Assembly: GCA_001874335.1 (NCBI GenBank)
Contig: MPDE01000013.1
Coordinates: forward strand, 1-64,000
DNA: 64,000 bases
Direction of reading: 5' to 3'
From: Bacteroidetes bacterium MedPE-SWsnd-G2
GTDB lineage: Bacteria > Bacteroidota > Bacteroidia > Flavobacteriales > Flavobacteriaceae
Part shown: one piece after another, positions 1 to 64,000 of the stretch
Layout of the letters: each line of letters begins with the position of its first letter
Position numbering within the stretch: the first letter of the stretch is position 1
Program-made: the position numbers and the translations under genes
Notes under the pieces: model-generated
Told to the model about the DNA's origin: nothing
Database searches by the model: none
The model's input: only the letters and a program-made list of their open reading frames with translations

Positions 1-128
1 ATTAAACTTTAACTTTAAACAAATCAATATAATAGTCTGATTTATAATATTTTAATTTACTTGAATTAAAATTTACAGTTATATATAGTGCCATTTTGTT
101 TAACAGGAATAATTATTACCACGATTTG

Positions 129-201
129 TTTACAAAAGTAACCAAACAGGAGCTGTGGTCATGTTTACAAATGTAAAACCATATTGTGTTACATTTGTAA
201 C
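129..201 (+). promoter_or_regulatory. Three tandem operator-like inverted repeats upstream of the M14 peptidase gene
   Basis: Three 14-base dyads occur in 73 bases: TTTACAAAAGTAAC at 129-142, TTTACAAATGTAAA at 164-177 and GTTACATTTGTAAC at 188-201. The last two have perfect 6-base arms around 2 central bases; the first has mismatches. All fit TTACAwwwGTAA, and the inner TACAnnTGTA core matches the operator of BlaI/MecI/CopY repressors. The third dyad covers the -7 promoter element, which suggests repression. The cognate regulator is not identified. The Lrp/AsnC gene downstream is another candidate. Confidence 0.55.
190..197 (+). promoter_or_regulatory. Bacteroidota-type -7 element (TACATTTG) for the M14 peptidase gene
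   Basis: TACATTTG matches TAnnTTTG and ends 24 bases before the start codon. It lies inside the third operator-like dyad. No clear TTTG -33 element was found at the usual spacing. Confidence 0.5.
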
Positions 202-221
202 TCAACAAAACGACATAATTT

Positions 222-1370
222 ATGGTTTCAAAAACTTGGAAAAATCAGTACCAAGAATCTAGCTTAAAATCGCGATATATTTCATTGAAATCAATCAGGC
301 CTATACTAGATAATTTGTCTTCAAATTTTAATCTAAAATGTATTGGAGAATCAGTTTTTGGAGCGCCTATTTTTAGCTTAAAAATTGGTCGTGGAAAACG
401 TAAAATTTTGATGTGGTCACAGATGCATGGAAACGAATCTACAACCACAAAAGCATTGTTCGATTTTCTTAATTTTTTGAGTGATAAAACCAATGGTGTT
501 GGACAGCAAATTTTGGAGTCCTGTACCTTAGTAATTATTCCTATGTTAAATCCTGACGGTGCAAAATTGTACACCAGATTGAATGGTGTAAAAGTTGATT
601 TGAATAGAGATGCTCAAAACCTGAGTCAGCCAGAAAGTCAAGTTTTGAAAAAATGTTATGAAACTGAAGCGCCCGATTTTTGTTTCAACTTGCATGGTCA
701 GAGAACTATTTTTAGCGCTGGGGTCAATAATAAGTCTGCTACATTATCATTTTTGACACCTTCACAGGATGAAGAACGATCTATAACACCATCCAGAATT
801 AAATCGATGGCTGTAATCAGTGATATCGTAAATGGATTGGAAGAGGAGTTGAAAGGTCAGATTGGGAGGTATGATGACGCATTTAATTTGAATTGTGTTG
901 GAGATACACTTCAAAATTTAAATATCCCAACGGTATTATTTGAAGCTGGACATTTTAAATCGGATTATGACAGAGATCTAACTCGTGGTTTTGTTTTCGA
1001 TGCACTTTTATACGGGGTCTTGAGTATTGCTAATCGAAAAGATTTTGCAAGTGGATATGAATCTTATTTTGAAATTCCTGAAAATGGGAAGTTGTTTTTT
1101 GACATTATTTTGAGAAATGCCAGTGTTGAAATTAACGGAAATTCGCAAAAAAGGGATGTTGCTATTCAATACAAGGAAGTTTTGGTTGGTGAAAATGTTA
1201 AATTTTTGCCGATTATTGAAAAAATTGATGATTTACATGAGTTTTTCGGACATAAAGAGCTTGATGTGAATGGTGGTGCGGTTTTGACGCATGATAAGAA
1301 ACCTATTTATGAGGGATACGAAAACGATTTCGTTTTTATAAATAATGAATTATTCTCATTAAAAAATTGA
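222..1370 (+). CDS. M14-family zinc carboxypeptidase-like protein
   Basis: This 382-residue protein has the zinc carboxypeptidase (peptidase M14) layout. The zinc-binding HxxE is H69-G-N-E72 in MWSQMHGNEST, the third zinc ligand is probably H158 in NLHGQ, and the probable catalytic glutamate is E241 in FEAGHF. LNPDG and VDLNRD also fit the family. No signal peptide is evident, so a cytoplasmic role in trimming peptides or peptidoglycan fragments is likely, but the substrate is unknown. The C-terminal 120 residues are probably a small accessory beta domain. Three operator-like dyads precede the gene, suggesting it is regulated. Confidence 0.8.
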   Translation: MVSKTWKNQYQESSLKSRYISLKSIRPILDNLSSNFNLKCIGESVFGAPIFSLKIGRGKRKILMWSQMHGNESTTTKALFDFLNFLSDKTNGVGQQILESCTLVIIPMLNPDGAKLYTRLNGVKVDLNRDAQNLSQPESQVLKKCYETEAPDFCFNLHGQRTIFSAGVNNKSATLSFLTPSQDEERSITPSRIKSMAVISDIVNGLEEELKGQIGRYDDAFNLNCVGDTLQNLNIPTVLFEAGHFKSDYDRDLTRGFVFDALLYGVLSIANRKDFASGYESYFEIPENGKLFFDIILRNASVEINGNSQKRDVAIQYKEVLVGENVKFLPIIEKIDDLHEFFGHKELDVNGGAVLTHDKKPIYEGYENDFVFINNELFSLKN

Positions 1371-1411
1371 AAAAAAGCAATTTTAATGATTTATCTTCAA
1401 TAAAATTCTGT

Positions 1412-1419
1412 TATTTTTG
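1412..1419 (+). promoter_or_regulatory. -7 promoter element (TATTTTTG) for the Lrp/AsnC regulator gene
   Basis: TATTTTTG fits TAnnTTTG and lies 28 bases before the ATG in the short gap after the M14 peptidase gene. No convincing -33 element was seen. Confidence 0.45.
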
Positions 1420-1447
1420 CTTAAAATTTAAAAGATAACTAAATATA

Positions 1448-1927
1448 ATGGGAAGATTTAAACTTGACGAGGTAGATCACAAGATTCTAGATATGCTAAT
1501 TGATAATACTCGTATTCCTTTTACTGATATTGCGAAAAAACTTGTAATTTCTGCAGGAACGGTCCATGTACGCGTTAAAAAAATGGAAGAAGCTGGAATT
1601 ATCAAAGGTTCTTCATTAACGTTGGATTATAAAAAGTTAGGCTATTCGTTTATAGCCTACGTAGGTGTGTTTTTACAGAATACCTCTCAAACAAAATTTG
1701 TTTTGGAGCGTATTAATTTAATCCCGTTTGTTACTGTTGCTCACGTAACAACAGGAAAATTTAATATCTTCTGTAAGATTAGGGCAAGAGATACTACTCA
1801 TGCCAAAGATGTAATTTTCATGTTAGATGACATTGATGGAGTTTACAGAACAGAAACAATGATTTCCTTAGAAGAAAGTATAAATGATAAAAAACGATTG
1901 ATGCATACTATCTTTAACGAGTTGTAA
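1448..1927 (+). CDS. Lrp/AsnC-family transcriptional regulator
   Basis: At 159 residues this has the usual Lrp/AsnC length. Residues 1-60 form the N-terminal helix-turn-helix (LDEVDHKILDMLIDNTRIPF, then AKKLVISAGTVHVRVKKME). Residues 70-150 form the effector-binding RAM domain. Such proteins assemble as dimers to octamers and control amino-acid metabolism in response to small ligands. It has its own -7 element, and a strong terminator follows, so it is probably transcribed alone. The ligand is not predictable from the sequence. It could act on the dyads upstream of the M14 gene, but this is only a possibility. Confidence 0.9.
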   Translation: MGRFKLDEVDHKILDMLIDNTRIPFTDIAKKLVISAGTVHVRVKKMEEAGIIKGSSLTLDYKKLGYSFIAYVGVFLQNTSQTKFVLERINLIPFVTVAHVTTGKFNIFCKIRARDTTHAKDVIFMLDDIDGVYRTETMISLEESINDKKRLMHTIFNEL

Positions 1928-1950
1928 CAATTAATAATCGTAGATTAGAG

Positions 1951-1981
1951 CCTCTTTATAATTTTATAAAGGGGTTTTTTT
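1951..1981 (+). terminator. Rho-independent terminator after the Lrp/AsnC gene
   Basis: An 11-bp stem, CCTCTTTATAA paired with TTATAAAGGGG (one T-G pair), is followed by a run of seven T. It separates the regulator from the DinB-like gene. Confidence 0.85.
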
Positions 1982-1998
1982 ATTTAAAATTTTGAGCT

Positions 1999-2511
1999 AT
2001 GAGTTATTCTATTCCGGAGTCTGAATATCCTTTGTATTATCATAATTATGTGAAGCAAGTTCATATTACTTCAATTAAAGAAGGCTTTGAGCAGTCTTTA
2101 ATACGGATTTCAAAGCTTGGGAATACCTTGGATGGGTTAGATGGAGAATTTCGATATCAAGAAGGGAAGTGGACAATTAAAGAATTGCTGTTACATATTA
2201 TTGACACAGAACGGGTGTTTAGTTATAGAGCTTTAGCTATAGTTCGCGGAGATAAAGCCAGTTTGCCAGGTTTTGAGCAAGATGATTACGTTGTGAATTG
2301 TGAAGCTTCTTCTCGCTCGTTAGATAGTGTTTTAGAAGAATACAGAGCAGTTCGAGTTTCTACTCTTCAATTATTTGGTAATTTGAGTGAATCAAAAATG
2401 AAGACACGAGGAGTAGCCAATGGTAACGAGATTACTGTTAGAGCCATAGCTTTAATTGTGCTAGGTCATGAAAACCATCATTTAGAAATTCTAAAAAACC
2501 GTTATTTATAA
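1999..2511 (+). CDS. DinB-superfamily protein
   Basis: This 170-residue protein fits the DinB/YfiT-like four-helix-bundle superfamily. The family's metal-binding histidines are visible: one in the LLLHIIDTERVF helix and a pair in the C-terminal GHENHHLEIL motif. Members of this superfamily include thiol-dependent S-transferases, but most, including this one, have no known substrate. The gene follows a terminator and converges with aroB, overlapping it by 6 bases at the stop codons. Confidence 0.8.
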   Translation: MSYSIPESEYPLYYHNYVKQVHITSIKEGFEQSLIRISKLGNTLDGLDGEFRYQEGKWTIKELLLHIIDTERVFSYRALAIVRGDKASLPGFEQDDYVVNCEASSRSLDSVLEEYRAVRVSTLQLFGNLSESKMKTRGVANGNEITVRAIALIVLGHENHHLEILKNRYL

Positions 2512-3591
2512 GTTGTTGTAATACTCAAATGAAGCTTTGATAAGCTCATTTTCTACTTCAATATTGATTTTAGTGCTGGCGATATTATCAAGTAGGACAA
2601 ACAATATTTTACCATGCTCATTTTTCTTGTCAAAAATTAGTAAATCAATAATTGGTTGATAGTCTTCCGTTGCTATTTCTATTTTGCTAAAAATTGAAAT
2701 TATAGTCTCACTCACTTCTTTTAATTGGTCTTCAGGAAAATTAAAGATATGATGGGAAATGTGACAAGCTAAAATCATTCCAATTGCCACAGCTTCTCCG
2801 TGTAATAATTCTTGTTTGTGAGGTTGTTCTAAAAAATAAGATTCGATAGCGTGACCTAAAGTATGCCCAAAGTTTAAGGTCTTTCTTAAATGTTGTTCTT
2901 TAGGGTCTTTGGTTACAATTTCATATTTAATTAACACAGATTCGTAGATAAGTCTGTCCAAATCTGTTAAGTTGAGCTTAGAAAGGTCTAAAAACTCATT
3001 CCAGTAGGATTGAGAATGGATTAATCCGTGCTTTAGCATCTCTGCTAAGCCTGATTTCATTTGGTTTTGGGGTAGGGTATTGAGGTAGTTGGTGTCAATA
3101 AGCACCATTTCACTTGAGTTTATGACACCAATTTGGTTTTTAATACTTCCTAAGTCTATACCAGTTTTTCCACCAACAGAGGCGTCTACCATAGCTAAAA
3201 GGGTTGTAGGGACATTTATATATCTAATTCCCCTTTTGAAAGTTGAGGCTACAAATCCACCTAAATCAGTAACTACGCCACCTCCAATGTTAATCATTAA
3301 GCTTTTACGGTCACATCCTAAGTCTGAAAGTGTATTCCAAACTCCCATACAGGTTTCAATGTTTTTATGCTGTTCTCCCGTTTCAATTTCAATAATTCCA
3401 ATATCTAAACTGGTGGAAATTTGTTCAAGAAAAAGAGGTAGGCACAGGGCATGTGAATTGCTGTCAACAAGCACAAAAATTTTTGAAAAATCTTCGCTTT
3501 TTAAGTAGTTGTTGATTTCGGTATAACACTTTGTATTAAAGTGAATTGAGTAGGATTCTGTGTTTATAGATGTCATTACTTTCTTTACCAT
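2506..3591 (-). CDS. aroB: 3-dehydroquinate synthase
   Basis: AroB converts DAHP to 3-dehydroquinate, the second step of the shikimate pathway, using NAD and a divalent metal. The 361-residue protein shows the NAD-binding GGGVVTDLGGF, the following VPTTLLAMVDASVGGKTGID, and the metal and active-site segments GLAEMLKHG, LNFGHTLGHAIE and LHGEAVAIGM. A second methionine at codon 6 is an alternative start. The gene stands alone on the minus strand, tail-to-tail with the DinB-like gene and divergent from proline dehydrogenase. Confidence 0.95.
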   Translation of the reverse strand: MVKKVMTSINTESYSIHFNTKCYTEINNYLKSEDFSKIFVLVDSNSHALCLPLFLEQISTSLDIGIIEIETGEQHKNIETCMGVWNTLSDLGCDRKSLMINIGGGVVTDLGGFVASTFKRGIRYINVPTTLLAMVDASVGGKTGIDLGSIKNQIGVINSSEMVLIDTNYLNTLPQNQMKSGLAEMLKHGLIHSQSYWNEFLDLSKLNLTDLDRLIYESVLIKYEIVTKDPKEQHLRKTLNFGHTLGHAIESYFLEQPHKQELLHGEAVAIGMILACHISHHIFNFPEDQLKEVSETIISIFSKIEIATEDYQPIIDLLIFDKKNEHGKILFVLLDNIASTKINIEVENELIKASFEYYNNL

Positions 3592-3618
3592 ATTATTTGG
3601 GTGTGAAATTAAGCAGAT

Positions 3619-3654
3619 TTTGATTAAAAATTAATGGCATAATAAATATATTTG
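3619..3654 (+). promoter_or_regulatory. Candidate promoter of the proline dehydrogenase gene
   Basis: The -7 element TATATTTG (3647-3654) lies 16 bases before the ATG. A TTTG at 3619-3622 could serve as -33, but the 24-base spacing is longer than usual, so only the -7 assignment is firm. Confidence 0.45.
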
Positions 3655-3670
3655 TAAAATTTTTGACAGT

Positions 3671-4843
3671 ATGGCAACACCCCGAATTTTTGATAATACA
3701 GAAATTGCTTTTCAGCTTAAAAACGACTCGCAATTAGAACGTGCATTTTTCTTGTTTAAAATGATTTCTCATCAACCATTAGTGAGAATCGGAACAGCAG
3801 CTACTAATTTTGCCTTAAAAGCACATTTACCAGTAGAAGGGCTAATAAGATCTACTGTGTTTGATCATTTTTGTGGAGGAGTAAGTGAGGAAGATTGTTT
3901 GCCAGTTATTGATAATATGTATAACAAGGGTGTTTGTTCGGTTTTAGATTACTCGGTAGAAGGAAAGGACGATGAGGCTCATTTTGATGCAGCTTTAAAG
4001 AAAACTATTAAAATAATTGATTTTGCAGCAAACAAAGATGGAATGCCAATTGCTGTTTTTAAGCCAACTGGTTTTGGACGGTTTGAGTTGTATCAGAAAA
4101 TAGGAGAAGGGAAGTCGTTATCTGAAGAAGAAACGGAAGAATGGGATAGAGTTGTTGCTCGATTTGATTCTGTTTGTAGTTTTGCAAAAGAAAGAGATGT
4201 AGAATTGCTTATTGATGCTGAAGAAAGTTGGATGCAAGGAACTGCTGATGATTTGGTAGAAGAGATGATGTCTAAATACAATACAGAAAAAGCTATAGTT
4301 TTTAACACTTTACAATTGTACAGGTGGGATCGATTAGATTACCTTAAAAAAGCATTAGAAAAAGCTCAGTCTAATGGGTATAAGCTTGGTATGAAGATTG
4401 TTCGTGGAGCTTATATGGAGAAGGAGCGCCAGCGTGCTAAAGATCTTGGTTATGATTCTCCAATTTGTAAAACCAAAGAAGCAACCGATGTAAACTTTGA
4501 TACCACCTTATCATTTATTCTTGAAAATGTAAAAGACATAGCTGTGTTTATAGGTACTCATAATGAGGAAAGTTGTTATCTGGCAATGCAGTTAATGAAA
4601 GATTTAAACATTGGTATTTCGGACGAAAATGTTTGGTTTGGGCAACTGTATGGAATGAGTGATCATATTAGTTTTAATTTAGCTCAACAAGGTTTTAACG
4701 TTGCTAAATATGTTCCTTTTGGTCCTGTTAGAGATGTGATGCCGTATTTAATAAGAAGAGCAGAGGAGAATACTTCTGTTGCAGGACAAACTTCAAGAGA
4801 GCTTAATTTATTGTCTCAAGAAAAGCAAAGAAGGAAGTTGTAG
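3671..4843 (+). CDS. Proline dehydrogenase (monofunctional)
   Basis: This FAD enzyme oxidises proline to 1-pyrroline-5-carboxylate. The 390 residues form a single proline dehydrogenase barrel without the P5C dehydrogenase half of PutA. Recognisable segments are VFKPTGFGR, LLIDAEESWMQ, VFNTLQLYRWDRLDYL, KIVRGAYMEKER, GTHNEES and the C-terminal PYLIRRAEENTSV, which carries the arginine pair that binds proline in this family. It stands between divergent aroB and the polysaccharide locus. The partner P5C dehydrogenase is not in the window. Confidence 0.92.
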   Translation: MATPRIFDNTEIAFQLKNDSQLERAFFLFKMISHQPLVRIGTAATNFALKAHLPVEGLIRSTVFDHFCGGVSEEDCLPVIDNMYNKGVCSVLDYSVEGKDDEAHFDAALKKTIKIIDFAANKDGMPIAVFKPTGFGRFELYQKIGEGKSLSEEETEEWDRVVARFDSVCSFAKERDVELLIDAEESWMQGTADDLVEEMMSKYNTEKAIVFNTLQLYRWDRLDYLKKALEKAQSNGYKLGMKIVRGAYMEKERQRAKDLGYDSPICKTKEATDVNFDTTLSFILENVKDIAVFIGTHNEESCYLAMQLMKDLNIGISDENVWFGQLYGMSDHISFNLAQQGFNVAKYVPFGPVRDVMPYLIRRAEENTSVAGQTSRELNLLSQEKQRRKL

Positions 4844-4964
4844 TTTTTGGTAGAACTCTTCATTCAATTGTTTTTATTTTTTGTGTTATTCTCTTGTAAA
4901 CAATGTTAGATTAAGTATTTTAGTATCCTAACTAAATTGCTAAATTACAAGAGTTTATTATCCT

Positions 4965-5954
4965 ATGTCTGACAGCCCGTTTAATTCTAAAGCCTATTAT
5001 CAGGCATGGATAAATCACTTTGAACCTAATAGCCAATTGATAAAGATTGATTACCTGGATGGAATTCATTTCTTTAAAAATTCAAAATGGCCGTTTTATC
5101 ATAATGTTGGTAAAAACTTCACCAATAAGCAAAATTATAGCTTTAACTCGACAAGTATATCACCTTCAAACAAAGTTGCTTTAATTTACGATGTTCAAGA
5201 TTTTGAGTTACAAGATGATCATGATTTTAATAATTTCAAAGTAAAGCGAATTAAGCAGTACCCTGGCTATTTTTGTGATTTAACTAAATTTGAAACTATT
5301 GACGATTTAAAAAAATACTGTTTTAAATCGAGTAAAAGTAGATACAATTTTGATAGAAGCACTAGAGTATTAGAAACTAAGTTTAATATTTCTTATAAAG
5401 TGTATTTTGGAGCTATTTCTGATGAAGATTATTTCAGAGAAATGAAAGCTTTAAAAAAGCTGTTAGCTAAGCGTTTTGATGCCAAAGGCACTTTTAATAC
5501 GGTGTTACCTATTTGGGATTTCTATTTAGATTTAGTATTACCATTAATAAAAGAAAAGAAAGCCAATTTAAATGTAATCTATAATGACAATGAACCCATT
5601 GCGATGTCTATAAATTTTATAGCGGGATCACAAGTTATTATTGCTATTAGAACATTTGATATCGATTATAATCGAAATAATATTGGAAATATTGAGATTT
5701 ACAAATTGTTAGAATGGGCTATGGATTTTAATATGCAAATTGTAGATTTCTCTAAGGGAAATACAGATTATAAAAAACGCTGGTCAACTAATGAATATCA
5801 TTTTGAAAATCATATTATTTACCAAAAAGGCAAACTGACGCCAGCCTTTATAGGCAATGTGTTGTCAATGTTCTTTAAAACTAAACAATACCTAAGGGAT
5901 AAAAACGTAAATACACTTTATACTAAAATGAAATACAAAATTAAAGGAGCTTAG
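4965..5954 (+). CDS. CelD/BcsL-like GNAT-fold acyltransferase, paralogue 1
   Basis: This 329-residue protein is a paralogue of the gene at 13380. They share an N-terminal motif (PFNSKAYYQAWINHF here), a central region and the C-terminal motif VDFSKGNTDYKKRWS, which resembles the DxxxGxxxYKxxW signature of CelD/BcsL GNAT proteins found in exopolysaccharide loci. It probably acylates a sugar or other small substrate in the cytoplasm. The donor and acceptor are unknown. It is on the plus strand and meets the Wzc gene tail-to-tail with a 4-base overlap. Confidence 0.6.
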   Translation: MSDSPFNSKAYYQAWINHFEPNSQLIKIDYLDGIHFFKNSKWPFYHNVGKNFTNKQNYSFNSTSISPSNKVALIYDVQDFELQDDHDFNNFKVKRIKQYPGYFCDLTKFETIDDLKKYCFKSSKSRYNFDRSTRVLETKFNISYKVYFGAISDEDYFREMKALKKLLAKRFDAKGTFNTVLPIWDFYLDLVLPLIKEKKANLNVIYNDNEPIAMSINFIAGSQVIIAIRTFDIDYNRNNIGNIEIYKLLEWAMDFNMQIVDFSKGNTDYKKRWSTNEYHFENHIIYQKGKLTPAFIGNVLSMFFKTKQYLRDKNVNTLYTKMKYKIKGA

Positions 5955-8287
5955 AATTTATACCATTTCTTGGCTTTTTTAGGGGCCGCACCATAGCCGT
6001 ATCCATAGCCTTTTCTTCCTATTGTACCGTTTAATAATAAAGTCATTTTTGGTAAACGTTTTTCATCATAAATTGTTTGTGCCTTGTGTAGCTCTCTTTT
6101 ATCAATATTATTGGCACTTACAACGTATACAAACATGTCTGCGTGATCACTTATTAAAAATGTATCTGTTACCAATCCTACAGCAGCAGTATCAACAATT
6201 ATGAAATCGTAGTCGTTTTTCACCTCTTCAAATAAATTCTTCATTCGATCGGTCATTAGTAATTCTGCAGGGTTAGGAGGGATTGTTCCGGCTGGAATAA
6301 CACTTAAGAAAGGATTGTCTTCCTTTGTAATAGTGATATCTTTTATGGTAAGTGATTTGTCTACTAAGTAATCTGTTAAACCATTTTCATACTTTAATTT
6401 GAAGTATTCCTTAACCTTGGGTACTCGAATATCAGTCTCAATAAGTAATGTTCTTTTTTCTGAGAATGAAATGGAACTTGCTAAATTTACTGAAGTATGC
6501 GATTTTCCTTCTTGGCTGGTTGTGGAGGTTACAAATATTGTTTTACAATCGGTGTTAATTTCTTTTAGTATAAAATCTATATTTGAACGTATTATTCTAA
6601 ATGCCTCAGCTTTTGGCGAATAATCTACTTTTGAAATAACCGGGCGTTTTTTATTGCCTTGTTTAGGAATGTCTCCTAAGTATGGTACGCTAAGTACTTT
6701 TTCAAGTTCCGCCTTTGAGCCTACTTTTGTGTTCATTAAATTCTTTGTGTAAATGAATCCAAACGGAACCATTATCCCTAATATTAAAGATGCTAAATAC
6801 ACAACAGATTTTTTAGGGTTAACCGGCATAATTGTAGCATATGCCTCATCAACAATTTTTGCATTAGGAGATGAAAGACCTAAAGAGATTGCGGTTTCTT
6901 CCCTTTTTTGAAGTAGGTATAAGTATAGCGATTCCTTGATATCTTGTTGACGTTTAACGTCTCTAAATTGTCTTGCTTTTGTTGGTGCTGAGTAAATTTG
7001 AGCGTTTATCCTTGCGTCTTCTTGGTTTAATGAGTTTAAAGTAATTTGATTTCCTGATTGAATATTTTTTAAACTTTGGTCTAAATTATCTTTTAACGCT
7101 CTAATTTGGTTGTCAAGGTTAATAACGGTTGGGTTTTTTTCGGTAGAAGATTTTAAAATTCTATTTCGTTGTAATACTAAATCGTTATGACTTTTTGTTA
7201 ATTGAGCAACGCCATTGTCAGCAATTCCAATATCGGCAGGCAGTAAATCAGACGTTTTGTTATTGTCAGTAAGATGTTGCTGCATGTAGTCAATGAGCTG
7301 AATTTGATTTGAAGTTTGAATTAACCGGGCTTCATTTTCTTTTTCACTCTGAAGAAAAATACTAGATTGAGATGCGAGAGCAGTAAGTCTGTTGTTTTTT
7401 TGCATTGTTTCAGCTGTGAAATCAACTAATTCTAATTCTGATGCGACAATTTCTAATCGGCTATTAATAAAATCTGATGTGGCTTTAACAATAAGTTGTT
7501 TATCATTCACGACGTCGTCATTGTATTTCTCAATTAGTTTATCAAGAATTAATTTTGCTTTTTCCCTTATGTTTTCGTTTACGGATAATTTTAAAATACT
7601 TGAACCTTTTTCTGTTCCTACATTTATTTTGGATTGATAAGATTCAACCGTTTGGCTTATTGGTGACATGTCCAGTTTAATGCTTGCCCCAATTTTTGGA
7701 TTGTATTCTCCTGAATTTGGTATAATAATAAAATCCCCAAATCCAGTCTTTATTCTGTCTCCGAATGCATGGGTTGTTGCATCTTCATTATCAATGTTTA
7801 AAAGATCATTGTGTTGTTCATTTGATAATTTGAATTTTTCATTAGAGATTATTTTGACATAAAGGGTAGTGTCAATGGTATTAATCAAAGAATCGCTTTC
7901 AAAAAAGCTAAGATGGATGGGTGGGTTTTTGTAAATTTCTTGTTCAGCAATTCTTCCTCGAACAAAGTATTTGATATTTAGTTTTAAATCTTCAACTACA
8001 GATTTTATTAGGGCCCGAGATTTGATGACTTCTATTTCGTCAATTATATTATTAAAATCACTGGAAAACATGCCATAGTCTTGAAGAGCAGATAATTCGG
8101 GAAGTTTGTTGTTCTGTTTCTCGTTATTTATTTTAATTATAGCAGTAGCTTCGTATTCGTAAGAAACATATCTTAAATACGTATACGCTATTCCTAAAGC
8201 AACAAGAATACATAATGCAAACATTTTCCATTTAGATAGATAATGGTCTACTTCAGTTCTGAAATCAAAATTAGATTTAGGCTTCAT
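5951..8287 (-). CDS. Wzc-type tyrosine autokinase / chain-length determinant
   Basis: This 778-residue inner-membrane protein couples a Wzz domain to a cytoplasmic BY-kinase and controls chain length and export of surface polysaccharide. Transmembrane segments lie near residues 18-38 and 492-513, flanking a coiled-coil-rich periplasmic region. The kinase has Walker A near residue 590 (TTSQEGKSHTS), A' (LLIETDIR) and Walker B near 691 (DFIIVDTAAVG). Its short tyrosine-rich tail (GYGYGYG, then KKWYKF) is the likely autophosphorylation cluster. It follows the export lipoprotein gene by 15 bases and probably shares its transcript. Confidence 0.92.
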   Translation of the reverse strand: MKPKSNFDFRTEVDHYLSKWKMFALCILVALGIAYTYLRYVSYEYEATAIIKINNEKQNNKLPELSALQDYGMFSSDFNNIIDEIEVIKSRALIKSVVEDLKLNIKYFVRGRIAEQEIYKNPPIHLSFFESDSLINTIDTTLYVKIISNEKFKLSNEQHNDLLNIDNEDATTHAFGDRIKTGFGDFIIIPNSGEYNPKIGASIKLDMSPISQTVESYQSKINVGTEKGSSILKLSVNENIREKAKLILDKLIEKYNDDVVNDKQLIVKATSDFINSRLEIVASELELVDFTAETMQKNNRLTALASQSSIFLQSEKENEARLIQTSNQIQLIDYMQQHLTDNNKTSDLLPADIGIADNGVAQLTKSHNDLVLQRNRILKSSTEKNPTVINLDNQIRALKDNLDQSLKNIQSGNQITLNSLNQEDARINAQIYSAPTKARQFRDVKRQQDIKESLYLYLLQKREETAISLGLSSPNAKIVDEAYATIMPVNPKKSVVYLASLILGIMVPFGFIYTKNLMNTKVGSKAELEKVLSVPYLGDIPKQGNKKRPVISKVDYSPKAEAFRIIRSNIDFILKEINTDCKTIFVTSTTSQEGKSHTSVNLASSISFSEKRTLLIETDIRVPKVKEYFKLKYENGLTDYLVDKSLTIKDITITKEDNPFLSVIPAGTIPPNPAELLMTDRMKNLFEEVKNDYDFIIVDTAAVGLVTDTFLISDHADMFVYVVSANNIDKRELHKAQTIYDEKRLPKMTLLLNGTIGRKGYGYGYGAAPKKAKKWYKF

Positions 8288-8302
8288 AAGTTGGGTTCAA
8301 AA

Positions 8303-9085
8303 TTAGTCTATTAATATGGCTGCTATCGTTGCAAGAGTAGATACTAATGCTATGATTACCCCGTTATTAGGGTTGTATGATGATTGTCTTACTTTGGCAT
8401 TATTTGGTTCTACATAAATGACATCGTTTTGTTGTAAATAGTATTGGGGTGTGTTTATTGATGTTACAGAAGTTAAATCGAAGTTGGTATATTGTTTAAT
8501 CCCATCAACTTCACGAATTAAAAATACTTTGTCTCTTTTACCGTAAATTGATAAATCATTAGCTAACCCTAAAGCTTCAGTTAATGTAATTCGTTCATCT
8601 TGAATGGTAAATGTTCCTGGAGAATTCACTTCGCCTAATACTGTAATAGTAAAATTTGCAATTCTAATGTTAACTATTACATCTTTAACATAGTCACTTA
8701 GTTTTGCTTTAAGCATTTTAGTGGCTTGAGTTCTTGTAAGTCCTCCCATTTTAACAGTTCCTAATACTGGAAATTCAATATTTCCATCATTATCAATAAT
8801 GTAAGTTTGCATTTTTAATTCGCCTTGGGCACTTATTATTGAGCCGCTATAGGAAACAGCAGCAAGGTTAAATGGTCGGACAGCATCAGGGTCTAAGCCA
8901 GAAATATCAATTGTTAACACGTCATCAGGTGCGTAAATTAATTCGTGATTAAAATCCAACTTTGAAGAAGGAGTAATGTTTTGATCTTGAAAATAAACTA
9001 AGTCTTTTCTTGATCCACAAGAGGTTAATCCGATAATTAACAGTAAAGTGCATAACTGCTTTAGGGTGGTAGTGTTAATTTTCAT
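8303..9085 (-). CDS. Wza-type polysaccharide export lipoprotein
   Basis: This 260-residue protein belongs to the polysaccharide biosynthesis/export family, which forms the outer-membrane channel. It has a lipoprotein signal with lipobox LTSC at C23, a poly-export domain (APDDVLTIDISG), SLBB-type beta domains (VLGEVNSPGTFTI) and a C-terminal hydrophobic helix (IIALVSTLATIAAILID). It is shorter than E. coli Wza, as is common in Bacteroidota. It sits between the dehydratase and Wzc genes with gaps under 20 bases, so the three form an operon. Confidence 0.9.
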   Translation of the reverse strand: MKINTTTLKQLCTLLLIIGLTSCGSRKDLVYFQDQNITPSSKLDFNHELIYAPDDVLTIDISGLDPDAVRPFNLAAVSYSGSIISAQGELKMQTYIIDNDGNIEFPVLGTVKMGGLTRTQATKMLKAKLSDYVKDVIVNIRIANFTITVLGEVNSPGTFTIQDERITLTEALGLANDLSIYGKRDKVFLIREVDGIKQYTNFDLTSVTSINTPQYYLQQNDVIYVEPNNAKVRQSSYNPNNGVIIALVSTLATIAAILID

Positions 9086-9102
9086 GGTTTAGGTTTTTGG
9101 TT

Positions 9103-10992
9103 TTATTTTTTATTATCCAAAACTTCAAATTTTGAATTATTTGAAATATATTCAGGAATAATATCTTTTATAAGTGCAACGATTTCTATGTTGGTCTTAC
9201 GTTTTTTGTCGCATAAACTCAATATTAGATTTTGAATTTTATCCTTATCAATAGCTCTGGTCTTGGCAATCATTATTTTCTCATGATATGTAGAGCCCGT
9301 GTTTTCTCCATCTGCAAGTAGCTCTTCGTATATTTTTTCGCCCGGTCTTAATCCTGTAATTTTTATATTAATATCGTCAGGAAATCTTAATCCAGAAAGC
9401 GTAATCATATTTAATGCTAAATCGTAAATCTTTACAGATTTGCCCATATCGAACACAAAAATTTCGCCACCATTACCCATTGCTGCGGCTTCTAAAACGA
9501 GTTGACAAGCTTCGGATATGGTCATGAAATATCTTGTAATATCTTTATGAGTAACAGTTAAAGGACCACCTGCTTCAATTTGATTTTTAAATAAAGGTAT
9601 AACAGAGCCATTAGAGCCAAGTACATTTCCAAATCTTGTTGTTATAAATTTTGTTTGACCTTGCCCTTTTAAACATGTCACATATAATTCTGCTATACGT
9701 TTAGAAGCGCCCATAACATTAGTTGGGTTTACCGCCTTATCAGTAGAAATAAAAACAAACTTATTGACTAAATGTTTTAGCGAGAGGTCTGCAATGTTTT
9801 TGGTTCCTTTTATGTTTACACTTACTGCTTCGTAGGGGTTGTTTTCCATTAATGGCACATGTTTATAGGCGGCAGCATGGAATACAATTTTTGGTTTATA
9901 GGCGTTAAAGAGCAAATTCATGCGATAGCGATCACGTATGTCACCAACGATTACTTTAAAGTTTTTAATTCCTCTTAGAATAAACTCTTGTTCCAATTCA
10001 TATAAAGAAGACTCTGCTGAGTCAATTAAAATCAACTGTTTGTAATTGAAGTTGCAAACCTTCCTGGCTATTTCACTACCAATCGATCCTGCAGCACCAG
10101 TTACAAAAATTATTTCATTATTGTATTCGTGATCTAAATCAGGGTTTGCAATTTTAATAGGTTCACGTCCAAGTAAATCTTCAATTCTTACATCCTTTAT
10201 CTGACCAATACTTAAATCTCCATCAATCCAATTTTGGACAGGAGGAACAATTTTTACTTTTAGACCTAATTTGAATAAAAGCCCGGTAATTTCAAGTAGT
10301 CTTGAAGATTCAATGGTTTGAATTGAAATGATGACTTCTTCTAAATTGTATTTTTCTACAAATTCAGGAGTGATTTTTTTAAGGGGGTAAACTGGTAGTA
10401 AATTGATTTTTTTACCAATTTTACTGTCGTTGTCATCAACAAATCCAATTGTAATGATGTTGCTTTTAGGGTCGTTAGTAATTGCTTCATAAGTAATAAG
10501 ACCAGAGCTACCCGCACCATAAATTAGCACGTTTTTAGAAATGTTTAATTCTGCCGTTATCTGTTTGTATATTGATTTTACAAAGAGTTTTGATCCTATT
10601 AAAAACAAAATATTTAGTAGTAAGTGAATGTAAATCACTGAACCAGAAATATTAAAAACGGCGTCAAAATTATATTTTCTACTAAAAAAGGTAGAGATAA
10701 TTAGGATGGTAGCTAAAATATTAACACCAATAATTACATTTACTACATCTTTAAACCCTGTGTATCTTACAACTGATTTATGAGATCCAACCAATAAATA
10801 GCTTATACATGCTGCAATAATTACAAACGGTATCTGCTTAAAAAAGATTATTAAATCAAAATCTAATTGAAAATTAAATCTTATGAGATATGCTAAAAAG
10901 AAGGTGAAAACTACAATAGAAACATCAAAGGTAAGCACCAACCATTGGGAGGCATAACGCTCAGAAATTTTATGTAGAAGTTTAATTAGCAT
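9103..10992 (-). CDS. Membrane-bound UDP-sugar 4,6-dehydratase (WbpM/PglF/CapD-like)
   Basis: This 629-residue enzyme has four or more N-terminal membrane helices, a first Rossmann-like fold (GAGSSG near residue 158) and a C-terminal SDR domain (TGAAGSIGSE near 296). The STDKAVNPTNVMGASKR segment near 416 keeps the catalytic lysine and has methionine in place of the usual SDR tyrosine, as in WbpM and PglF. It should convert UDP-GlcNAc to the 4-keto-6-deoxy sugar at the inner membrane. It overlaps the aminotransferase gene by 7 bases, which suggests the two act in sequence. Confidence 0.9.
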   Translation of the reverse strand: MLIKLLHKISERYASQWLVLTFDVSIVVFTFFLAYLIRFNFQLDFDLIIFFKQIPFVIIAACISYLLVGSHKSVVRYTGFKDVVNVIIGVNILATILIISTFFSRKYNFDAVFNISGSVIYIHLLLNILFLIGSKLFVKSIYKQITAELNISKNVLIYGAGSSGLITYEAITNDPKSNIITIGFVDDNDSKIGKKINLLPVYPLKKITPEFVEKYNLEEVIISIQTIESSRLLEITGLLFKLGLKVKIVPPVQNWIDGDLSIGQIKDVRIEDLLGREPIKIANPDLDHEYNNEIIFVTGAAGSIGSEIARKVCNFNYKQLILIDSAESSLYELEQEFILRGIKNFKVIVGDIRDRYRMNLLFNAYKPKIVFHAAAYKHVPLMENNPYEAVSVNIKGTKNIADLSLKHLVNKFVFISTDKAVNPTNVMGASKRIAELYVTCLKGQGQTKFITTRFGNVLGSNGSVIPLFKNQIEAGGPLTVTHKDITRYFMTISEACQLVLEAAAMGNGGEIFVFDMGKSVKIYDLALNMITLSGLRFPDDINIKITGLRPGEKIYEELLADGENTGSTYHEKIMIAKTRAIDKDKIQNLILSLCDKKRKTNIEIVALIKDIIPEYISNNSKFEVLDNKK

Positions 10993-12113
10993 ACACTAAA
11001 ATACGATTTAATATTTTTTGTGACTCTATTTAAGTCAATATTGGTAAGGTTAGAGCCACTTGGCAAGCACAGTCCTCTTTCAAACAAAGCGTCTGAGTTA
11101 CCGTTTATGTAACTTGGATAGTTCTTGAATACCGGTTGTTGGTGCATAGGTTTCCACAGTGGTCTGGATTCAATATTATCTTCATTTAAAGCTAATCTAA
11201 GTTCTTCTCTTGTATCATAACTATCAAGAAGGATGGTTGTTAGCCATCTGTTAGAGAAATAGCCTTCTGGTTCTTCTAAAAATGTGATGGCTTTAATATT
11301 GTTTAATTCTGATTTGTAAAAATCAAATACCCTTCTTCGAGCATTAACTCTTTCTTTAAGAACTTCCATTTGGCCTCTACCAATTCCTGCAAGTATGTTG
11401 GACATTCTGTAATTGTATCCAATTTCAGAATGTAAGTATGATACGCCTTTGTCTCTAGATTGAGTAGACCAGTGTATGATTTTATTTTTGATTTCATTGG
11501 TTGGGCAGCATAAAGCACCACCACCACTTGTGGTAATAATTTTATTACCATTAAAAGACAGCGCAGCTACTTTTCCAAAAGTACCGCAAGGTTGTGATTT
11601 GTAACTACTTCCTAATGCTTCAGCGCTATCCTCTAAAACTGGGATATTGTATTGGTCTGCTATTTCATGTATTTCAGTAACCTTATAAGGCATACCGTAA
11701 AGATGTACAGCAATTATAGCTTTAGGTTTCTTTCCTTTTGCAATTCGGTCTTGAATAGCTTTTTTAAGTAGCATCGGACAAAGATTCCATGTATCTAATT
11801 CGCTATCCACAAATACAGGAGAGGCACCTAAGTATAAAATTGGATTAACGCTGGCTGAAAATGTTTTTGATTGGCATATTACTTCATCACCTTTTGAAAC
11901 TCCTAAAACTTTTAATCCTAAATGTATGGCTGCTGTACCAGAGCTTAAAGCTGCAATTTGTACTTTGTTTGATAAAGATTGTTCTAAGTCAGATTCAAAA
12001 CCATCAACATTTGGGCCTAAAGGAGCAATCCAGTTAGAATCGAATGCTTGGTTTATGTAATGTTGTTCACGACCTCCCATATGGGGAGAGGACAACCATA
12101 TTTTAGAATCCAT
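10986..12113 (-). CDS. DegT/DnrJ/EryC1/StrS-family sugar aminotransferase
   Basis: This 375-residue PLP enzyme of the sugar aminotransferase family probably aminates the 4-keto product of the overlapping dehydratase gene to give a UDP-4-amino-4,6-dideoxy sugar, as PglE does in bacillosamine synthesis. The PLP lysine is in SFNGNKIITTSGGG. The N-terminal substrate segment WLSSPHMGGREQHYI and the ALSSGTAAIHLGL cofactor loop are intact. It is the first gene of the run that continues through the dehydratase, Wza and Wzc. The exact sugar is inferred. Confidence 0.9.
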   Translation of the reverse strand: MDSKIWLSSPHMGGREQHYINQAFDSNWIAPLGPNVDGFESDLEQSLSNKVQIAALSSGTAAIHLGLKVLGVSKGDEVICQSKTFSASVNPILYLGASPVFVDSELDTWNLCPMLLKKAIQDRIAKGKKPKAIIAVHLYGMPYKVTEIHEIADQYNIPVLEDSAEALGSSYKSQPCGTFGKVAALSFNGNKIITTSGGGALCCPTNEIKNKIIHWSTQSRDKGVSYLHSEIGYNYRMSNILAGIGRGQMEVLKERVNARRRVFDFYKSELNNIKAITFLEEPEGYFSNRWLTTILLDSYDTREELRLALNEDNIESRPLWKPMHQQPVFKNYPSYINGNSDALFERGLCLPSGSNLTNIDLNRVTKNIKSYFSVC

Positions 12114-12243
12114 AATTATTAGTTTTGGGACGTAATATCTGTTTAAATATCTTACAATAGCATAGGATCTTCCAAATAAAAACGATTAAAATCCGTTTTA
12201 GAGGGATGATTGATGTAAATGTAGACGACTAAGTTGTTGTAAA

Positions 12244-13257
12244 TTAGTTGTTTGATTTAGATGAAGATTCCAATTCTTCAGTTATTCCTGACATGGTTTG
12301 GCTTTTAAACCCGTAATCTTCATGGAGTTTCACGTAGGTTCTAAAAATGGATTCTAAATTTTTGAAATTTTCTTCAATATCACTACCGAAATTATGAGGA
12401 TGCCACCATAAATGAAACATTTTTCCTGATTTAGCGGCCTTAGTCATTCCCTTTTTAATCCGATTTAATTTTAAAAATTCAAAGGCCTTAAGCGTCTTGT
12501 TAAAAGGTCTTAGAAGTCTGGAAGATGGGAGGTTTAATGCTTTTCCGGGAGAGTAATTACTTTTTAAGTCGTACATGTTCGCACCCGTAATATTGAAATA
12601 GGCATCTAAGATTCTTAGTATTTTGAAAATGAACCAACCATGATAAAACTTAGTGGTATGTATATTGTAAATAAAGCTTTTCTCTTTACCTCTATAAGAT
12701 TTTAATCCTTGTTCATAGCATATGTCAAGATAATTGGATTCATGTGGTTCAATCATGTTTCTAGGAAAAACAATGCTCTTTAATTCCATGTTTTTAGACT
12801 TAGCTATGGCAACAGCTGCTTGTAAATCCGATTTAAATTGATCAGGAGTTTGGCCATTTTCATGACAATAATAATGGCAAAAAGTATGACTACTAATTTC
12901 ATGAATCCCTTCTTTGTGAATCGCTTTTAAAGTAGGTAAAGCATAATGATAAGGGTCTTGTTTTGGATTATCTCCAATGGATTCTATGATAGGATACGGA
13001 TTGAATTGTGGTTTGTCATAGGTTGGAGTATTTTCTGGGACATACTTCAATAGGTCTTTTTTGTCTTCAGCGAATAAAAACCCGACAGTTGCAAAGGTTA
13101 GCTTAACATTATAGGTGTTGCTTAAAGCAACTAAACGTTTTACCACATTGTCCACTTGATCTAAATTAGATCTATAAGAATCAAGACTTTTTTGGTCAAA
13201 AACACCCCAGTGCAATTCGTAGTCTAAAGATATAATAAAATGCCCAGGCATATTCAT
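12244..13257 (-). CDS. Polysaccharide deacetylase (NodB-homology) family protein
   Basis: This 337-residue protein matches the polysaccharide deacetylase fold. The N-terminal ISLDYELHWGVFD carries the catalytic and metal aspartate, and SSHTFCHYYCHE gives the metal-binding histidines. A late MFHLWWHPHNFGSD segment supplies the further histidine seen in the family. No signal peptide is evident, so it may act on cytoplasmic lipid-linked or nucleotide-linked sugars. It is divergent from the second GNAT gene and 130 bases from the aminotransferase gene. Confidence 0.82.
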   Translation of the reverse strand: MNMPGHFIISLDYELHWGVFDQKSLDSYRSNLDQVDNVVKRLVALSNTYNVKLTFATVGFLFAEDKKDLLKYVPENTPTYDKPQFNPYPIIESIGDNPKQDPYHYALPTLKAIHKEGIHEISSHTFCHYYCHENGQTPDQFKSDLQAAVAIAKSKNMELKSIVFPRNMIEPHESNYLDICYEQGLKSYRGKEKSFIYNIHTTKFYHGWFIFKILRILDAYFNITGANMYDLKSNYSPGKALNLPSSRLLRPFNKTLKAFEFLKLNRIKKGMTKAAKSGKMFHLWWHPHNFGSDIEENFKNLESIFRTYVKLHEDYGFKSQTMSGITEELESSSKSNN

Positions 13258-13347
13258 AAATAGGTTAATTGTTTGTGATAAAAGTAATTAAAATTATAAA
13301 GTCTAATTAAAAATCAAGTTCTGAATTTTCAATATTGATAAAAAGCT

Positions 13348-13355
13348 TATTTTTG
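13348..13355 (+). promoter_or_regulatory. -7 promoter element (TATTTTTG) for GNAT paralogue 2
   Basis: TATTTTTG fits TAnnTTTG and lies 24 bases before the ATG in the 122-base divergent gap shared with the deacetylase gene. No clear -33 element was found. Confidence 0.5.
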
Positions 13356-13379
13356 AATCTGTATTGCATCAATTAATTC

Positions 13380-14633
13380 ATGAACAACAACCCATTTACG
13401 TCCAAAACTTTTGTAACTAATTGGATGAAACATTTTGGCTATCAAAAACAACCTACTCAATTTAAAAGTATTGAAGGTGTTTCGTTTGTGAAAAAGTCAT
13501 GGATACCATTGTTTGTAAATGTTGGAGAAAACCTAACTAAGGGGCTTTCATACAAGTTAAATCCCTTGCAAACAGATTTCAAGAAAAAAGTATTTTTAAT
13601 TTATGATGTGCCTTCATATTTTGACAAAGAGCATCAAAATAATGAAGGGAGTTTAGGTTCAATTAAAATTGATAAAGTATTCCAGTATCAAGGGTTTCTA
13701 ATGAATTTAAAAGACTTTGAATCGAAGGAAGAATATATTAAAGAGCAATTTAAAACTCATAATAAACGCTATATACGTTGGTCTCATATTAATAGGTTAG
13801 AAGCCTGTTTTAATGTAAGCTATAGGTTTTTTTATGGAGATATGACTGATTCTGAATACAAACTTGTATTTAATAAGTTTTATCAACTTTTAATAGAAAG
13901 ATTTCAAGGAAAAGGAACAAACTACCATCATTTAAATGAGCAAAAATGGGCATTTTACCGAGAACTTGTTCTGCCGATGATAAGGAATAAAGAGGCTTCT
14001 TTTTTTGTGATTTATGATAATAATATGCCAATAGGTGTGAATTTAAATTATCATGCTGAAAACACCTTGTTTAAGGCAATTACCGTCTTTGATGTAGATT
14101 ATTCTAAATTTAGTATTGGTAAACTCTCAGTACTTAAAATCTTGGATTGGTGTTTTGAAAATGGATACCAAGTTTCAGATTTCTCAAAAGGTGATTTTGA
14201 CTATAAAAGAATTTGGAGTAATACCATTTACGATTTTCATTATCATGTGTTATATGATTCCTCATCCCTTGTTTCTTTAATGTTAGGAAAGGGATTAGTG
14301 TCATTTCTCAAAACAAAACTATGGTTAAGAGAAAAGGGGGTAAACAGACTTTATAGGAAGGTGATATTTAGATTAAAAGGGAATTCGGTTAGGACTCTAT
14401 CTCATGGAGAATTGAATTATAAAGTAAAACCAATAGGTCAAAATGATGAAGTTATGGTCTCGGAAACTGTCGATTTAAATACAGTAGATAATCAGTTTTT
14501 AAAGCGATACGTGTATGATTTTGCATTTAAAAACCCGGAGCCCTTAGCTAATATTACAGTGCATAAAACATCTACTTCCAATGCCTCATATGTAATTAAG
14601 GGAAGTAAGAATAGTATACTCCTTGAAGCTTAG
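13380..14633 (+). CDS. CelD/BcsL-like GNAT-fold acyltransferase, paralogue 2
   Basis: This 417-residue protein is collinear with the product at 4965 from the N-terminal PFTSKTFVTNWMKHF to the C-terminal SDFSKGDFDYKRIWS motif. It carries an extra tail of roughly 85 residues with no recognised domain. The CelD/BcsL-type GNAT fold suggests acyl transfer to an amino sugar or lipid-linked precursor. It is transcribed against the flanking genes and ends 2 bases from the ATP-grasp gene. Substrate and donor are unknown. Confidence 0.6.
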   Translation: MNNNPFTSKTFVTNWMKHFGYQKQPTQFKSIEGVSFVKKSWIPLFVNVGENLTKGLSYKLNPLQTDFKKKVFLIYDVPSYFDKEHQNNEGSLGSIKIDKVFQYQGFLMNLKDFESKEEYIKEQFKTHNKRYIRWSHINRLEACFNVSYRFFYGDMTDSEYKLVFNKFYQLLIERFQGKGTNYHHLNEQKWAFYRELVLPMIRNKEASFFVIYDNNMPIGVNLNYHAENTLFKAITVFDVDYSKFSIGKLSVLKILDWCFENGYQVSDFSKGDFDYKRIWSNTIYDFHYHVLYDSSSLVSLMLGKGLVSFLKTKLWLREKGVNRLYRKVIFRLKGNSVRTLSHGELNYKVKPIGQNDEVMVSETVDLNTVDNQFLKRYVYDFAFKNPEPLANITVHKTSTSNASYVIKGSKNSILLEA

Positions 14634-14635
14634 GT

Positions 14636-15655
14636 TTATTTAATTTTTAACAATCTGTCACATTTAGAAAATGTGATATTATCTCTGTATTTGTTGTGTT
14701 CTTTGAATGTATTCTTTCCATTCAGCAGGTCAATATATAATTTTGCTGTATTCATTCCCGCTTCATGAGAAAATGGGTATCCACCTCCAAATCTTGGATT
14801 CAATTCTAATACATATAAGTTTGAAGCTTCGTCTTCAAGAATGTCACAATCTAAATTTCCAACATGCTTTAATGTACTCCCAATTGTGCGTCCTATAACC
14901 TCTAAATTCTTGTTTATCACTGAAATCGCAATATCAGTTTCTCCAGATCTCATTTTAATCTTTTCTCTTGAAAATGAACCTAAATAATTTCCAGTGAAGT
15001 CGTTTAGGATATCCATGCCGTATTCCTTTCCAACTATTTTTTCTTGAATTAAAATGGCGTCTTCCAAGTTGTTGGCACTTGCTTCTTTTAAAATTGATTT
15101 TTGTAATTTTTTATGCTGTAGGGCAAACGACAGCTTTAATTCTTCTAAATCTTCAGGAAAATCAATGCCAATTGAAGCGCTTCCCCATCTGGGTTTAACA
15201 ACCAAAGGAAATGAAAGCGTTTTGTTTTCAATTGCCAAAATTGCATCATTTAATCGGGTAAAGGTTTTTGGAGTTTTTAATCCGTTTTTCGATAGGTACT
15301 TAACTGTTTCTAATTTATCAAAACCAATATTTATAACTTCAGAATTTGAAATTAATAATTCGCAATTAAGTGATTGAAAATCGGTTTTATAAGGTGAAAG
15401 GATTGGTAATTCAAGATCGTTTAAAGAAATAATGGCCGAAATGTTATGAGTTTTTACAATCTCCTTTAAGGTATTAATGTATTGATTTGAGTAAATACTA
15501 GGTACAACAATCGCTTTATCGGCGTCTACCATCGATGGGGCCAATTTACTGGCATCGGCAGTAAAGACTTTACCTTGCCCATTTAGAGCCGCTTTAAAAT
15601 AGTTTATAAGGTAGTTTCTTCTGCCAGAGCAGGTGAATAAAATATTAAGTGCCAT
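14636..15655 (-). CDS. ATP-grasp enzyme of the polysaccharide locus (carbamoyl-phosphate-synthase-like)
   Basis: This 339-residue ATP-grasp protein begins with a Rossmann-like pre-ATP-grasp domain (NILFTCSGRRNYLINYF) and has nucleotide and metal-binding segments (FPLVVKPRWGSASIG, LELNPRFGGGYPF). Such enzymes join a carboxylate to an amine or thiol through an acyl-phosphate. Next to a phosphoglycosyl transferase, and in a locus with a sugar aminotransferase, it may attach an amino acid or other acid to an amino sugar. That role is inferred. It is the last gene of the long minus-strand run, 2 bases after the transferase gene. Confidence 0.8.
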   Translation of the reverse strand: MALNILFTCSGRRNYLINYFKAALNGQGKVFTADASKLAPSMVDADKAIVVPSIYSNQYINTLKEIVKTHNISAIISLNDLELPILSPYKTDFQSLNCELLISNSEVINIGFDKLETVKYLSKNGLKTPKTFTRLNDAILAIENKTLSFPLVVKPRWGSASIGIDFPEDLEELKLSFALQHKKLQKSILKEASANNLEDAILIQEKIVGKEYGMDILNDFTGNYLGSFSREKIKMRSGETDIAISVINKNLEVIGRTIGSTLKHVGNLDCDILEDEASNLYVLELNPRFGGGYPFSHEAGMNTAKLYIDLLNGKNTFKEHNKYRDNITFSKCDRLLKIK

Positions 15656-15657
15656 AT

Positions 15658-16275
15658 TTAATCTTGTTTTGTTCCTAAAAAATCTGGAACTATATCATTT
15701 TGAACGCTATAAATACCGTCCTTTTTGAAAATTTTATAAATCGTTAATCCAATAATTTTAAGGTCTAATAGAAATGAAATGTTATGAACGTACCAAACAT
15801 CAAATTCAAATTTTTGCTCCCAACTTATGGCGTTTCTTCCATTGACCTGAGCCCAACCGGTTATCCCGGGTTTGATTTGGTGGCGTTGTTTTTGAAAATC
15901 ATTATACCTTGGCAAGTATCTCACTAATAATGGTCGCGGACCAATTAAACTCATGTCACCTTTTATAACGTTAATGAGTTGTGGGATTTCATCTAAAGAG
16001 TATTTTCTAACAAATTTACCTGTTTTTGTAAGACGTAAAGAAGGATCTAATAATTTTCCATTTGAGTCCTTTTTATCGTTCATGGTTTTAAACTTTATAA
16101 TTTTGAAAATCACTTCGTCTTTGCCAGGTCGTTCTTGGAAGAAAAAAGGTTTTCCATCGTTTTTGAAAAATAAAATGACCATAACAACAATAAAAACGGG
16201 GCAAAGCAAAATAAACCCTAAAGTAGAGAGTAGGAGGTCTAAACCACGTTTAATAAAAAACTTATAGAGTTTCAT
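15658..16275 (-). CDS. Initiating phosphoglycosyl transferase (PglC/WcaJ-type sugar transferase)
   Basis: This 205-residue protein is a short monotopic phosphoglycosyl transferase, which moves a sugar phosphate from a UDP-sugar to undecaprenyl phosphate and starts repeat-unit assembly. It has an N-terminal re-entrant membrane helix (KRGLDLLLSTLGFILLCPVF), then PFFFQERPGKD with the catalytic dyad region, KFKTM, and the conserved RKYSLDEIPQLINVIKGDMS, GPRPLL and KPGITGWAQVNGR blocks. It lacks the extra N-terminal membrane domain of WcaJ and so resembles PglC. The 3' end of the GT4 gene abuts its start. Confidence 0.92.
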   Translation of the reverse strand: MKLYKFFIKRGLDLLLSTLGFILLCPVFIVVMVILFFKNDGKPFFFQERPGKDEVIFKIIKFKTMNDKKDSNGKLLDPSLRLTKTGKFVRKYSLDEIPQLINVIKGDMSLIGPRPLLVRYLPRYNDFQKQRHQIKPGITGWAQVNGRNAISWEQKFEFDVWYVHNISFLLDLKIIGLTIYKIFKKDGIYSVQNDIVPDFLGTKQD

Positions 16276-17418
16276 TTATAGACTTTTATAAAATTTTAAA
16301 ATTTCTTCCCAAACATATTGTTGTTCATATTTATTTTGAATGTTACTTCTTGCATTTAGAGCCATTTTATCTTTTTCACTTGGATTGTCAATGAGGTGTA
16401 ACATGGCATTTTTAAGTTTTTCAGAAGATTTTGTCGGAACAATAATTCCGTTTTGATGATGACTGATAATTTCATTACAGCCGTTAATATCTGAAACTAC
16501 ACAAGGTAAATTCATGGCACTACACTGCAATACAACATTTGGAAACCCTTCTCTATAGCTCGGAAAAGTTAACACATCAGAGACGCATACAAATGGCCTT
16601 ATATCTTTTTGATTTCCAACAGCAAGTATGTGCGGATTGGTTTTTATGATTTTTTCAGTTTGTTCCTTTAAGGGGTCCAAATGATTTTCTGAAGGACCAA
16701 CCAATAGAAGTTTGGTTTTCTTTTTTACTTTGGATAATTCATTAAATGCTTCAACCAATTCATTTATACCTTTATCACTTACAACCCGTCCTATAAAAAT
16801 GAACACAAAGTCATCTTTAGTAATATTTAATTCTTCTCTAAGTTGATTTTTAGTTTTTTCTGAGACTAAATCTGGATTGTAATGAGAAGTATCAATTCCG
16901 TTAGAACTTCCATTGCCTATGACTTTAAGTTTTTTGTCATCGCAAAATTTGTATTCCAAAATAATACTCTTTAATCCATTCGAATTTGGCAGAACATGAG
17001 TCGCACAGGTGTAAGTCAACTTTTCTACAAAATTTAAGAGCTTTCTTTTAGTTCCTGTTTCGACAAGCAACGGCATTCCAGCAACAGTATGCACACGATG
17101 TTTTACTCCCGCTAGTTTAGCGGCAATCATACTTAAAAGCCCGGCCTTAGGTGTGTGACTATGCACAATGTGTGGCTTTACCGATCTAAATAGAAAAAAC
17201 AATCTAATCAGCGCAATGCTATCTTTTATTGGTGTAATAGTTCTTGTCATTTCAATGGCTTGAGTAGCAATTTGTTCGTTTTGTTCAACTTCTAATAAAG
17301 CGTCACCAGAACTCGAAACTCCCAAAATATTGAAATGACTACGCATAAAATTCAATTGCCCCTTTAAAAGTGTTCTTAAAGAGGAAGGTACAGTTGTTAT
17401 GCGTATTAATTTTTGCAT
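16276..17418 (-). CDS. Glycosyltransferase family 4 protein
   Basis: This GT-B glycosyltransferase has an acceptor half with HSHTPKAGLLSMIAAKLAGV and a donor half with FIGRVVSDKGINELVEAF and EGFPNVVLQCSAMNLPCVVS, a GT4 EX7E-like segment. An in-frame start 18 codons upstream exists, but the ATG used here overlaps the preceding stop as TAATG, which suggests translational coupling and gives 380 residues. It probably adds one sugar to the lipid-linked repeat unit on the cytoplasmic face. Sugar specificity cannot be read from the sequence. Confidence 0.87.
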   Translation of the reverse strand: MQKLIRITTVPSSLRTLLKGQLNFMRSHFNILGVSSSGDALLEVEQNEQIATQAIEMTRTITPIKDSIALIRLFFLFRSVKPHIVHSHTPKAGLLSMIAAKLAGVKHRVHTVAGMPLLVETGTKRKLLNFVEKLTYTCATHVLPNSNGLKSIILEYKFCDDKKLKVIGNGSSNGIDTSHYNPDLVSEKTKNQLREELNITKDDFVFIFIGRVVSDKGINELVEAFNELSKVKKKTKLLLVGPSENHLDPLKEQTEKIIKTNPHILAVGNQKDIRPFVCVSDVLTFPSYREGFPNVVLQCSAMNLPCVVSDINGCNEIISHHQNGIIVPTKSSEKLKNAMLHLIDNPSEKDKMALNARSNIQNKYEQQYVWEEILKFYKSL

Positions 17419-19319
17419 TATAAATTTAGGTAAGTATTTAGATACCATTTTTGGAAACAGAAAAATGGCCAAACCTTAAAAGTGTTGTCTTCTTTTCCAG
17501 ATAAATGGTTTTTAACCAAAGTAATGATTTGATTGGATTCAAAAATATGTTGATTATCCAAAAACTTTTGATCAATCATTTTTACAAGTTGGGGCTTTAG
17601 TCCTTCTCGAAGCCAATCACCAACAGGTACCCCAAATCCTTGTTTAGAAATGTCTAAAAAGCCTTTAGGAAATTGCTCTTGAAATGCTGCTTTTAAAATG
17701 TGTTTTTTACTCCACTTGTTGATGAGATAATTCTCAGGTAAATTAGAAACATAATTGTATAAATCTCTATTTAAAAATGGTGCGCGACATTCTAAAGAGT
17801 TTAGCATACTTGTTCTGTCCACTTTTACCAGCATATCGCCTTCTAGACTCAAGTGTCGATCTATTGTTCTAAAGTCGTTAATGGATTTAGGTTTAGATAT
17901 TCCACTTTTGCTTTTGTAGTATTCAAACAAGTTTGATTGTTGACTTTTTTCCGGAAGTAATGTTGCTATGTCGGTTTCATTGAAGCCTAAAGCTATAATA
18001 TCCCAATAAAAATTTGAATTATAGTCTATAGCGTTTAATAGCTTATTTAGTTTGTATTTAATCCCTCGGTTGTCATCTTTTCGTTTTAATAAATGAGATG
18101 AAAATTTAGAAACACCTTGATGTAAATACTGTGGTACAATCTTGGTGTAGTTACTGTTTAATTTACCGATATAGTATTTGTTGTAGCCTCCAAAAACTTC
18201 ATCTCCACCATCACCAGTCAATGCTACTTTTACTTGAGATTTTGTTTTTTGAGAAACTAAATATGTTGGTAATGCAGACGAATCTGCAAATGGCTCATCG
18301 AAGTTTAATAAAACATCATCTATATTTTTTTTAATGTCAGATTCATTAATGATAAACTCATGATGATTACTGTTGATGAGTTTGGCTACCGTTCGAGATT
18401 TATCTGTTTCATCGTATGATTTTTTTTCAAAACCTATTGAGAATGTATCGATTTTAGCATCTGATTGATTTGCCAAACAAAGAGAAACCACAGAAGAGTC
18501 AACACCTCCTGATAAAAAAGTACCTAAAGGGACGTCGGCTATTGATCGGCTTTCAACTGAAGCATTTACCTTGTTTTTAACCTCCGTTTTGGCCTCATCA
18601 AATCCAATTTTTTGAGTTTCAATTGCAGGTGTATCAAAAATTGAGGAAATTTTAAAACTGTGTGACTCCAAACAATAGGTTAAAAGTTGATTAGGTTCCA
18701 ACTTTTTGATGTTTTCATAAATTGTAAAAGGTGCCGGAATATAGGTTAATCTTAAAAATAAATTGAGGCCTGTTTTGTCAATTTCAGGTTTAAAATTAAG
18801 ATTGTTTATAATTGATTTCAATTCAGAACCCCAAATAAATTTAGAATCCTGCTGAGAATAGTACAGCGGTTTTTCTCCAAAAAAATCTCGAGCTAAATAC
18901 ACCTTATTTATAGATTTATCGAATAGGCTAAAAGCAAACATTCCGTCAAGTTTAGAAAATGCTTTAGCGCCTTTAGTTTCGTACAATTTAAGGATAACTT
19001 CTGTATCGCTATTTGTTTTAAAAATTAAACCTTCTGATTCGAGTTCGCTTTTTAACGTTCTGTAATTGTAAATCTCACCATTAAATACAATACCTATCAA
19101 TGCGTTATCAGAACACATGGGTTGTTGGCCTGTGTGTAAATCTATAATTGATAACCTTCTCATTGCCATTCCTATACTTCCAAATGGAGTAGGAGTTATA
19201 CAAGTGCCAGAATCATCAGGACCACGATGAACGATAAGGTCATTCATTTCGGTTAGCGCAGTCTGAACTTTTAGGTCATCCTGTTTTGTATGATATATTA
19301 TGCCGTTTATACCGCACAT
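17418..19319 (-). CDS. asnB: Asparagine synthase (glutamine-hydrolysing) family amidotransferase
   Basis: This 633-residue protein has the AsnB layout. The N-terminal class II glutaminase begins MCGINGI with catalytic Cys2, and the C-terminal ATP-pyrophosphatase domain has the P-loop FLSGGVDSSV near residue 268. Inside a polysaccharide operon such enzymes often amidate a uronic acid or similar carboxyl group of the glycan rather than free aspartate. That reading rests on context and is not proven. It lies 3 bases after one GT4 gene and overlaps the next by one base. Confidence 0.9.
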   Translation of the reverse strand: MCGINGIIYHTKQDDLKVQTALTEMNDLIVHRGPDDSGTCITPTPFGSIGMAMRRLSIIDLHTGQQPMCSDNALIGIVFNGEIYNYRTLKSELESEGLIFKTNSDTEVILKLYETKGAKAFSKLDGMFAFSLFDKSINKVYLARDFFGEKPLYYSQQDSKFIWGSELKSIINNLNFKPEIDKTGLNLFLRLTYIPAPFTIYENIKKLEPNQLLTYCLESHSFKISSIFDTPAIETQKIGFDEAKTEVKNKVNASVESRSIADVPLGTFLSGGVDSSVVSLCLANQSDAKIDTFSIGFEKKSYDETDKSRTVAKLINSNHHEFIINESDIKKNIDDVLLNFDEPFADSSALPTYLVSQKTKSQVKVALTGDGGDEVFGGYNKYYIGKLNSNYTKIVPQYLHQGVSKFSSHLLKRKDDNRGIKYKLNKLLNAIDYNSNFYWDIIALGFNETDIATLLPEKSQQSNLFEYYKSKSGISKPKSINDFRTIDRHLSLEGDMLVKVDRTSMLNSLECRAPFLNRDLYNYVSNLPENYLINKWSKKHILKAAFQEQFPKGFLDISKQGFGVPVGDWLREGLKPQLVKMIDQKFLDNQHIFESNQIITLVKNHLSGKEDNTFKVWPFFCFQKWYLNTYLNL

Positions 19320-19322
19320 AGT

Positions 19323-20477
19323 TTAGGTTGTAATTAGAGTTTTAAACTCGTTATAGATTTTAGGTAGCGCAAAATCTTGCGCTCTAATTTTACTTTTGTT
19401 TGAATAGGCTCTCCTTAAATTTAAATCTGACCTTAAATGATTAATAGCTTTTGAAAGTGCTATTTCATCGTTAGGATTTATTAAAATGCCATATTTAGCA
19501 CAAATAAACTCTCCTTTATTAATTGAAACAGGTTGATTTTCATTTAATAATTCGATAGGACCAGACATGCAATTTGTAGAAATAACGGGTAAGCCTACAG
19601 CTAGTGCTTCTAAAATCACATTGGGAAATCCTTCAGTGTTTGAAGATAAAATGAAACAATCACTTTTAGAAAGATATTCTGTTACATTGCTTACTTTTCC
19701 TTTAAAGTGTACATTTTCAGTTAATTTAAGGGTTTTACTTTCTTTTTTTAACTCCTGTTCCAAAGGTCCTGAACCCAATAAGGTGAGATGTAAATTTGGC
19801 GCTTTTAATAAATAAATTGCCCTAATAATTAATTCTTGGTTTTTTGGCTCATAAAGTGCTCCGACTGTAATTAAATTGAAATTTTCTTTTTCAATTATAT
19901 CAGTTTCTACTATTTGATTTTGAGGTAAAGCGTTTAACGGATTATAGATTACAGAAAGTGGTAGTTTTACTCCAAAATTATCTTGTAAATCTTTGTTGAT
20001 GTATACAGAGTTTGAAAATAGTTTGTCATTTAAATTGTAAAATATCGGAAAGCAGAGTTTGGCTAACCTCATAGATTGTGGTGTGTTTCTGTACATTTCT
20101 GAAGAATAACAACGCTCACTCAATATGGTTTTTAAAGAAGGGTTTAATTTTTTAAGGATACTATTAATAATGTTTGGTATGGGCAAAAAAGAGATTGAAA
20201 TTTCAATGTTTTTGCTTTTAACCAATTTGCGGTATCTTGAGGTAAGAATAGCTAAGTTTTTTAGCTTAAAAACAAGCGATTTCCTTTTAGCTTGATTGGG
20301 AATTAGAATAACAGTTTCTACCTCTTTAGGGATGTCAAAATCTATGTAATTATAAAAAATACAGAGCGTAACCTCAAAATCTTTAATTAAATGCGGTAGC
20401 AGGAGACTGATTACTCTCTCGGTGCCACCGGTTCCCATATCAATGGTAATAATACTTATTTTAGGTTTATTACTCAT
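19323..20477 (-). CDS. Glycosyltransferase family 4 protein
   Basis: This 384-residue GT-B glycosyltransferase begins with the acceptor-loop motif IDMGTGGTERVISLLLPHL. Its donor domain has LITVGALYEPKNQELIIRAI and NTEGFPNVILEALAVGLPVI, the GT4 nucleotide-sugar motif. It shares a 4-base ATGA overlap with the small open frame upstream and is followed 3 bases later by the AsnB-like gene. It should add one sugar of the repeat unit. The specificity is unknown. Confidence 0.88.
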   Translation of the reverse strand: MSNKPKISIITIDMGTGGTERVISLLLPHLIKDFEVTLCIFYNYIDFDIPKEVETVILIPNQAKRKSLVFKLKNLAILTSRYRKLVKSKNIEISISFLPIPNIINSILKKLNPSLKTILSERCYSSEMYRNTPQSMRLAKLCFPIFYNLNDKLFSNSVYINKDLQDNFGVKLPLSVIYNPLNALPQNQIVETDIIEKENFNLITVGALYEPKNQELIIRAIYLLKAPNLHLTLLGSGPLEQELKKESKTLKLTENVHFKGKVSNVTEYLSKSDCFILSSNTEGFPNVILEALAVGLPVISTNCMSGPIELLNENQPVSINKGEFICAKYGILINPNDEIALSKAINHLRSDLNLRRAYSNKSKIRAQDFALPKIYNEFKTLITT

Positions 20478-20701
20478 AGACTTAAAAATAAGGATTCGTA
20501 TTGTTTCACAATTTTTTTGTTCTCAATATACTCGGTAATGTGATATTGAAATTGGGTTAGAGGTTTGAAAACAATATCAAAGTTCTTTTTCTTTTTAAAT
20601 AGAAAGCTACATTCCATTGCTATATGGCTACCACAATTACTATTTGCTATGTCAGAATACATTTCTGAAATTGAAGAAGCCCATTTTTTTTCTCTATTCA
20701 T
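20474..20701 (-). CDS. Small open reading frame of unknown function, possibly a gene remnant
   Basis: This frame encodes 75 residues between two glycosyltransferase genes. It shares an ATGA stop-start overlap with the downstream GT4 gene, which argues that it is translated. I do not recognise a domain. The sequence is polar, with NSNCGSH in the middle, a lysine-rich patch and an amphipathic, tyrosine-containing end. It has no membrane helix or signal. It could be a real small protein or the C-terminal scrap of a decayed transferase. Confidence 0.4.
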   Translation of the reverse strand: MNREKKWASSISEMYSDIANSNCGSHIAMECSFLFKKKKNFDIVFKPLTQFQYHITEYIENKKIVKQYESLFLSL

Positions 20702-20730
20702 GTTATAGCTTTTTATTTGTTAAATCCCAT

Positions 20731-21948
20731 CTACGGTTTTATATCACTTTTGAAAAAAAAGTTTCTAAGTACTTCACTATAATTTTTATAATAGAAACTT
20801 TGGCGAGAGGTTGTATTGGCGTTTACTTTAATTTCTTCTTCTAATTCATTATAATTTGAAATTATAAATTTTAGTTTTTCAAACATTTTTGAATTGTCAT
20901 CTGGAGGTACCAAAAACCCATTGACGTTATCCTCTATAAATAATTTATTATCACTAACATCTGTTACTAATACGGGTTTGGAGTGGTCTAGGTAATCTGA
21001 AAGTTTTGTGGAAAACCCATAATTATTTTGAAGTGTAAAACCTCTTGGGATTATCAATAATTGTTGTTGACTTAAAAATGTTGACAATTCCTTTTGATTG
21101 AGCATTCCGAAATAATGAATACAATCATTAATATTCAATTTACTAGCTGTTTTTTCTAACAACAAGGTCTGATGATCTTTTTCAATTAGCCCACACAGGT
21201 TTAATTGAAATGTGCAATTATTACTTTTTAATTGGCCAAGAACGTTGAAAAAATTTAAAAGATTTTCTTTTACAGGATGAATGCTTCCCGAAAAACCAAT
21301 ATTAAAAGTTTCTTTGTTAGAATAAATATTATTAGAAAACTCCTTTTTTAAATCAGGATTAGTCAAAATTGGTATTCGTATGGTCGAAGGGTTGAACTTT
21401 TGACCATAATCTTTAATAGCAGTAGAAATACAAACAAGTCCGTCGTAATAAGGTAAAGCAATTTCTAAAGTTGAAAATACCGCTTGGTAAATAATCTTTT
21501 TAATAGAATACATTGGATGTTTGAAACTTAACTTATCCTGAAAAGTAGACGTGTATTTTCTGATTTCATTTAACTCATAGAATACGTTCCTTTTCTTTCT
21601 AAATTTTAAATAATAAAGGGCAATAACTTCTAAATAAACTAAAGGAGATGGGTAGAACAGAAAAGAAGACGATTCGGTAATTTGTTTAGAAAATTTGAAT
21701 AGATTTTTTATGAATTTAAAGGTCCCTAAAAAGCTTGTTGTGATTGAATTGCCTTCTAATACAAATATGTTAGGGTAAATCTCTTTAAATGCATTTTGAT
21801 CAATTGGTGAATCACTACAAGTGATTAAATAGACAGCTGTCTTATGAGAAGCACAAGCTTGAGCGTAATATAACATACGCGTTACTCCTGCATTCTTGAC
21901 TGAAAAATCAAAATTACTATATATAAAGATTGCTCGTTTCAATTTCAA
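20731..21948 (-). CDS. Glycosyltransferase family 4-like protein
   Basis: This 405-residue protein has a GT-B fold. The donor domain shows FNIGFSGSIHPVKENLLNF, LIIPRGFTLQNNYGFSTKLS and KPVLVTDVSDNKLF, and ends with VNGFLVPPDD. The first codon is TTG, two bases after the stop of the epimerase gene. A second TTG two codons further in is an alternative start, and no ATG is nearby. It probably adds one residue of the polysaccharide repeat. Its donor might be the UDP-FucNAc made by the three genes just upstream, but this is a guess from position. Confidence 0.82.
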   Translation of the reverse strand: MKLKRAIFIYSNFDFSVKNAGVTRMLYYAQACASHKTAVYLITCSDSPIDQNAFKEIYPNIFVLEGNSITTSFLGTFKFIKNLFKFSKQITESSSFLFYPSPLVYLEVIALYYLKFRKKRNVFYELNEIRKYTSTFQDKLSFKHPMYSIKKIIYQAVFSTLEIALPYYDGLVCISTAIKDYGQKFNPSTIRIPILTNPDLKKEFSNNIYSNKETFNIGFSGSIHPVKENLLNFFNVLGQLKSNNCTFQLNLCGLIEKDHQTLLLEKTASKLNINDCIHYFGMLNQKELSTFLSQQQLLIIPRGFTLQNNYGFSTKLSDYLDHSKPVLVTDVSDNKLFIEDNVNGFLVPPDDNSKMFEKLKFIISNYNELEEEIKVNANTTSRQSFYYKNYSEVLRNFFFKSDIKP

Positions 21949-21949
21949 T

Positions 21950-23083
21950 TTATTTTGACCAAACTACCCGATTTACATAGTCAATGTAAGAGATTAAAAT
22001 TCTAACTACTTTTTCACTCACATTTGGCATTGAATAATCTGCAACCCTTCTAAAGTTCCTTTCAGGATTCCTTGATTGTAACTTTAACGCTGTTAAACCT
22101 TGAGAAATGCGTTCGGGATTTAATCCAACCATCATTACTGCCGCTTCTTCCATTGCTTCAGGTCTTTCGTGGGCTTCCCGAATATTTAAGGCCGGGAAGT
22201 TTAAAATAGATGATTCCTCAGATATTGTTCCACTGTCAGAAAGCGTAGCAAAGGCATTTTGTTGAAGCGCGTTATAATCATTAAACCCTAAAGGTTTCAT
22301 GAAGTTAACTTCTTTTCTTACTTCAATAGCTTTGCTGTTAATCATTTTACGAGTTCTGGGATGAGTAGAAACAATTATAGGGTAACCATATGTTTCGGCT
22401 AACAGATTTAAAGAAGCAATAAGGTTGCTAAAGTTTGTATCATTGCTAATATTTTCTTCTCTATGAGCAGAAACCACAAAGTATTTTTCATGTTCTAATT
22501 CTAGTTTGCTTAAAATATCGGAGTTATTAATTTTATCTAAGTACTTGTTTAGAACTTCAAACATTGGACTTCCTGTTTTAATTATTCTATCTGCCGGTAA
22601 ACCTTCCTTTAATAGATATTCTCTTGCAATATCACTATATGTTAAATTAATATCAGCAATATGATCTACAATACGTCTATTAGTCTCTTCTGGAACCCTT
22701 TGATCAAAACATCTATTTCCAGCTTCCATATGGAATACAGGAATTTTACGTTTTTTTGCTGTGATGGCAGCCAAACAACTGTTAGTGTCTCCAAGAACTA
22801 AAAAGGCATCAGGCTTTTCTAATTCTAAAATTGGGTCTATGTTGATAAGGATTTGCCCAATTGTTTCTGTTGCTGATCCTTTTGCGGAGTTAAGAAAATG
22901 ATCTGGTTTTCTAAGCTCTAAGTCATCAAAAAATATTTCATTTAACTCGTAATCATAGTTTTGACCTGTATGAATCAAAACATGATCAATGGCTTCATTC
23001 TTTTCTAAAGCCAAAATCACACATGATAATCTTATGATTTCAGGTCGTGTTCCAACAACGGTAACTATTTTTAATTTTTTCAT
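21950..23083 (-). CDS. capG: UDP-N-acetylglucosamine 2-epimerase family enzyme (CapG-like)
   Basis: This 377-residue non-hydrolysing UDP-sugar 2-epimerase shows VVGTRPEIIRL, HTGQNYDYELNEIFF, HMEAGNRCFDQRVPEETNRR, SAHREENI and LSDSGTISEES. Directly after CapE-like and CapF-like genes, the best role is CapG: conversion of UDP-N-acetyl-L-pneumosamine to UDP-N-acetyl-L-fucosamine. The fold alone would equally allow WecB (UDP-GlcNAc to UDP-ManNAc), so the name depends on the three-gene context. Gaps to its neighbours are 1 to 3 bases. Confidence 0.85.
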   Translation of the reverse strand: MKKLKIVTVVGTRPEIIRLSCVILALEKNEAIDHVLIHTGQNYDYELNEIFFDDLELRKPDHFLNSAKGSATETIGQILINIDPILELEKPDAFLVLGDTNSCLAAITAKKRKIPVFHMEAGNRCFDQRVPEETNRRIVDHIADINLTYSDIAREYLLKEGLPADRIIKTGSPMFEVLNKYLDKINNSDILSKLELEHEKYFVVSAHREENISNDTNFSNLIASLNLLAETYGYPIIVSTHPRTRKMINSKAIEVRKEVNFMKPLGFNDYNALQQNAFATLSDSGTISEESSILNFPALNIREAHERPEAMEEAAVMMVGLNPERISQGLTALKLQSRNPERNFRRVADYSMPNVSEKVVRILISYIDYVNRVVWSK

Positions 23084-23086
23084 TGC

Positions 23087-24232
23087 TTATACGTTTTCAA
23101 AGTATGTATCTGCATCTTTTGGATTATATGGTTCGTTAATCCAAAACAAGGTTACAAGTTCTGTGTCTCCTATATTTTTTATATTGTGCGTATACCAAAT
23201 TGGCATATCTACATAAGATGGGTTTGCTCCATCAAGATAATAGTTTATCACTTTGTCTGTTCCAATTTTTCTCAATTGTATCAATGCTTTACCGTTAATT
23301 ACTGCAAAACGTTCAGCCTTCCTTGTATGATAATGATTTCCCCTTGTAATCCCAGGAACAGTTGTTGAGAATGAAAACTGCCCGCTTGTATTGGTTCTGG
23401 CAATTTCTACAAACATACCCCTTGGGTCTGTGTGTTTTTGAAAAAAAACCGGATAATGGTCTTGTGGGATATAACACCTAAAGGTATTAAATAATGCCTT
23501 TTCAAATTCATTTTCTAAGGATGGGAAAATACCTTTTTCTAAATAGTTTGCTTTATATCCAATGAGCAAGGCTAAAATATCAGAAACTTTTTTTGTACTC
23601 GTGGGTGGAACATGATATTCGAAAACGGATTCATTAATTTTGTCAGTATGGATGGTTCCTTTAATAACTCCAATGAAATTAGCAACTAACTCGTTAACAT
23701 AGATTAGACTTACATTTGAGTCTACATGAATTTCGGGAGTTTCGTTATGTGTTATTCTATGACAAAATGTTGCAATGAAAGAATTGTAATTGGGTTTGCC
23801 AAAAGGGCCAAAAACATTGGGTATAGTTAGTGAAGTGGTCTTACCTGCTGTTTCATTAGCCCATTTTTGAAGCAAGAGCTTGCCTTCTTTTTTAGATCTC
23901 CCATAAAGATTGTCATTCAATTCTTGAGTGGATGATGAATATATAACGTGTGGACTTGCATTCGTCTTTTCACAAGCGTTAATGATGTATTTTACTAAGT
24001 CGATATTAGTTTTGTAGATAACCTTTTGGTCTTCATGACGATTCAAAGCAGCCAAATGAATGATAACATGACAAGATTTTACGAAAGATTCTAGTTGTGC
24101 TTTATCTTCAAAATAGTGTCTTTCAAATGGAACAACGGTGAAGTAGTCATCAAGGTTTAAAGTTCTGAGGAGATGTTCTCCAATAAAACCAGATTGTCCT
24201 GTAATCCCTATTTTAATTTGCTTACTCTTCAT
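23087..24232 (-). CDS. capF: CapF-like bifunctional UDP-sugar reductase / 3-epimerase
   Basis: This 381-residue protein fuses an N-terminal SDR domain (GITGQSGFIGEHLLRTL, IHLAALNRHEDQ, YSSSTQELNDNLYGRSKKEG) to a C-terminal cupin (residues about 250-381) with the metal-binding HYHTRKAERFAV. In the Staphylococcus aureus CapF family, the cupin epimerises C3 and the SDR reduces the 4-keto group, giving UDP-N-acetyl-L-pneumosamine. The gene overlaps capE by 11 bases, consistent with coupled expression. Confidence 0.9.
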   Translation of the reverse strand: MKSKQIKIGITGQSGFIGEHLLRTLNLDDYFTVVPFERHYFEDKAQLESFVKSCHVIIHLAALNRHEDQKVIYKTNIDLVKYIINACEKTNASPHVIYSSSTQELNDNLYGRSKKEGKLLLQKWANETAGKTTSLTIPNVFGPFGKPNYNSFIATFCHRITHNETPEIHVDSNVSLIYVNELVANFIGVIKGTIHTDKINESVFEYHVPPTSTKKVSDILALLIGYKANYLEKGIFPSLENEFEKALFNTFRCYIPQDHYPVFFQKHTDPRGMFVEIARTNTSGQFSFSTTVPGITRGNHYHTRKAERFAVINGKALIQLRKIGTDKVINYYLDGANPSYVDMPIWYTHNIKNIGDTELVTLFWINEPYNPKDADTYFENV

Positions 24233-25235
24233 TCAAACTGTCCTTTATAAACTTTAAATTTAAAAGAGTGTCTCGTAAACTATCTTGCTTTAATATATGG
24301 GTATTGTGTGAGTGATAATCCTGAATTTTACTGATATCCTTTTCACCTTCCGAAAAATATTTACTGTAATTAAGGTCTCTATTATCTGCAGGGATTCTGT
24401 AAAAATCTCCCATATCCTCGGCTTTTAGCATTTCCTCCCTAGTACAAAGGGTTTCATGCAGCTTTTCTCCATGTCTTGTTCCAATAACCTTAATTTCATT
24501 TGACGCTTTAAAAATGTCTTTAATTGATTGAGCAAGGTCTCCGATGGTGCTAGCTGGAGCTTTATTTACAAATAGATCGCCCTGGTGGCCATTAACAAAT
24601 GCAAAAAGCACCAGATTCACAGCGTCTTCAAGAGACATTAAAAAACGAGTCATATTTGGGTCAGTAACTGTTAAAGGCGCATTTTCTTTGATTTGTTTCA
24701 CAAATAGCGGGATGACCGAACCTCTTGACGCCATTACATTACCGTATCTGGTTAGGCAAACTGTTGTTTTGCCTTCAGGAATATTTCTAGAGGCGGCAAT
24801 GGCTACTTTTTCCATTAGTGCCTTGCTAATTCCCATAGCGTTTATCGGGTATGCCGCCTTATCAGTACTCAGACAAATAATCTTTTCTACATTATTTTTA
24901 AATGCAGCATCTATAGTGTTTTGTGTTCCAAAAACATTAGTCTTAGTGGCTTCAATTGGAAAAAACTCACATGAAGGAACTTGCTTTAAAGCGGCGGCAT
25001 GAAAGACGTAATCTACATTGTACATAGCTTGGTTTATACTATCAAAATCTCTCACATCGCCTATGTAAAATTTAACTTTATTATTTTTTAAACGATTCCT
25101 CATATCGTCTTGCTTTTTCTCGTCTCGACTAAAAATTCTAATCTCTTTAATATCTGTGTCGAGAAATCGATTTAAAACGGCGTTACCAAATGAACCGGTT
25201 CCTCCAGTAATTAAAAGTGTCTTTCCTTTAAACAT
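24222..25235 (-). CDS. capE: CapE-like UDP-GlcNAc 4,6-dehydratase (inverting)
   Basis: This 337-residue soluble SDR enzyme has LLITGGTGSFGNAVLNRF at the N-terminus and the STDKAAYPINAMGISKALME catalytic segment, in which methionine replaces the SDR tyrosine, as in CapE and FlaA1. RYGNVMASRGSVIPLF and GTRHGEKLHE also fit the group. It should form the 4-keto-6-deoxy-arabino sugar from UDP-GlcNAc, the first step to UDP-L-FucNAc. Unlike the membrane-bound dehydratase at 9103, it lacks membrane helices. It overlaps both neighbours by 8 to 11 bases. Confidence 0.9.
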   Translation of the reverse strand: MFKGKTLLITGGTGSFGNAVLNRFLDTDIKEIRIFSRDEKKQDDMRNRLKNNKVKFYIGDVRDFDSINQAMYNVDYVFHAAALKQVPSCEFFPIEATKTNVFGTQNTIDAAFKNNVEKIICLSTDKAAYPINAMGISKALMEKVAIAASRNIPEGKTTVCLTRYGNVMASRGSVIPLFVKQIKENAPLTVTDPNMTRFLMSLEDAVNLVLFAFVNGHQGDLFVNKAPASTIGDLAQSIKDIFKASNEIKVIGTRHGEKLHETLCTREEMLKAEDMGDFYRIPADNRDLNYSKYFSEGEKDISKIQDYHSHNTHILKQDSLRDTLLNLKFIKDSLNEE

Positions 25236-26460
25236 AAGTTTTTCTGTTAGTAAATTTTTTATAATAATAGTACATCATAAAAAGATATAGGCCACTAGCT
25301 AATATCTTTGTAAATATAGCTCCATATATGCCAAAATAATACACTAATATACTATATCCTAAGATATTGACTATTCCAACAGCAAAAGCTGCATTTCGTA
25401 ATAATTTCCCTTGACCCTTTGCTCCTAAAAACCTATTAATCAAATCACCAAGTCCGTGTAATAAAAAACCAATAATTAAAATTTTGGATATTTCAATAGC
25501 AGGAGTAAACTCTTCCGAATAGAATAAAAGGAATACTTTTTCTATACAGAGGTAAAATACAATCAAAGCTATAAGTGTTCCTAAAATTGAAAACAGAACC
25601 ACCTTTTTTGGGAGAACATTAAGACTTGTAAATTTTTTAAAAAATGTAGTACCTAAAACAGAGGGCACGATTAACAGTGGGCTACAAATTGTAATAGCCA
25701 AAGTGTAAAACCCAACTTGGGTATTATCTATAAAGTAAGATAAAGAAAACCCAACAATTTGGGCAGTAGCAACTCCTGCTAGGCTCCCAAAATAAATCGG
25801 TTTCCCGTTGGTGTTGTTTTCTTTTACGACATCTTTGACTAATTCTTTTTTTATTTGAAATGTTGGTTTAAGCCGGATGATTAGTATAATGAAAAAAATG
25901 AGTTGAATACCGTAATAGAACAAAAGAACTTGCTCCAGATATAAAGGGTTGTCTAAATTATACCAATAGGCTATAGCTAAATAAGCAATAGCAGGAATAG
26001 CGCTAATAGTTGAAAGCGTATAAATTTTATTGAGCCCTTTGAGAATTTCTCTTAGTGTAATGTTGCCTAAAAATGCAAAAATTAAAAACGCATATTTTCT
26101 AAAGATGTAGCCTAAATTGTTTGAGAACCAAAGCGGTTGTAAATAGGAAAATATAATGAGCAAAATAGCGCCTATAACGCCTGCAAATACTAATGCAATT
26201 ACGAATAAACCTAAAAGATTATGTCTATTGATTTTATCTTTAGCAATGGCTAACATTCGTGTTATAGAAATAAAAACACCTACAGTGACTAAACTAGCCA
26301 AAAATCGAAAAACTGTTTCAATAAATTTGAAATCACCAAAGGCTTCTTTTCCTAATATTTTAGTGTTGAATACACTTATAGCAAAACCCAGTCCGATGCC
26401 TATAAATGACGAACCATAAAGTACTAAAGCTTTATTTATTGACGATTTATCAATATTCAT
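25228..26460 (-). CDS. wzx: Wzx-type flippase (polysaccharide biosynthesis/MATE-like membrane protein)
   Basis: This 410-residue, very hydrophobic protein has about 12 predicted membrane helices and the MOP-superfamily N-terminus (NKALVLYGSSFIGIGLGFAI, then NTKILGKEAFGDFKFIET). It should flip the undecaprenyl-linked repeat unit to the periplasm. It lies between the polymerase gene (11-base overlap) and capE (8-base overlap), the expected place for Wzx. Confidence 0.87.
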   Translation of the reverse strand: MNIDKSSINKALVLYGSSFIGIGLGFAISVFNTKILGKEAFGDFKFIETVFRFLASLVTVGVFISITRMLAIAKDKINRHNLLGLFVIALVFAGVIGAILLIIFSYLQPLWFSNNLGYIFRKYAFLIFAFLGNITLREILKGLNKIYTLSTISAIPAIAYLAIAYWYNLDNPLYLEQVLLFYYGIQLIFFIILIIRLKPTFQIKKELVKDVVKENNTNGKPIYFGSLAGVATAQIVGFSLSYFIDNTQVGFYTLAITICSPLLIVPSVLGTTFFKKFTSLNVLPKKVVLFSILGTLIALIVFYLCIEKVFLLFYSEEFTPAIEISKILIIGFLLHGLGDLINRFLGAKGQGKLLRNAAFAVGIVNILGYSILVYYFGIYGAIFTKILASGLYLFMMYYYYKKFTNRKTYV

Positions 26461-27634
26461 AACGCTGACTATATTTAAATAATAATCGCCCTTGGATTAT
26501 GCAAATTATAAAAAAGTAAAATACTACAGACATTGTTGAATGTATAGCCATTCCTGCACATGCCAGTGTCCAAATTATAAGCACAAAGGCTTCAACTTTT
26601 GTTTCATAATCTTGATTTTTTGTAAAAAATAATTTAAATGGAATAAATACTGTCAAATAAAAATACATGAGAGCAGGGACTAATCCAGCCCACCAAATTA
26701 ATTTTAACCATTGATTATCAATCATATTTGACTGTTGCCCATTAGATACATAGGAGGGGTCAAAACCTTGTCCAACAATTAGGTCAAAGAAATTTAACTG
26801 ATTTAAAAACCCCTTAAGTTGATTAGTTCTTGAATCTTCCAGACCCCTTTTTAACAAGAGATCATAAGACGAGCTGAACGAATCTGTGTTAAACAACATG
26901 TAAACAAAAAATATACACAAAACTGCAAACCCGATTAAATAGGTGGTCTTTTTTTCTGTGTGGATAAAATCAAATATGAGCACTAGCAAATAGATAAGAA
27001 GAAAAGACCTAGTTACACATATAAGGGCAGAAAAAACTCCCATGAAAATTGCAAATACTCTTATCACCTTGTACTTATTATCGTTTTTAGTTATTAAAAA
27101 AACGAAGGGTGTAGTCCATACTAAATTAGTTGCGTATATCCTATAACTGGCTAGAGATTGCCCTCTGTATAATCCAACACCTTTAGTAATAAGACTGTAT
27201 AAAACATAAAGTGAAATTACAATTACTGAAGCAATTAAAAATTTTTTGAAAAGCTCATATCTTTCATCGTCATAGCTCATGAAAATCAAACCAAAGCCCA
27301 GCCAAGGACCGATACCTTTAGAATCCATTAAACCTGTCATATCTGTAATTCCAGGGCCTGTAACTATGTAGTTAATTGTTATGAAACCAAGGATTAAGAA
27401 GTAAGAAATGATAATTTTTGGCAAGTATTTGTCTTTGGCCATAAACCAATTTAAAATAACTGACAAGCATAAAAAAAAGACAGATAAGGATCTAAGATAC
27501 TTCTCAGAGCCTAAGGATAAATCGCCATAAGTAACATCATTATATAGTCTACCTTGTTCAAAATATACAAATATTAAGTTTAGGCCAAGACCAATAAAAA
27601 ATAAGATTGTAATTAACTTATTAATTTGATTCAA
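26450..27634 (-). CDS. wzy: Wzy-type O-antigen/capsule polymerase
   Basis: This 394-residue integral membrane protein has about 10 to 12 helices and a large periplasmic loop (around residues 260-310, with RGLEDSRTNQLKGFLNQLN) typical of O-antigen ligase/polymerase proteins. It should polymerise flipped repeat units. The first codon is TTG. An in-frame stop lies just upstream and no ATG is close, so TTG is the likely start. Family members diverge strongly, and the assignment leans on topology and on the adjacent flippase gene. Confidence 0.75.
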   Translation of the reverse strand: MNQINKLITILFFIGLGLNLIFVYFEQGRLYNDVTYGDLSLGSEKYLRSLSVFFLCLSVILNWFMAKDKYLPKIIISYFLILGFITINYIVTGPGITDMTGLMDSKGIGPWLGFGLIFMSYDDERYELFKKFLIASVIVISLYVLYSLITKGVGLYRGQSLASYRIYATNLVWTTPFVFLITKNDNKYKVIRVFAIFMGVFSALICVTRSFLLIYLLVLIFDFIHTEKKTTYLIGFAVLCIFFVYMLFNTDSFSSSYDLLLKRGLEDSRTNQLKGFLNQLNFFDLIVGQGFDPSYVSNGQQSNMIDNQWLKLIWWAGLVPALMYFYLTVFIPFKLFFTKNQDYETKVEAFVLIIWTLACAGMAIHSTMSVVFYFFIICIIQGRLLFKYSQRYEY

Positions 27635-27685
27635 TGATATAGTTGATTTTTTTTTGAGTTAATAGATTTGGTTTAGTTTTTAACC

Positions 27686-27717
27686 ATTTTAATCTATAAT
27701 AACAAAATGATTAAAAT
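27686..27717. repeat. AT-rich inverted repeat upstream of the polymerase gene
   Basis: A perfect 9-bp stem, ATTTTAATC paired with GATTAAAAT, encloses a 14-base loop in the 104-base gap between the membrane protein gene at 27739 and the polymerase gene. There is no adjoining T-run, so it is not a standard terminator. It may be an operator, an RNA structure or chance in AT-rich DNA. Confidence 0.35.
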
Positions 27718-27738
27718 AGGTAAAGCCAGTATTTGGCA

Positions 27739-28494
27739 TTAGTTTGCTCCATTGGCTTTTTTTATGGGCAAATTTCTAAAATAATAGATACTTAATAGTG
27801 CAAATCCAATGGCGTAGATGGTTTCTTTGGTTTCATCAAACCCGTTTGTATAATTTAACCCAGTTTCGGGGTCCTGAATATCATTAATATTTACCCCAAT
27901 AAAAAATACTATATAGTTAAACATGAAAAAGGCTCCAATCCATAAAGGCACTTGGGGTATGCCTATTTGTTGTATAAATTTTTTAAACTTATTTGAGACT
28001 AAACTCAATACGGGAATTACAAAACAAAATAAAAACCAAAAAATATTAAACAATCTATTGAAGTTTAACATGTTTTCGATAAACGATTTTGGAGTCCCGT
28101 CTTTCTTGTAGCCTTGAAATACCCACAAATTATGAATGTTGGTTTCCTTTTGCGCATTGATATCACCAAAACTTTCGGGTGTAGACCAACCAAAAATACG
28201 TTGTCCCCAACTTATTTCTTCGCCAAATGCCAGAAAAAATAAGATACCAAGAAGCAGGAAATAAATATTTCTATTAGTGGATTTGCCAAAGAATTTGAAT
28301 TGATAACCTTCTTTCCTTGTAAAAAACATGAACAGAAACAATACCGAAGCAATAAAAAATGCCAAAGCTCCAATACTTTCAATAAAGCTATCTTCTTCTA
28401 AGTAGGGTGCAATAAAATCAAGCTTCGAATTATAAATTAAAATATAGACTATAGGTAATATTAATAATATCCAAAGTTCATTTTTTAGTTTCAT
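27739..28494 (-). CDS. Integral membrane protein of unknown function with a conserved EE-R segment
   Basis: The protein has 251 residues from the ATG used here; a TTG four codons upstream is possible. It has about six or seven membrane helices. The notable segment is FGEEISWGQRIFGW, followed by NAQKETNIHNLWVFQGY, with glutamates, an arginine and a histidine next to membrane segments. I recall similar uncharacterised proteins in bacterial polysaccharide loci but know no function. It is 104 bases upstream of the polymerase gene and may be the first gene of that run. Confidence 0.6.
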   Translation of the reverse strand: MKLKNELWILLILPIVYILIYNSKLDFIAPYLEEDSFIESIGALAFFIASVLFLFMFFTRKEGYQFKFFGKSTNRNIYFLLLGILFFLAFGEEISWGQRIFGWSTPESFGDINAQKETNIHNLWVFQGYKKDGTPKSFIENMLNFNRLFNIFWFLFCFVIPVLSLVSNKFKKFIQQIGIPQVPLWIGAFFMFNYIVFFIGVNINDIQDPETGLNYTNGFDETKETIYAIGFALLSIYYFRNLPIKKANGAN

Positions 28495-28883
28495 ATAATA
28501 TTGCAATTAGTTGAACTAAACTAATGAAAATAAACAGAATAATGCAAAAACAATAGTCAATAACCGATGCAACAACGCTAATTCACGATAAACTGTTGAG
28601 GTTAAATGTAGATGCTTTAAATAATAGTAATTTGGTTTGTTTTGTGCGAATTTGACATGGATATGTTAAATAATTTTAATTTATTGATTTTCAACATCTA
28701 AAACTTGACTTTTGTCGTAGATATATAGAGTTTTTTATTTGAATCCATTGATTGGTATTATATAAATTACGATTTGTATTACAAAAAACCGCACTTCATC
28801 GAGTAATATGTTGTTTTATCGATTTTTTCGATTCAAATTTATAGATTGCGAAGAAATTAGTCAGACCCCAAATTTAGTAGCAA
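28495..28883. other. 389-base divergent intergenic region before the T9SS pectate-lyase-like gene
   Basis: This gap holds the start regions of two divergent genes. It contains no open frame of note and no RNA gene I recognise. Visible structures are a dyad TTTGTATTACAAA (28773-28785) and a hairpin ATCGA-TTTTT-TCGAT (28818-28832) about 50 bases before the plus-strand start. No exact TAnnTTTG element was found for either direction. Minus-strand TAGTTTAG near 28520 is a 7-of-8 match. Confidence 0.5.
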
Positions 28884-31800
28884 ATGAATACCCCGAATTA
28901 TCTTCATGCCATTGGCATAAGGAGAGCCTATGTAAGAACGATATATATATTAATTACACTACTTAGTTCAAGTTTTAATTTGAATGCTCAACTTGCTTTT
29001 CCAACAGCTGTTGGAGCAGGGGCTTATGCAACTGGTGGTCGTGGTGGTGCGGTTATTCATGTTACTAATCTAAATAACAGTGGGCCAGGTAGTTTTCGAG
29101 AAGCATTTACGACTTCTGGACCAAGAATCATTGTTTTTGATGTTTCAGGAACAATTAATCTTCTAAATTCTTTAACGACTGCCTATGATGATGTTACTAT
29201 CGCGGGACAAACAGCTCCAGAAGGTGGAATAACATTTACAGGGGATCTTGGTAATAGTCCAATATTCGAAATTTCAGGTAGAGATAATATGATTTTTAGA
29301 CATATTAGAGTGAGACCTGAATTTTATAATGGGGGAAGTAACGCAGATGCTTTTCAAGGTTATCATTGTACTAATATTATTGTTGACCATTGTTCCGTTT
29401 CTTGGGGAGGTGATGAGTGTCTTTCTTTTGGGGGTAATACTTCCAACATTTCAGTTCAAAATAGCATTCTTGCAGAGTCTAAAACAGGCTCAATTATGGG
29501 TAACCCAAGCTCACCTCAAAATGCGCAGAATATGAGTATGGTTGGTAATTTATTTTTTCAAATAGCTAGAAGACATCCTAACACCCCGACTAATGGCCGT
29601 TCAGATATAATTAATAATGTTATTTGGGGGTATCGTTATAGAACAAATAGACCAGCAGATGGACATCCGTTACTTAATGAAATAAATAACTATTATATAA
29701 CAGATACAGGAAGGCCTTTTGGAGAAATGAATAAAATTGATTGGGAAGGTACTGAGCCTCAAATTTATTCAAAAGGAAATCTTCATTTACCAAATACAGT
29801 TACAGATCCTAATTTACCTAATAACAATAATACTTGGACTGCATTTGGGTATTCTGATGGTGCTTTTGCATTTACCTATGGTGGTCAATCATATTATGAT
29901 GACGATCAAGCACCCGATGAATTTTTTACTTCAGTTCAGCACCCAATTATTGGTCAAAGCTGGGAAATACTAACTGCAGAAGCAGCCTTAGAACATGCAA
30001 AAACGGATGTTGGTTCTAATAAGTCATTAACATCTACAGGAAGCACAGTGGAAAGCATTGATCCTGTTGATGATTTTTATATTACACATGTAAATAACGG
30101 TACAATGTTAAGCGTAGAATCAGGTATAACAATGGCTGGTAAAGCGCATTATGAAGATTTTTTAGATAGTGTAAGTTCTACACCATTAAATGCAAGGCCA
30201 GATGGCTTTGACTCTGATAATGACGGAATGCCTGATGATTGGGAATTAATGAATGGTTTAAATCCTAATGATCCTTCTGATAGAAATATTGTTCAAAATG
30301 ACGGATATACTAATTTAGAATATTATTTAAATTTTATGTCTCTAAATGGAGATGAAAATCAAATAATAGCAAGTGAAGACGTAGAGATTTGTAATGGAGA
30401 AGAAACAACGCTAACTGTTTCTGGAGCAGTCTCGTATTTATGGACTCCAGGAGATTTTACAGAGGATTCTATTTTAGTAAGCCCTGAATCTACAACTGTT
30501 TATACAGTAACAGGAACTCATGAAGATGGTAGTGAATCTATTGATACCGTTGAAGTAACGGTTAACGACTTGCCAGAAATCGATCTTGGTGAAAATCAAA
30601 CTATTTGTTTTGGTGAGAGTACAACTTTGGTTGGTCCCGAAGCAGATTCTTATTTGTGGAGTACTGGAGAAACAACGCAATCAATTTCAATTTCTCCCAA
30701 TGAAGATACGATTTATTCATTAGAAATTACAGTAAATGATTGTAGTGATAGTGATGATATTGAAATATTTGTTAGTGAATTACCTGATATAAATGCTGGT
30801 TCAGATCAAACTATAAGCTTAGGAGAGTCGATTACGTTGCAAGCAGTTGGAGGTGATAATTATGTTTGGAGCACTGGAGAAGAAACTGCTCAGATTGAAG
30901 TATCCCCAATAATAACAACTACTTATACGGTTACGGGTACTATTAATTCTTGTGAAAACACAGATACGGTTACGGTTTTTGTTGAGGAGACTATTAATGC
31001 AGATGCAGGCGAAGATGTTACCATTTGTAACGGAGCTTCTGTTTCATTAACTGCTAGTGGTGGTGATGTTTACTTATGGAGTACAGGAGAAGAAACGGCC
31101 ACTATTGTTGTTAGTCCTAATTTTACCACAATGTATTCGGTAACTGTTAGTAATACGGAAGGCACGGCATCAGATATCGATGATGTTGAAGTTTTTGTTG
31201 ACGAACTACCCGTGGCTGATGCCGGAGAAGATGTAGAAATTTGTGAAGGAGCGTCAGTTATTTTAACTGCTCAAGGTTCAGGAGAATTTCTTTGGAGTAC
31301 AGGAGAAACTACTCAATCTATTGCTGTTCAACCAGACGAAAATACAATTTACACGGTTACTGTCTCACAAAATGACTGTGAAGATCAAGATGAGGTGATG
31401 GTTACCGTAAATGAAATTCCAGAATTGGTTTTGAGTGATGATATTACTATTGCTTCAGGTGATAGTACTGTATTAAATGTATCAGGAGCCGAAAGTTATT
31501 TATGGGATACTGGCGCTACAACGTCTAGTATTTCGGTAAGTCCAATAATAACTTCAACCTATTCTGTGAGTGGTTTTAATGGAGCTTGTGAAGTTACCGA
31601 TACGGTTACTGTTTTTGTAGATAATACGGTAGTAGCAAATGCAGGAGAAGATGTAACAATTTGTCAAGGAGAACCTGTAACTCTTATTGCTAATGGCGGT
31701 GTGTCATACCTGTGGAGTACAGGAGAAACTTCTCAATCAATTATAGTTACGCCTGAGAATACAACAATTTATGAGGTGACAGTATTTAATGCCTCCCAAA

Positions 31801-33200
31801 CAAGTTCCGATTCAGATGAGGTTGAGGTTTTTGTAAATCAAATTCCTGAAGTAGAGATAGGTGATGATGTTGAAATTTGTGAAGGAAATTCAGTGATATT
31901 GACGGCTCAAGGTCAAGGTTCTATATTATGGAGTACCGGCGAAACAACAACATCTATTGAGGTAAGTCCTGAATCAACCTCCATTTATAGCGTAATTTTA
32001 GAAAGCAATGGATGTTCAGCCTATGATGAGATTGAAGTTGTAGTGAATGAGATTCCAGGGATTAATGCTGGAGAAAACCAAACTATTAATGCAGGGAACT
32101 CTGCGCAATTGATAGCTTCTGGAGGTGAAAGTTATACATGGAGTAACGGAATGAATGGATCCAGTATTACTGTGTCTCCAATTGAAACCACAACTTATAT
32201 AGTAACAGGGTATAGTAATGGTTGTGAAAATACAGATGCAGTTACAGTTTTTGTTGAAACACCATTGGAGGCTGATGCAGGGCCTGATGTTGATATTTGC
32301 GAAGGTTATGAAACCGTATTAACAGCTTATGGTGGGAGTTCTTATTTATGGAGTACTGGAGAAACCACCCAAAGTATTGTTGTAAACCCAATGTATACTG
32401 AAACGTATTCTGTTACCGTATATGAAGGTAATAATCAGGCATCGGATGATGTAGTTGTTAATGTGAATCAGAATCCAGAACTAATTTTATTAAATTCAGA
32501 AGAAGAATTAATTATTGATAATGGGGAGTACGTAACCTTATCTGTTCAAGGAGCAGATTCGTATTTATGGAGTAATGGTGCAACGCAACCAAATATAGCA
32601 GTAAATCCAAGTTCTACAACCACATATTCAGTAACTGGATATATTAATAATTGTAGTTCTCAAAAGCAAGTAACGGTAATTGTAAAAGATCCTGTGATTG
32701 CTTATGCAGGAGAAGATGTAACAATTTGCAGGGGTGAATCGACATTATTAACTGCAACCGGTGGTGTAACTTACTTGTGGAGCACAGGAGCAACTACTGC
32801 AAGTATTGAAGTTACTCCAGATGAAATGACTGAATATTCTGTTAGAGCATTTGATAGTTTTGGTGATTATGATGATGACGAAGTAATGGTTTACGTAGAT
32901 GAATGTCAATCATTAGGCCCGCCAAATGATGCTTTAGAAAGTGCTTTAGATGTGTATCCAAACCCAACTACAGGAATCGTAAATGTTAGAATTAAAGGCT
33001 ATAAGAATTTAAGAGGGATGTATTTATATGATATTTCTGGGAAATTATTGTACTCAGAGTCATTTGAAAACCCTTATTCCATTCAACAGATAGAAGTTAC
33101 TAAACAGTTAGATTTATCGCGTTACCAAGCAGGGGTTTACCTTCTTCAATTAGTAGATGGGGTAAATACAATTACAAAAAAAGTAGTTGTCGCTAATTAA
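28884..33200 (+). CDS. Secreted pectate-lyase-like (PL1) multidomain protein with Ig-like repeats and T9SS sorting domain
   Basis: This 1438-residue secreted protein has five parts. Residues 1-36 are a signal peptide ending NLNA. Residues 37 to about 430 are a right-handed parallel beta-helix of polysaccharide lyase family 1 type (NMIFRHIRVRPEF and VDHCSVSWGGDECLS hold the calcium and catalytic-type residues). Residues 444-475 form a DSDNDGMPDDWE calcium motif. Twelve Ig/PKD-like repeats span 496 to about 1344. A type A T9SS sorting domain (VYPNPTTGIVNVRI to the end) closes the chain. It probably degrades or binds a pectin-like glycan at the cell surface. The long repeat stalk suggests surface attachment. 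The exact substrate is not readable. Confidence 0.88.
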   Translation: MNTPNYLHAIGIRRAYVRTIYILITLLSSSFNLNAQLAFPTAVGAGAYATGGRGGAVIHVTNLNNSGPGSFREAFTTSGPRIIVFDVSGTINLLNSLTTAYDDVTIAGQTAPEGGITFTGDLGNSPIFEISGRDNMIFRHIRVRPEFYNGGSNADAFQGYHCTNIIVDHCSVSWGGDECLSFGGNTSNISVQNSILAESKTGSIMGNPSSPQNAQNMSMVGNLFFQIARRHPNTPTNGRSDIINNVIWGYRYRTNRPADGHPLLNEINNYYITDTGRPFGEMNKIDWEGTEPQIYSKGNLHLPNTVTDPNLPNNNNTWTAFGYSDGAFAFTYGGQSYYDDDQAPDEFFTSVQHPIIGQSWEILTAEAALEHAKTDVGSNKSLTSTGSTVESIDPVDDFYITHVNNGTMLSVESGITMAGKAHYEDFLDSVSSTPLNARPDGFDSDNDGMPDDWELMNGLNPNDPSDRNIVQNDGYTNLEYYLNFMSLNGDENQIIASEDVEICNGEETTLTVSGAVSYLWTPGDFTEDSILVSPESTTVYTVTGTHEDGSESIDTVEVTVNDLPEIDLGENQTICFGESTTLVGPEADSYLWSTGETTQSISISPNEDTIYSLEITVNDCSDSDDIEIFVSELPDINAGSDQTISLGESITLQAVGGDNYVWSTGEETAQIEVSPIITTTYTVTGTINSCENTDTVTVFVEETINADAGEDVTICNGASVSLTASGGDVYLWSTGEETATIVVSPNFTTMYSVTVSNTEGTASDIDDVEVFVDELPVADAGEDVEICEGASVILTAQGSGEFLWSTGETTQSIAVQPDENTIYTVTVSQNDCEDQDEVMVTVNEIPELVLSDDITIASGDSTVLNVSGAESYLWDTGATTSSISVSPIITSTYSVSGFNGACEVTDTVTVFVDNTVVANAGEDVTICQGEPVTLIANGGVSYLWSTGETSQSIIVTPENTTIYEVTVFNASQTSSDSDEVEVFVNQIPEVEIGDDVEICEGNSVILTAQGQGSILWSTGETTTSIEVSPESTSIYSVILESNGCSAYDEIEVVVNEIPGINAGENQTINAGNSAQLIASGGESYTWSNGMNGSSITVSPIETTTYIVTGYSNGCENTDAVTVFVETPLEADAGPDVDICEGYETVLTAYGGSSYLWSTGETTQSIVVNPMYTETYSVTVYEGNNQASDDVVVNVNQNPELILLNSEEELIIDNGEYVTLSVQGADSYLWSNGATQPNIAVNPSSTTTYSVTGYINNCSSQKQVTVIVKDPVIAYAGEDVTICRGESTLLTATGGVTYLWSTGATTASIEVTPDEMTEYSVRAFDSFGDYDDDEVMVYVDECQSLGPPNDALESALDVYPNPTTGIVNVRIKGYKNLRGMYLYDISGKLLYSESFENPYSIQQIEVTKQLDLSRYQAGVYLLQLVDGVNTITKKVVVAN
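30369..32915 (+). repeat. Twelve tandem Ig-like coding repeats with an A-B-C superrepeat
   Basis: Twelve units of about 70 residues share a core ICxGxxVxLTAxGG, YLWSTGETT and a TTTYSVTV strand. They fall into three classes in the order A-B-C, A-B-C, A-B-C, A-C, A. A units start near 30369, 31000, 31636, 32271 and 32700, so three cycles have a period of about 636 bases (212 residues) and the fourth lacks a B unit. C units carry a late NxCxxTDTVTVFV strand; B units carry NDCxxxDEV. The pattern suggests growth by copying three-domain blocks. Confidence 0.85.
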
Positions 33201-33568
33201 TTGTATTTAATAGTAGTGATAGTTGCTTTCTTTTCGCAATTTTCAACATTAATTTCAATAGGTTTTTCCTTGTATGTATTCTCAATAACATAGAATTTAC
33301 AAGGTTCAGCTTTAGTATCGCTTTCCGAAAAGTTAACTTCACCTAATTGAATAATTTGAGTAATGGTAGTAGTATCTATTTTATGTATTCGCATTACTTC
33401 CTGTGCTTCTGTAGAGAAAGATTTTGGCTTTTGAGAAATGTTTTTAACTGTTCTTGCATTTGGTCCGTAAGAGCAAGATGTTTTTTTACCATTTAAAAAA
33501 AATGCTAATATGATTAGGCCTAAAGAAAATCCGCCTAAGTAGTAACCAATTCTATGAAGTAATTTCAT
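33197..33568 (-). CDS. DUF4258-like small membrane-anchored protein
   Basis: This 123-residue protein starts at the ATG of MKLLHRIGYYLGGF. A start 18 codons upstream would overlap the alanine dehydrogenase gene and is less likely. One membrane helix (residues about 8-28) is followed by KKTSCSYGPNARTVKNI and a C-terminal domain with LGEVNFSESDTKAEPCKFY that resembles DUF4258. The function is unknown. It lies 8 bases after alanine dehydrogenase, so it is probably co-transcribed, and it meets the pectate-lyase-like gene tail-to-tail with a 4-base overlap. Confidence 0.7.
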   Translation of the reverse strand: MKLLHRIGYYLGGFSLGLIILAFFLNGKKTSCSYGPNARTVKNISQKPKSFSTEAQEVMRIHKIDTTTITQIIQLGEVNFSESDTKAEPCKFYVIENTYKEKPIEINVENCEKKATITTIKYN

Positions 33569-33576
33569 AAAGTATT

Positions 33577-34776
33577 TTAGAAAATTAAAAGATTGACATC
33601 GCTGCAATTTAAACCAAACCAATCAGCAACCGATTTGTTGGTTAAAATTCCGTGGTAAAAATACAACCCATTTTTTAAACCACGATCAAATCTTATGGCA
33701 TTTTCTATACCACCGTCTTCCGCTATTTTTAGAAGGTAAGGGGAGAAGATGTTACTAATTGATACAGAAGCCGATCTGGAGTATCTAGCAGGTATGTTTG
33801 GAACACAATAATGTGTAACACCATCAACTTTATAAACTGGCTCATTATGATTGGTGATTTCACTTGTCTCAAAACAACCACCCATATCAATACTTACATC
33901 AATAATCACCGAGCCATTTTTCATACTCGATACCATATCACGTGTAACAATAATTGGGGCTCTATTTGCGCCACGAACAGCACCAATAGCGACGTCACAT
34001 CGCTTTAAAGCTTTTAAAAGTGTTTTTGGTTGAATGGTTGAAGTATATAATGTGCGATTAAGATTAGATTGAATTTTTCTTAGTCTAGTAATGGAATTGT
34101 CAAAAATCTTAACATTGGCACCTAAGCCAATTGCAGAACGTGCAGCAAATTCTCCAACGGTACCTGCTCCCAATATAACCACTTCGGTAGGAGGTACGCC
34201 AGAAATATTACCTAGCATTTGTCCGTTTCCGCCATTGGTATTAGATAGTAATTCAGAAGCAATTAAAATGGAGGCTGTACCAGCAATCTCACTTAAAGAC
34301 TTAATGGCTGGATAATCGCCATCTACATCTTTAATGAATTCAAAAGCTAATGCAGTAACTCGCTTGCTTGCTAAAGCTTCAAAATAAGATTTGTTCTGAG
34401 TTTTTAGTTGTAATGCAGAAATGAGTAACGTTTGAGGGTTAATCATTTTAATCTCATCTATAGATGGTGGCTCAACTTTTAGTATGATTGGACAAGAAAA
34501 TACTTTTGCCGTATCATTAGTGATTTTAGCACCAGCTTCAGAGTAAGCTTTATCTTTAAAATTAGAGCCTAAACCCGCTCCAGATTCAATTAAAACACGA
34601 TGTCCGTTAGACACTAAAGCCGAAACAGCATCTGGTGTCAGACATATGCGCTTTTCTTGAAAGTGCGTTTCTTTAGGGATACCAATAAATAAATTCCCTT
34701 TGTGTTTTAATATTTCTAAAGTTTCTTCTTGAGGGATTAATTGATCCTTCGTGAAGGGAGAAAATGATTTAGCCAT
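33577..34776 (-). CDS. ald: Alanine dehydrogenase family protein
   Basis: This 399-residue protein belongs to the alanine dehydrogenase/PNT N-terminal family and should interconvert L-alanine and pyruvate plus ammonia with NAD. Key segments are IGIPKETHFQEKRICLTP (the conserved N-terminal K and R), the Rossmann VVILGAGTVGEFAARSAIGL near residue 200, then DVAIGAVRGANRAPIIVTRD and IDVSIDMGGCFETS. It starts about 30 residues later in the chain than typical Ald, an N-terminal extension often seen in flavobacteria. Confidence 0.87.
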   Translation of the reverse strand: MAKSFSPFTKDQLIPQEETLEILKHKGNLFIGIPKETHFQEKRICLTPDAVSALVSNGHRVLIESGAGLGSNFKDKAYSEAGAKITNDTAKVFSCPIILKVEPPSIDEIKMINPQTLLISALQLKTQNKSYFEALASKRVTALAFEFIKDVDGDYPAIKSLSEIAGTASILIASELLSNTNGGNGQMLGNISGVPPTEVVILGAGTVGEFAARSAIGLGANVKIFDNSITRLRKIQSNLNRTLYTSTIQPKTLLKALKRCDVAIGAVRGANRAPIIVTRDMVSSMKNGSVIIDVSIDMGGCFETSEITNHNEPVYKVDGVTHYCVPNIPARYSRSASVSISNIFSPYLLKIAEDGGIENAIRFDRGLKNGLYFYHGILTNKSVADWFGLNCSDVNLLIF

Positions 34777-34825
34777 TGATATTCAAGTTGAATCTCAAAT
34801 TACGAATAATATTTGTAAACTTTGA

Positions 34826-35359
34826 TTAGAAAAAATCTTTAAAGGATTTTGGTCCGATTCTAAATTCATCTTCTAACTCCTGCATAGACTTATCAGCATC
34901 GTTAACACTATTAAAAATCTTAGCACGAATCAAATAAATAGAAGGGATGATTACGGCCATAATTGGAATTAAATACCATATTTGCAGTTCATCAACATAA
35001 GATAAATCATCGTTAAAAATGGTTGATATTTGGTAGGCGTACATGGCAATCGGCACAAGCAAAGCATGATACCACCAATGACGGCAGGTGAAAAACCAAA
35101 TGAAAAGTAAATATAATGGAACGAACTTATTAGCTAAAGTCCAAGCTAAATTAAATGCAGAACCATAAAACTTACTATCGTATGTAAACAAAAAAGTCTC
35201 CCAAACTTGAGTGTTTGGGACACTTTCGTATAAATAAAACAAATAAGGAGAAACGGCTACCATAGTAGCAATTATACTCCCTAGAATTAATCTCTTCTTA
35301 TCCGTTGGTAGGGACTTTGATTTGATTTCTTTCAATTTGTTGTCCGTTTGTATCATCAT
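34826..35359 (-). CDS. Integral membrane protein of unknown function
   Basis: This 177-residue protein has a charged N-terminus (two consecutive ATG codons are possible starts) and about four membrane helices: ILGSIIATMVAVSPYLFYLY, a segment around KFVPLYLLFIWFF, the HALLVPIAMYAYQIS region and LIPIMAVIIPSIYLI. No recognised domain. The first 62 bases overlap, in another frame, the end of a small lipoprotein gene, so the two are probably transcribed together. It lies 49 bases upstream of alanine dehydrogenase. Confidence 0.7.
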   Translation of the reverse strand: MMIQTDNKLKEIKSKSLPTDKKRLILGSIIATMVAVSPYLFYLYESVPNTQVWETFLFTYDSKFYGSAFNLAWTLANKFVPLYLLFIWFFTCRHWWYHALLVPIAMYAYQISTIFNDDLSYVDELQIWYLIPIMAVIIPSIYLIRAKIFNSVNDADKSMQELEDEFRIGPKSFKDFF

Positions 35360-35438
35360 CTAAACTGTTTGGAGTACAAGACGTGAATGCTAACGTTCCT
35401 AAAATCGCTACTGCGAATACATACTTTTGTAATTTCAT
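35298..35438 (-). CDS. Small lipoprotein of 46 residues
   Basis: The frame reads MKLQKYVFAVAILGTLAFTS, then C21 and a short polar tail rich in Asp, Asn and Gln. It has a good lipoprotein signal: a charged start, a hydrophobic core and an FTSC lipobox of the form common in Bacteroidota. Its ATG lies 30 bases after a -7 element with a Pho-box-like direct repeat upstream. The last 62 bases overlap the start of the downstream membrane protein gene in a different frame. The function is unknown. Confidence 0.65.
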   Translation of the reverse strand: MKLQKYVFAVAILGTLAFTSCTPNSLDDDTNGQQIERNQIKVPTNG

Positions 35439-35468
35439 AATTTCAAGGGATTTAATTAATTATAGGAA

Positions 35469-35514
35469 CAAATTTAATCGGGACATCTCGTAAAAAGTGT
35501 TAAAGAAATGTTAA
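35469..35514 (-). promoter_or_regulatory. Candidate activator-dependent promoter with a Pho-box-like direct repeat
   Basis: Read on the minus strand, TTAACA-TTTCT-TTAACA (35514 to 35498) is an exact direct repeat with 11-base period. It is followed after 21 bases by TAAATTTG (35476 to 35469), a perfect TAnnTTTG -7 element. The repeat occupies the -33 position, where no TTTG is present. This is the layout of PhoB/PhoP-type response-regulator promoters. The regulator identity is inferred. Confidence 0.5.
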
Positions 35515-35541
35515 AAATTTGGTTCGTATTTCCCTGGATAC

Positions 35542-35556
35542 TACGGTTTTTCCGTA
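35542..35556. repeat. Short inverted repeat TACGG-TTTTT-CCGTA
   Basis: A perfect 5-bp stem with a five-T loop sits in the 158-base gap between tsaE and the small lipoprotein gene. It may be an operator or a tsaE transcript hairpin. A similar architecture (ATCGA-TTTTT-TCGAT) occurs before the pectate-lyase-like gene. Confidence 0.4.
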
Positions 35557-35596
35557 CTCTAGTGATTTGGTGGGCTCGCATCGTAGGCCTTTTTGC

Positions 35597-36064
35597 TTAA
35601 ATTATTTTAAGCTTTTCTCCATATTTTTTGTTTGTTAGTTCTTTATTATTCGTTTTTAGCACTAAAGTCCTACTAAAATCAGGATTTAGGGTAATTTGGA
35701 TTGTATTAAAATCGCTAGGCAAAAGGTCTAATATTTTGTCTGGCCACTCCATAAAAATCCAATGATCTGTATTTAAATAATCCTCTATACCAAAATTCAA
35801 AGCTTCTTCTTCGTCCTCTATTCTATATAAGTCAAAATGAAAAGCAGAGCTATTGGTTGTTTCATATTCGTTAACTAAAGAAAATGTCGGACTTTTTACA
35901 TCGTCCATACTTCCTAAAGATTTTACCAATGCTTTTATTAAAGTTGTTTTACCAACTCCCATATCGGCATCAAACAATAACAACTTGCTCGAAGCATTTT
36001 GAAGAATTATTTCTGCAACAGCTTCAATATCATTAAGTTGGTATGTTTTTGTGAATATTTCCAC
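35597..36064 (-). CDS. tsaE: tRNA threonylcarbamoyladenosine biosynthesis ATPase TsaE
   Basis: TsaE is the ATPase that supports TsaB-TsaD in making t6A37 of ANN-decoding tRNAs. The 155-residue protein has the P-loop DADMGVGKTTLIKAL, the switch-like SPTFSLVNEY, FHFDLYRIEDEEE and IFMEWPDKI, all typical. The start codon is GTG; no ATG lies near the conserved N-terminus. It is 97 bases downstream of porX. Confidence 0.93.
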   Translation of the reverse strand: MEIFTKTYQLNDIEAVAEIILQNASSKLLLFDADMGVGKTTLIKALVKSLGSMDDVKSPTFSLVNEYETTNSSAFHFDLYRIEDEEEALNFGIEDYLNTDHWIFMEWPDKILDLLPSDFNTIQITLNPDFSRTLVLKTNNKELTNKKYGEKLKII

Positions 36065-36161
36065 AAGTTTTATCTAAATTTTATCTACAAGTATAGTAAA
36101 AAACTTGGCAAATTCCTAAAAAACAGTGTATTTCGTCGATGATTTTTGTATTACAAGGATG

Positions 36162-37715
36162 TTATCGCGGGTTTAAAACCACAAATGGAATTATCATTTC
36201 TTCAAGGCTAACACCACCATGTTGATAGGTGTTTCTGTAATAACTCACATAGTGATTAAAGTTGTTTGGGTAAGCTAGAAACAAATCTCCTTTAGCAAAT
36301 ATAAACGAGCTATTCATGCTAATTGATGGCAAGTGAATTGTTTTAGGGTCTTTGGCAACCAATACATCTTTTTGATCGTAGGTTAAGCTACGGCCAGTTT
36401 TATATCTCAAATTTAAGCTTGTATCTCTATCTCCTATAACCTTAGAAGGTGAAGTCACATTTATTGTACCATGATCAGTAGTTAGAATAAGTTTAAATCC
36501 TAAATTTTGTGCCTGTTGAATCATATCTAAAAGCGGCGAGTTTTTAAACCAGCTCACGGTTAAGGATCTATACGCTTTATCGTTTGACGCTAATTCTTTG
36601 ACTACGTCCATCTCTGTTTTTGAGTGAGATAGCATGTCTACAAAGTTGTAAACGATAACAGAAAGATCGTTTTCTTTTAAGGTTTTAAAATTTTCGGCCA
36701 ATTTTTTTCCAGATTTGAGGTTGGTGATTTTGTGATAATCCCATTTTAGATCCCTTAAACCTAATCTTTTGAGTTGAGCTCTGAAGAAGTCGGCTTCATG
36801 CATGTTTTTACCACCATCATCAGTATCATTTTTCCAATATTCTGGATGAAGTTTCTCCATGTCGCTAGGCATTAATCCTGAGAAAATCGCGTTTCTTGCA
36901 TATTGCGTAGCTGTGGGTAGGATGCTGTAAAATGGAGTTTCCGATTCCTTTTTGTAATAATTGTTTACAATGGGCTCAAAAGCTTTCCATTGGTCATATC
37001 TTAAATTATCTATTACAACCATAATCGTTGGTTGGTGTTTACTTAATTCAGGAACTACCAAGTCTTTAAATAAGTTGTGTGATAAAGTAGGGGCATCAGA
37101 CTTAGGCTCAAACCATTGTGGGTAGTTTTTATCTATGAATTTCCCAAATTGCATGTTTGCTTCAGTTTTTTGAGACTCTAAGATCTCTGTCATTGCTGGG
37201 TCTTCTATGTCTTCTAACTGAATTTCCCAATAAATCAATTTTTGATATAAGTCTACCCATTCTTCATAAGAATTCACCATGGACAAATCCATAGCTATTT
37301 TTCTAAATTCTTGCTGATAATTAGATGTGGTTTTTTCAGAAACCAATCTTGAATGATCCAAATTCTTTTTTAAACTTAACAGTATTTGGTTTGGGTTAAC
37401 AGGTTTAATAAGGTAGTCCGCAATTTTGTTACCAATGGCCTCTTCCATGATATACTCCTCTTCACTTTTGGTAATCATTACAATGGGGAGGTTGGCTCTT
37501 TTTTCTTTAATTTCATTTAATGTCTCCAAACCGGTAAGTCCTGGCATGTTTTCATCTAAAAACACAATATCAAAATTCTTCTCGTCAATAATTTCTAAAG
37601 CCTCAGTTCCGCTTTGGCATTTTGTAACCTTATATTGTTTCTGTTCTAAGAACATGATGTGAGGTTTTAGTAAGTCGATTTCATCATCAACCCAAAGAAT
37701 ATTTATATTGTTCAT
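36162..37715 (-). CDS. porX: PorX: response regulator with PglZ-type phosphodiesterase domain
   Basis: This 517-residue protein has an N-terminal receiver domain (acidic pocket D10/D11, phosphoacceptor D54 in VFLDENMPG, lysine in YLIKPVNP) joined to a C-terminal PglZ/alkaline-phosphatase-superfamily domain (VVIDNLRYDQW, LTTDHGTINV). PorX with the sensor kinase PorY regulates the type IX secretion system, and the PglZ domain of PorX acts as a zinc phosphodiesterase. The T9SS cargo in this window is a plausible downstream beneficiary. Its start is 36 bases from the divergent HD-domain gene. Confidence 0.93.
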   Translation of the reverse strand: MNNINILWVDDEIDLLKPHIMFLEQKQYKVTKCQSGTEALEIIDEKNFDIVFLDENMPGLTGLETLNEIKEKRANLPIVMITKSEEEYIMEEAIGNKIADYLIKPVNPNQILLSLKKNLDHSRLVSEKTTSNYQQEFRKIAMDLSMVNSYEEWVDLYQKLIYWEIQLEDIEDPAMTEILESQKTEANMQFGKFIDKNYPQWFEPKSDAPTLSHNLFKDLVVPELSKHQPTIMVVIDNLRYDQWKAFEPIVNNYYKKESETPFYSILPTATQYARNAIFSGLMPSDMEKLHPEYWKNDTDDGGKNMHEADFFRAQLKRLGLRDLKWDYHKITNLKSGKKLAENFKTLKENDLSVIVYNFVDMLSHSKTEMDVVKELASNDKAYRSLTVSWFKNSPLLDMIQQAQNLGFKLILTTDHGTINVTSPSKVIGDRDTSLNLRYKTGRSLTYDQKDVLVAKDPKTIHLPSISMNSSFIFAKGDLFLAYPNNFNHYVSYYRNTYQHGGVSLEEMIIPFVVLNPR

Positions 37716-37716
37716 G

Positions 37717-37724
37717 TATATTTG
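37717..37724 (+). promoter_or_regulatory. -7 promoter element (TATATTTG) for the HD-domain gene
   Basis: TATATTTG fits TAnnTTTG exactly, immediately beyond the porX start codon and 27 bases before the proposed TTG start of the HD gene. It contains the TTG of the longer open frame, so translation from that earlier TTG is unlikely. Confidence 0.55.
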
Positions 37725-37751
37725 TTTATAATTAAAAGAAAAGCCAACAGT

Positions 37752-38981
37752 TTGAAAGTAAGTAACAAACTTAAAATATTTAACGACCCAATTTACGGAT
37801 TTATTACAATTCCTGATTCTTTAATATTTGATCTTATTGAACATAAATATTTTCAAAGATTAAGAAGGATTAGTCAAATGGGGATGTCTTATTTGGTTTA
37901 TCCTGGTGCACATCATACACGTTTTCACCATGCCTTGGGTTGTATGCATCTCATGCAGAAAAGTGTAAATGTACTTCGTTTTAAAGGGGTTACAATCTCA
38001 AAAGAAGAGGAGCAGGCTCTATATATAGCCATTTTATTGCATGATATTGGGCATGGACCTTTTTCACATGCCATGGAGCATAGCATCGTAAATGGAATTT
38101 CTCACGAGTCTATTTCGTTGCTTTTTATGGAGAAGCTGAATACTGAATTTAACGGAAGTTTAACTTTGGCTATTAAGATATTTAAAGGTCAGTATCATCG
38201 TAAATTTATGTATCAACTAATATCTAGTCAGTTTGATATGGATCGAGCCGATTACCTTAAAAGAGATAGTTTTTACACTGGAGTGGCCGAAGGTAACGTA
38301 AATAGCGAACGTTTGATAACAATGCTAAATGTTGTGAACGATGGATTAGTTATTGAAGAAAAAGGAATTTATAGTATTGAAAAGTTTTTAGTGGCAAGAC
38401 GCCTAATGTATTGGCAAGTGTATTTGCATAAAACTGGTCTTGTTGCCGAACAATTATTAACTCGAGTATTGAAACGAGCTAAGGAGTTAACTCATAATAA
38501 TGTAAAATTAGAGGCGAGTAAACCCTTGCAATATTTCTTAGAAAACGAAATTGAAAATAAATCGTTTGGTGATTTACAATTAGAACATTTTTCCAAATTA
38601 GATGATTATGATATAATAAGTGCTATGAAAGCCTGGCAATATCATGATGATTTTGTGCTTCGCAATTTGTCTGAAATGATAATAAACCGTGATTTATTAA
38701 AGGTGAAATTGAAGAATAAGAAGATTAAGAAAAAACTAAAAACCGAACACCTAAATGCTTTAATTGAAAAGTATAACATATCTGAAGCAGAAGCAGACTA
38801 CTTTGTTTTTGACGGCCAAATTTCTAATCAAGCTTACCAAGCACAAACCGAAAACATAAATATTCTTCAAAAAACAGGGAAAATTGTGGATGTCATAAAG
38901 GCGTCAGACCAATTAAACTTAAAAGCATTGTCCAAACCAGTGACAAAATATTATATCTGTTATCCTAAGGATAAAATGTAA
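37752..38981 (+). CDS. HD-domain phosphohydrolase
   Basis: This 409-residue HD-superfamily protein has the metal motif H...HD: RRISQMGMSYLVYPGAHHTR, FHHALGCMHL and LLHDIGHGPFSHAMEH, then SSQFDMDRADYLKRDS with the later aspartate. It resembles YwfO/dGTPase-like enzymes that hydrolyse nucleotides, but the substrate is unproven. The start chosen is TTG (KVSNKLKIFNDPIYGF follows), because the earlier in-frame TTG lies inside the -7 element and the protein core begins here. It is 36 bases from porX and precedes lpxD. Confidence 0.85.
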   Translation: MKVSNKLKIFNDPIYGFITIPDSLIFDLIEHKYFQRLRRISQMGMSYLVYPGAHHTRFHHALGCMHLMQKSVNVLRFKGVTISKEEEQALYIAILLHDIGHGPFSHAMEHSIVNGISHESISLLFMEKLNTEFNGSLTLAIKIFKGQYHRKFMYQLISSQFDMDRADYLKRDSFYTGVAEGNVNSERLITMLNVVNDGLVIEEKGIYSIEKFLVARRLMYWQVYLHKTGLVAEQLLTRVLKRAKELTHNNVKLEASKPLQYFLENEIENKSFGDLQLEHFSKLDDYDIISAMKAWQYHDDFVLRNLSEMIINRDLLKVKLKNKKIKKKLKTEHLNALIEKYNISEAEADYFVFDGQISNQAYQAQTENINILQKTGKIVDVIKASDQLNLKALSKPVTKYYICYPKDKM

Positions 38982-38990
38982 CATTTTTTC

Positions 38991-38998
38991 TATTTTTG
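38991..38998 (+). promoter_or_regulatory. Possible -7 element (TATTTTTG) before lpxD
   Basis: TATTTTTG fits TAnnTTTG but ends only 6 bases before the lpxD ATG, so a transcript from it would be nearly leaderless. It may be real or a chance match in AT-rich DNA. Confidence 0.3.
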
Positions 38999-39004
38999 CT
39001 AGCA

Positions 39005-40033
39005 ATGAAATTTACAGCATTACAAATAGCCGGTATTTTAGAGGGTGAAGTTGATGGCAATCAGGAGATTGAGGTGTCAACTCTTTCTAAAATTGAAGAA
39101 GGCAAACAAGGATCAATTACCTTTTTAGCAAATCCTAAATACGAAAATTATTTATATTCAACAGACGCGTCTATTGTGATAGTAAATAAGGACTTTGTTG
39201 TTGAACATGAGGTAAAAGCTACTATAATAAAGGTAGAAGATGCTTACAAAGCATTTTCTAAATTGTTAGAATATTATAATCAAATAAAGCTGAATAAGAC
39301 AGGAATAGAACAACCTTGTTATAAGTCAGATACAGCTACAATTGGCTCAGGTATTTATTTAGGCGCCTTTTCTTATTTAGGTGATAATGTTAAGTTGGGA
39401 GATAATGTGAAAATATTTCCTAATTGTTACATTGGTGATAACGTGACTATTGGAGATAATACAATTGTGTTCTCAGGAGCGAAAATATATTCAGATTGTG
39501 TGGTTGGAAACAATTGTGTTATTAATTCTGGTGTGATTTTAGGAGCTGATGGGTTTGGTTTTGTGCCAGATGAAAATGGAGTATACTCTAAGGTGCCTCA
39601 AATTGGAAATGTAATTATTGAAGATTACGTAGATATTGGTGCGACAACCACTATAGATAGAGCGACACTTGGGTCTACAATTATTAGACAGGGTGTTAAA
39701 TTAGATAATCAAATTCAAATAGCTCATAATGTAGAAATCGGTAAAAACACTGTAATTGCAGCGCAAACAGGTGTGGCAGGTTCTACTAAAATTGGAGAAA
39801 ATTGCCAAATAGGAGGTCAGGTGGGTATTGCGGGGCATATAACTATTGGTAATAATGTGAAGGTTCAAGCGCAATCAGGAATTGGGCGAGTAATTAAGGA
39901 TAATGAAGTGATTCAAGGGTCTCCAGCATTTGGTTATGGAGATTATAATAAATCATATGTACACTTCAAGAACCTTCCAAAAATTGTAAAAACTATTAAC
40001 AATATTGAAAAAAAAATAAATGGGAATAATTAA
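39005..40033 (+). CDS. lpxD: UDP-3-O-acylglucosamine N-acyltransferase
   Basis: LpxD adds the second acyl chain in lipid A synthesis. From the ATG used here it has 342 residues: an N-terminal uridine-binding domain (GSITFLANPKYENYLYSTDA), then a left-handed beta-helix of hexapeptide repeats with the catalytic histidine in NQIQIAHNVEIG. A TTG three codons earlier is less likely. It overlaps lpxC-fabZ by 14 bases and leads the lipid A cluster. Confidence 0.94.
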   Translation: MKFTALQIAGILEGEVDGNQEIEVSTLSKIEEGKQGSITFLANPKYENYLYSTDASIVIVNKDFVVEHEVKATIIKVEDAYKAFSKLLEYYNQIKLNKTGIEQPCYKSDTATIGSGIYLGAFSYLGDNVKLGDNVKIFPNCYIGDNVTIGDNTIVFSGAKIYSDCVVGNNCVINSGVILGADGFGFVPDENGVYSKVPQIGNVIIEDYVDIGATTTIDRATLGSTIIRQGVKLDNQIQIAHNVEIGKNTVIAAQTGVAGSTKIGENCQIGGQVGIAGHITIGNNVKVQAQSGIGRVIKDNEVIQGSPAFGYGDYNKSYVHFKNLPKIVKTINNIEKKINGNN

Positions 40034-41426
40034 AACAGAACAGAAGCAAAAAACCATTAAAGGGGAAATCTCTTTAAATGGAGTTGGGCTACATACAGGG
40101 AAAAATGTGACCCTTACATTTAAGCCAGCGCCTGTTAACACTGGATTTGCTTTTAAAAGAGTAGATTTAGAAGGAAGCCCAATAATTGAAGCAGATGCAA
40201 ATTACGTTACGAATACGCAAAGAGGGACTTGTTTAGAGAAAAATGGTGTAACCATTCAAACTTCAGAGCATGTTTTAGCTGCTTTAGTCGGTTTAGATAT
40301 TGATAATGCTATTATTGAATTAGACGCTGCAGAGCCTCCAATCATGGATGGTTCTTCTAAGTTTTTTGTTGAAGCCATAGAGAAAGCTGGTATCGTTGAG
40401 CAAGATGCGACGAGAGAAGAATTTGTGGTTACAGAAATTATCTCTTATGTTGATGAAGATTCTGGCAGTGAAATTATTTTAATGCCTGCTAAATCATACC
40501 AAGTTACGACTATGGTAAATTTTGGGACGAAAGTATTAGGTACTCAAAATGCAACATTAAATGAACTTAGTGATTTTAAAAAGGATATATCTGACTCAAG
40601 AACTTTTAGTTTTTTACATGAATTAGAAATGTTATTAGAACATGGCTTAATAAAAGGTGGAGATCTGAATAATGCTATTGTTTATGTAGATAAAGAACTT
40701 TCTCCAGAAACTATGGAGAAATTGAAAGTAGCTTTTGGAAAAGATGATATTACAGTTAAGCCAAATGGTATTTTAGATAACCTAACTTTACATCACCCTA
40801 ATGAAGCTGCGAGGCACAAATTGCTTGATGTGATTGGAGATTTGGCTCTTGCAGGGACAAAGATTAGAGGAAAGGTCATAGCAAATAAACCAGGTCATTT
40901 TGTAAACACTCAATTCGCTAAAAAGCTAACCAAAATTATAAAAAACGACAGACGCAATAATACACCAAATATCGATTTGAATACTACGCCATTAATGGAT
41001 GTGAATCAAATCATGGATATGTTACCTCATAGACCTCCTTTCTTACTTATTGATAAAATCTACGAATTGTCAGATAATCATGTGGTAGGAATGAAAAATG
41101 TAACAATGAATGAAAATTTCTTTGTTGGTCATTTTCCAGGAGCTCCTGTAATGCCAGGAGTTTTAATAGTTGAGGCTATGGCTCAAACAGGAGGTATTTT
41201 GGTATTAAGCACAGTACCAGATCCAGAAAACTATTTAACTTTTTTCATGAAAATGGACAAGGTGAAATTTAAACAAAAAGTAGTTCCTGGAGATACCTTA
41301 ATTTTTAAATGTCATTTAATAACTCCAATTAGACGTGGTATTTGTCATATGCAAGGTTACGCCTATGCAAATGGTAAATTATGCGCAGAAGCAGAATTAA
41401 TGGCTCAAATTTCAAAAGTAAAATAA
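40020..41426 (+). CDS. lpxC: Bifunctional LpxC-FabZ: UDP-3-O-acyl-GlcNAc deacetylase / 3-hydroxyacyl-ACP dehydratase
   Basis: This 468-residue fusion joins LpxC (residues 1 to about 310; zinc histidines in TSEHVLAALVG and HHPNEAARHKLLDVIGDLAL) to FabZ (about 324-468; LPHRPPFLLIDKI, catalytic HFPGAPVMPGVLIVEAMAQ). It carries out the committed step of lipid A synthesis and a dehydration step of fatty acid elongation. Such fusions are typical of Bacteroidota. The gene overlaps lpxD and ends one base before lpxA. Confidence 0.96.
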   Translation: MGIIKTEQKQKTIKGEISLNGVGLHTGKNVTLTFKPAPVNTGFAFKRVDLEGSPIIEADANYVTNTQRGTCLEKNGVTIQTSEHVLAALVGLDIDNAIIELDAAEPPIMDGSSKFFVEAIEKAGIVEQDATREEFVVTEIISYVDEDSGSEIILMPAKSYQVTTMVNFGTKVLGTQNATLNELSDFKKDISDSRTFSFLHELEMLLEHGLIKGGDLNNAIVYVDKELSPETMEKLKVAFGKDDITVKPNGILDNLTLHHPNEAARHKLLDVIGDLALAGTKIRGKVIANKPGHFVNTQFAKKLTKIIKNDRRNNTPNIDLNTTPLMDVNQIMDMLPHRPPFLLIDKIYELSDNHVVGMKNVTMNENFFVGHFPGAPVMPGVLIVEAMAQTGGILVLSTVPDPENYLTFFMKMDKVKFKQKVVPGDTLIFKCHLITPIRRGICHMQGYAYANGKLCAEAELMAQISKVK

Positions 41427-41427
41427 T

Positions 41428-42213
41428 ATGAATCAACCTTTAGCATACGTACACCCAGGAGCAAAAATTGCTAAAAATGTAGTTATTGAGCCTTTTACTA
41501 CTATCTATAATAATGTAGTAATTGGAGAAGGCACATGGATTGGGTCTAACGTAACTATAATGGAAGGTGCAAGAATTGGGAAAAATTGTAATATTTTCCC
41601 AGGATCTGTAATTTCTGCTGTACCTCAAGATTTAAAATATGAAGATGAGGATACCACTACCGAAATTGGTAATAATGTTACCATTAGAGAATGTGTAACC
41701 ATTAATAGAGGTACCACAGATAGAATGAAAACAGTTATCGGTGATAACTGTTTAATTATGGCGTATTGCCACATAGCTCATGATTGTATCGTTGGAAGTA
41801 ATTGTATTTTCTCCAATAATAGTACATTGGCTGGGCATATAACAATTGGAGATTATGTAGTATTGGCAGGAATGACTGCTGTGCACCAATTCTGTTCTGT
41901 AGGTAATCATGCATTTGTAACTGGTGGATCATTAGTTAGAAAAGATGTGCCACCTTTTGTTAAGGCTGGTAGAGAGCCATTATCTTATGTAGGTATTAAT
42001 TCTGTTGGACTTAGACGTCGCGGTTTTTCAACTGAAAAAATAAGAGAGGTACAAGATATTTTTAGAATATTGTATCAGAAAAATTATAACAATACCCAAG
42101 CTGCTGGGATTATTGAAGCAGAAATGGAGGCAACTCCGGAGCGTGATGAGATTTTGCAATTTATTAAAAACTCACATCGCGGAATTATGAAAGGATATTT
42201 TAAATCAAACTAA
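41428..42213 (+). CDS. lpxA: UDP-N-acetylglucosamine O-acyltransferase
   Basis: LpxA transfers 3-hydroxyacyl from ACP to UDP-GlcNAc, the first step of lipid A synthesis. The 261 residues start with hexapeptide repeats (VHPGAKIAKNVVIEPF) and contain the catalytic histidine region CHIAHDCIVGSN and the substrate segment MTAVHQFCSVGNHAFVTGGS. The C-terminal helical part (FSTEKIREVQDIFRILY) is complete. It is one base after lpxC-fabZ and 4 bases before efp. Confidence 0.95.
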   Translation: MNQPLAYVHPGAKIAKNVVIEPFTTIYNNVVIGEGTWIGSNVTIMEGARIGKNCNIFPGSVISAVPQDLKYEDEDTTTEIGNNVTIRECVTINRGTTDRMKTVIGDNCLIMAYCHIAHDCIVGSNCIFSNNSTLAGHITIGDYVVLAGMTAVHQFCSVGNHAFVTGGSLVRKDVPPFVKAGREPLSYVGINSVGLRRRGFSTEKIREVQDIFRILYQKNYNNTQAAGIIEAEMEATPERDEILQFIKNSHRGIMKGYFKSN

Positions 42214-42217
42214 ACTT

Positions 42218-42784
42218 ATGGCTAGTACTTCAGATATTAGAAACGGATTATGTATTAAATATAATCACGATATTTTTAAAATAATAGAATTTTTACACGT
42301 GAAGCCTGGTAAAGGCCCAGCTTTTGTACGTACAAAATTAAAAAGTGTAACAACAGGAAAAGTAATCGATAATACCTTTTCTGCAGGTCACAAAATTGAA
42401 GATGTAAGAGTTGAGACTCATAAATTTCAATTTTTATACAACGAGGGTGAAACATTTCACTTTATGAATACAGAAGATTACAACCAAATTACATTAGAAA
42501 AAAGTGCTTTAGATGCTTCAGATTTAATGAAAGAAGGTGAAGTGGTAACGGTAATTATTAATTCGGAAGACAATATGCCATTGTCGGTTGAAATGCCTGC
42601 CAGTGTGATTTTAGAAGTTACTGCAACAGAACCAGGAGTAAAGGGTAATACAGCAACAAACGCTACTAAACCTGCTACTGTAGAAACTGGGGCAACCGTT
42701 AATGTGCCGTTGTTCATTAATGAAGGTGATAAAATTAAAGTAGAAACAGAAAAAGGAACTTATAAAGAGCGCATAAAGGGATAA
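42218..42784 (+). CDS. efp: Translation elongation factor P
   Basis: EF-P relieves ribosome stalling at polyproline. The 188-residue protein has the N-terminal KOW-like domain with the loop KPGKGPAFVRTKLKS, where K32 is at the position modified in other bacteria. Two OB domains follow (QFLYNEGETFHFMN and VNVPLFINEGDKIKVETEKG). It sits inside the lipid A cluster, 4 bases after lpxA, and a terminator overlaps its stop codon. Confidence 0.95.
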   Translation: MASTSDIRNGLCIKYNHDIFKIIEFLHVKPGKGPAFVRTKLKSVTTGKVIDNTFSAGHKIEDVRVETHKFQFLYNEGETFHFMNTEDYNQITLEKSALDASDLMKEGEVVTVIINSEDNMPLSVEMPASVILEVTATEPGVKGNTATNATKPATVETGATVNVPLFINEGDKIKVETEKGTYKERIKG

Positions 42785-42800
42785 TCCTTAGCGCTTTTTT
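42768..42800 (+). terminator. Terminator overlapping the efp stop codon
   Basis: AGCGC and AAGG (42768-42779) can pair with CCTT and GCGCT (42786-42795), with a small internal bulge, followed by a T-run to 42800. The stop codon TAA lies in the loop. This may attenuate readthrough into the second lpxD-like gene. Confidence 0.55.
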
Positions 42801-42821
42801 AATTTAGAAGCAACCGATGCT

Positions 42822-43757
42822 ATGAAGTTTCCAAAACCGTATAAATTAGAAACCATTGCCGATCTAATTGATGTAAAGTTTGTAGGTGATCCTGGTTTTC
42901 AGGTTCTTGGTATGAATGAAATTCATGTCGTAGAACCAGGAGATATTGTATTTGTGGATCATCCTAAATATTATGATAAAGCCTTACAGTCGGCAGCAAC
43001 AATAGTTTTAATCAATAAAGAAGTGGAATGTCCAGAAGGTAAAGCACTACTTATTAGTGATGACCCATTTAGAGACTTTAATGCTTTAACAAATCATTTT
43101 AACCCTTTTGTACCGTCTTCAAAATCTATTTCAGATTCAGCGGTTATTGGTGAAAACACAGTGATTCAGCCCAACAGTTTTGTAGGGAATAATGTGGTTA
43201 TTGGTAAAAATTGCCGTATTCATTCTAATGTTAGTATTTATGATAATACAGTAATTGGAGATAATGTAGAAATTCATTCAGGTACCATTTTAGGTGCTAG
43301 TGCGTTTTACTATAAGAACAGACCAGAAGGTTTTGATCAATTATTGTCAGGAGGCCGTGTGGTAATTGAAGATAATGTACATATAGGTGCATTGTGTACT
43401 ATAGACAAAGGTGTTACTGGTGATACAACAATTGGAGAAGGTTCGATTTTGGACAATCAAATTCAAATAGGTCATGATACGGTTATCGGTAAAAAATGCT
43501 TGTTTGCAGCTCAGGTAGGAATTGCAGGATGTGTTGTTGTTGGAAATGAAGTAACTATCTGGGGGCAAGTAGGAGTAACTAGTGGTATTTCAATTGGAGA
43601 TAAGGCGGTTATATCTGCACAATCAGGAGTTAGTAAATCATTAGAAGGAGGAAAGCACTATTTTGGAACTCCAGCAGAAGACTTTAGAAGTAAATACAAA
43701 GAGATTGCCTCAATTAAAAAGATTCCCGAAATACTTGAAAAATTAAAATCATTATAA
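42822..43757 (+). CDS. Second LpxD-like acyltransferase
   Basis: This 311-residue protein is a paralogue of the lpxD product, with an N-terminal domain ([20 protein letters not shown]) and hexapeptide repeats ending in a short helix. The likely catalytic histidine is retained in [12 protein letters not shown]. It may acylate a different UDP-amino sugar or act as a variant LpxD. Its role is not established by sequence. It follows efp by 37 bases, across a terminator-like hairpin, and shares a TAATG overlap with the next gene. Confidence 0.85.
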
Positions 43758-44167
43758 TGTCCCCAAAAGAATTAGTAAAAAATTTTTACGAGTCAGATTT
43801 GGCAAATTGTGGTGTCGAATCGGTTGAAAAATACTTCCATAAAGACTGTACACTTAATTGGAATAGCAGTAAAGGGTTTACAACCCTTAATTATGAAGAG
43901 ATTAAGCGATTAATTATTGACATCAACAAATCATATGATTCTGTAAGAATGCAGATTAGTCATTTATTAGAAGATGGCGATTTTGTAACCAGTCGTTATA
44001 CCTTGTATACCTCTCCTATAGAAGATGTTGAAGCAGAAGAAGCATTGGCCCATTTCATTACAATTTGGGAAGTTAAGGATGGTAAATTATTCCGTGGCTT
44101 TGAGGTTAGTCAATTGGCTGATGACAGTGTAAAAAGTCGAGATTCATTTAAAGAAATAAAAGTTTAA
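43757..44167 (+). CDS. SnoaL/NTF2-like small protein
   Basis: This 136-residue protein has the alpha+beta-cone pattern of the NTF2-like superfamily: an N-terminal helix (SPKELVKNFYESDLANCG), the CTLNWNSSKG strand, a middle helix (YEEIKRLIIDINKSYDS) and terminal strands (VTSRYTLYTSP, HFITIWEVKDGKL). No catalytic residues can be named. Its ATG overlaps the stop of the LpxD-like gene, so translation is coupled, but the functional link is unknown. Confidence 0.75.
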   Translation: MSPKELVKNFYESDLANCGVESVEKYFHKDCTLNWNSSKGFTTLNYEEIKRLIIDINKSYDSVRMQISHLLEDGDFVTSRYTLYTSPIEDVEAEEALAHFITIWEVKDGKLFRGFEVSQLADDSVKSRDSFKEIKV

Positions 44168-44197
44168 AAATCGTTTTAAAAATACTTGACAATACTT

Positions 44198-44205
44198 TAC
44201 TTTTG
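44198..44205 (+). promoter_or_regulatory. -7 promoter element (TACTTTTG) for sucD
   Basis: TACTTTTG fits TAnnTTTG and lies 29 bases before the sucD ATG in a 67-base gap. No -33 TTTG at standard spacing was seen. Confidence 0.5.
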
Positions 44206-44234
44206 TCAGGATTTCAAACTATCAATTAAATAAT

Positions 44235-45107
44235 ATGAGCGTTTTAGTAAATAAAGATTCAAAAATAATAGTTCAAGGATTTACCGGGAGTGAAGGTACT
44301 TTTCACGCAGGTCAAATGATTGAATACGGAACAAATGTTGTAGGTGGTGTGACACCAGGAAAAGGTGGTCAAACGCATTTAGACAAGCCAGTTTTTAATA
44401 CAGTTAAGGACGCGGTAGATCAAGTAGATGCTGATACAACCATTATTTTTGTTCCACCAGCTTTCGCAGCAGATGCGATTATGGAAGCTGCTGATGCAGG
44501 AATAAAAGTAATTATTACCATTACAGAAGGAATTCCTGTAGCTGATATGATTAAAGCCTCAGATTATATTAAAGGTAAAGATTGTAGATTAGTTGGTCCT
44601 AACTGTCCAGGTGTTATTACACCAGGTGAAGCAAAGGTTGGTATTATGCCAGGTTTTGTTTTTAAAGAAGGAAATGTAGGTATTGTTTCTAAATCTGGAA
44701 CTTTAACCTATGAAGCTGCTGATCAAGTTGTAAAACAAGGATTAGGTATCACAACAGCTATTGGTATTGGTGGTGATCCAATTATCGGAACGACTACTAA
44801 AGAAGCTGTTGAGATGTTAATCAATGATCCAGAAACAGAATGTGTGGTTATGATTGGTGAAATTGGAGGTCAATTAGAAGCTGATGCAGCGACTTGGTAT
44901 AAGAACAGTGGAAGTAAAAAACCTGTTGTAGGTTTTATTGCTGGTGAAACTGCTCCTGCTGGTCGTACAATGGGACATGCTGGTGCTATTGTAGGCGGTA
45001 GTGATGATACTGCTCAAGCTAAAAAGCGCATAATGAGTGAATGTGGGATTCACGTGGTGAACTCTCCTGCAGAGATAGGTAAGAAAGTTGCAGAGGTTTT
45101 AGCGTAA
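44235..45107 (+). CDS. sucD: Succinate-CoA ligase (ADP-forming) subunit alpha
   Basis: SucD is the CoA-binding and phosphohistidine-bearing subunit of succinyl-CoA synthetase in the TCA cycle. The 290 residues have the CoA-binding [40 protein letters not shown] and the phosphorylated histidine segment [13 protein letters not shown]. The sucC partner is not adjacent. A strong terminator follows, and a -7 element precedes it, so it is probably monocistronic. Confidence 0.96.
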
Positions 45108-45143
45108 ATTAGTGTTAAAATTTTTCTAAAACTTAAACGTTAT

Positions 45144-45180
45144 AAATCCGTTGGCTGTATTTTAGTCAACGGATTTTTTT
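45144..45180 (+). terminator. Rho-independent terminator after sucD
   Basis: AAATCCGTTGGCT (45144-45156) pairs with AGTCAACGGATTT (45164-45176), 13 bp with one G-T pair, followed by a run of T. Confidence 0.9.
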
Positions 45181-45200
45181 ATTCATTTAACCAATTAACA

Positions 45201-48176
45201 ATGAAACATTTAAAATTATTAATGCTGTGCTTTGTTTTAATCTTTGCATCAAGTTGTAAAGACAAGGAGCAAGATAGTACAGAGATGGCTTACGCTGTCA
45301 AATCACAAACAGATCCTTCAGGGTATAATTATGAAACAGTAAAAGACGACCCAACCGGATTACGTCTTTATACTTTGGATAACGGATTAAAAGTGTATTT
45401 AAGTAAAAACACTGATGAGCCAAAAATTCAAACTTACATTGCAGTAAGAGCAGGTTCAAACTACGATCCAAAAGAAGCAACTGGCTTAGCGCATTACCTA
45501 GAGCACATGGTGTTTAAAGGAACTCATAAAATTGGAACAATTGAATGGGAAAAAGAAAAAGGGTATTTAGATCAAATTTCTGACCTATATGAGCAACATA
45601 AAAATGAAAGTGATCCTGCTAAAAAAGCAGAATTATATAAGAAAATTGATGAAGTTTCTTTAGAAGCTTCAAATTACTCTGTTGCCAACGAGTATGATAA
45701 AATGACAAGCTCATTAGGAGCTACGGGAACAAATGCACATACTTGGTTTGAAGAAACTGTATATAAAAACAAAATTCCTGCAAACGAGTTAAACAAGTGG
45801 CTAACTTTAGAAAGTGAGCGTTTTAGTACTTTGGTATTACGTTTGTTTCATACCGAATTAGAAGCTGTTTTTGAAGAGTTTAATAGAGGCCAAGACAACG
45901 ATTTTAGAAAACGTTATGCAGCAATGTTAGACGGGTTATTTCCAAATCACCCTTACGGTCAACAAACTACTATTGGTACAGGAGAGCATTTAAAGAATCC
46001 TTCGATGGTTGCGATTCACAATTACTTCAATAAATATTATGTGCCTAATAACATGGCAATGGTGTTAGTTGGTGATTTAGATTTTGATGCAACCATCAAA
46101 AATGTAAACGATACGTTTGGTAAATTAGAAAAAAAAGAAGTAGTTCATCCTGAGTTACCAAAGGAGCAACCAATAACAGCCCCAATTACAAAAGAGGTAT
46201 TTGGACCTACTGCAGAAAGTGTGTCTTTAGCTTTTAGATCTGAAGGCGTAAATTCTGAAGAGGAAAAATTTGTTACACTTGCCGATATGATTTTGGCAAA
46301 CGGTAGTGCGGGTTTAATCGATTTAAACTTGAACCAGAAACAAGTGGTTCAAAATGCAAGTTGTTCACCTACTTTTTTAAATGATTATGGGTACCATTCA
46401 TTTTCTGGGTCTCCAAAAGAAGGACAGTCTTTAGATGAAGTAAAAGATTTGTTATTAGGTCAAATAGAATTGCTTAAAAAAGGTGAATTTGAAGATTGGA
46501 TGATTGAAGCGGTTGTAAACGATTTAAAATTAAGTCAAACGCAACAATATGAAAATAGTACGGCTTTGGCATCAGCATATTACAATGCGTTTATTCACCA
46601 TGAAAATTGGAATGACAAAGTAAAATTCTTAGACGATTTAAAGAAGATTACCAAAGCAGACCTAGTTGCCTTTGCAAACAAGTTTTACAAGAATAACTAT
46701 GTTATAACATATAAAAGACAAGGTGAAGATAACTCTATAGTAAAAGTTGAAAACCCAGGCATTACACCAGTAAATTTAAATAGAGATAAGAGTTCAAAAT
46801 ATATGGAGTCTTTTAACGCTATGACTTCTGAAGATTTACAGCCTAAGTTTGTGGATTATCAAAAAGAAATTCAAGAGACAGAAACTAGTAATGGCGTAAA
46901 AGTATCTTATATAGAAAACCCTTTAAATGACCTTTTCAACTTAAATATCATCTTTGATATGGGGAGTGATAATGATAAAAAGTTATCTCTTGCAGTAGGT
47001 TATTTACAATATTTAGGAACTGATAAATATTCTGCCGAAGATTTAAAGAAGGAATTTTATAAGTTAGGTATTAACTATTATGTTAGTGCTGGTGCAGAGA
47101 AATCATATGTTGGTTTAAGCGGATTAAAAGAAAATTTACCTAAAGGATTAGAGTTGTTAGAGCACTTATGGTCTAATGCCGTTCCTGATGCTGAGGCTTT
47201 TAACAAATATGTAGATCAAATTGGTAAATCAAGACAAGATGGAAAATCTCAAAAAGGAAACATTTTACGTAATGGTTTATTAAACTACGGAAAATATGGT
47301 GAAAATTCGAGATTAAGAAACATTATGCAAATTAGTGAGCTTAAAGGTTTGGATCCTGAAGAGTTGGTTGGTATCGTTAAAGACTTAAGAAATTATAGTC
47401 ATCGTGTTTTCTATTATGGAAAAGATATTGATATGGCTGTAAACGCATTAAACACGCATCATAGTGTTCCTGCTGAGACTGTAGAATACCCAGAAGCTAT
47501 GGCTTATGTTGAGCAAGAAACTGGCGGTAATGTGTATTATGTAGATTTTGATATGGTTCAGTCAGAAATGATGTTCTTAGCTAAAGGTGAGGCTTTTAAA
47601 GCCGAAAACATGGCTGCATCAAGATTGTTTAATACGTATTTTGGTAGCGGATTATCGTCAATTGTATTTCAAGAAATTAGAGAATCTAAGTCATTAGCGT
47701 ATTCTGCTTATGCAGCGTATTCTACAGCAAGAAAGAAAGAAAACTCTAATTATGTAATGGCTTACATTGGTACTCAAGCTAATAAAATGCCTCAAGCGGT
47801 TGAAGCTATGATGGATTTAATGAGTAATATGCCAGAAGCAGAAGAGCAGTTTAATGCCGCTAAAGAGGCGACTCTTAAAAAGATTGCAGCTCAACGTATT
47901 ACTAAATCAAATATTTTTTGGAGCTATGAAGGCTTAAAAGATTTGGGAATCACTGAAGATTACAGAAAAGACATGTACAATGCTATTCAAAATATGACTA
48001 TTCAAGATTTACATACGTTCTTTAATGAAAACATTAAAGGAGAAAACTACAATGTAATGGTAATAGGAAATAAAAAGGATATCGATTTTAAAGCCTTAGA
48101 AAAATTAGGTAAGGTTCAAGAAATGGATGTTGATTATTTATTTAATTATGAAAAGCCAGAAGAGGTAAAGTTATAG
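45201..48176 (+). CDS. M16-family zinc protease (insulinase-like), lipoprotein
   Basis: This 991-residue M16 metallopeptidase is a lipoprotein, with lipobox ASSC at C19. The inverted zinc motif HxxEH is H98-YLE-H102, and the third ligand is probably in the downstream TELEAVFEEFNRG segment. A second, catalytically inactive M16 half runs from about residue 560 and carries the R-Y type substrate contacts (REIRESKSLAYSAYAAYS). It probably degrades peptides in the periplasm or at the outer membrane. It stands between two terminators as a single-gene unit. Confidence 0.9.
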   Translation: MKHLKLLMLCFVLIFASSCKDKEQDSTEMAYAVKSQTDPSGYNYETVKDDPTGLRLYTLDNGLKVYLSKNTDEPKIQTYIAVRAGSNYDPKEATGLAHYLEHMVFKGTHKIGTIEWEKEKGYLDQISDLYEQHKNESDPAKKAELYKKIDEVSLEASNYSVANEYDKMTSSLGATGTNAHTWFEETVYKNKIPANELNKWLTLESERFSTLVLRLFHTELEAVFEEFNRGQDNDFRKRYAAMLDGLFPNHPYGQQTTIGTGEHLKNPSMVAIHNYFNKYYVPNNMAMVLVGDLDFDATIKNVNDTFGKLEKKEVVHPELPKEQPITAPITKEVFGPTAESVSLAFRSEGVNSEEEKFVTLADMILANGSAGLIDLNLNQKQVVQNASCSPTFLNDYGYHSFSGSPKEGQSLDEVKDLLLGQIELLKKGEFEDWMIEAVVNDLKLSQTQQYENSTALASAYYNAFIHHENWNDKVKFLDDLKKITKADLVAFANKFYKNNYVITYKRQGEDNSIVKVENPGITPVNLNRDKSSKYMESFNAMTSEDLQPKFVDYQKEIQETETSNGVKVSYIENPLNDLFNLNIIFDMGSDNDKKLSLAVGYLQYLGTDKYSAEDLKKEFYKLGINYYVSAGAEKSYVGLSGLKENLPKGLELLEHLWSNAVPDAEAFNKYVDQIGKSRQDGKSQKGNILRNGLLNYGKYGENSRLRNIMQISELKGLDPEELVGIVKDLRNYSHRVFYYGKDIDMAVNALNTHHSVPAETVEYPEAMAYVEQETGGNVYYVDFDMVQSEMMFLAKGEAFKAENMAASRLFNTYFGSGLSSIVFQEIRESKSLAYSAYAAYSTARKKENSNYVMAYIGTQANKMPQAVEAMMDLMSNMPEAEEQFNAAKEATLKKIAAQRITKSNIFWSYEGLKDLGITEDYRKDMYNAIQNMTIQDLHTFFNENIKGENYNVMVIGNKKDIDFKALEKLGKVQEMDVDYLFNYEKPEEVKL

Positions 48177-48200
48177 TCTTCAAATAAAATAATAGTAAAT

Positions 48201-48231
48201 AAAAACCTCACAACAATTTGTGAGGTTTTTT
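48201..48231 (+). terminator. Rho-independent terminator after the M16 protease gene
   Basis: AAAACCTCACA pairs with TGTGAGGTTTT across a short AT loop and is followed by T-rich DNA. The near-symmetric stem could work in both directions. Confidence 0.88.
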
Positions 48232-48233
48232 AT

Positions 48234-48262
48234 TTTGTAAACTAAGTGTTTTGCTATCTTTG
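48234..48262 (+). promoter_or_regulatory. Full Bacteroidota-type promoter for fabG
   Basis: TTTG (48234-48237) and TATCTTTG (48255-48262) are separated by 17 bases, matching the phylum's -33/-7 consensus. The -7 element lies 26 bases before the ATG. This is the most complete promoter seen in the window. Confidence 0.7.
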
Positions 48263-48288
48263 AACTAAACTAATTACAAATTTTTCAA

Positions 48289-49035
48289 ATGAAATTATTA
48301 GAAGGAAAAACGGCTATTATCACTGGTGCTAGTCGTGGAATTGGAAAAGGTATTGCTCAGGTGTTTGCTCAACAAGGTGCTAATGTAGCATTTACTTATA
48401 GTTCATCTGTTGAAGCTGCAAATGCTTTAGAAGAAGAATTAAACAACCTTGGAGTAAAAGCAAAAGGATATCAAAGTAATGCTGCTGATTTTAGTCAAGC
48501 TCAAGATTTGGCTTCAGAGGTGGTTAAAGAATTTGGTAGCATCGATATTTTAGTAAATAACGCAGGTATCACAAAGGATAACTTATTAATGCGTATTACT
48601 GAAGAAGACTTTGATAAAGTAATTGAAGTTAATCTTAAATCTGTTTTTAATATGACTAAAGCGGTTCAACGTACCATGTTGAAGCAACGTAAAGGTTCTA
48701 TAATCAACATGAGCTCTGTTGTTGGAGTAAAAGGAAATGCAGGACAAACAAATTATGCGGCTTCTAAAGCTGGTATTATTGGTTTTTCTAAGTCTGTAGC
48801 TTTAGAATTGGGATCAAGAAACATTAGAAGTAATGTTGTTGCTCCTGGGTTTATTGAGACAGAAATGACTGCTAAATTAGACGAAGAAACAGTAAAAGGA
48901 TGGAGAAGTGCTATTCCTTTAAAACGTGGAGGTACTCCTGAAGATATTGCTAATGTTTGTGTGTTTTTAGGTAGTGATATGTCGGCTTATGTTACGGGAC
49001 AAACTTTGAATGTTGATGGGGGAATGTTAACCTAA
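48289..49035 (+). CDS. fabG: 3-oxoacyl-[acyl-carrier-protein] reductase
   Basis: FabG reduces 3-oxoacyl-ACP with NADPH in fatty acid elongation. This 248-residue SDR protein has TGASRGIGKG, LVNNAGITKDNLLMRIT, the catalytic serine in INMSSVVG, the YAASK pair, and FIETEMTAKL. LGSDMSAYVTGQTLNVDGGM closes the fold. It has a full -33/-7 promoter and lies 60 bases before the VWA membrane protein gene. Confidence 0.94.
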   Translation: MKLLEGKTAIITGASRGIGKGIAQVFAQQGANVAFTYSSSVEAANALEEELNNLGVKAKGYQSNAADFSQAQDLASEVVKEFGSIDILVNNAGITKDNLLMRITEEDFDKVIEVNLKSVFNMTKAVQRTMLKQRKGSIINMSSVVGVKGNAGQTNYAASKAGIIGFSKSVALELGSRNIRSNVVAPGFIETEMTAKLDEETVKGWRSAIPLKRGGTPEDIANVCVFLGSDMSAYVTGQTLNVDGGMLT

Positions 49036-49095
49036 TAGGTTTTCATAAACTTAATTAGTAATATTAAATTTAGAAGAGCTATATTTAATTACTAA

Positions 49096-51132
49096 ATGAC
49101 CACAGAAACAATAATTTATATTATAATTGCTGGAATAATAGCGCTTTTATTAGCGCTATTTCAGTATTTGTATAAATCTAAGAATCGATCAAATCTTTAC
49201 AAAGGGTTATCGGTTCTTAGATTTATTACCTATGCTATTATTGGGCTCTTGCTCGTCAATCCAAAATTGGAGCAAACCACATTTTATAACCAAAAGCCAA
49301 AACTAATTTTGGCTATGGATAATTCCGAGTCAATAGCATTTCTTAATCAAGATATAAAGGCTAAGGAATTTCATGAGAAGCTTGTCAATTCAAAAGAATT
49401 ACAAGATCATTTTGATATCATTAATTACAGCTTTGGGGCCGAAGTAAGAAACACTAATCAGTTAACCTTTTTAGAAGGGCAATCTAACATGTCTGTGTTA
49501 TTCAAAAAACTAAAAGACATTTATAAGTCTGAAGTTGCTCCAGTTGTATTCGTTAGTGATGGAAATCAAACCTATGGGGCAGACTACCAGTACGTAGTGA
49601 ACGCTATTAAACAACCAATATTCTCGGTAGTTTTAGGAGACACCATTCAATACGCCGATTTAAAAATAGGAGCCTTAAATGTCAATAGATACGCCTATTT
49701 AAAGAATAAATTTCCAGTTGAAATATTAATTAATTTTAATGGAAAACAAGACATAAAAACAGAGTTAGAAATCTATTCAGGGGAGCAAAAAATATATTCC
49801 AAACCGGTTACACTCACACCAAGTAAAAATTCTCAGTATATTACGGCTAACTTGCCTGCAACACGTGTTGGTGTAAAGCGATTTAGAGCAAGTGTTAAAG
49901 GTTTGCCTGCAGAGAAAAACACAATTAATAATTCTAAGAATTTTGCTGTTGAAATTATAGATCAAAAAACAAATATTGCCATTGTTTCAACCATGTCGCA
50001 CCCTGATTTAGGGAGTTTAAAAAATGCCATTGAAACTAATGAGCAAAGAACCGTATCAATACTTACACCTACCCAATTTAAAAGTAATGCAAATAATTAT
50101 CAACTTGTAATTTGCTACCAGCCAAATATTCAATTCAGATCGGTTTATGAAGTGATTGAAAAGCTAGGGTTGAATAAATTGGTTATTACTGGTAATAGCA
50201 CTAATTGGTCGGCGTTAAATAGAATAGAAACCTTATATAAGCAAGAAATTACAAATCAAACTGAAGAATTTCAGCCGAGCATAAACTTCAATTATAACGC
50301 CTTTATAATAGATGATTTTAATTTTTCGGGTTATCCACCACTACAGTCTGAATTCGGAGCTTTAGAGTTTTCTGTTCCTTATCAAAGTTTAGTTTTTAAG
50401 GCTGTTGGAAGCACGGTGATTGATGAGCCCTTAATCGCTACTATAGAGTTTTCAAATAGGAGAGAAGCCATTATTAATGGTGAAGGTATTTGGAGATGGC
50501 GAGCACAAAATTACTTAGATGACGATAGTTTTGAAACCTTCGATAACTTTATTGGAAAATTAGTTCAGTATTTAAGTACAAAAAGATCAAGAAACAGGCT
50601 CAATGTCGTTTATGAGTCTTTTTATAGTGGTAACGATAATGTTGTTATTGATGCGCAGTACTTTAATAAAAACTACGAGTTTGATAAAAACGGAAGTTTG
50701 CAAATTCAAGTCATATCTAAGCAAGAATCAGGAGGTGAAACCTTGTATCCTTTCGTGCTTAAAAATTCGAGTTATGAGGTTGATTTAAGCGGTTTAGAAC
50801 CGGGTAGTTATGATTTTAAGGTTACCGCTGAAAGTGGATTATTGAGCTATTCTGGTGAGTTTGAAATTTTGGATTATAATGTAGAAAAACAGTTTTTAAA
50901 CGCTAATGTTGACAAATTACTTTCGGTGTCAACCCAAACTAAAGGTAAATCATATTTTGTAGATAATACTGGTAATATTATTACTGATTTAATTTCAGAT
51001 TATAGATTTGCAACCATTCAAAAAAGCACTAAAAAAATTGTACCTTTGATAGACTGGGTTTATCTCTTGTTAGCCCTTGTTTTATGCCTTTCTTTAGAAT
51101 GGTTTATTAGAAAATATAACGGATTAATTTAA
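49096..51132 (+). CDS. VWA-domain membrane protein of unknown function
   Basis: This 678-residue protein has two N-terminal membrane helices (IIYIIIAGIIALLLALFQYL and FITYAIIGLLLV). A von Willebrand A domain follows with MIDAS motif DNSES and VFVSDGNQTYG, then beta-sandwich regions and a C-terminal helix (VYLLLALVLCLSLEWF). The layout resembles BatA/BatB-like or similar envelope proteins, but I cannot name a function. It is followed 10 bases later by a prohibitin-like gene, so the two may work together. Confidence 0.72.
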   Translation: MTTETIIYIIIAGIIALLLALFQYLYKSKNRSNLYKGLSVLRFITYAIIGLLLVNPKLEQTTFYNQKPKLILAMDNSESIAFLNQDIKAKEFHEKLVNSKELQDHFDIINYSFGAEVRNTNQLTFLEGQSNMSVLFKKLKDIYKSEVAPVVFVSDGNQTYGADYQYVVNAIKQPIFSVVLGDTIQYADLKIGALNVNRYAYLKNKFPVEILINFNGKQDIKTELEIYSGEQKIYSKPVTLTPSKNSQYITANLPATRVGVKRFRASVKGLPAEKNTINNSKNFAVEIIDQKTNIAIVSTMSHPDLGSLKNAIETNEQRTVSILTPTQFKSNANNYQLVICYQPNIQFRSVYEVIEKLGLNKLVITGNSTNWSALNRIETLYKQEITNQTEEFQPSINFNYNAFIIDDFNFSGYPPLQSEFGALEFSVPYQSLVFKAVGSTVIDEPLIATIEFSNRREAIINGEGIWRWRAQNYLDDDSFETFDNFIGKLVQYLSTKRSRNRLNVVYESFYSGNDNVVIDAQYFNKNYEFDKNGSLQIQVISKQESGGETLYPFVLKNSSYEVDLSGLEPGSYDFKVTAESGLLSYSGEFEILDYNVEKQFLNANVDKLLSVSTQTKGKSYFVDNTGNIITDLISDYRFATIQKSTKKIVPLIDWVYLLLALVLCLSLEWFIRKYNGLI

Positions 51133-51142
51133 ATAAATTTTA

Positions 51143-51955
51143 ATGGAAAAAATGCCAAAAGTAGCCTTACCATTTGTGGTGGCGATAATTGTTGGATTAG
51201 TAGTAATTACCAAATCTGTAGTAACTATAGACTCTGGTCATGCAGGAGTTTTGTATACACTAAGTAATGGTGTAGACCCAGAATCGGAACCATTAGGTGA
51301 AGGAATTAACTTTGTAGCGCCTTGGAATAGTGTTATAGATTATGAAATTCGTCAACAAGAAATTCCAGAAAAAATGTCTGTACTTTCTTCTAATGGATTA
51401 GATATTACTCTAGATGCTTCTGTATTGTATCAACCAGATGTAAAAAACTTAAGTAGACTTCATAAAGAGAAAGGACAAAACTATTTAAGTAGAGTGTTAC
51501 AACCTGCTATTCGTTCTGCTGCTCGTAGTGTTGTGGGGAGATATACTCCAGAACAATTATACTCTAGTAAGCGTGATGCAATTCAAGAAGAAATATTTTC
51601 TGAAACGAAGAAAATTGTGGAGCCACAATACATTCAATTAAACAATATTTTAATTAGAGACGTAACCTTACCTCCAACAATTAAAGACGCTATTGAGCGT
51701 AAATTAAAGCAAGAGCAAGAGTCTTTAGAATACGAATTTAGACTTGTAACAGCCGATAAAGAAGCTCAAAAACAAATTATTGAAGCTCAAGGTAAAGCAG
51801 AAGCAAACCGTATTTTAAGTGCGTCTCTTACCGATAAAATTTTACAAGATAAAGGGATTGAAGCTACAATGAAATTAGCCGAATCACCTAACAGTAAAGT
51901 GATTGTAATAGGTTCTGGAGATAGTGGATTGCCAATTATTTTAGGTGATCAATAA
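51143..51955 (+). CDS. Prohibitin-like SPFH/band 7 protein
   Basis: This 270-residue protein has an N-terminal membrane anchor (VALPFVVAIIVGLVVITKSV), a band 7 domain with TIDSGHAGVLYTLSNG and ITLDASVLYQPD, and a coiled-coil C-terminal part (KEAQKQIIEAQGKAEANRIL). Prohibitins form large ring assemblies that organise membranes and regulate membrane proteases. It lies 10 bases after the VWA gene and about 100 bases before the his leader. Confidence 0.88.
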   Translation: MEKMPKVALPFVVAIIVGLVVITKSVVTIDSGHAGVLYTLSNGVDPESEPLGEGINFVAPWNSVIDYEIRQQEIPEKMSVLSSNGLDITLDASVLYQPDVKNLSRLHKEKGQNYLSRVLQPAIRSAARSVVGRYTPEQLYSSKRDAIQEEIFSETKKIVEPQYIQLNNILIRDVTLPPTIKDAIERKLKQEQESLEYEFRLVTADKEAQKQIIEAQGKAEANRILSASLTDKILQDKGIEATMKLAESPNSKVIVIGSGDSGLPIILGDQ

Positions 51956-52057
51956 CCTGTGATTCAGCGCATTAAAAAGAGTTTAAAATAAGTTTTATGA
52001 AATTTTATTAGGATTTTAAAATTTAAATAACAAATATTTGTACTCAGAACAAAAAAC

Positions 52058-52114
52058 ATGAGTTTTATTCAATTACATCATCATCATTTTCATACTTGCA
52101 CTCAAGCAGGCTGA
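52058..52114 (+). CDS. hisL: Histidine operon leader peptide
   Basis: An 18-codon frame reads MSFIQLHHHHFHTCTQAG and then stops. Five of the six codons from 52076 to 52093 are histidine (four consecutive CAT, TTT, CAT). It precedes hisG by 108 bases and is followed by an antiterminator and terminator, so it is a control peptide: ribosome stalling at these codons senses charged histidyl-tRNA. A 12-base palindrome ACAAATATTTGT lies 16 bases upstream of its ATG. Confidence 0.9.
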   Translation: MSFIQLHHHHFHTCTQAG

Positions 52115-52176
52115 AAATGTATTGAATAAATCCAAATATATTTTAAACCCGTTTGAGTAAATCAAACGGGTTTTTT
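52101..52176 (+). promoter_or_regulatory. Histidine operon transcription attenuator
   Basis: CCCGTTTGAG (52148-52157) is most of the 5' arm of a terminator: AAACCCGTTTGA (52145-52156) pairs with TCAAACGGGTTT (52162-52173), then T-run. The same arm can instead pair with CTCAAGCAGG (52101-52110), 9 of 10 positions including one G-U, to form an antiterminator. That segment lies in the final codons of the leader, so a ribosome stalled at His codons leaves it free, and a ribosome that reaches the stop covers it. This matches classical translation-coupled attenuation. Confidence 0.85.
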
Positions 52177-52222
52177 GTGCTATACACTTTCCTTTCGATT
52201 TGCTCAAACATGTATCACAATT

Positions 52223-53080
52223 ATGAGTAAATTAAAAATAGCAGTTCAAAAATCAGGTAGACTTCATGAAGGCTCAATGAAGCTTTTAAAAGATGTTGGT
52301 ATTGCCATTCAAAATGGGAACAACCAACTAAAAGCATCGGCGCAAAATTTCCCGTTAGAGGTTATTTATTTGCGAAACAGTGATATACCTAAATATTTAA
52401 GAGACGGAATTATTGATGCCGCAATTATTGGTGAGAACTTATTGATTGAGAATGGAAATGATATTTCTGTTTTAGAACAACTCGGTTTTTCAAAATGTAA
52501 AGTGTCAATAGCAATTCCGAAGGATAAAAACTTTTCTGGTATTTCAGATCTAAATGGGAAGCAAATTGCAACCTCATATCCAAATACAGTAACACAATTT
52601 TTAAAATCTAAAAACATTGAAGCCCAGATTCATGTGATTAATGGCTCTGTAGAAGTTGCTCCAAATTTAGGGTTGGCTGATGTAATTTGTGATATTGTTT
52701 CAAGCGGAAATACATTGTTTAAAAACAATCTTAAAGAGGTTTATCAAATGTTTACTTCCCAAGCTGTATTGGCTGTATCTCCTGTTATATCTGAAGAATC
52801 TAAAATTATATTGAACAAATTACAATTCAGAATTAAATCGGTTTTAAAGGGAAGAAACTGTAATTATATACTACTTAATGTGCCTAATGCCAAATTAGAT
52901 AACGTATTGAAAGTTATTCCCGGTATGAAAAGCCCAACAGTTTTGCCATTAGCGAAAGAGGGTTGGTGTTCTGTGCACTCTGTAATAGAGAAATCTTCCT
53001 TTTGGGAAATTATAGACGAACTAAAAGAAAATGGAGCACAAGGTATTTTGGTGTGTCCAATAGAAAACATGGTAATATAA
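52223..53080 (+). CDS. hisG: ATP phosphoribosyltransferase (HisG, long form)
   Basis: HisG joins ATP and PRPP in the first, feedback-inhibited step of histidine synthesis. The ATG used here gives 285 residues; an earlier TTG frame would start inside the terminator. KIAVQKSGRLHEGSMKLL, DAAIIGENLLIENG, KQIATSYPNTVTQFL and VADVICDIVSSGNTLFKNN-type segments (ADVICDIVSSGNTL) are typical. The length indicates the long form with a C-terminal regulatory domain, so no HisZ partner is needed. Confidence 0.95.
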   Translation: MSKLKIAVQKSGRLHEGSMKLLKDVGIAIQNGNNQLKASAQNFPLEVIYLRNSDIPKYLRDGIIDAAIIGENLLIENGNDISVLEQLGFSKCKVSIAIPKDKNFSGISDLNGKQIATSYPNTVTQFLKSKNIEAQIHVINGSVEVAPNLGLADVICDIVSSGNTLFKNNLKEVYQMFTSQAVLAVSPVISEESKIILNKLQFRIKSVLKGRNCNYILLNVPNAKLDNVLKVIPGMKSPTVLPLAKEGWCSVHSVIEKSSFWEIIDELKENGAQGILVCPIENMVI

Positions 53081-53087
53081 CGTAATT

Positions 53088-54368
53088 ATGAAAGTATTTA
53101 AGAATCCAAGTGTAGCAGAATGTAATGCTATTTTGAAACGACCATATAATAATGTTGATGCAATTGAATCTACGGTGATTCAAATATTTGATGACGTTAA
53201 ACGTCAAGGTGATAACGCTCTTAAAAAATATACAGCCATTTTTGACGGAGTTGATTTAAATGAGTTTTGGGTAAGCCCAGAAGACATAGAAATTGCTTCA
53301 GAAAACGTTTCTCCCGATTTAAAGGATGCAATGACTTTAGCAAAATCTAACATTACAAAATTTCATAAAAGTCAAAGTAGTGAGATTAAAAAAATTGAAA
53401 CTTCTCCAGGAGTTATTTGTTGGAGTGAGCAACGCGGAATTGAAAGAGTTGGGTTATACATTCCAGGAGGAACGGCGCCATTATTTTCTACAGTTTTAAT
53501 GTTGGCAATTCCGGCAAAACTGGCGGGATGTAAAGAAATTATCCTGTTTACACCACCAAAAGCCGATGGTTCTATAACTAATGAAATTTTGTATGCTGCC
53601 AAACTGTGCGGCGTAACTAAAATTGTAAAGTTAGGAGGGATTCAAGCTATAGCTGCAATGACTTTTGGCACAGCATCTATTTCAAAAGTGAACAAAATTT
53701 TTGGACCAGGAAATCAGTTTGTTACCGTAGCAAAACAATTAGCAACAAAATATAATGTAGCTATAGATATGCCAGCGGGGCCAAGTGAATTATTGGTGTA
53801 CGCCGATAAATCGGCAAACCCAATTTATGTGGCTTCAGATTTGTTGAGTCAGGCAGAGCATGGTCCCGATAGTCAAGTGGTTTTAGTAAGTCCGGATTGT
53901 GATTTAATTAGTGAAGTTAAAGATCAGTTACAGATTCAAATAAAAAAGTTAAGCCGACAAAAAATAGCTGAGAAAGCCTTAAGTAACTCCAAATTATTAT
54001 GGGTTGAATCTCAAGAAGAAGCCATTCAAATAATTAATGAATATGCTCCAGAACACTTAATAGTATGTGCAACTAACGAAATAGAAGTTTGCGAAAAAAT
54101 TACAAATGCGGGCTCTGTTTTTGTTGGGAATTTTAGCCCTGAAAGTGCAGGAGATTATGCATCGGGAACAAATCACACATTACCAACAAATGGATTTAGT
54201 AAAAGCTATTCTGGAGTGAATTTAAGTGCTTTTCAAAAAAGTATCAGTTTTCAAAAACTATCAAAAGAAGGTCTTTTGAATATTGGTAAAAGTATTGAAT
54301 TGATGGCTGAGGCGGAAGGTTTAATGGGGCACAAAAATGCTGTGAGTTTAAGATTAAAAGATATTTAA
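53088..54368 (+). CDS. hisD: Histidinol dehydrogenase
   Basis: HisD oxidises histidinol to histidine in two NAD-dependent steps. The 426 residues show GLYIPGGTAPLFSTVLMLAI, KIFGPGNQFVTVAKQLA, DMPAGPSELLVYAD, DLLSQAEHGPDSQVVLV with metal ligands, and SAGDYASGTNHTLPTNGFS. The gene is 7 bases after hisG and ends exactly at hisC. Confidence 0.97.
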   Translation: MKVFKNPSVAECNAILKRPYNNVDAIESTVIQIFDDVKRQGDNALKKYTAIFDGVDLNEFWVSPEDIEIASENVSPDLKDAMTLAKSNITKFHKSQSSEIKKIETSPGVICWSEQRGIERVGLYIPGGTAPLFSTVLMLAIPAKLAGCKEIILFTPPKADGSITNEILYAAKLCGVTKIVKLGGIQAIAAMTFGTASISKVNKIFGPGNQFVTVAKQLATKYNVAIDMPAGPSELLVYADKSANPIYVASDLLSQAEHGPDSQVVLVSPDCDLISEVKDQLQIQIKKLSRQKIAEKALSNSKLLWVESQEEAIQIINEYAPEHLIVCATNEIEVCEKITNAGSVFVGNFSPESAGDYASGTNHTLPTNGFSKSYSGVNLSAFQKSISFQKLSKEGLLNIGKSIELMAEAEGLMGHKNAVSLRLKDI

Positions 54369-55409
54369 ATGGAAATTAATTCACTTATAAGAGGCAATAT
54401 AAAACAGTTGAAACCATATGCATCTGCGAGAGATGAGTTTAGTTTTAATCAAGACGATAGCATTTTGTTAGATGCTAATGAAAACCCCTTTGAAACAACT
54501 GTAAATCGATACCCCGACCCTTATCAATTAGAATTGAAAAAGGTGATTTCTAAGAGAAAAAGCGTTCCTATTCATAACATGGTTTTGGGTAATGGTAGTG
54601 ATGAGCTAATTGATTTGATTCTTACTGCTTTTGTCGAACCTAATACAGATGAGGTGATATTGCTTCCACCTACTTACGGAATGTATAAGGTAAGGGCGCA
54701 AATTTTAGGTGCAAAATTGGTTGAAGTTCCTCTAAAACCAGATTTTCAAATTGATGTTGAAGGGATCCTTACTAAGACTTCAGAAAATAGTAAAGTGTTA
54801 TTTATATGTTCTCCCAATAATCCATCTGGTAATTTGATCGCTGCAACAGATGTTGAAATATTGCTTAAAAGGTTTCCGGGAATTGTGGTAATTGATGAAG
54901 CCTATATCGATTTTTCTAAACAAGCATCATTTTGGCGTAAATCCAAAGATTATGAGAATTTAATCATTTTACAAACCTTTTCAAAAGCCTTTGGAATGGC
55001 AGGTTTACGTTTGGGGATGGCCTTTGCCTCTTCGAAAATCGTTAATGTTTTAAACAAAATTAAAGCACCTTATAATATTAATTCACTCACCCAAAGCTAT
55101 GCTATTAAGTCACTAGTTGATTCGGAAAACATATTGAAAAAGGAAGTAAATGATTTGCTGTTTCAAAGAAAATTGCTTGTCGAAGAACTGACTGAATTAA
55201 AAATGGTTCTGAAAATTTATGACTCAGAAACCAACTTTTTACTGGTTAAAGTTGATGACGCCTTTAAACGGTATAATCAATTAAAAGAAAATGGAATAAT
55301 AGTAAGAAATAGAAGCAATTTAATGCACTGTAATCAGTGCTTGAGGATATCAATAGGTACTGAGGTGGAAAACAAAAAATTAGTTACTGTATTAAAATCA
55401 AAAGAATGA
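54369..55409 (+). CDS. hisC: Histidinol-phosphate aminotransferase
   Basis: HisC is a PLP aminotransferase that converts imidazole-acetol phosphate to histidinol phosphate. The 346 residues include LDANENPFE, GNGSDELIDLI, FICSPNNPSGNLI, VVIDEAYIDFS and the PLP lysine in TFSKAFGMAGLRLG. It begins directly after the hisD stop and overlaps hisB by 4 bases. Confidence 0.96.
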   Translation: MEINSLIRGNIKQLKPYASARDEFSFNQDDSILLDANENPFETTVNRYPDPYQLELKKVISKRKSVPIHNMVLGNGSDELIDLILTAFVEPNTDEVILLPPTYGMYKVRAQILGAKLVEVPLKPDFQIDVEGILTKTSENSKVLFICSPNNPSGNLIAATDVEILLKRFPGIVVIDEAYIDFSKQASFWRKSKDYENLIILQTFSKAFGMAGLRLGMAFASSKIVNVLNKIKAPYNINSLTQSYAIKSLVDSENILKKEVNDLLFQRKLLVEELTELKMVLKIYDSETNFLLVKVDDAFKRYNQLKENGIIVRNRSNLMHCNQCLRISIGTEVENKKLVTVLKSKE

Positions 55410-56536
55410 AAAAAGTATTATTTATAGATCGTGACGGTACGATTATAGAAGAGCCGGGAGACCAACAGGTGGATAGTTTTAATAAATTTAAATTTTATCC
55501 GGGAGTCTTTAAAAGCCTCTCTCAAATCTCAGATTTTACAGATTATGAATTTGTATTGGTAACTAATCAAGATGGGTTAGGAACTAAAGGCTATCCCGAA
55601 AATGTGTTTTGGCCAATTCATAATTTTATGATAGAAAGCCTAGAAAATGAAAACATCGTATTCAAGGAGCAAGTCATTGATAGAACCTTTGCAAAAGACA
55701 ATGCAAATACACGAAAACCCAATACAGGATTATTAAATCAATATTTTTCTGAAGAATATAACCTAACCGATTCATTTGTTATTGGTGATCGACTTACTGA
55801 TGTAGAATTGGCAAAGAATTTAGGAAGCAAGGCCATTTTATTGAATAACAATAATTTAGGTGATGAAGAATTAACCAAGACACGAGAAGAATTAGAGCCT
55901 GTTATTGCATTAGAAACAGATTCTTGGAAAACAATTTCAAAATTTTTAATCCAATCAGACCGCTCTGGAGAAAAAAACAGGAATACCAACGAGACCAAGG
56001 TTCAAATTAAAATGAATTTAGATGGTACTGGTGAAAGTGAGATTGACACGGGTATTGCATTTTTTGATCATATGTTAGACCAAATTGCTCGCCATGGTCA
56101 AATTGATTTGAAAATAAAAGTATTAGGTGATTTAAAGGTAGATGAGCATCACACAATAGAAGATACAGCCATAGTTTTAGGGCAGCTTTTTAAAGATCTT
56201 TTGGGAGATAAAAGAGGTATTGAACGTTATGGATTTTGTTTGCCCATGGACGATTGCCTGGCTCAAACAGCAATTGATTTTGGAGGTAGAAACTGGATTG
56301 AATGGGACGCCAATTTTAAACGAGAAATGATTGGGCAAATGCCTACTGAGATGTTTTTCCATTTCTTTAAGTCGTTCACAGATGGCGCAGCTTGTAATTT
56401 AAATGTGAAAGCTGAAGGTGTAAATGAACACCATAAAATTGAAGCTATTTTTAAATCTTTTGCTAAGTCTTTAAAAATGGCAGTAAATAGAGATTATAAT
56501 AAAATGCTTGTTCCAAGTACTAAAGGTGTGTTGTAA
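55406..56536 (+). CDS. hisB: Bifunctional histidinol-phosphatase / imidazoleglycerol-phosphate dehydratase
   Basis: HisB fuses a HAD phosphatase (residues 1 to about 170; DxDxT motif FIDRDGTI) to an imidazoleglycerol-phosphate dehydratase (about 190-376; DTGIAFFDHMLDQIARHG and DEHHTIEDTAI metal-binding histidines). It carries out steps 6 and 8 of the pathway. The fusion is known in enterobacteria and in Bacteroidota. The gene ends one base before the hisH ATG. Confidence 0.96.
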   Translation: MKKVLFIDRDGTIIEEPGDQQVDSFNKFKFYPGVFKSLSQISDFTDYEFVLVTNQDGLGTKGYPENVFWPIHNFMIESLENENIVFKEQVIDRTFAKDNANTRKPNTGLLNQYFSEEYNLTDSFVIGDRLTDVELAKNLGSKAILLNNNNLGDEELTKTREELEPVIALETDSWKTISKFLIQSDRSGEKNRNTNETKVQIKMNLDGTGESEIDTGIAFFDHMLDQIARHGQIDLKIKVLGDLKVDEHHTIEDTAIVLGQLFKDLLGDKRGIERYGFCLPMDDCLAQTAIDFGGRNWIEWDANFKREMIGQMPTEMFFHFFKSFTDGAACNLNVKAEGVNEHHKIEAIFKSFAKSLKMAVNRDYNKMLVPSTKGVL

Positions 56537-56537
56537 A

Positions 56538-57125
56538 ATGAAAGTGGTAATTATTAATTATGGTTCGGGAAATATTAAAAGCATTGAGTTTGCTTTTAAT
56601 AGATTAGGGGTAAAACCATACCTGTCAAATAATATAGATGAGATTTTGGCAGCCGATCGCGTGATTTTTCCTGGCGTAGGGGAAGCTTCAAGTGCAAAGC
56701 ACGCATTAGTTAAAAGTGGATTAGATAGTCTTATTCCTGGGTTAAAACAGCCTGTTTTAGGAATTTGTTTGGGAATGCAACTATTGTGCAATTACACTGA
56801 AGAGGGTGATACCATGGGGTTGGGGGTGTTTAACACAAGTGTTAAGCGGTTTTCAAATAAAGTAAAGGTGCCCCAAATGGGATGGAATACTGTTGAGAAT
56901 TTGAATTCAGAGTTGTTTGAGTCCATTAATGAAGGCTCTTTTTTCTATGGTGTTCATAGTTATTATGCCGAAGATTCGGGAGTAACGATAGCAAATTCTA
57001 ATTATGATAAAACTTATGCATCGGCTTTAAATTTTAAAAATTTTTATGGGGTTCAATTCCATCCTGAAAAAAGCGGACAACAAGGATCTCAACTATTAAA
57101 TAACTTTTTAAACATAGAAAAATGA
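56538..57125 (+). CDS. hisH: Imidazole glycerol phosphate synthase glutaminase subunit
   Basis: HisH supplies ammonia from glutamine to HisF. The 195 residues start at [18 protein letters not shown] and contain the nucleophile cysteine in GICLGMQLL and the HE pair in VQFHPEKSG. An in-frame start 10 codons earlier lies in hisB and is rejected. It overlaps hisA by 4 bases (ATGA). Confidence 0.96.
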
Positions 57126-57847
57126 AAATTGTACCAGCTATAGATATAATAAATGGTAAGTGTGTTAGGCTTACCAAAGGCGATTTTAATTCGGTTAAAA
57201 TATATAATGAAAACCCTTTAGAAGTGGCTAAAACTTTTGAAGATAGCGGAATTGAATATCTTCATTTAGTTGATTTAGATGGTTCTAAAGCAAAGAAAAT
57301 AGTGAATTATAAAATACTGGAAAGTATAGCATCTAAAACTAATCTTAAGATTGATTTTGGTGGTGGATTGAGAACCAATGAAGATCTTAAAATTGCATTT
57401 AATTCGGGAGCTAATCAGATAACAGGTGGGAGTATTGCCATCAAAAATCGAGAATTATTTTCAAATTGGATTAAAATGTATGGATCTGATAAAATTATTT
57501 TGGGTGCAGATTGTAAAAACAGAAGGATAGCAATTAATGGATGGCAAAATAGTGTAGATGTAGAAGTTGTTGATTTTATCACTGAATACGTTGAAAAGGG
57601 AATAAAAAACGTGATTTGTACAGATATAGAAAAGGATGGAATGCTGCAAGGCCCTTCAACTGTCCTGTATAGAGACATTCTTAAAAAAGTAGATAATCTA
57701 AATTTAGTGGCATCAGGTGGGGTTTCTACATTAGATGATCTTTATGAATTAAGAGAAATTGGCTGCCATGCTACAATATTAGGGAAAGCCATTTATGAAA
57801 ACAGAATTTCATTAAAACAACTGGAAAACTTCATTCTTAATTCTTAA
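57122..57847 (+). CDS. hisA: ProFAR isomerase
   Basis: HisA is the (beta/alpha)8 isomerase that opens the ribosyl ring of ProFAR. The 241 residues begin [20 protein letters not shown] with the catalytic aspartate, then [37 protein letters not shown] with the second aspartate, and [13 protein letters not shown]. Confidence 0.96.
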
Positions 57848-57853
57848 AAACAC

Positions 57854-58609
57854 ATGTTGACAAAACGTATTATACCATGTTTAGATATTCATAACGGAAG
57901 AACAGTAAAAGGTGTGAATTTTAAAAATTTAAAGGATGCTGGTGATCCAATAGCCTTAGCAAAAATGTATGCAAAAGTAGGTGCTGATGAGCTCGTCTTT
58001 TTAGATATTTCAGCAACTATTGAACAGCGCCAAACCACATTGAATTTGGTGTTAAAAATAGCCGAGCATATTGATATTCCTTTTACCGTTGGCGGTGGAA
58101 TTAACACTGTAAAAGATGTAGAATTACTTTTAAATAATGGAGCCGATAAAATTGCAATTAACTCGGCAGCAATCAACAATCCTCAACTTATAGCCGATTT
58201 AGTTTCGAGGTTTGGCAGTCAATGTATCACAGTAGCAATTGATGCTTATTGTGAAAATGATAAGTGGGAGGTTTATAAAAATGGTGGGACTGTGTCCACT
58301 TCTAAAAATCTGTTTGAATGGGCAAAGACGGTTGAGAAATTAGGTGCCGGTGAAATTTTATTCACAGCTATGAATAACGATGGAACGAAAAAAGGTTTTG
58401 CTAATCAGGCGTTATTTCAATTATCAAAAGAAGTAAATATCCCGATTATAGCTTCTGGTGGAGCTGGTAATATTGATCATTTTTCAGATGCTTTTGAGAA
58501 AGGAAATGCCGATGCAGCCTTAGCGGCTAGTGTGTTTCATTACGGAGAAATAAACATTCAAAAATTAAAGTACAAATTAAAGCAAAAAGGAATCGCGGTA
58601 AGATTATAA
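57854..58609 (+). CDS. hisF: Imidazole glycerol phosphate synthase cyclase subunit
   Basis: HisF forms imidazole glycerol phosphate and AICAR with ammonia from HisH. This 251-residue barrel has [79 protein letters not shown] and [12 protein letters not shown]. Both catalytic aspartates (in CLDI and MNNDGT) are present. Confidence 0.97.
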
Positions 58610-58611
58610 TT

Positions 58612-59214
58612 ATGATAGAACAATTAAATTTTAATAAAAACAACAACGGATTGATTCCGGTTATTATTCAAGATTATAAAACTGCTACAGTTCTAATGCT
58701 TGGATATATGAATAAGGAGGCCTTTAAAAAAACAAGGTTAACTCAAAAAGTGTGCTTCTATTCAAGAACTAAAAAAAGACTATGGACCAAAGGAGAGTCA
58801 AGTGGTAATTTCTTGAATGTAATTAAAATCATGACAGATTGTGATTTTGATAGTTTGCTAATAAAGGTTAAGCCTGAAGGCCCTGTTTGTCATAAAGGAT
58901 CCGATAGTTGTTGGGGAGAATCTAATAGTAATGCATTATCATTTCTTTCTGAATTAGAAGATAAGATTGCTGAAAGAAGGCAAACAAATTTAAATACATC
59001 TTATGTCAGTTCGTTATTTGAAAAAGGAATCAATAAAATAGCTCAGAAGGTAGGAGAGGAGGCTATAGAAATGGTTATTGAGGCAAAAGATGATAATAAA
59101 GATTTGTTTTTAAATGAAAGTGCCGATTTGCTTTTTCATTATCTCATTTTGCTTCAAGCAAAAGGTTTTGGTTTAAAAGATGTCACAGCAATTTTGGAGC
59201 AAAGAGCAAAATAG
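58612..59214 (+). CDS. hisI: Bifunctional phosphoribosyl-AMP cyclohydrolase / phosphoribosyl-ATP pyrophosphatase
   Basis: HisIE carries steps 2 and 3 of the pathway in one 200-residue chain. The HisI half has ATVLMLGYMNKEAFKKT, CFYSRTKKRLWTKGESSGN and the zinc-binding CHKGSDSCWG; the HisE half has the EEAIEMVIEAKDDNKDLFLN motif. It is the last gene of the operon, 2 bases after hisF. Confidence 0.96.
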   Translation: MIEQLNFNKNNNGLIPVIIQDYKTATVLMLGYMNKEAFKKTRLTQKVCFYSRTKKRLWTKGESSGNFLNVIKIMTDCDFDSLLIKVKPEGPVCHKGSDSCWGESNSNALSFLSELEDKIAERRQTNLNTSYVSSLFEKGINKIAQKVGEEAIEMVIEAKDDNKDLFLNESADLLFHYLILLQAKGFGLKDVTAILEQRAK

Positions 59215-59246
59215 AATAATTTATTTCTGTGCTACACTATTCTTTT

Positions 59247-59254
59247 TACTTTTG
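59247..59254 (+). promoter_or_regulatory. -7 promoter element (TACTTTTG) for the pseudouridine synthase gene
   Basis: TACTTTTG fits TAnnTTTG and lies 21 bases before the start used for the TruA-like gene. It supports that start over a longer upstream frame that overlaps hisI. Confidence 0.5.
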
Positions 59255-59275
59255 CGTCTTAAACTAATTAGTTTT

Positions 59276-60052
59276 ATGCATAAATACTTTTATCTCGTTA
59301 GGATTCAATATTTGGGATATAGATTTCATGGTTGGCAAAAACAACCAAAGGTTAAAACGGTTCACCTTATGATAGACCGTACCTTAAACTATATCATGGA
59401 GGGAAAGTATTTTAAAACCTTGGCAGCAGGGCGCACAGATGCTATGGTTTCTGCCCAAGAAGCTGCCTTCGAGCTTTTTACTTCTGAAAAGATTGAGGAT
59501 TTTAATGAATTTCTCGATTTATTTAATCATAATTTACCTCAAGATATTAGAGCTTTGAGCATAGAAGAAGTTGATAAAACGTTCAATATTATTCAGCATT
59601 CAAAGGTAAAAGAGTACTTGTATTTGTTTACTGAAGGCCAAAAGAATCATCCGTTTTGTGCGCCTATTATGACCACAATTTTGGATGCTTTAGATATAGA
59701 ACTCATGAAACATGGCGCTAAGTTATTTGAAGGGCATCACAATTTTAAAACCTATTGTTATAAGGCAACAGATCAAGGCGTGTATCAACGCGAGGTTCTC
59801 ACTTGTGAAATTGTAGAGAACACCTTGTTTAAAGCTAATTTTTTTCCTGAACAATCTTTTATTCTAAGGGTAAAAGGAAAGGGGTTTATGCGAAACCAAA
59901 TTAGACTAATGATGGGAGCTCTTATAAAATTAGGTCGTGGCGAAATCACTCTTGACTACATCCAACATTCCTTGACAGCTGAAAGTAAAGAAGTCATGGA
60001 TTATATTGCTCCTGCTTCAGGATTAATACTTCACTCTTTAGAATTTGAATAG
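59276..60052 (+). CDS. TruA-family pseudouridine synthase (divergent)
   Basis: This 258-residue protein has the TruA scaffold: YLVRIQYLGYRFHGWQKQP at the N-terminus, the catalytic aspartate in AAGRTDAMVSA, KEYLYLF and a C-terminal FMRNQIRLMMGAL core. Canonical TruA has GRTDxGVHA; here MVSA follows the aspartate, so the loop is unusual. It should isomerise uridine in RNA, but the target may differ from tRNA positions 38-40. A -7 element supports this start over a longer frame that overlaps hisI. Confidence 0.82.
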   Translation: MHKYFYLVRIQYLGYRFHGWQKQPKVKTVHLMIDRTLNYIMEGKYFKTLAAGRTDAMVSAQEAAFELFTSEKIEDFNEFLDLFNHNLPQDIRALSIEEVDKTFNIIQHSKVKEYLYLFTEGQKNHPFCAPIMTTILDALDIELMKHGAKLFEGHHNFKTYCYKATDQGVYQREVLTCEIVENTLFKANFFPEQSFILRVKGKGFMRNQIRLMMGALIKLGRGEITLDYIQHSLTAESKEVMDYIAPASGLILHSLEFE

Positions 60053-60056
60053 ACTA

Positions 60057-61778
60057 TTATTTTCTTAGAACCTTGAAAATTACGACTCCACAAATAATAG
60101 TCACAATCAAAAAGAGGATGGCCAATCCAATGTTTCCATAAATAAAATTACCGATGCTAAAAAGTGTACAGTAAACACCTGTAACTCCACAGAAAAAACC
60201 GAGTATTTTTTGTCCGAATCCTGCAAATTTTGAATCCTTACCAAAAATTAAAACATTGAAAGAATTAATAGTTTCTTGTTTGGATGGTTTGGTTAAATAG
60301 GTTACAGAAATCCAACCAATGGTTGTGATTAAAACGCCCATAAATAATTGCCAATGACCAGCAATATCTAGTATTGGTTGATCCATTTTGTTATTAAAAA
60401 AGAAGAAAATGGCAATTAGAAATGAAATGACCATTGCAGCTATTTCACTATAAGGGTTTATACGTTCCCAAAACCATCTTAAAATAAATAAAAGTCCTGT
60501 ACCAGCTCCAATTTGTAATAGTAGATTAAATGCATCTCTAGCTTCTTCTAATACCAATGCTAATCCAGCGGCACAAATCATCATTACCACTGTTGAAAAA
60601 CGTCCAACAGCTACCTGAGATTTGTCTGAAGCATCAGGTTTGATAAATCTAACATAAAAGTCGTTGACCACATAAGAGCTCCCCCAGTTTAAATGTGTAG
60701 AAATGGTGCTCATAAACGCGGCAATTAACGAAGTGATAACAATCCCCAATAAACCTGCAGGTAAAAAAGTAAGCATTGCGGGATAAGACAAATCATTTTT
60801 GACATAAGCAGGATCTAAATCTGGAAAAGCCAATTGTAAACTTTCAATATTTGGAAATATGATAAGTGATGCTAATCCAATAATAATCCAAGGCCATGGT
60901 CTTAAAGCATAATGAGCGAAGTTAAAAAATAAAGTGGCCCAAGTGGCATGCTTCTCGTCTTTAGCAGCTAACATACGTTGTGCAATATAACCACCTCCAC
61001 CAGGCTCAGCTCCAGGGTACCAAACACTCCACCATTGCACAGCCAATGGCATAATTAGTAACGGTATTAGTAATTCAGGGCTGCTAAAATCAGGTAACAT
61101 GGCTGTTTTGGCGGCGACAATAGGTGTTTCTAAAAGATTGGTTAAACCTCCAATTTCAGGCATATTTACAATGTAAACTGTAGCCCATACACTTCCAATC
61201 ATTGCAATAATAAACTGAACAAAATCGGTTAGCAGAACACCTTTTAGCCCTCCAAAGGCTGAATATATAACGGTTACTACTGATGCTATAGCTAAACTTT
61301 CAAATTCGTTGAAGCCAAACATGACGTGTCCAATTTTTATAGCAGCCAAACAAACGTTGGCCATAATCACAATATTGAAAAACACACCTAAATAGATGGC
61401 TCTAAATCCTCTTAAAAATGCTGCCGACTTTCCGCTATATCTAATTTCATAGAATTCTAAATCGGTAGTAATTCCACTTTTTCTCCAAAGTTTGGCATAA
61501 AAGAAAACAGTTAGCATTCCTGTTAGTAAAAAACTCCACCAAATCCAGTTGCCATAAACACCGTCTTCTCTTATTACACCAGCAACAAAGTTTGGCGTAT
61601 CTGCAGCAAAAGTTGTTGCTACCATACTCACACCTAGGAGCCACCATGGCATGTTTCGTCCAGATAGAAAGAATTCACCACTGTTTTTACCAGCTTTTTT
61701 AGAAACATAAACCCCGATAAGGGCAAATAGAGAAAGGAAAAAAACAATTATAAATAAATCTATAGTAGATAACGTCAT
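60057..61778 (-). CDS. Sodium:solute symporter (SSS family)
   Basis: This 573-residue transporter has about 13 to 14 membrane helices and the SSS-family features GEFFLSGRNMPWWLLGVSMV (N-terminal), then FAADTPNFVAG and the YSAFGGLKGVLLTDFVQF segment between helices. Sodium-coupled uptake of a sugar, amino acid or carboxylate is likely, but the solute cannot be deduced. It has its own -7 element and ends 4 bases from the convergent pseudouridine synthase gene. Confidence 0.9.
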   Translation of the reverse strand: MTLSTIDLFIIVFFLSLFALIGVYVSKKAGKNSGEFFLSGRNMPWWLLGVSMVATTFAADTPNFVAGVIREDGVYGNWIWWSFLLTGMLTVFFYAKLWRKSGITTDLEFYEIRYSGKSAAFLRGFRAIYLGVFFNIVIMANVCLAAIKIGHVMFGFNEFESLAIASVVTVIYSAFGGLKGVLLTDFVQFIIAMIGSVWATVYIVNMPEIGGLTNLLETPIVAAKTAMLPDFSSPELLIPLLIMPLAVQWWSVWYPGAEPGGGGYIAQRMLAAKDEKHATWATLFFNFAHYALRPWPWIIIGLASLIIFPNIESLQLAFPDLDPAYVKNDLSYPAMLTFLPAGLLGIVITSLIAAFMSTISTHLNWGSSYVVNDFYVRFIKPDASDKSQVAVGRFSTVVMMICAAGLALVLEEARDAFNLLLQIGAGTGLLFILRWFWERINPYSEIAAMVISFLIAIFFFFNNKMDQPILDIAGHWQLFMGVLITTIGWISVTYLTKPSKQETINSFNVLIFGKDSKFAGFGQKILGFFCGVTGVYCTLFSIGNFIYGNIGLAILFLIVTIICGVVIFKVLRK

Positions 61779-61798
61779 GCTCGAGAATTTTAGTGAAA

Positions 61799-61806
61799 CA
61801 AATCTA
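61799..61806 (-). promoter_or_regulatory. -7 promoter element (TAGATTTG) for the symporter gene
   Basis: On the minus strand TAGATTTG fits TAnnTTTG and ends 20 bases before the ATG. A TTTG 13 bases upstream is too close to be a standard -33 element. Confidence 0.5.
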
Positions 61807-61820
61807 ATAATTATTGTGAC

Positions 61821-61851
61821 AAAAAAAGGGCATTAGATAGTCTAACGCCCT
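61821..61851 (-). terminator. Rho-independent terminator after the 139-residue membrane protein gene
   Basis: On the minus strand, AGGGCGTTAGA pairs with TCTAATGCCCT (one G-T pair) around a 3-base loop, followed by seven T. It separates the small membrane protein gene from the symporter promoter. Confidence 0.88.
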
Positions 61852-61872
61852 GTTAATTTTTTATAAATGATG

Positions 61873-62292
61873 TTAAGAAATCCATTGTTTTTTAATGGCA
61901 ACTTTGGATAAATACACCAATCCAATTCCTACTAATATAATTAGAGGTGTCATGGGATTTGCCATTTTAAGAACAAATGCAACATACGACATTTGAATAG
62001 TTGCAAATAATAGTGAAACTAATAAAAATGGGTATGCCAATTTCTTTTTAAACACTAGTGCAAAACAACCAATGGCTCCGCTAAATACAGCTAATGCAAA
62101 ACAGGCAATGTACCAAGAAGGTAAATCTGCATACATTTGTTGTTCTTCAAGCGTCAACTGTGATAATTGGTCGTCCGTCATGTAAGCTTGTGCAATATAT
62201 TGCGAAACTCCCATTAAGTTCCAAATAAGGCCTAAAATAGATGCGACCCAATACCAAGTAGGTATTTTAGGTTTTGAAGTTGTTTCAGTCAT
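61873..62292 (-). CDS. Small membrane protein of unknown function
   Basis: This 139-residue protein has four predicted membrane helices: VASILGLIWNLMGVSQYIAQ, YIACFALAVFSGAIGCFALV, FLLVSLLFATIQMSYVAFVL and LIILVGIGLVYL. A charged segment of about 25 residues separates the first two helices. I recall similar flavobacterial proteins annotated only as hypothetical or loosely as sugar transporter. It has its own terminator and is not clearly tied to the symporter. Confidence 0.7.
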   Translation of the reverse strand: MTETTSKPKIPTWYWVASILGLIWNLMGVSQYIAQAYMTDDQLSQLTLEEQQMYADLPSWYIACFALAVFSGAIGCFALVFKKKLAYPFLLVSLLFATIQMSYVAFVLKMANPMTPLIILVGIGLVYLSKVAIKKQWIS

Positions 62293-62387
62293 AAAAATAA
62301 TTTGTTAGTTAGTAAAGTGAAATTAGTATTTTACAACCACAATAAATAATTTTTTTAACTGTACTCAGAAAAATTGTGCAAGTGTAT

Positions 62388-62609
62388 TTATTTCACAACG
62401 TGTAAAACAGGTTCTTTATTTACCCATTTCCCGTTCTTAGATTCACCTAAAATATAAACTTCTTTAGTGAGTTCATATTCTTTTATGGTTCTAATCATTT
62501 GAGCTTCAGTGTCTCTGTGGATTTTTATGCCGGTGTTTTTACCTTTATTTCTTATTTCGATATAAAATCCGTCTCTAAATTTAATTGGTTTCGTTGGAGG
62601 TCTTCCCAT
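62388..62609 (-). CDS. Small conserved protein of unknown function
   Basis: This basic 73-residue protein begins MGRPPTKPIKFRDGFYIEIR and contains GIKIHRDTEAQMIRTIKEYE and YILGESKNGKWVN. I recall similar short proteins in Flavobacteriaceae, but no function is known. The beta-rich start and charged composition could fit a nucleic-acid-binding or adaptor role, which is speculative. It is transcribed apart from its neighbours. Confidence 0.65.
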   Translation of the reverse strand: MGRPPTKPIKFRDGFYIEIRNKGKNTGIKIHRDTEAQMIRTIKEYELTKEVYILGESKNGKWVNKEPVLHVVK

Positions 62610-62781
62610 GTATGTATAACTTTTTATAAAGTATTGACTTGCATATTAAAGAAAAAAATTACAATAAGCAAGTTTACGTATTCCGATTTTCTATTTTCTT
62701 ATAGCCAAAACTTATTATAGCTCTTGTTGTTGCAGATTAGTTTAGGTTTTGTAATTTTAAATTTTCAATAAAAATAGTAGC

Positions 62782-63459
62782 ATGAGTGTTTCCATAAATA
62801 AAGATGTATTTAATTTTTTAGATCAGTTAAAATCAAATAATGATAGAGATTGGTTTAACGCACATAAATCAGAATTTCAATCCATTCAAAAGGAAGTGAA
62901 GGCCTTTTATAGTGCGATTAATGATGGGTTGAATACGCATGATGAAATTGACAAATTTAAAATGTTTAGGATTTATAGGGATGTTCGGTTTTCTAAAAAT
63001 AAGCAACCTTATAAAACTCATTTTGGTGGTTCGTTTCATAGAAAAAAACCGGAACTAAGAGGTGGATACTATTTACATCTTGAACCAGACAATAAATCGT
63101 TTGTGGCTGTTGGATTTTGGGAACCTCATAAAGACGATTTATTAAGGATTAGAAAAGAAATAGAGCTTGATGACCAGGAATTTAGAGATGTTACTAACGC
63201 ACCCAGTTTTAAATCTGTTTGGGGCGAATTAGAAGGTGACACACTAAAAACCGCTCCTAAAGGTTTTGATAAAGAGCATAAGGCTATAGATTTACTTCGT
63301 TTTAAACAGTACATTTTTACCAAAACATTTAGCGATAAAGAGGTTTTAGATGCTAACTTCATTATTGAAGTGAATAAAGCGTTTGCCGCAGTTAGACCCT
63401 ACTTTGATTATATGAGTAGTGTGCTAACCACAAACCTTAATGGTGAATCATTAATTTAA
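62782..63459 (+). CDS. DUF2461 / TIGR02453-family protein
   Basis: This 225-residue protein matches DUF2461: FNFLDQLKSNNDRDWFNAHKSEF at the start (shown here in part as LKSNNDRDWFNAHKSEF), the central FRIYRDVRFSKNKQPYKTHF, and GGYYLHLEPDNKSFVAVGFW. The family is widespread and has no established function. It converges with the last minus-strand gene, 4 bases apart. Confidence 0.85.
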   Translation: MSVSINKDVFNFLDQLKSNNDRDWFNAHKSEFQSIQKEVKAFYSAINDGLNTHDEIDKFKMFRIYRDVRFSKNKQPYKTHFGGSFHRKKPELRGGYYLHLEPDNKSFVAVGFWEPHKDDLLRIRKEIELDDQEFRDVTNAPSFKSVWGELEGDTLKTAPKGFDKEHKAIDLLRFKQYIFTKTFSDKEVLDANFIIEVNKAFAAVRPYFDYMSSVLTTNLNGESLI

Positions 63460-63463
63460 AAAA

Positions 63464-63883
63464 TTAAACGGCTTCAAGATAAGGTTGAGGGGTTTCAAAT
63501 AATTGAATCTGACTTACCAACCGCTCCTTTACAATATTCATCATTCTTTTATTGAGAGCGCTAGAATTTGTTATGTAATAAAGGTATTCCTCCTTTGTAA
63601 ATTGGCCTATCACCATGCCTTTTAGAGAATTTCTAAACTTCATGTTTTTCTGTACCGCATTTTCGATATATGCTATTTTTTTAGGTAGTGACAAATCGTA
63701 AAAAACAGATTTGTATTTGGTGATGTAATTTTTGAATACTTCAACAAATAAATCGTTTTGAAATTTAATAATTGGCCTTAATGTTGCGTTTTGAAAGCGT
63801 TCGTCTTTACTCATGTTATCAGATAAGATTGCAGATGGAATTGAAGGTCTGATACCTTGTAATTGCTGTGTTCTATGGCTCAT
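63464..63883 (-). CDS. Conserved flavobacterial protein of unknown function
   Basis: From the ATG of MSHRTQQLQGIRPSIPSAIL this has 139 residues; a longer frame starting 28 codons upstream is less likely because its extra N-terminus is basic and poorly structured. FQNATLRPIIKFQNDLFVEV, KNMKFRNSLKGMVIGQFT and SALNKRMMNIVKERL form a helix-rich pattern. I recall similar proteins auto-annotated as glyoxalase, but no glyoxalase metal motif is visible, so I treat the function as unknown. Confidence 0.65.
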   Translation of the reverse strand: MSHRTQQLQGIRPSIPSAILSDNMSKDERFQNATLRPIIKFQNDLFVEVFKNYITKYKSVFYDLSLPKKIAYIENAVQKNMKFRNSLKGMVIGQFTKEEYLYYITNSSALNKRMMNIVKERLVSQIQLFETPQPYLEAV

Positions 63884-64000
63884 AAGATTTGTTTTTCTTA
63901 AATTTAGGTAATTATAAAGGCCATATAATTTTGGTGTACGGATACTTTTTAACCGGGTTATTAACAATTGCTTATTTAAATACTATTATTATATAGAGTA

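Follow-up and report, generated by a model that had tools for sequence, protein, structure and literature searches.

A his attenuator in the Flavobacteriaceae with a covarying segment behind its terminator, possibly coupling terminator state to the hisG start codon

The window, i.e. the whole 64,000-nt stretch of DNA that was analysed, carries on its forward strand a complete his operon (hisG-D-C-B-H-A-F-IE) located 3′ of an attenuator. The product of hisG (52223-53080) scores above the cut-off of TIGR00070, and hisD, hisC, hisB, hisH, hisA, hisF and hisIE (53088-59214) are each above their own NCBIfam cut-off; the hisG ATG at 52223 was set by the conserved N-terminus MSKLKIA. A leader ORF lies upstream on the same strand (52058-52114, ATG to TGA). 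Its 18 codons encode the peptide MSFIQLHHHHFHTCTQAG, in which codons 7-12 read HHHHFH, that is, five His in six codons (52076-52087 and 52091-52093), as the initial annotation had described, and the ORF is kept in relatives. A TTTG motif at 52037-52040 of the forward strand could be the end of a Bacteroidota −7 promoter box (TAnnTTTG, a name taken from the main text of PMC9723704), but it is a weak candidate: 98 of 101 family loci have a TTTG no more than 45 nt 5′ of their leader ATG, but only 27 of the 101 have the complete box.

The region 52040-52180 folds at −37.8 kcal/mol (z −6.25), and none of 200 shuffles was equally stable. Segments of the transcript, all on the forward strand, are numbered here in 5′ to 3′ order, 3:4 denoting the pairing of segments 3 and 4. 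In the best fold the leader hairpin 1:2 (52064-52130) consists of the stems 52064-52073/52121-52130, 52085-52092/52112-52119 and 52095-52099/52106-52110; it includes the antiterminator strand and overlaps the run of His codons. That strand, segment 2 (52100-52123, core 52101-52110), is complementary to the 5′ arm of the terminator. The pairing initially proposed between the core (CTCAAGCAGG) and 52148-52157 (CCCGTTTGAG) is borne out by the sequence, with 9 of 10 positions paired, one of them G-U, and one A-C mismatch, and it forms part of a longer match in which 52100-52123 faces 52135-52158 over 24 nt with 79% complementarity. The terminator stem is made up of segment 3 (5′ arm, 52145-52156) and of the 3′ arm (52162-52173), with 12 pairs, a 5-nt loop and a T-run at 52171-52176 (segment 4 with the T-run, 52162-52176); a terminator search returned one hit in the region compared with a mean of 0.1 in shuffles. 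A T-tailed terminator had indeed been predicted at this place, but it does not end just before hisG as had been stated, the ATG being located 46 nt beyond the T-run.

Upstream regions of hisG were gathered by protein search in three sets, the family and order being named after the hits Polaribacter and Planobacterium. The first set (92 loci) covers 90 of the 166 hisG-bearing genomes among 199 genomes of the window's family, plus loci L002 and L003; the 90 family loci are the top of the match list, with genome G169 skipped, and are a non-random pick. The second set consists of 43 loci drawn across the order, 14 of which again belong to the window's family, and the third of 40 loci outside the order; the genus-level sample is one genome. 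Locus L004, whose sequence starts inside hisG, and loci L095-L098, from genomes already represented, were left out. A His-rich leader, defined as a short ORF in which seven codons include three His or more, was found upstream of hisG in 91 of the 92 loci of the first set, 41 of the 43 of the order draw and 36 of the 40 outside the order. As controls for the first set, none of the 92 reverse complements contained such an ORF, and of 1840 dinucleotide shuffles 52 did. The sole leader-less locus of the first set (L012) has just 118 nt of upstream sequence. Both misses in the order draw (L135 and L136) come from 0.6-Mb genomes of family f16 in which a terminator-like hairpin is still there upstream, possibly because reduced genomes are losing the attenuator. 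A permissive script, which misplaced at least the hairpin of L125, detected a terminator-like hairpin behind the leader at all 132 leader-bearing loci of the first two sets and at 25 of the 36 outside the order. At L159, L160, L173 and L174 (family f17, outside the order) a His-rich leader precedes hisG and the script found no strong terminator; the leaders at these four loci may act on translation.

Covariation was assessed on an alignment, built regardless of pairing, of 79 of the 104 family loci (those with a spacer of 28-62 nt, L072 being excluded), and on a tree of 115 loci based on HisG together with the N-terminal 330 residues of HisD, where a same-branch switch from one standard pair to another was counted as a compensatory change. 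Cells are paired at 82.6% for the leader hairpin 1:2 and at 99.1% for the terminator 3:4 (79 loci); the tree gives 32 compensatory changes for 1:2 against 7.0 expected (104 loci) and 9 for 3:4 against 0.28 expected (79 loci). The antiterminator pairing 2:3 reaches p<0.05 in 94 of 104 family loci, 20 of 28 other loci of the order and 15 of 25 loci outside it, judged by shuffles which, as in the 3:5, start-codon and AUG-opening tests below, preserve base composition but not dinucleotides. Outside the order, leader 3′ ends also prefer their own terminator over a swapped one (−12.6 versus −8.9, 0/5000). On the tree, 2:3 showed no compensatory excess within the family (3 changes against 4.8 expected, 104 loci). 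The core pairs are present in most loci and nearly invariant in the family, which is understandable since this stretch also encodes Thr-Gln-Ala and has two partners; a core frozen in this way gives no covariation support there.

Judged by its anatomy and conservation, the region is almost certainly a ribosome-mediated his attenuator, and a response to histidine would be expected from the mechanism known for the E. coli his operon. Transcription attenuation dependent on the His codons, the reading put forward in the initial annotation, is the best supported one: relatives have kept the His codons as well as the leader hairpin, the core of the antiterminator and the terminator, so that the loss of His codons or of antiterminator pairing, named there as the outcome at the sequence level that would speak against it, is not what the suggested comparison of hisG upstream regions revealed.

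The enterobacterial his attenuator (RF00514) is composed of a leader peptide with His codons, a leader hairpin, an antiterminator and a T-tailed terminator before hisG. The window shares all four parts, but differs in its unrelated sequence, in having five His in six codons, and in an added segment behind the terminator (segment 5). Rfam gave no match at gathering score for 51600-52500 of the window, and His_leader (RF00514) was absent from the 14 sub-threshold rows. Within the family, the main text of Guérin 2021 (PMC9723704) reports 'strong clues' of leader-peptide attenuation before amino-acid operons of Flavobacterium psychrophilum, as well as a conserved structured hisG 5′ element in this species and other Flavobacteriaceae genera; the his attenuator is thus known in outline for the family. 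That main text, on which the comparison with the window is based, presents the hisG element without its anatomy. Leader-like short ORFs have also been described in Bacteroides thetaiotaomicron, hisG being unnamed in the part of PMC7366714 covered. A full-text literature search, with most subscription journals outside its scope, returned no description of segment 5. While the attenuator core is ordinary, what sets it apart is segment 5, which is well supported as an RNA pairing and undescribed within the literature searched.

Segment 5 (GATTTGCTCAAAC, 52197-52209) is situated in the 46-nt gap between the terminator and the hisG AUG, and was noticed on side-by-side reading of 91 upstream regions. 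In the window it can form 13 pairs, one of them G-U, with GTTTGAGTAAATC (52151-52163), i.e. with part of the terminator 5′ arm and the loop up to 52163 (pairing 3:5), and it is complementary to the start of hisG as well (pairing 5:6). Among the 131 of 132 loci tested (L106, with a 10-nt spacer, was excluded), the duplex of arm and loop with the spacer was significant at p<0.01 in 89, where about 1 would be expected, and at p<0.05 in 100; gene starts are about 4 nt off at some loci, which hardly affects these counts, the 131-locus swap or the free folding reported below. Own partners pair better than swapped ones, both over the 131 loci (−13.6 versus −9.6, 0/5000) and over the 89 positive loci (−16.3 versus −11.4, 0/5000). 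On the 79-locus alignment 87.1% of the 3:5 cells are paired, compared with 24.6-50.9% when one side is shifted by one to three columns; changes on both sides occur in 76 cells versus 37 in column shuffles. The tree contains 15 compensatory same-branch changes against 2.1 expected (0/2000), whereas sliding by −2, −1, +1 and +2 leaves 1, 0, 0 and 0, respectively. Seven rows of genus g127 are out of register at segment 5 in the alignment, and the 3:5 count is lowered accordingly. Sequence-divergent cases of the pairing include L118, L081, L091, L065, L035 and L003.

The repeat could in principle be a DNA operator or a chance match, given that it forms an inverted repeat in the DNA. G-U cells, however, outnumber A-C cells by 105 to 23 (46 to 7 in the loop part), as expected for RNA pairing, and on these counts a DNA operator was rejected; together with the 89 significant loci and the excess of compensatory changes they make the operator-or-chance explanation as a whole highly improbable. 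A kissing contact limited to the loop was also discarded, since the match extends into the stem of the arm. On these comparative grounds the 3:5 pairing can be taken as established; covariation shows segment 5 to be a true RNA partner of the terminator arm and loop, and it is very probably functional.

Covariation would be identical for a pairing in cis and in trans, which leaves another explanation to be weighed, namely that the terminated leader is released as a small RNA and pairs with segment 5 of full-length his mRNA. Sinorhizobium rnTrpL is a trans-acting attenuator RNA of this kind, and the inclusion of the loop in the match would fit such a role. However, the match also covers the stem of the arm (only 8, 5, 2, 1, 3 and 4 of 78 rows are unpaired in columns 12-17), and in a released leader this stem would be tied up in the terminator; a partner in cis is less than 60 nt away. 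A trans-acting leader thus seems quite unlikely.

The last base of the 3:5 pairing and the AUG are separated by a median of 16 nt, and by no more than 25 nt in 75 of the 89 positive loci. In loci with inserted hairpins segment 5 is 40-49 nt from the AUG, which counts against the model proposed below. At L006, L013, L017, L024, L025, L026, L052 and L087, short G+C-rich palindromes in the spacer between terminator and hisG, often adjoining the start codon, displace segment 5 from the AUG. Outside the order a 3:5-like match was seen in 3 of 24 testable loci (L146, L161 and L178). One of them, L161 (G472), belongs to a distant genome that shares only the phylum with the window and has a his leader of the Flavobacteriales type, with segment 5 and a hisG start reading ATGAGTAAAC; this would be due either to horizontal transfer or to a misassigned contig.

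Segment 6 (TGAGTAAATT, 52224-52233), at the hisG start codon, resembles positions 52155-52162 (TGAGTAAA..T) and could pair with segment 5. In the fold predicted for the window once the terminator has formed, the GATTTGCTCA part of segment 5 pairs with TGAGTAAATT at the hisG start, so that this start resembles the terminator arm and loop. Start-codon tests were run on 126 of the 132 loci, excluding L072, L106, L131 and loci whose spacer does not exceed 25 nt. The 5:6 pairing had p<0.05 in 53 of them (50 of 89 with 3:5 and 3 of 37 without), while a control stretch of hisG did so in 8 of 126 (6 of 89 and 2 of 37). Among the 89 loci with 3:5, 38-39 miss this threshold. Own partners were again preferred to swapped ones (−8.7 versus −7.5, 0/5000). 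The hisG gene starts with ATGAGT in 76 of the 89 loci with 3:5 but in 7 of the 37 without, and the two characters co-change on 7 branches of the tree against 1.3 expected, although three of these changes are on deep branches and depend on the reconstruction, and those at L042 and L005/L006 hinge on start assignment or threshold.

Compared with shuffled spacers, the AUG is less open at 3:5-positive loci (mean −0.09) and more open at negative ones (+0.08; p = 1e-4). At the 38 loci without a long 5:6 match, mostly with ACTCAT facing ATGAGT, the AUG is still closed (0.23 versus 0.41 in shuffles, as group averages). Two tests failed for 5:6, however. On the alignment 73.8% of cells are paired (31.7-49.6% when slid), which is no excess over column shuffles (109 of 500 as high), and compensatory changes on the tree number 4 against 1.9 expected (p 0.13). 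The tests thus disagree, and the 5:6 pairing is likely from the sequence comparison but unproven. At L005 and L006, the arm (GTTTGAAC/GTTTGAAT) and the hisG starts (ATGAAC/ATGAAT) depart alike from the usual GAG and AGT; such a parallel departure is what mimicry of the start codon would predict, in two related loci only.

The region is therefore not the simple two-state RNA that had been assumed at first, as it also contains the leader hairpin 1:2, the covarying 3:5 pairing and possibly 5:6. The following model could combine these elements. When histidine is present, the ribosome would clear the leader, 1:2 and 3:4 would form, and transcription would stop. When charged His-tRNA is short, the ribosome would stall in the His run and cover segment 1, segment 2 would pair with segment 3, and RNA polymerase would continue. 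On messages that leak through with 3:4 formed, a free segment 5 would pair with the hisG start codon (5:6) and silence them. If 3:4 has been prevented, the unpaired loop would offer segment 5 a toehold on segment 3; segment 5 would then displace segment 2, and the resulting 3:5 pairing would leave the hisG start open. As a whole this model, a his attenuator plus a segment 5 that couples terminator state to hisG translation, is tentative, and we would give it slightly less than an even chance. Its extension to the order, in which the terminator is a start-codon mimic and the segment behind it senses the hairpin to open or close the hisG start, is held with a little more reserve still. If segment 5 does work in this way, a terminator hairpin would be reused as a translation signal, and if the extension holds, a single signal from one stalled ribosome would reach RNA polymerase first and translation second, in a lineage that starts translation without Shine-Dalgarno sequences. 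The terminator loop can be altered without touching the terminator stem, the antiterminator or the leader peptide.

States were compared energetically by forcing them at 25°C in the 89 loci positive for 3:5. Relative to the 3:4 state, 3:5 makes the AUG more accessible in 63 of the 89 loci and less accessible in 11; for the region from −12 to +12 the corresponding numbers are 59 and 6. In the window, formation of 3:5 lowers the openness of the AUG itself from 0.35 to 0.08, while that of the −12 to +12 region rises from 0.36 to 0.52. When the RNA folds freely, 3:5 wins over 3:4 in 5 of the 89 loci, is worse by a median of 6.9 kcal/mol, and has a probability above 0.1 in 8. With a stalled ribosome, 3:4 is still below 2:3 in energy in 84 of the 89 loci, and 3:5 is narrowly ahead of 2:3 (median −1.6, the lower of the two in 59 of 89); the window itself favours 2:3 over 3:5 by 3.1 kcal/mol. 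With 2:3 formed, 5:6 could still form and close the AUG. Since 3:4 outcompetes both 3:5 and 2:3 in most loci, the proposed model leans on kinetics.

The same data bear on a reading of opposite sign, which we consider unlikely, in which 3:5 is the closed state: a 13-bp helix some 16 nt before the AUG would block ribosome entry on leaked messages, segment 2 would relieve the block by taking segment 3, and the 5:6 match would be a by-product of hisG starts reading ATGAGTAAA. The two tests failed by 5:6 and the drop in accessibility of the window AUG with 3:5 argue for it, as does the position of the end of segment 5, which at its median distance is inside the −20 to +20 region, usually free of structure in F. 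johnsoniae according to the part of PMC6847099 covered. The same part also agrees with the initial remark that translation initiation here does not rely on Shine-Dalgarno sequences. The opposite-sign reading, however, needs 3:5 to beat 3:4, which was the case in the 5 loci mentioned above; moreover, the start region is more often opened than closed by 3:5 relative to 3:4, and ATGAGT starts track 3:5 on the tree. The model in which 3:5 leaves the start open is therefore preferred.

Combined control of termination and of the start site has precedents. In the TRAP-controlled trp operon of B. subtilis, control of termination is accompanied by start-site sequestration in readthrough transcripts; sensing relies there on an RNA-binding protein, whereas in the window it would rely on a stalled ribosome. 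In the tlrB (yxjB) leader of Bacillus subtilis, as far as covered from PMC6851288, a single leader peptide controls a terminator as well as a hairpin that hides the start, leaked transcripts being restrained at translation. The mechanism proposed for the window would resemble it in using one leader peptide for both levels. In contrast to the window, tlrB senses tylosin, needs NusG pausing and hides a Shine-Dalgarno sequence, and no overlapping antiterminator was found in it according to the same part of PMC6851288. A further difference is that in the window the terminator arm itself would compete for the segment that hides the start.

Phe-rich leaders before pheA and Trp-rich leaders before trpE, with terminators, were observed in the 12 family genomes examined, including that of the window (pheA, L181, G000:C17; trpE, L196, G000:C1). 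The terminators nearly touch the start codon at these genes, with median spacers of 13 nt (pheA) and 13.5 nt (trpE). The loci given number 10 for pheA and 12 for trpE; L190 and L191 were excluded owing to a misplaced pheA start, and the remaining spacers are below 15 nt. Segment 5 was found in 0 of the 4 testable pheA and 0 of the 5 testable trpE loci, which rules it out as a general flavobacterial feature.

That the pheA and trpE attenuators manage without segment 5 would also fit a plain transcription attenuator at hisG, in which 3:5 serves RNA stability or processing, or holds the terminator open in the finished mRNA, with no control of the hisG start; covariation shows that the pairing is kept, not the reason for it. 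Segment 5 is, however, near the AUG and co-changes with the hisG start, and we judge this explanation improbable compared with a role at the start codon. Finally, putative short ORFs rich in Ile, Leu and Val were seen at 7 of 10 ilvD loci.
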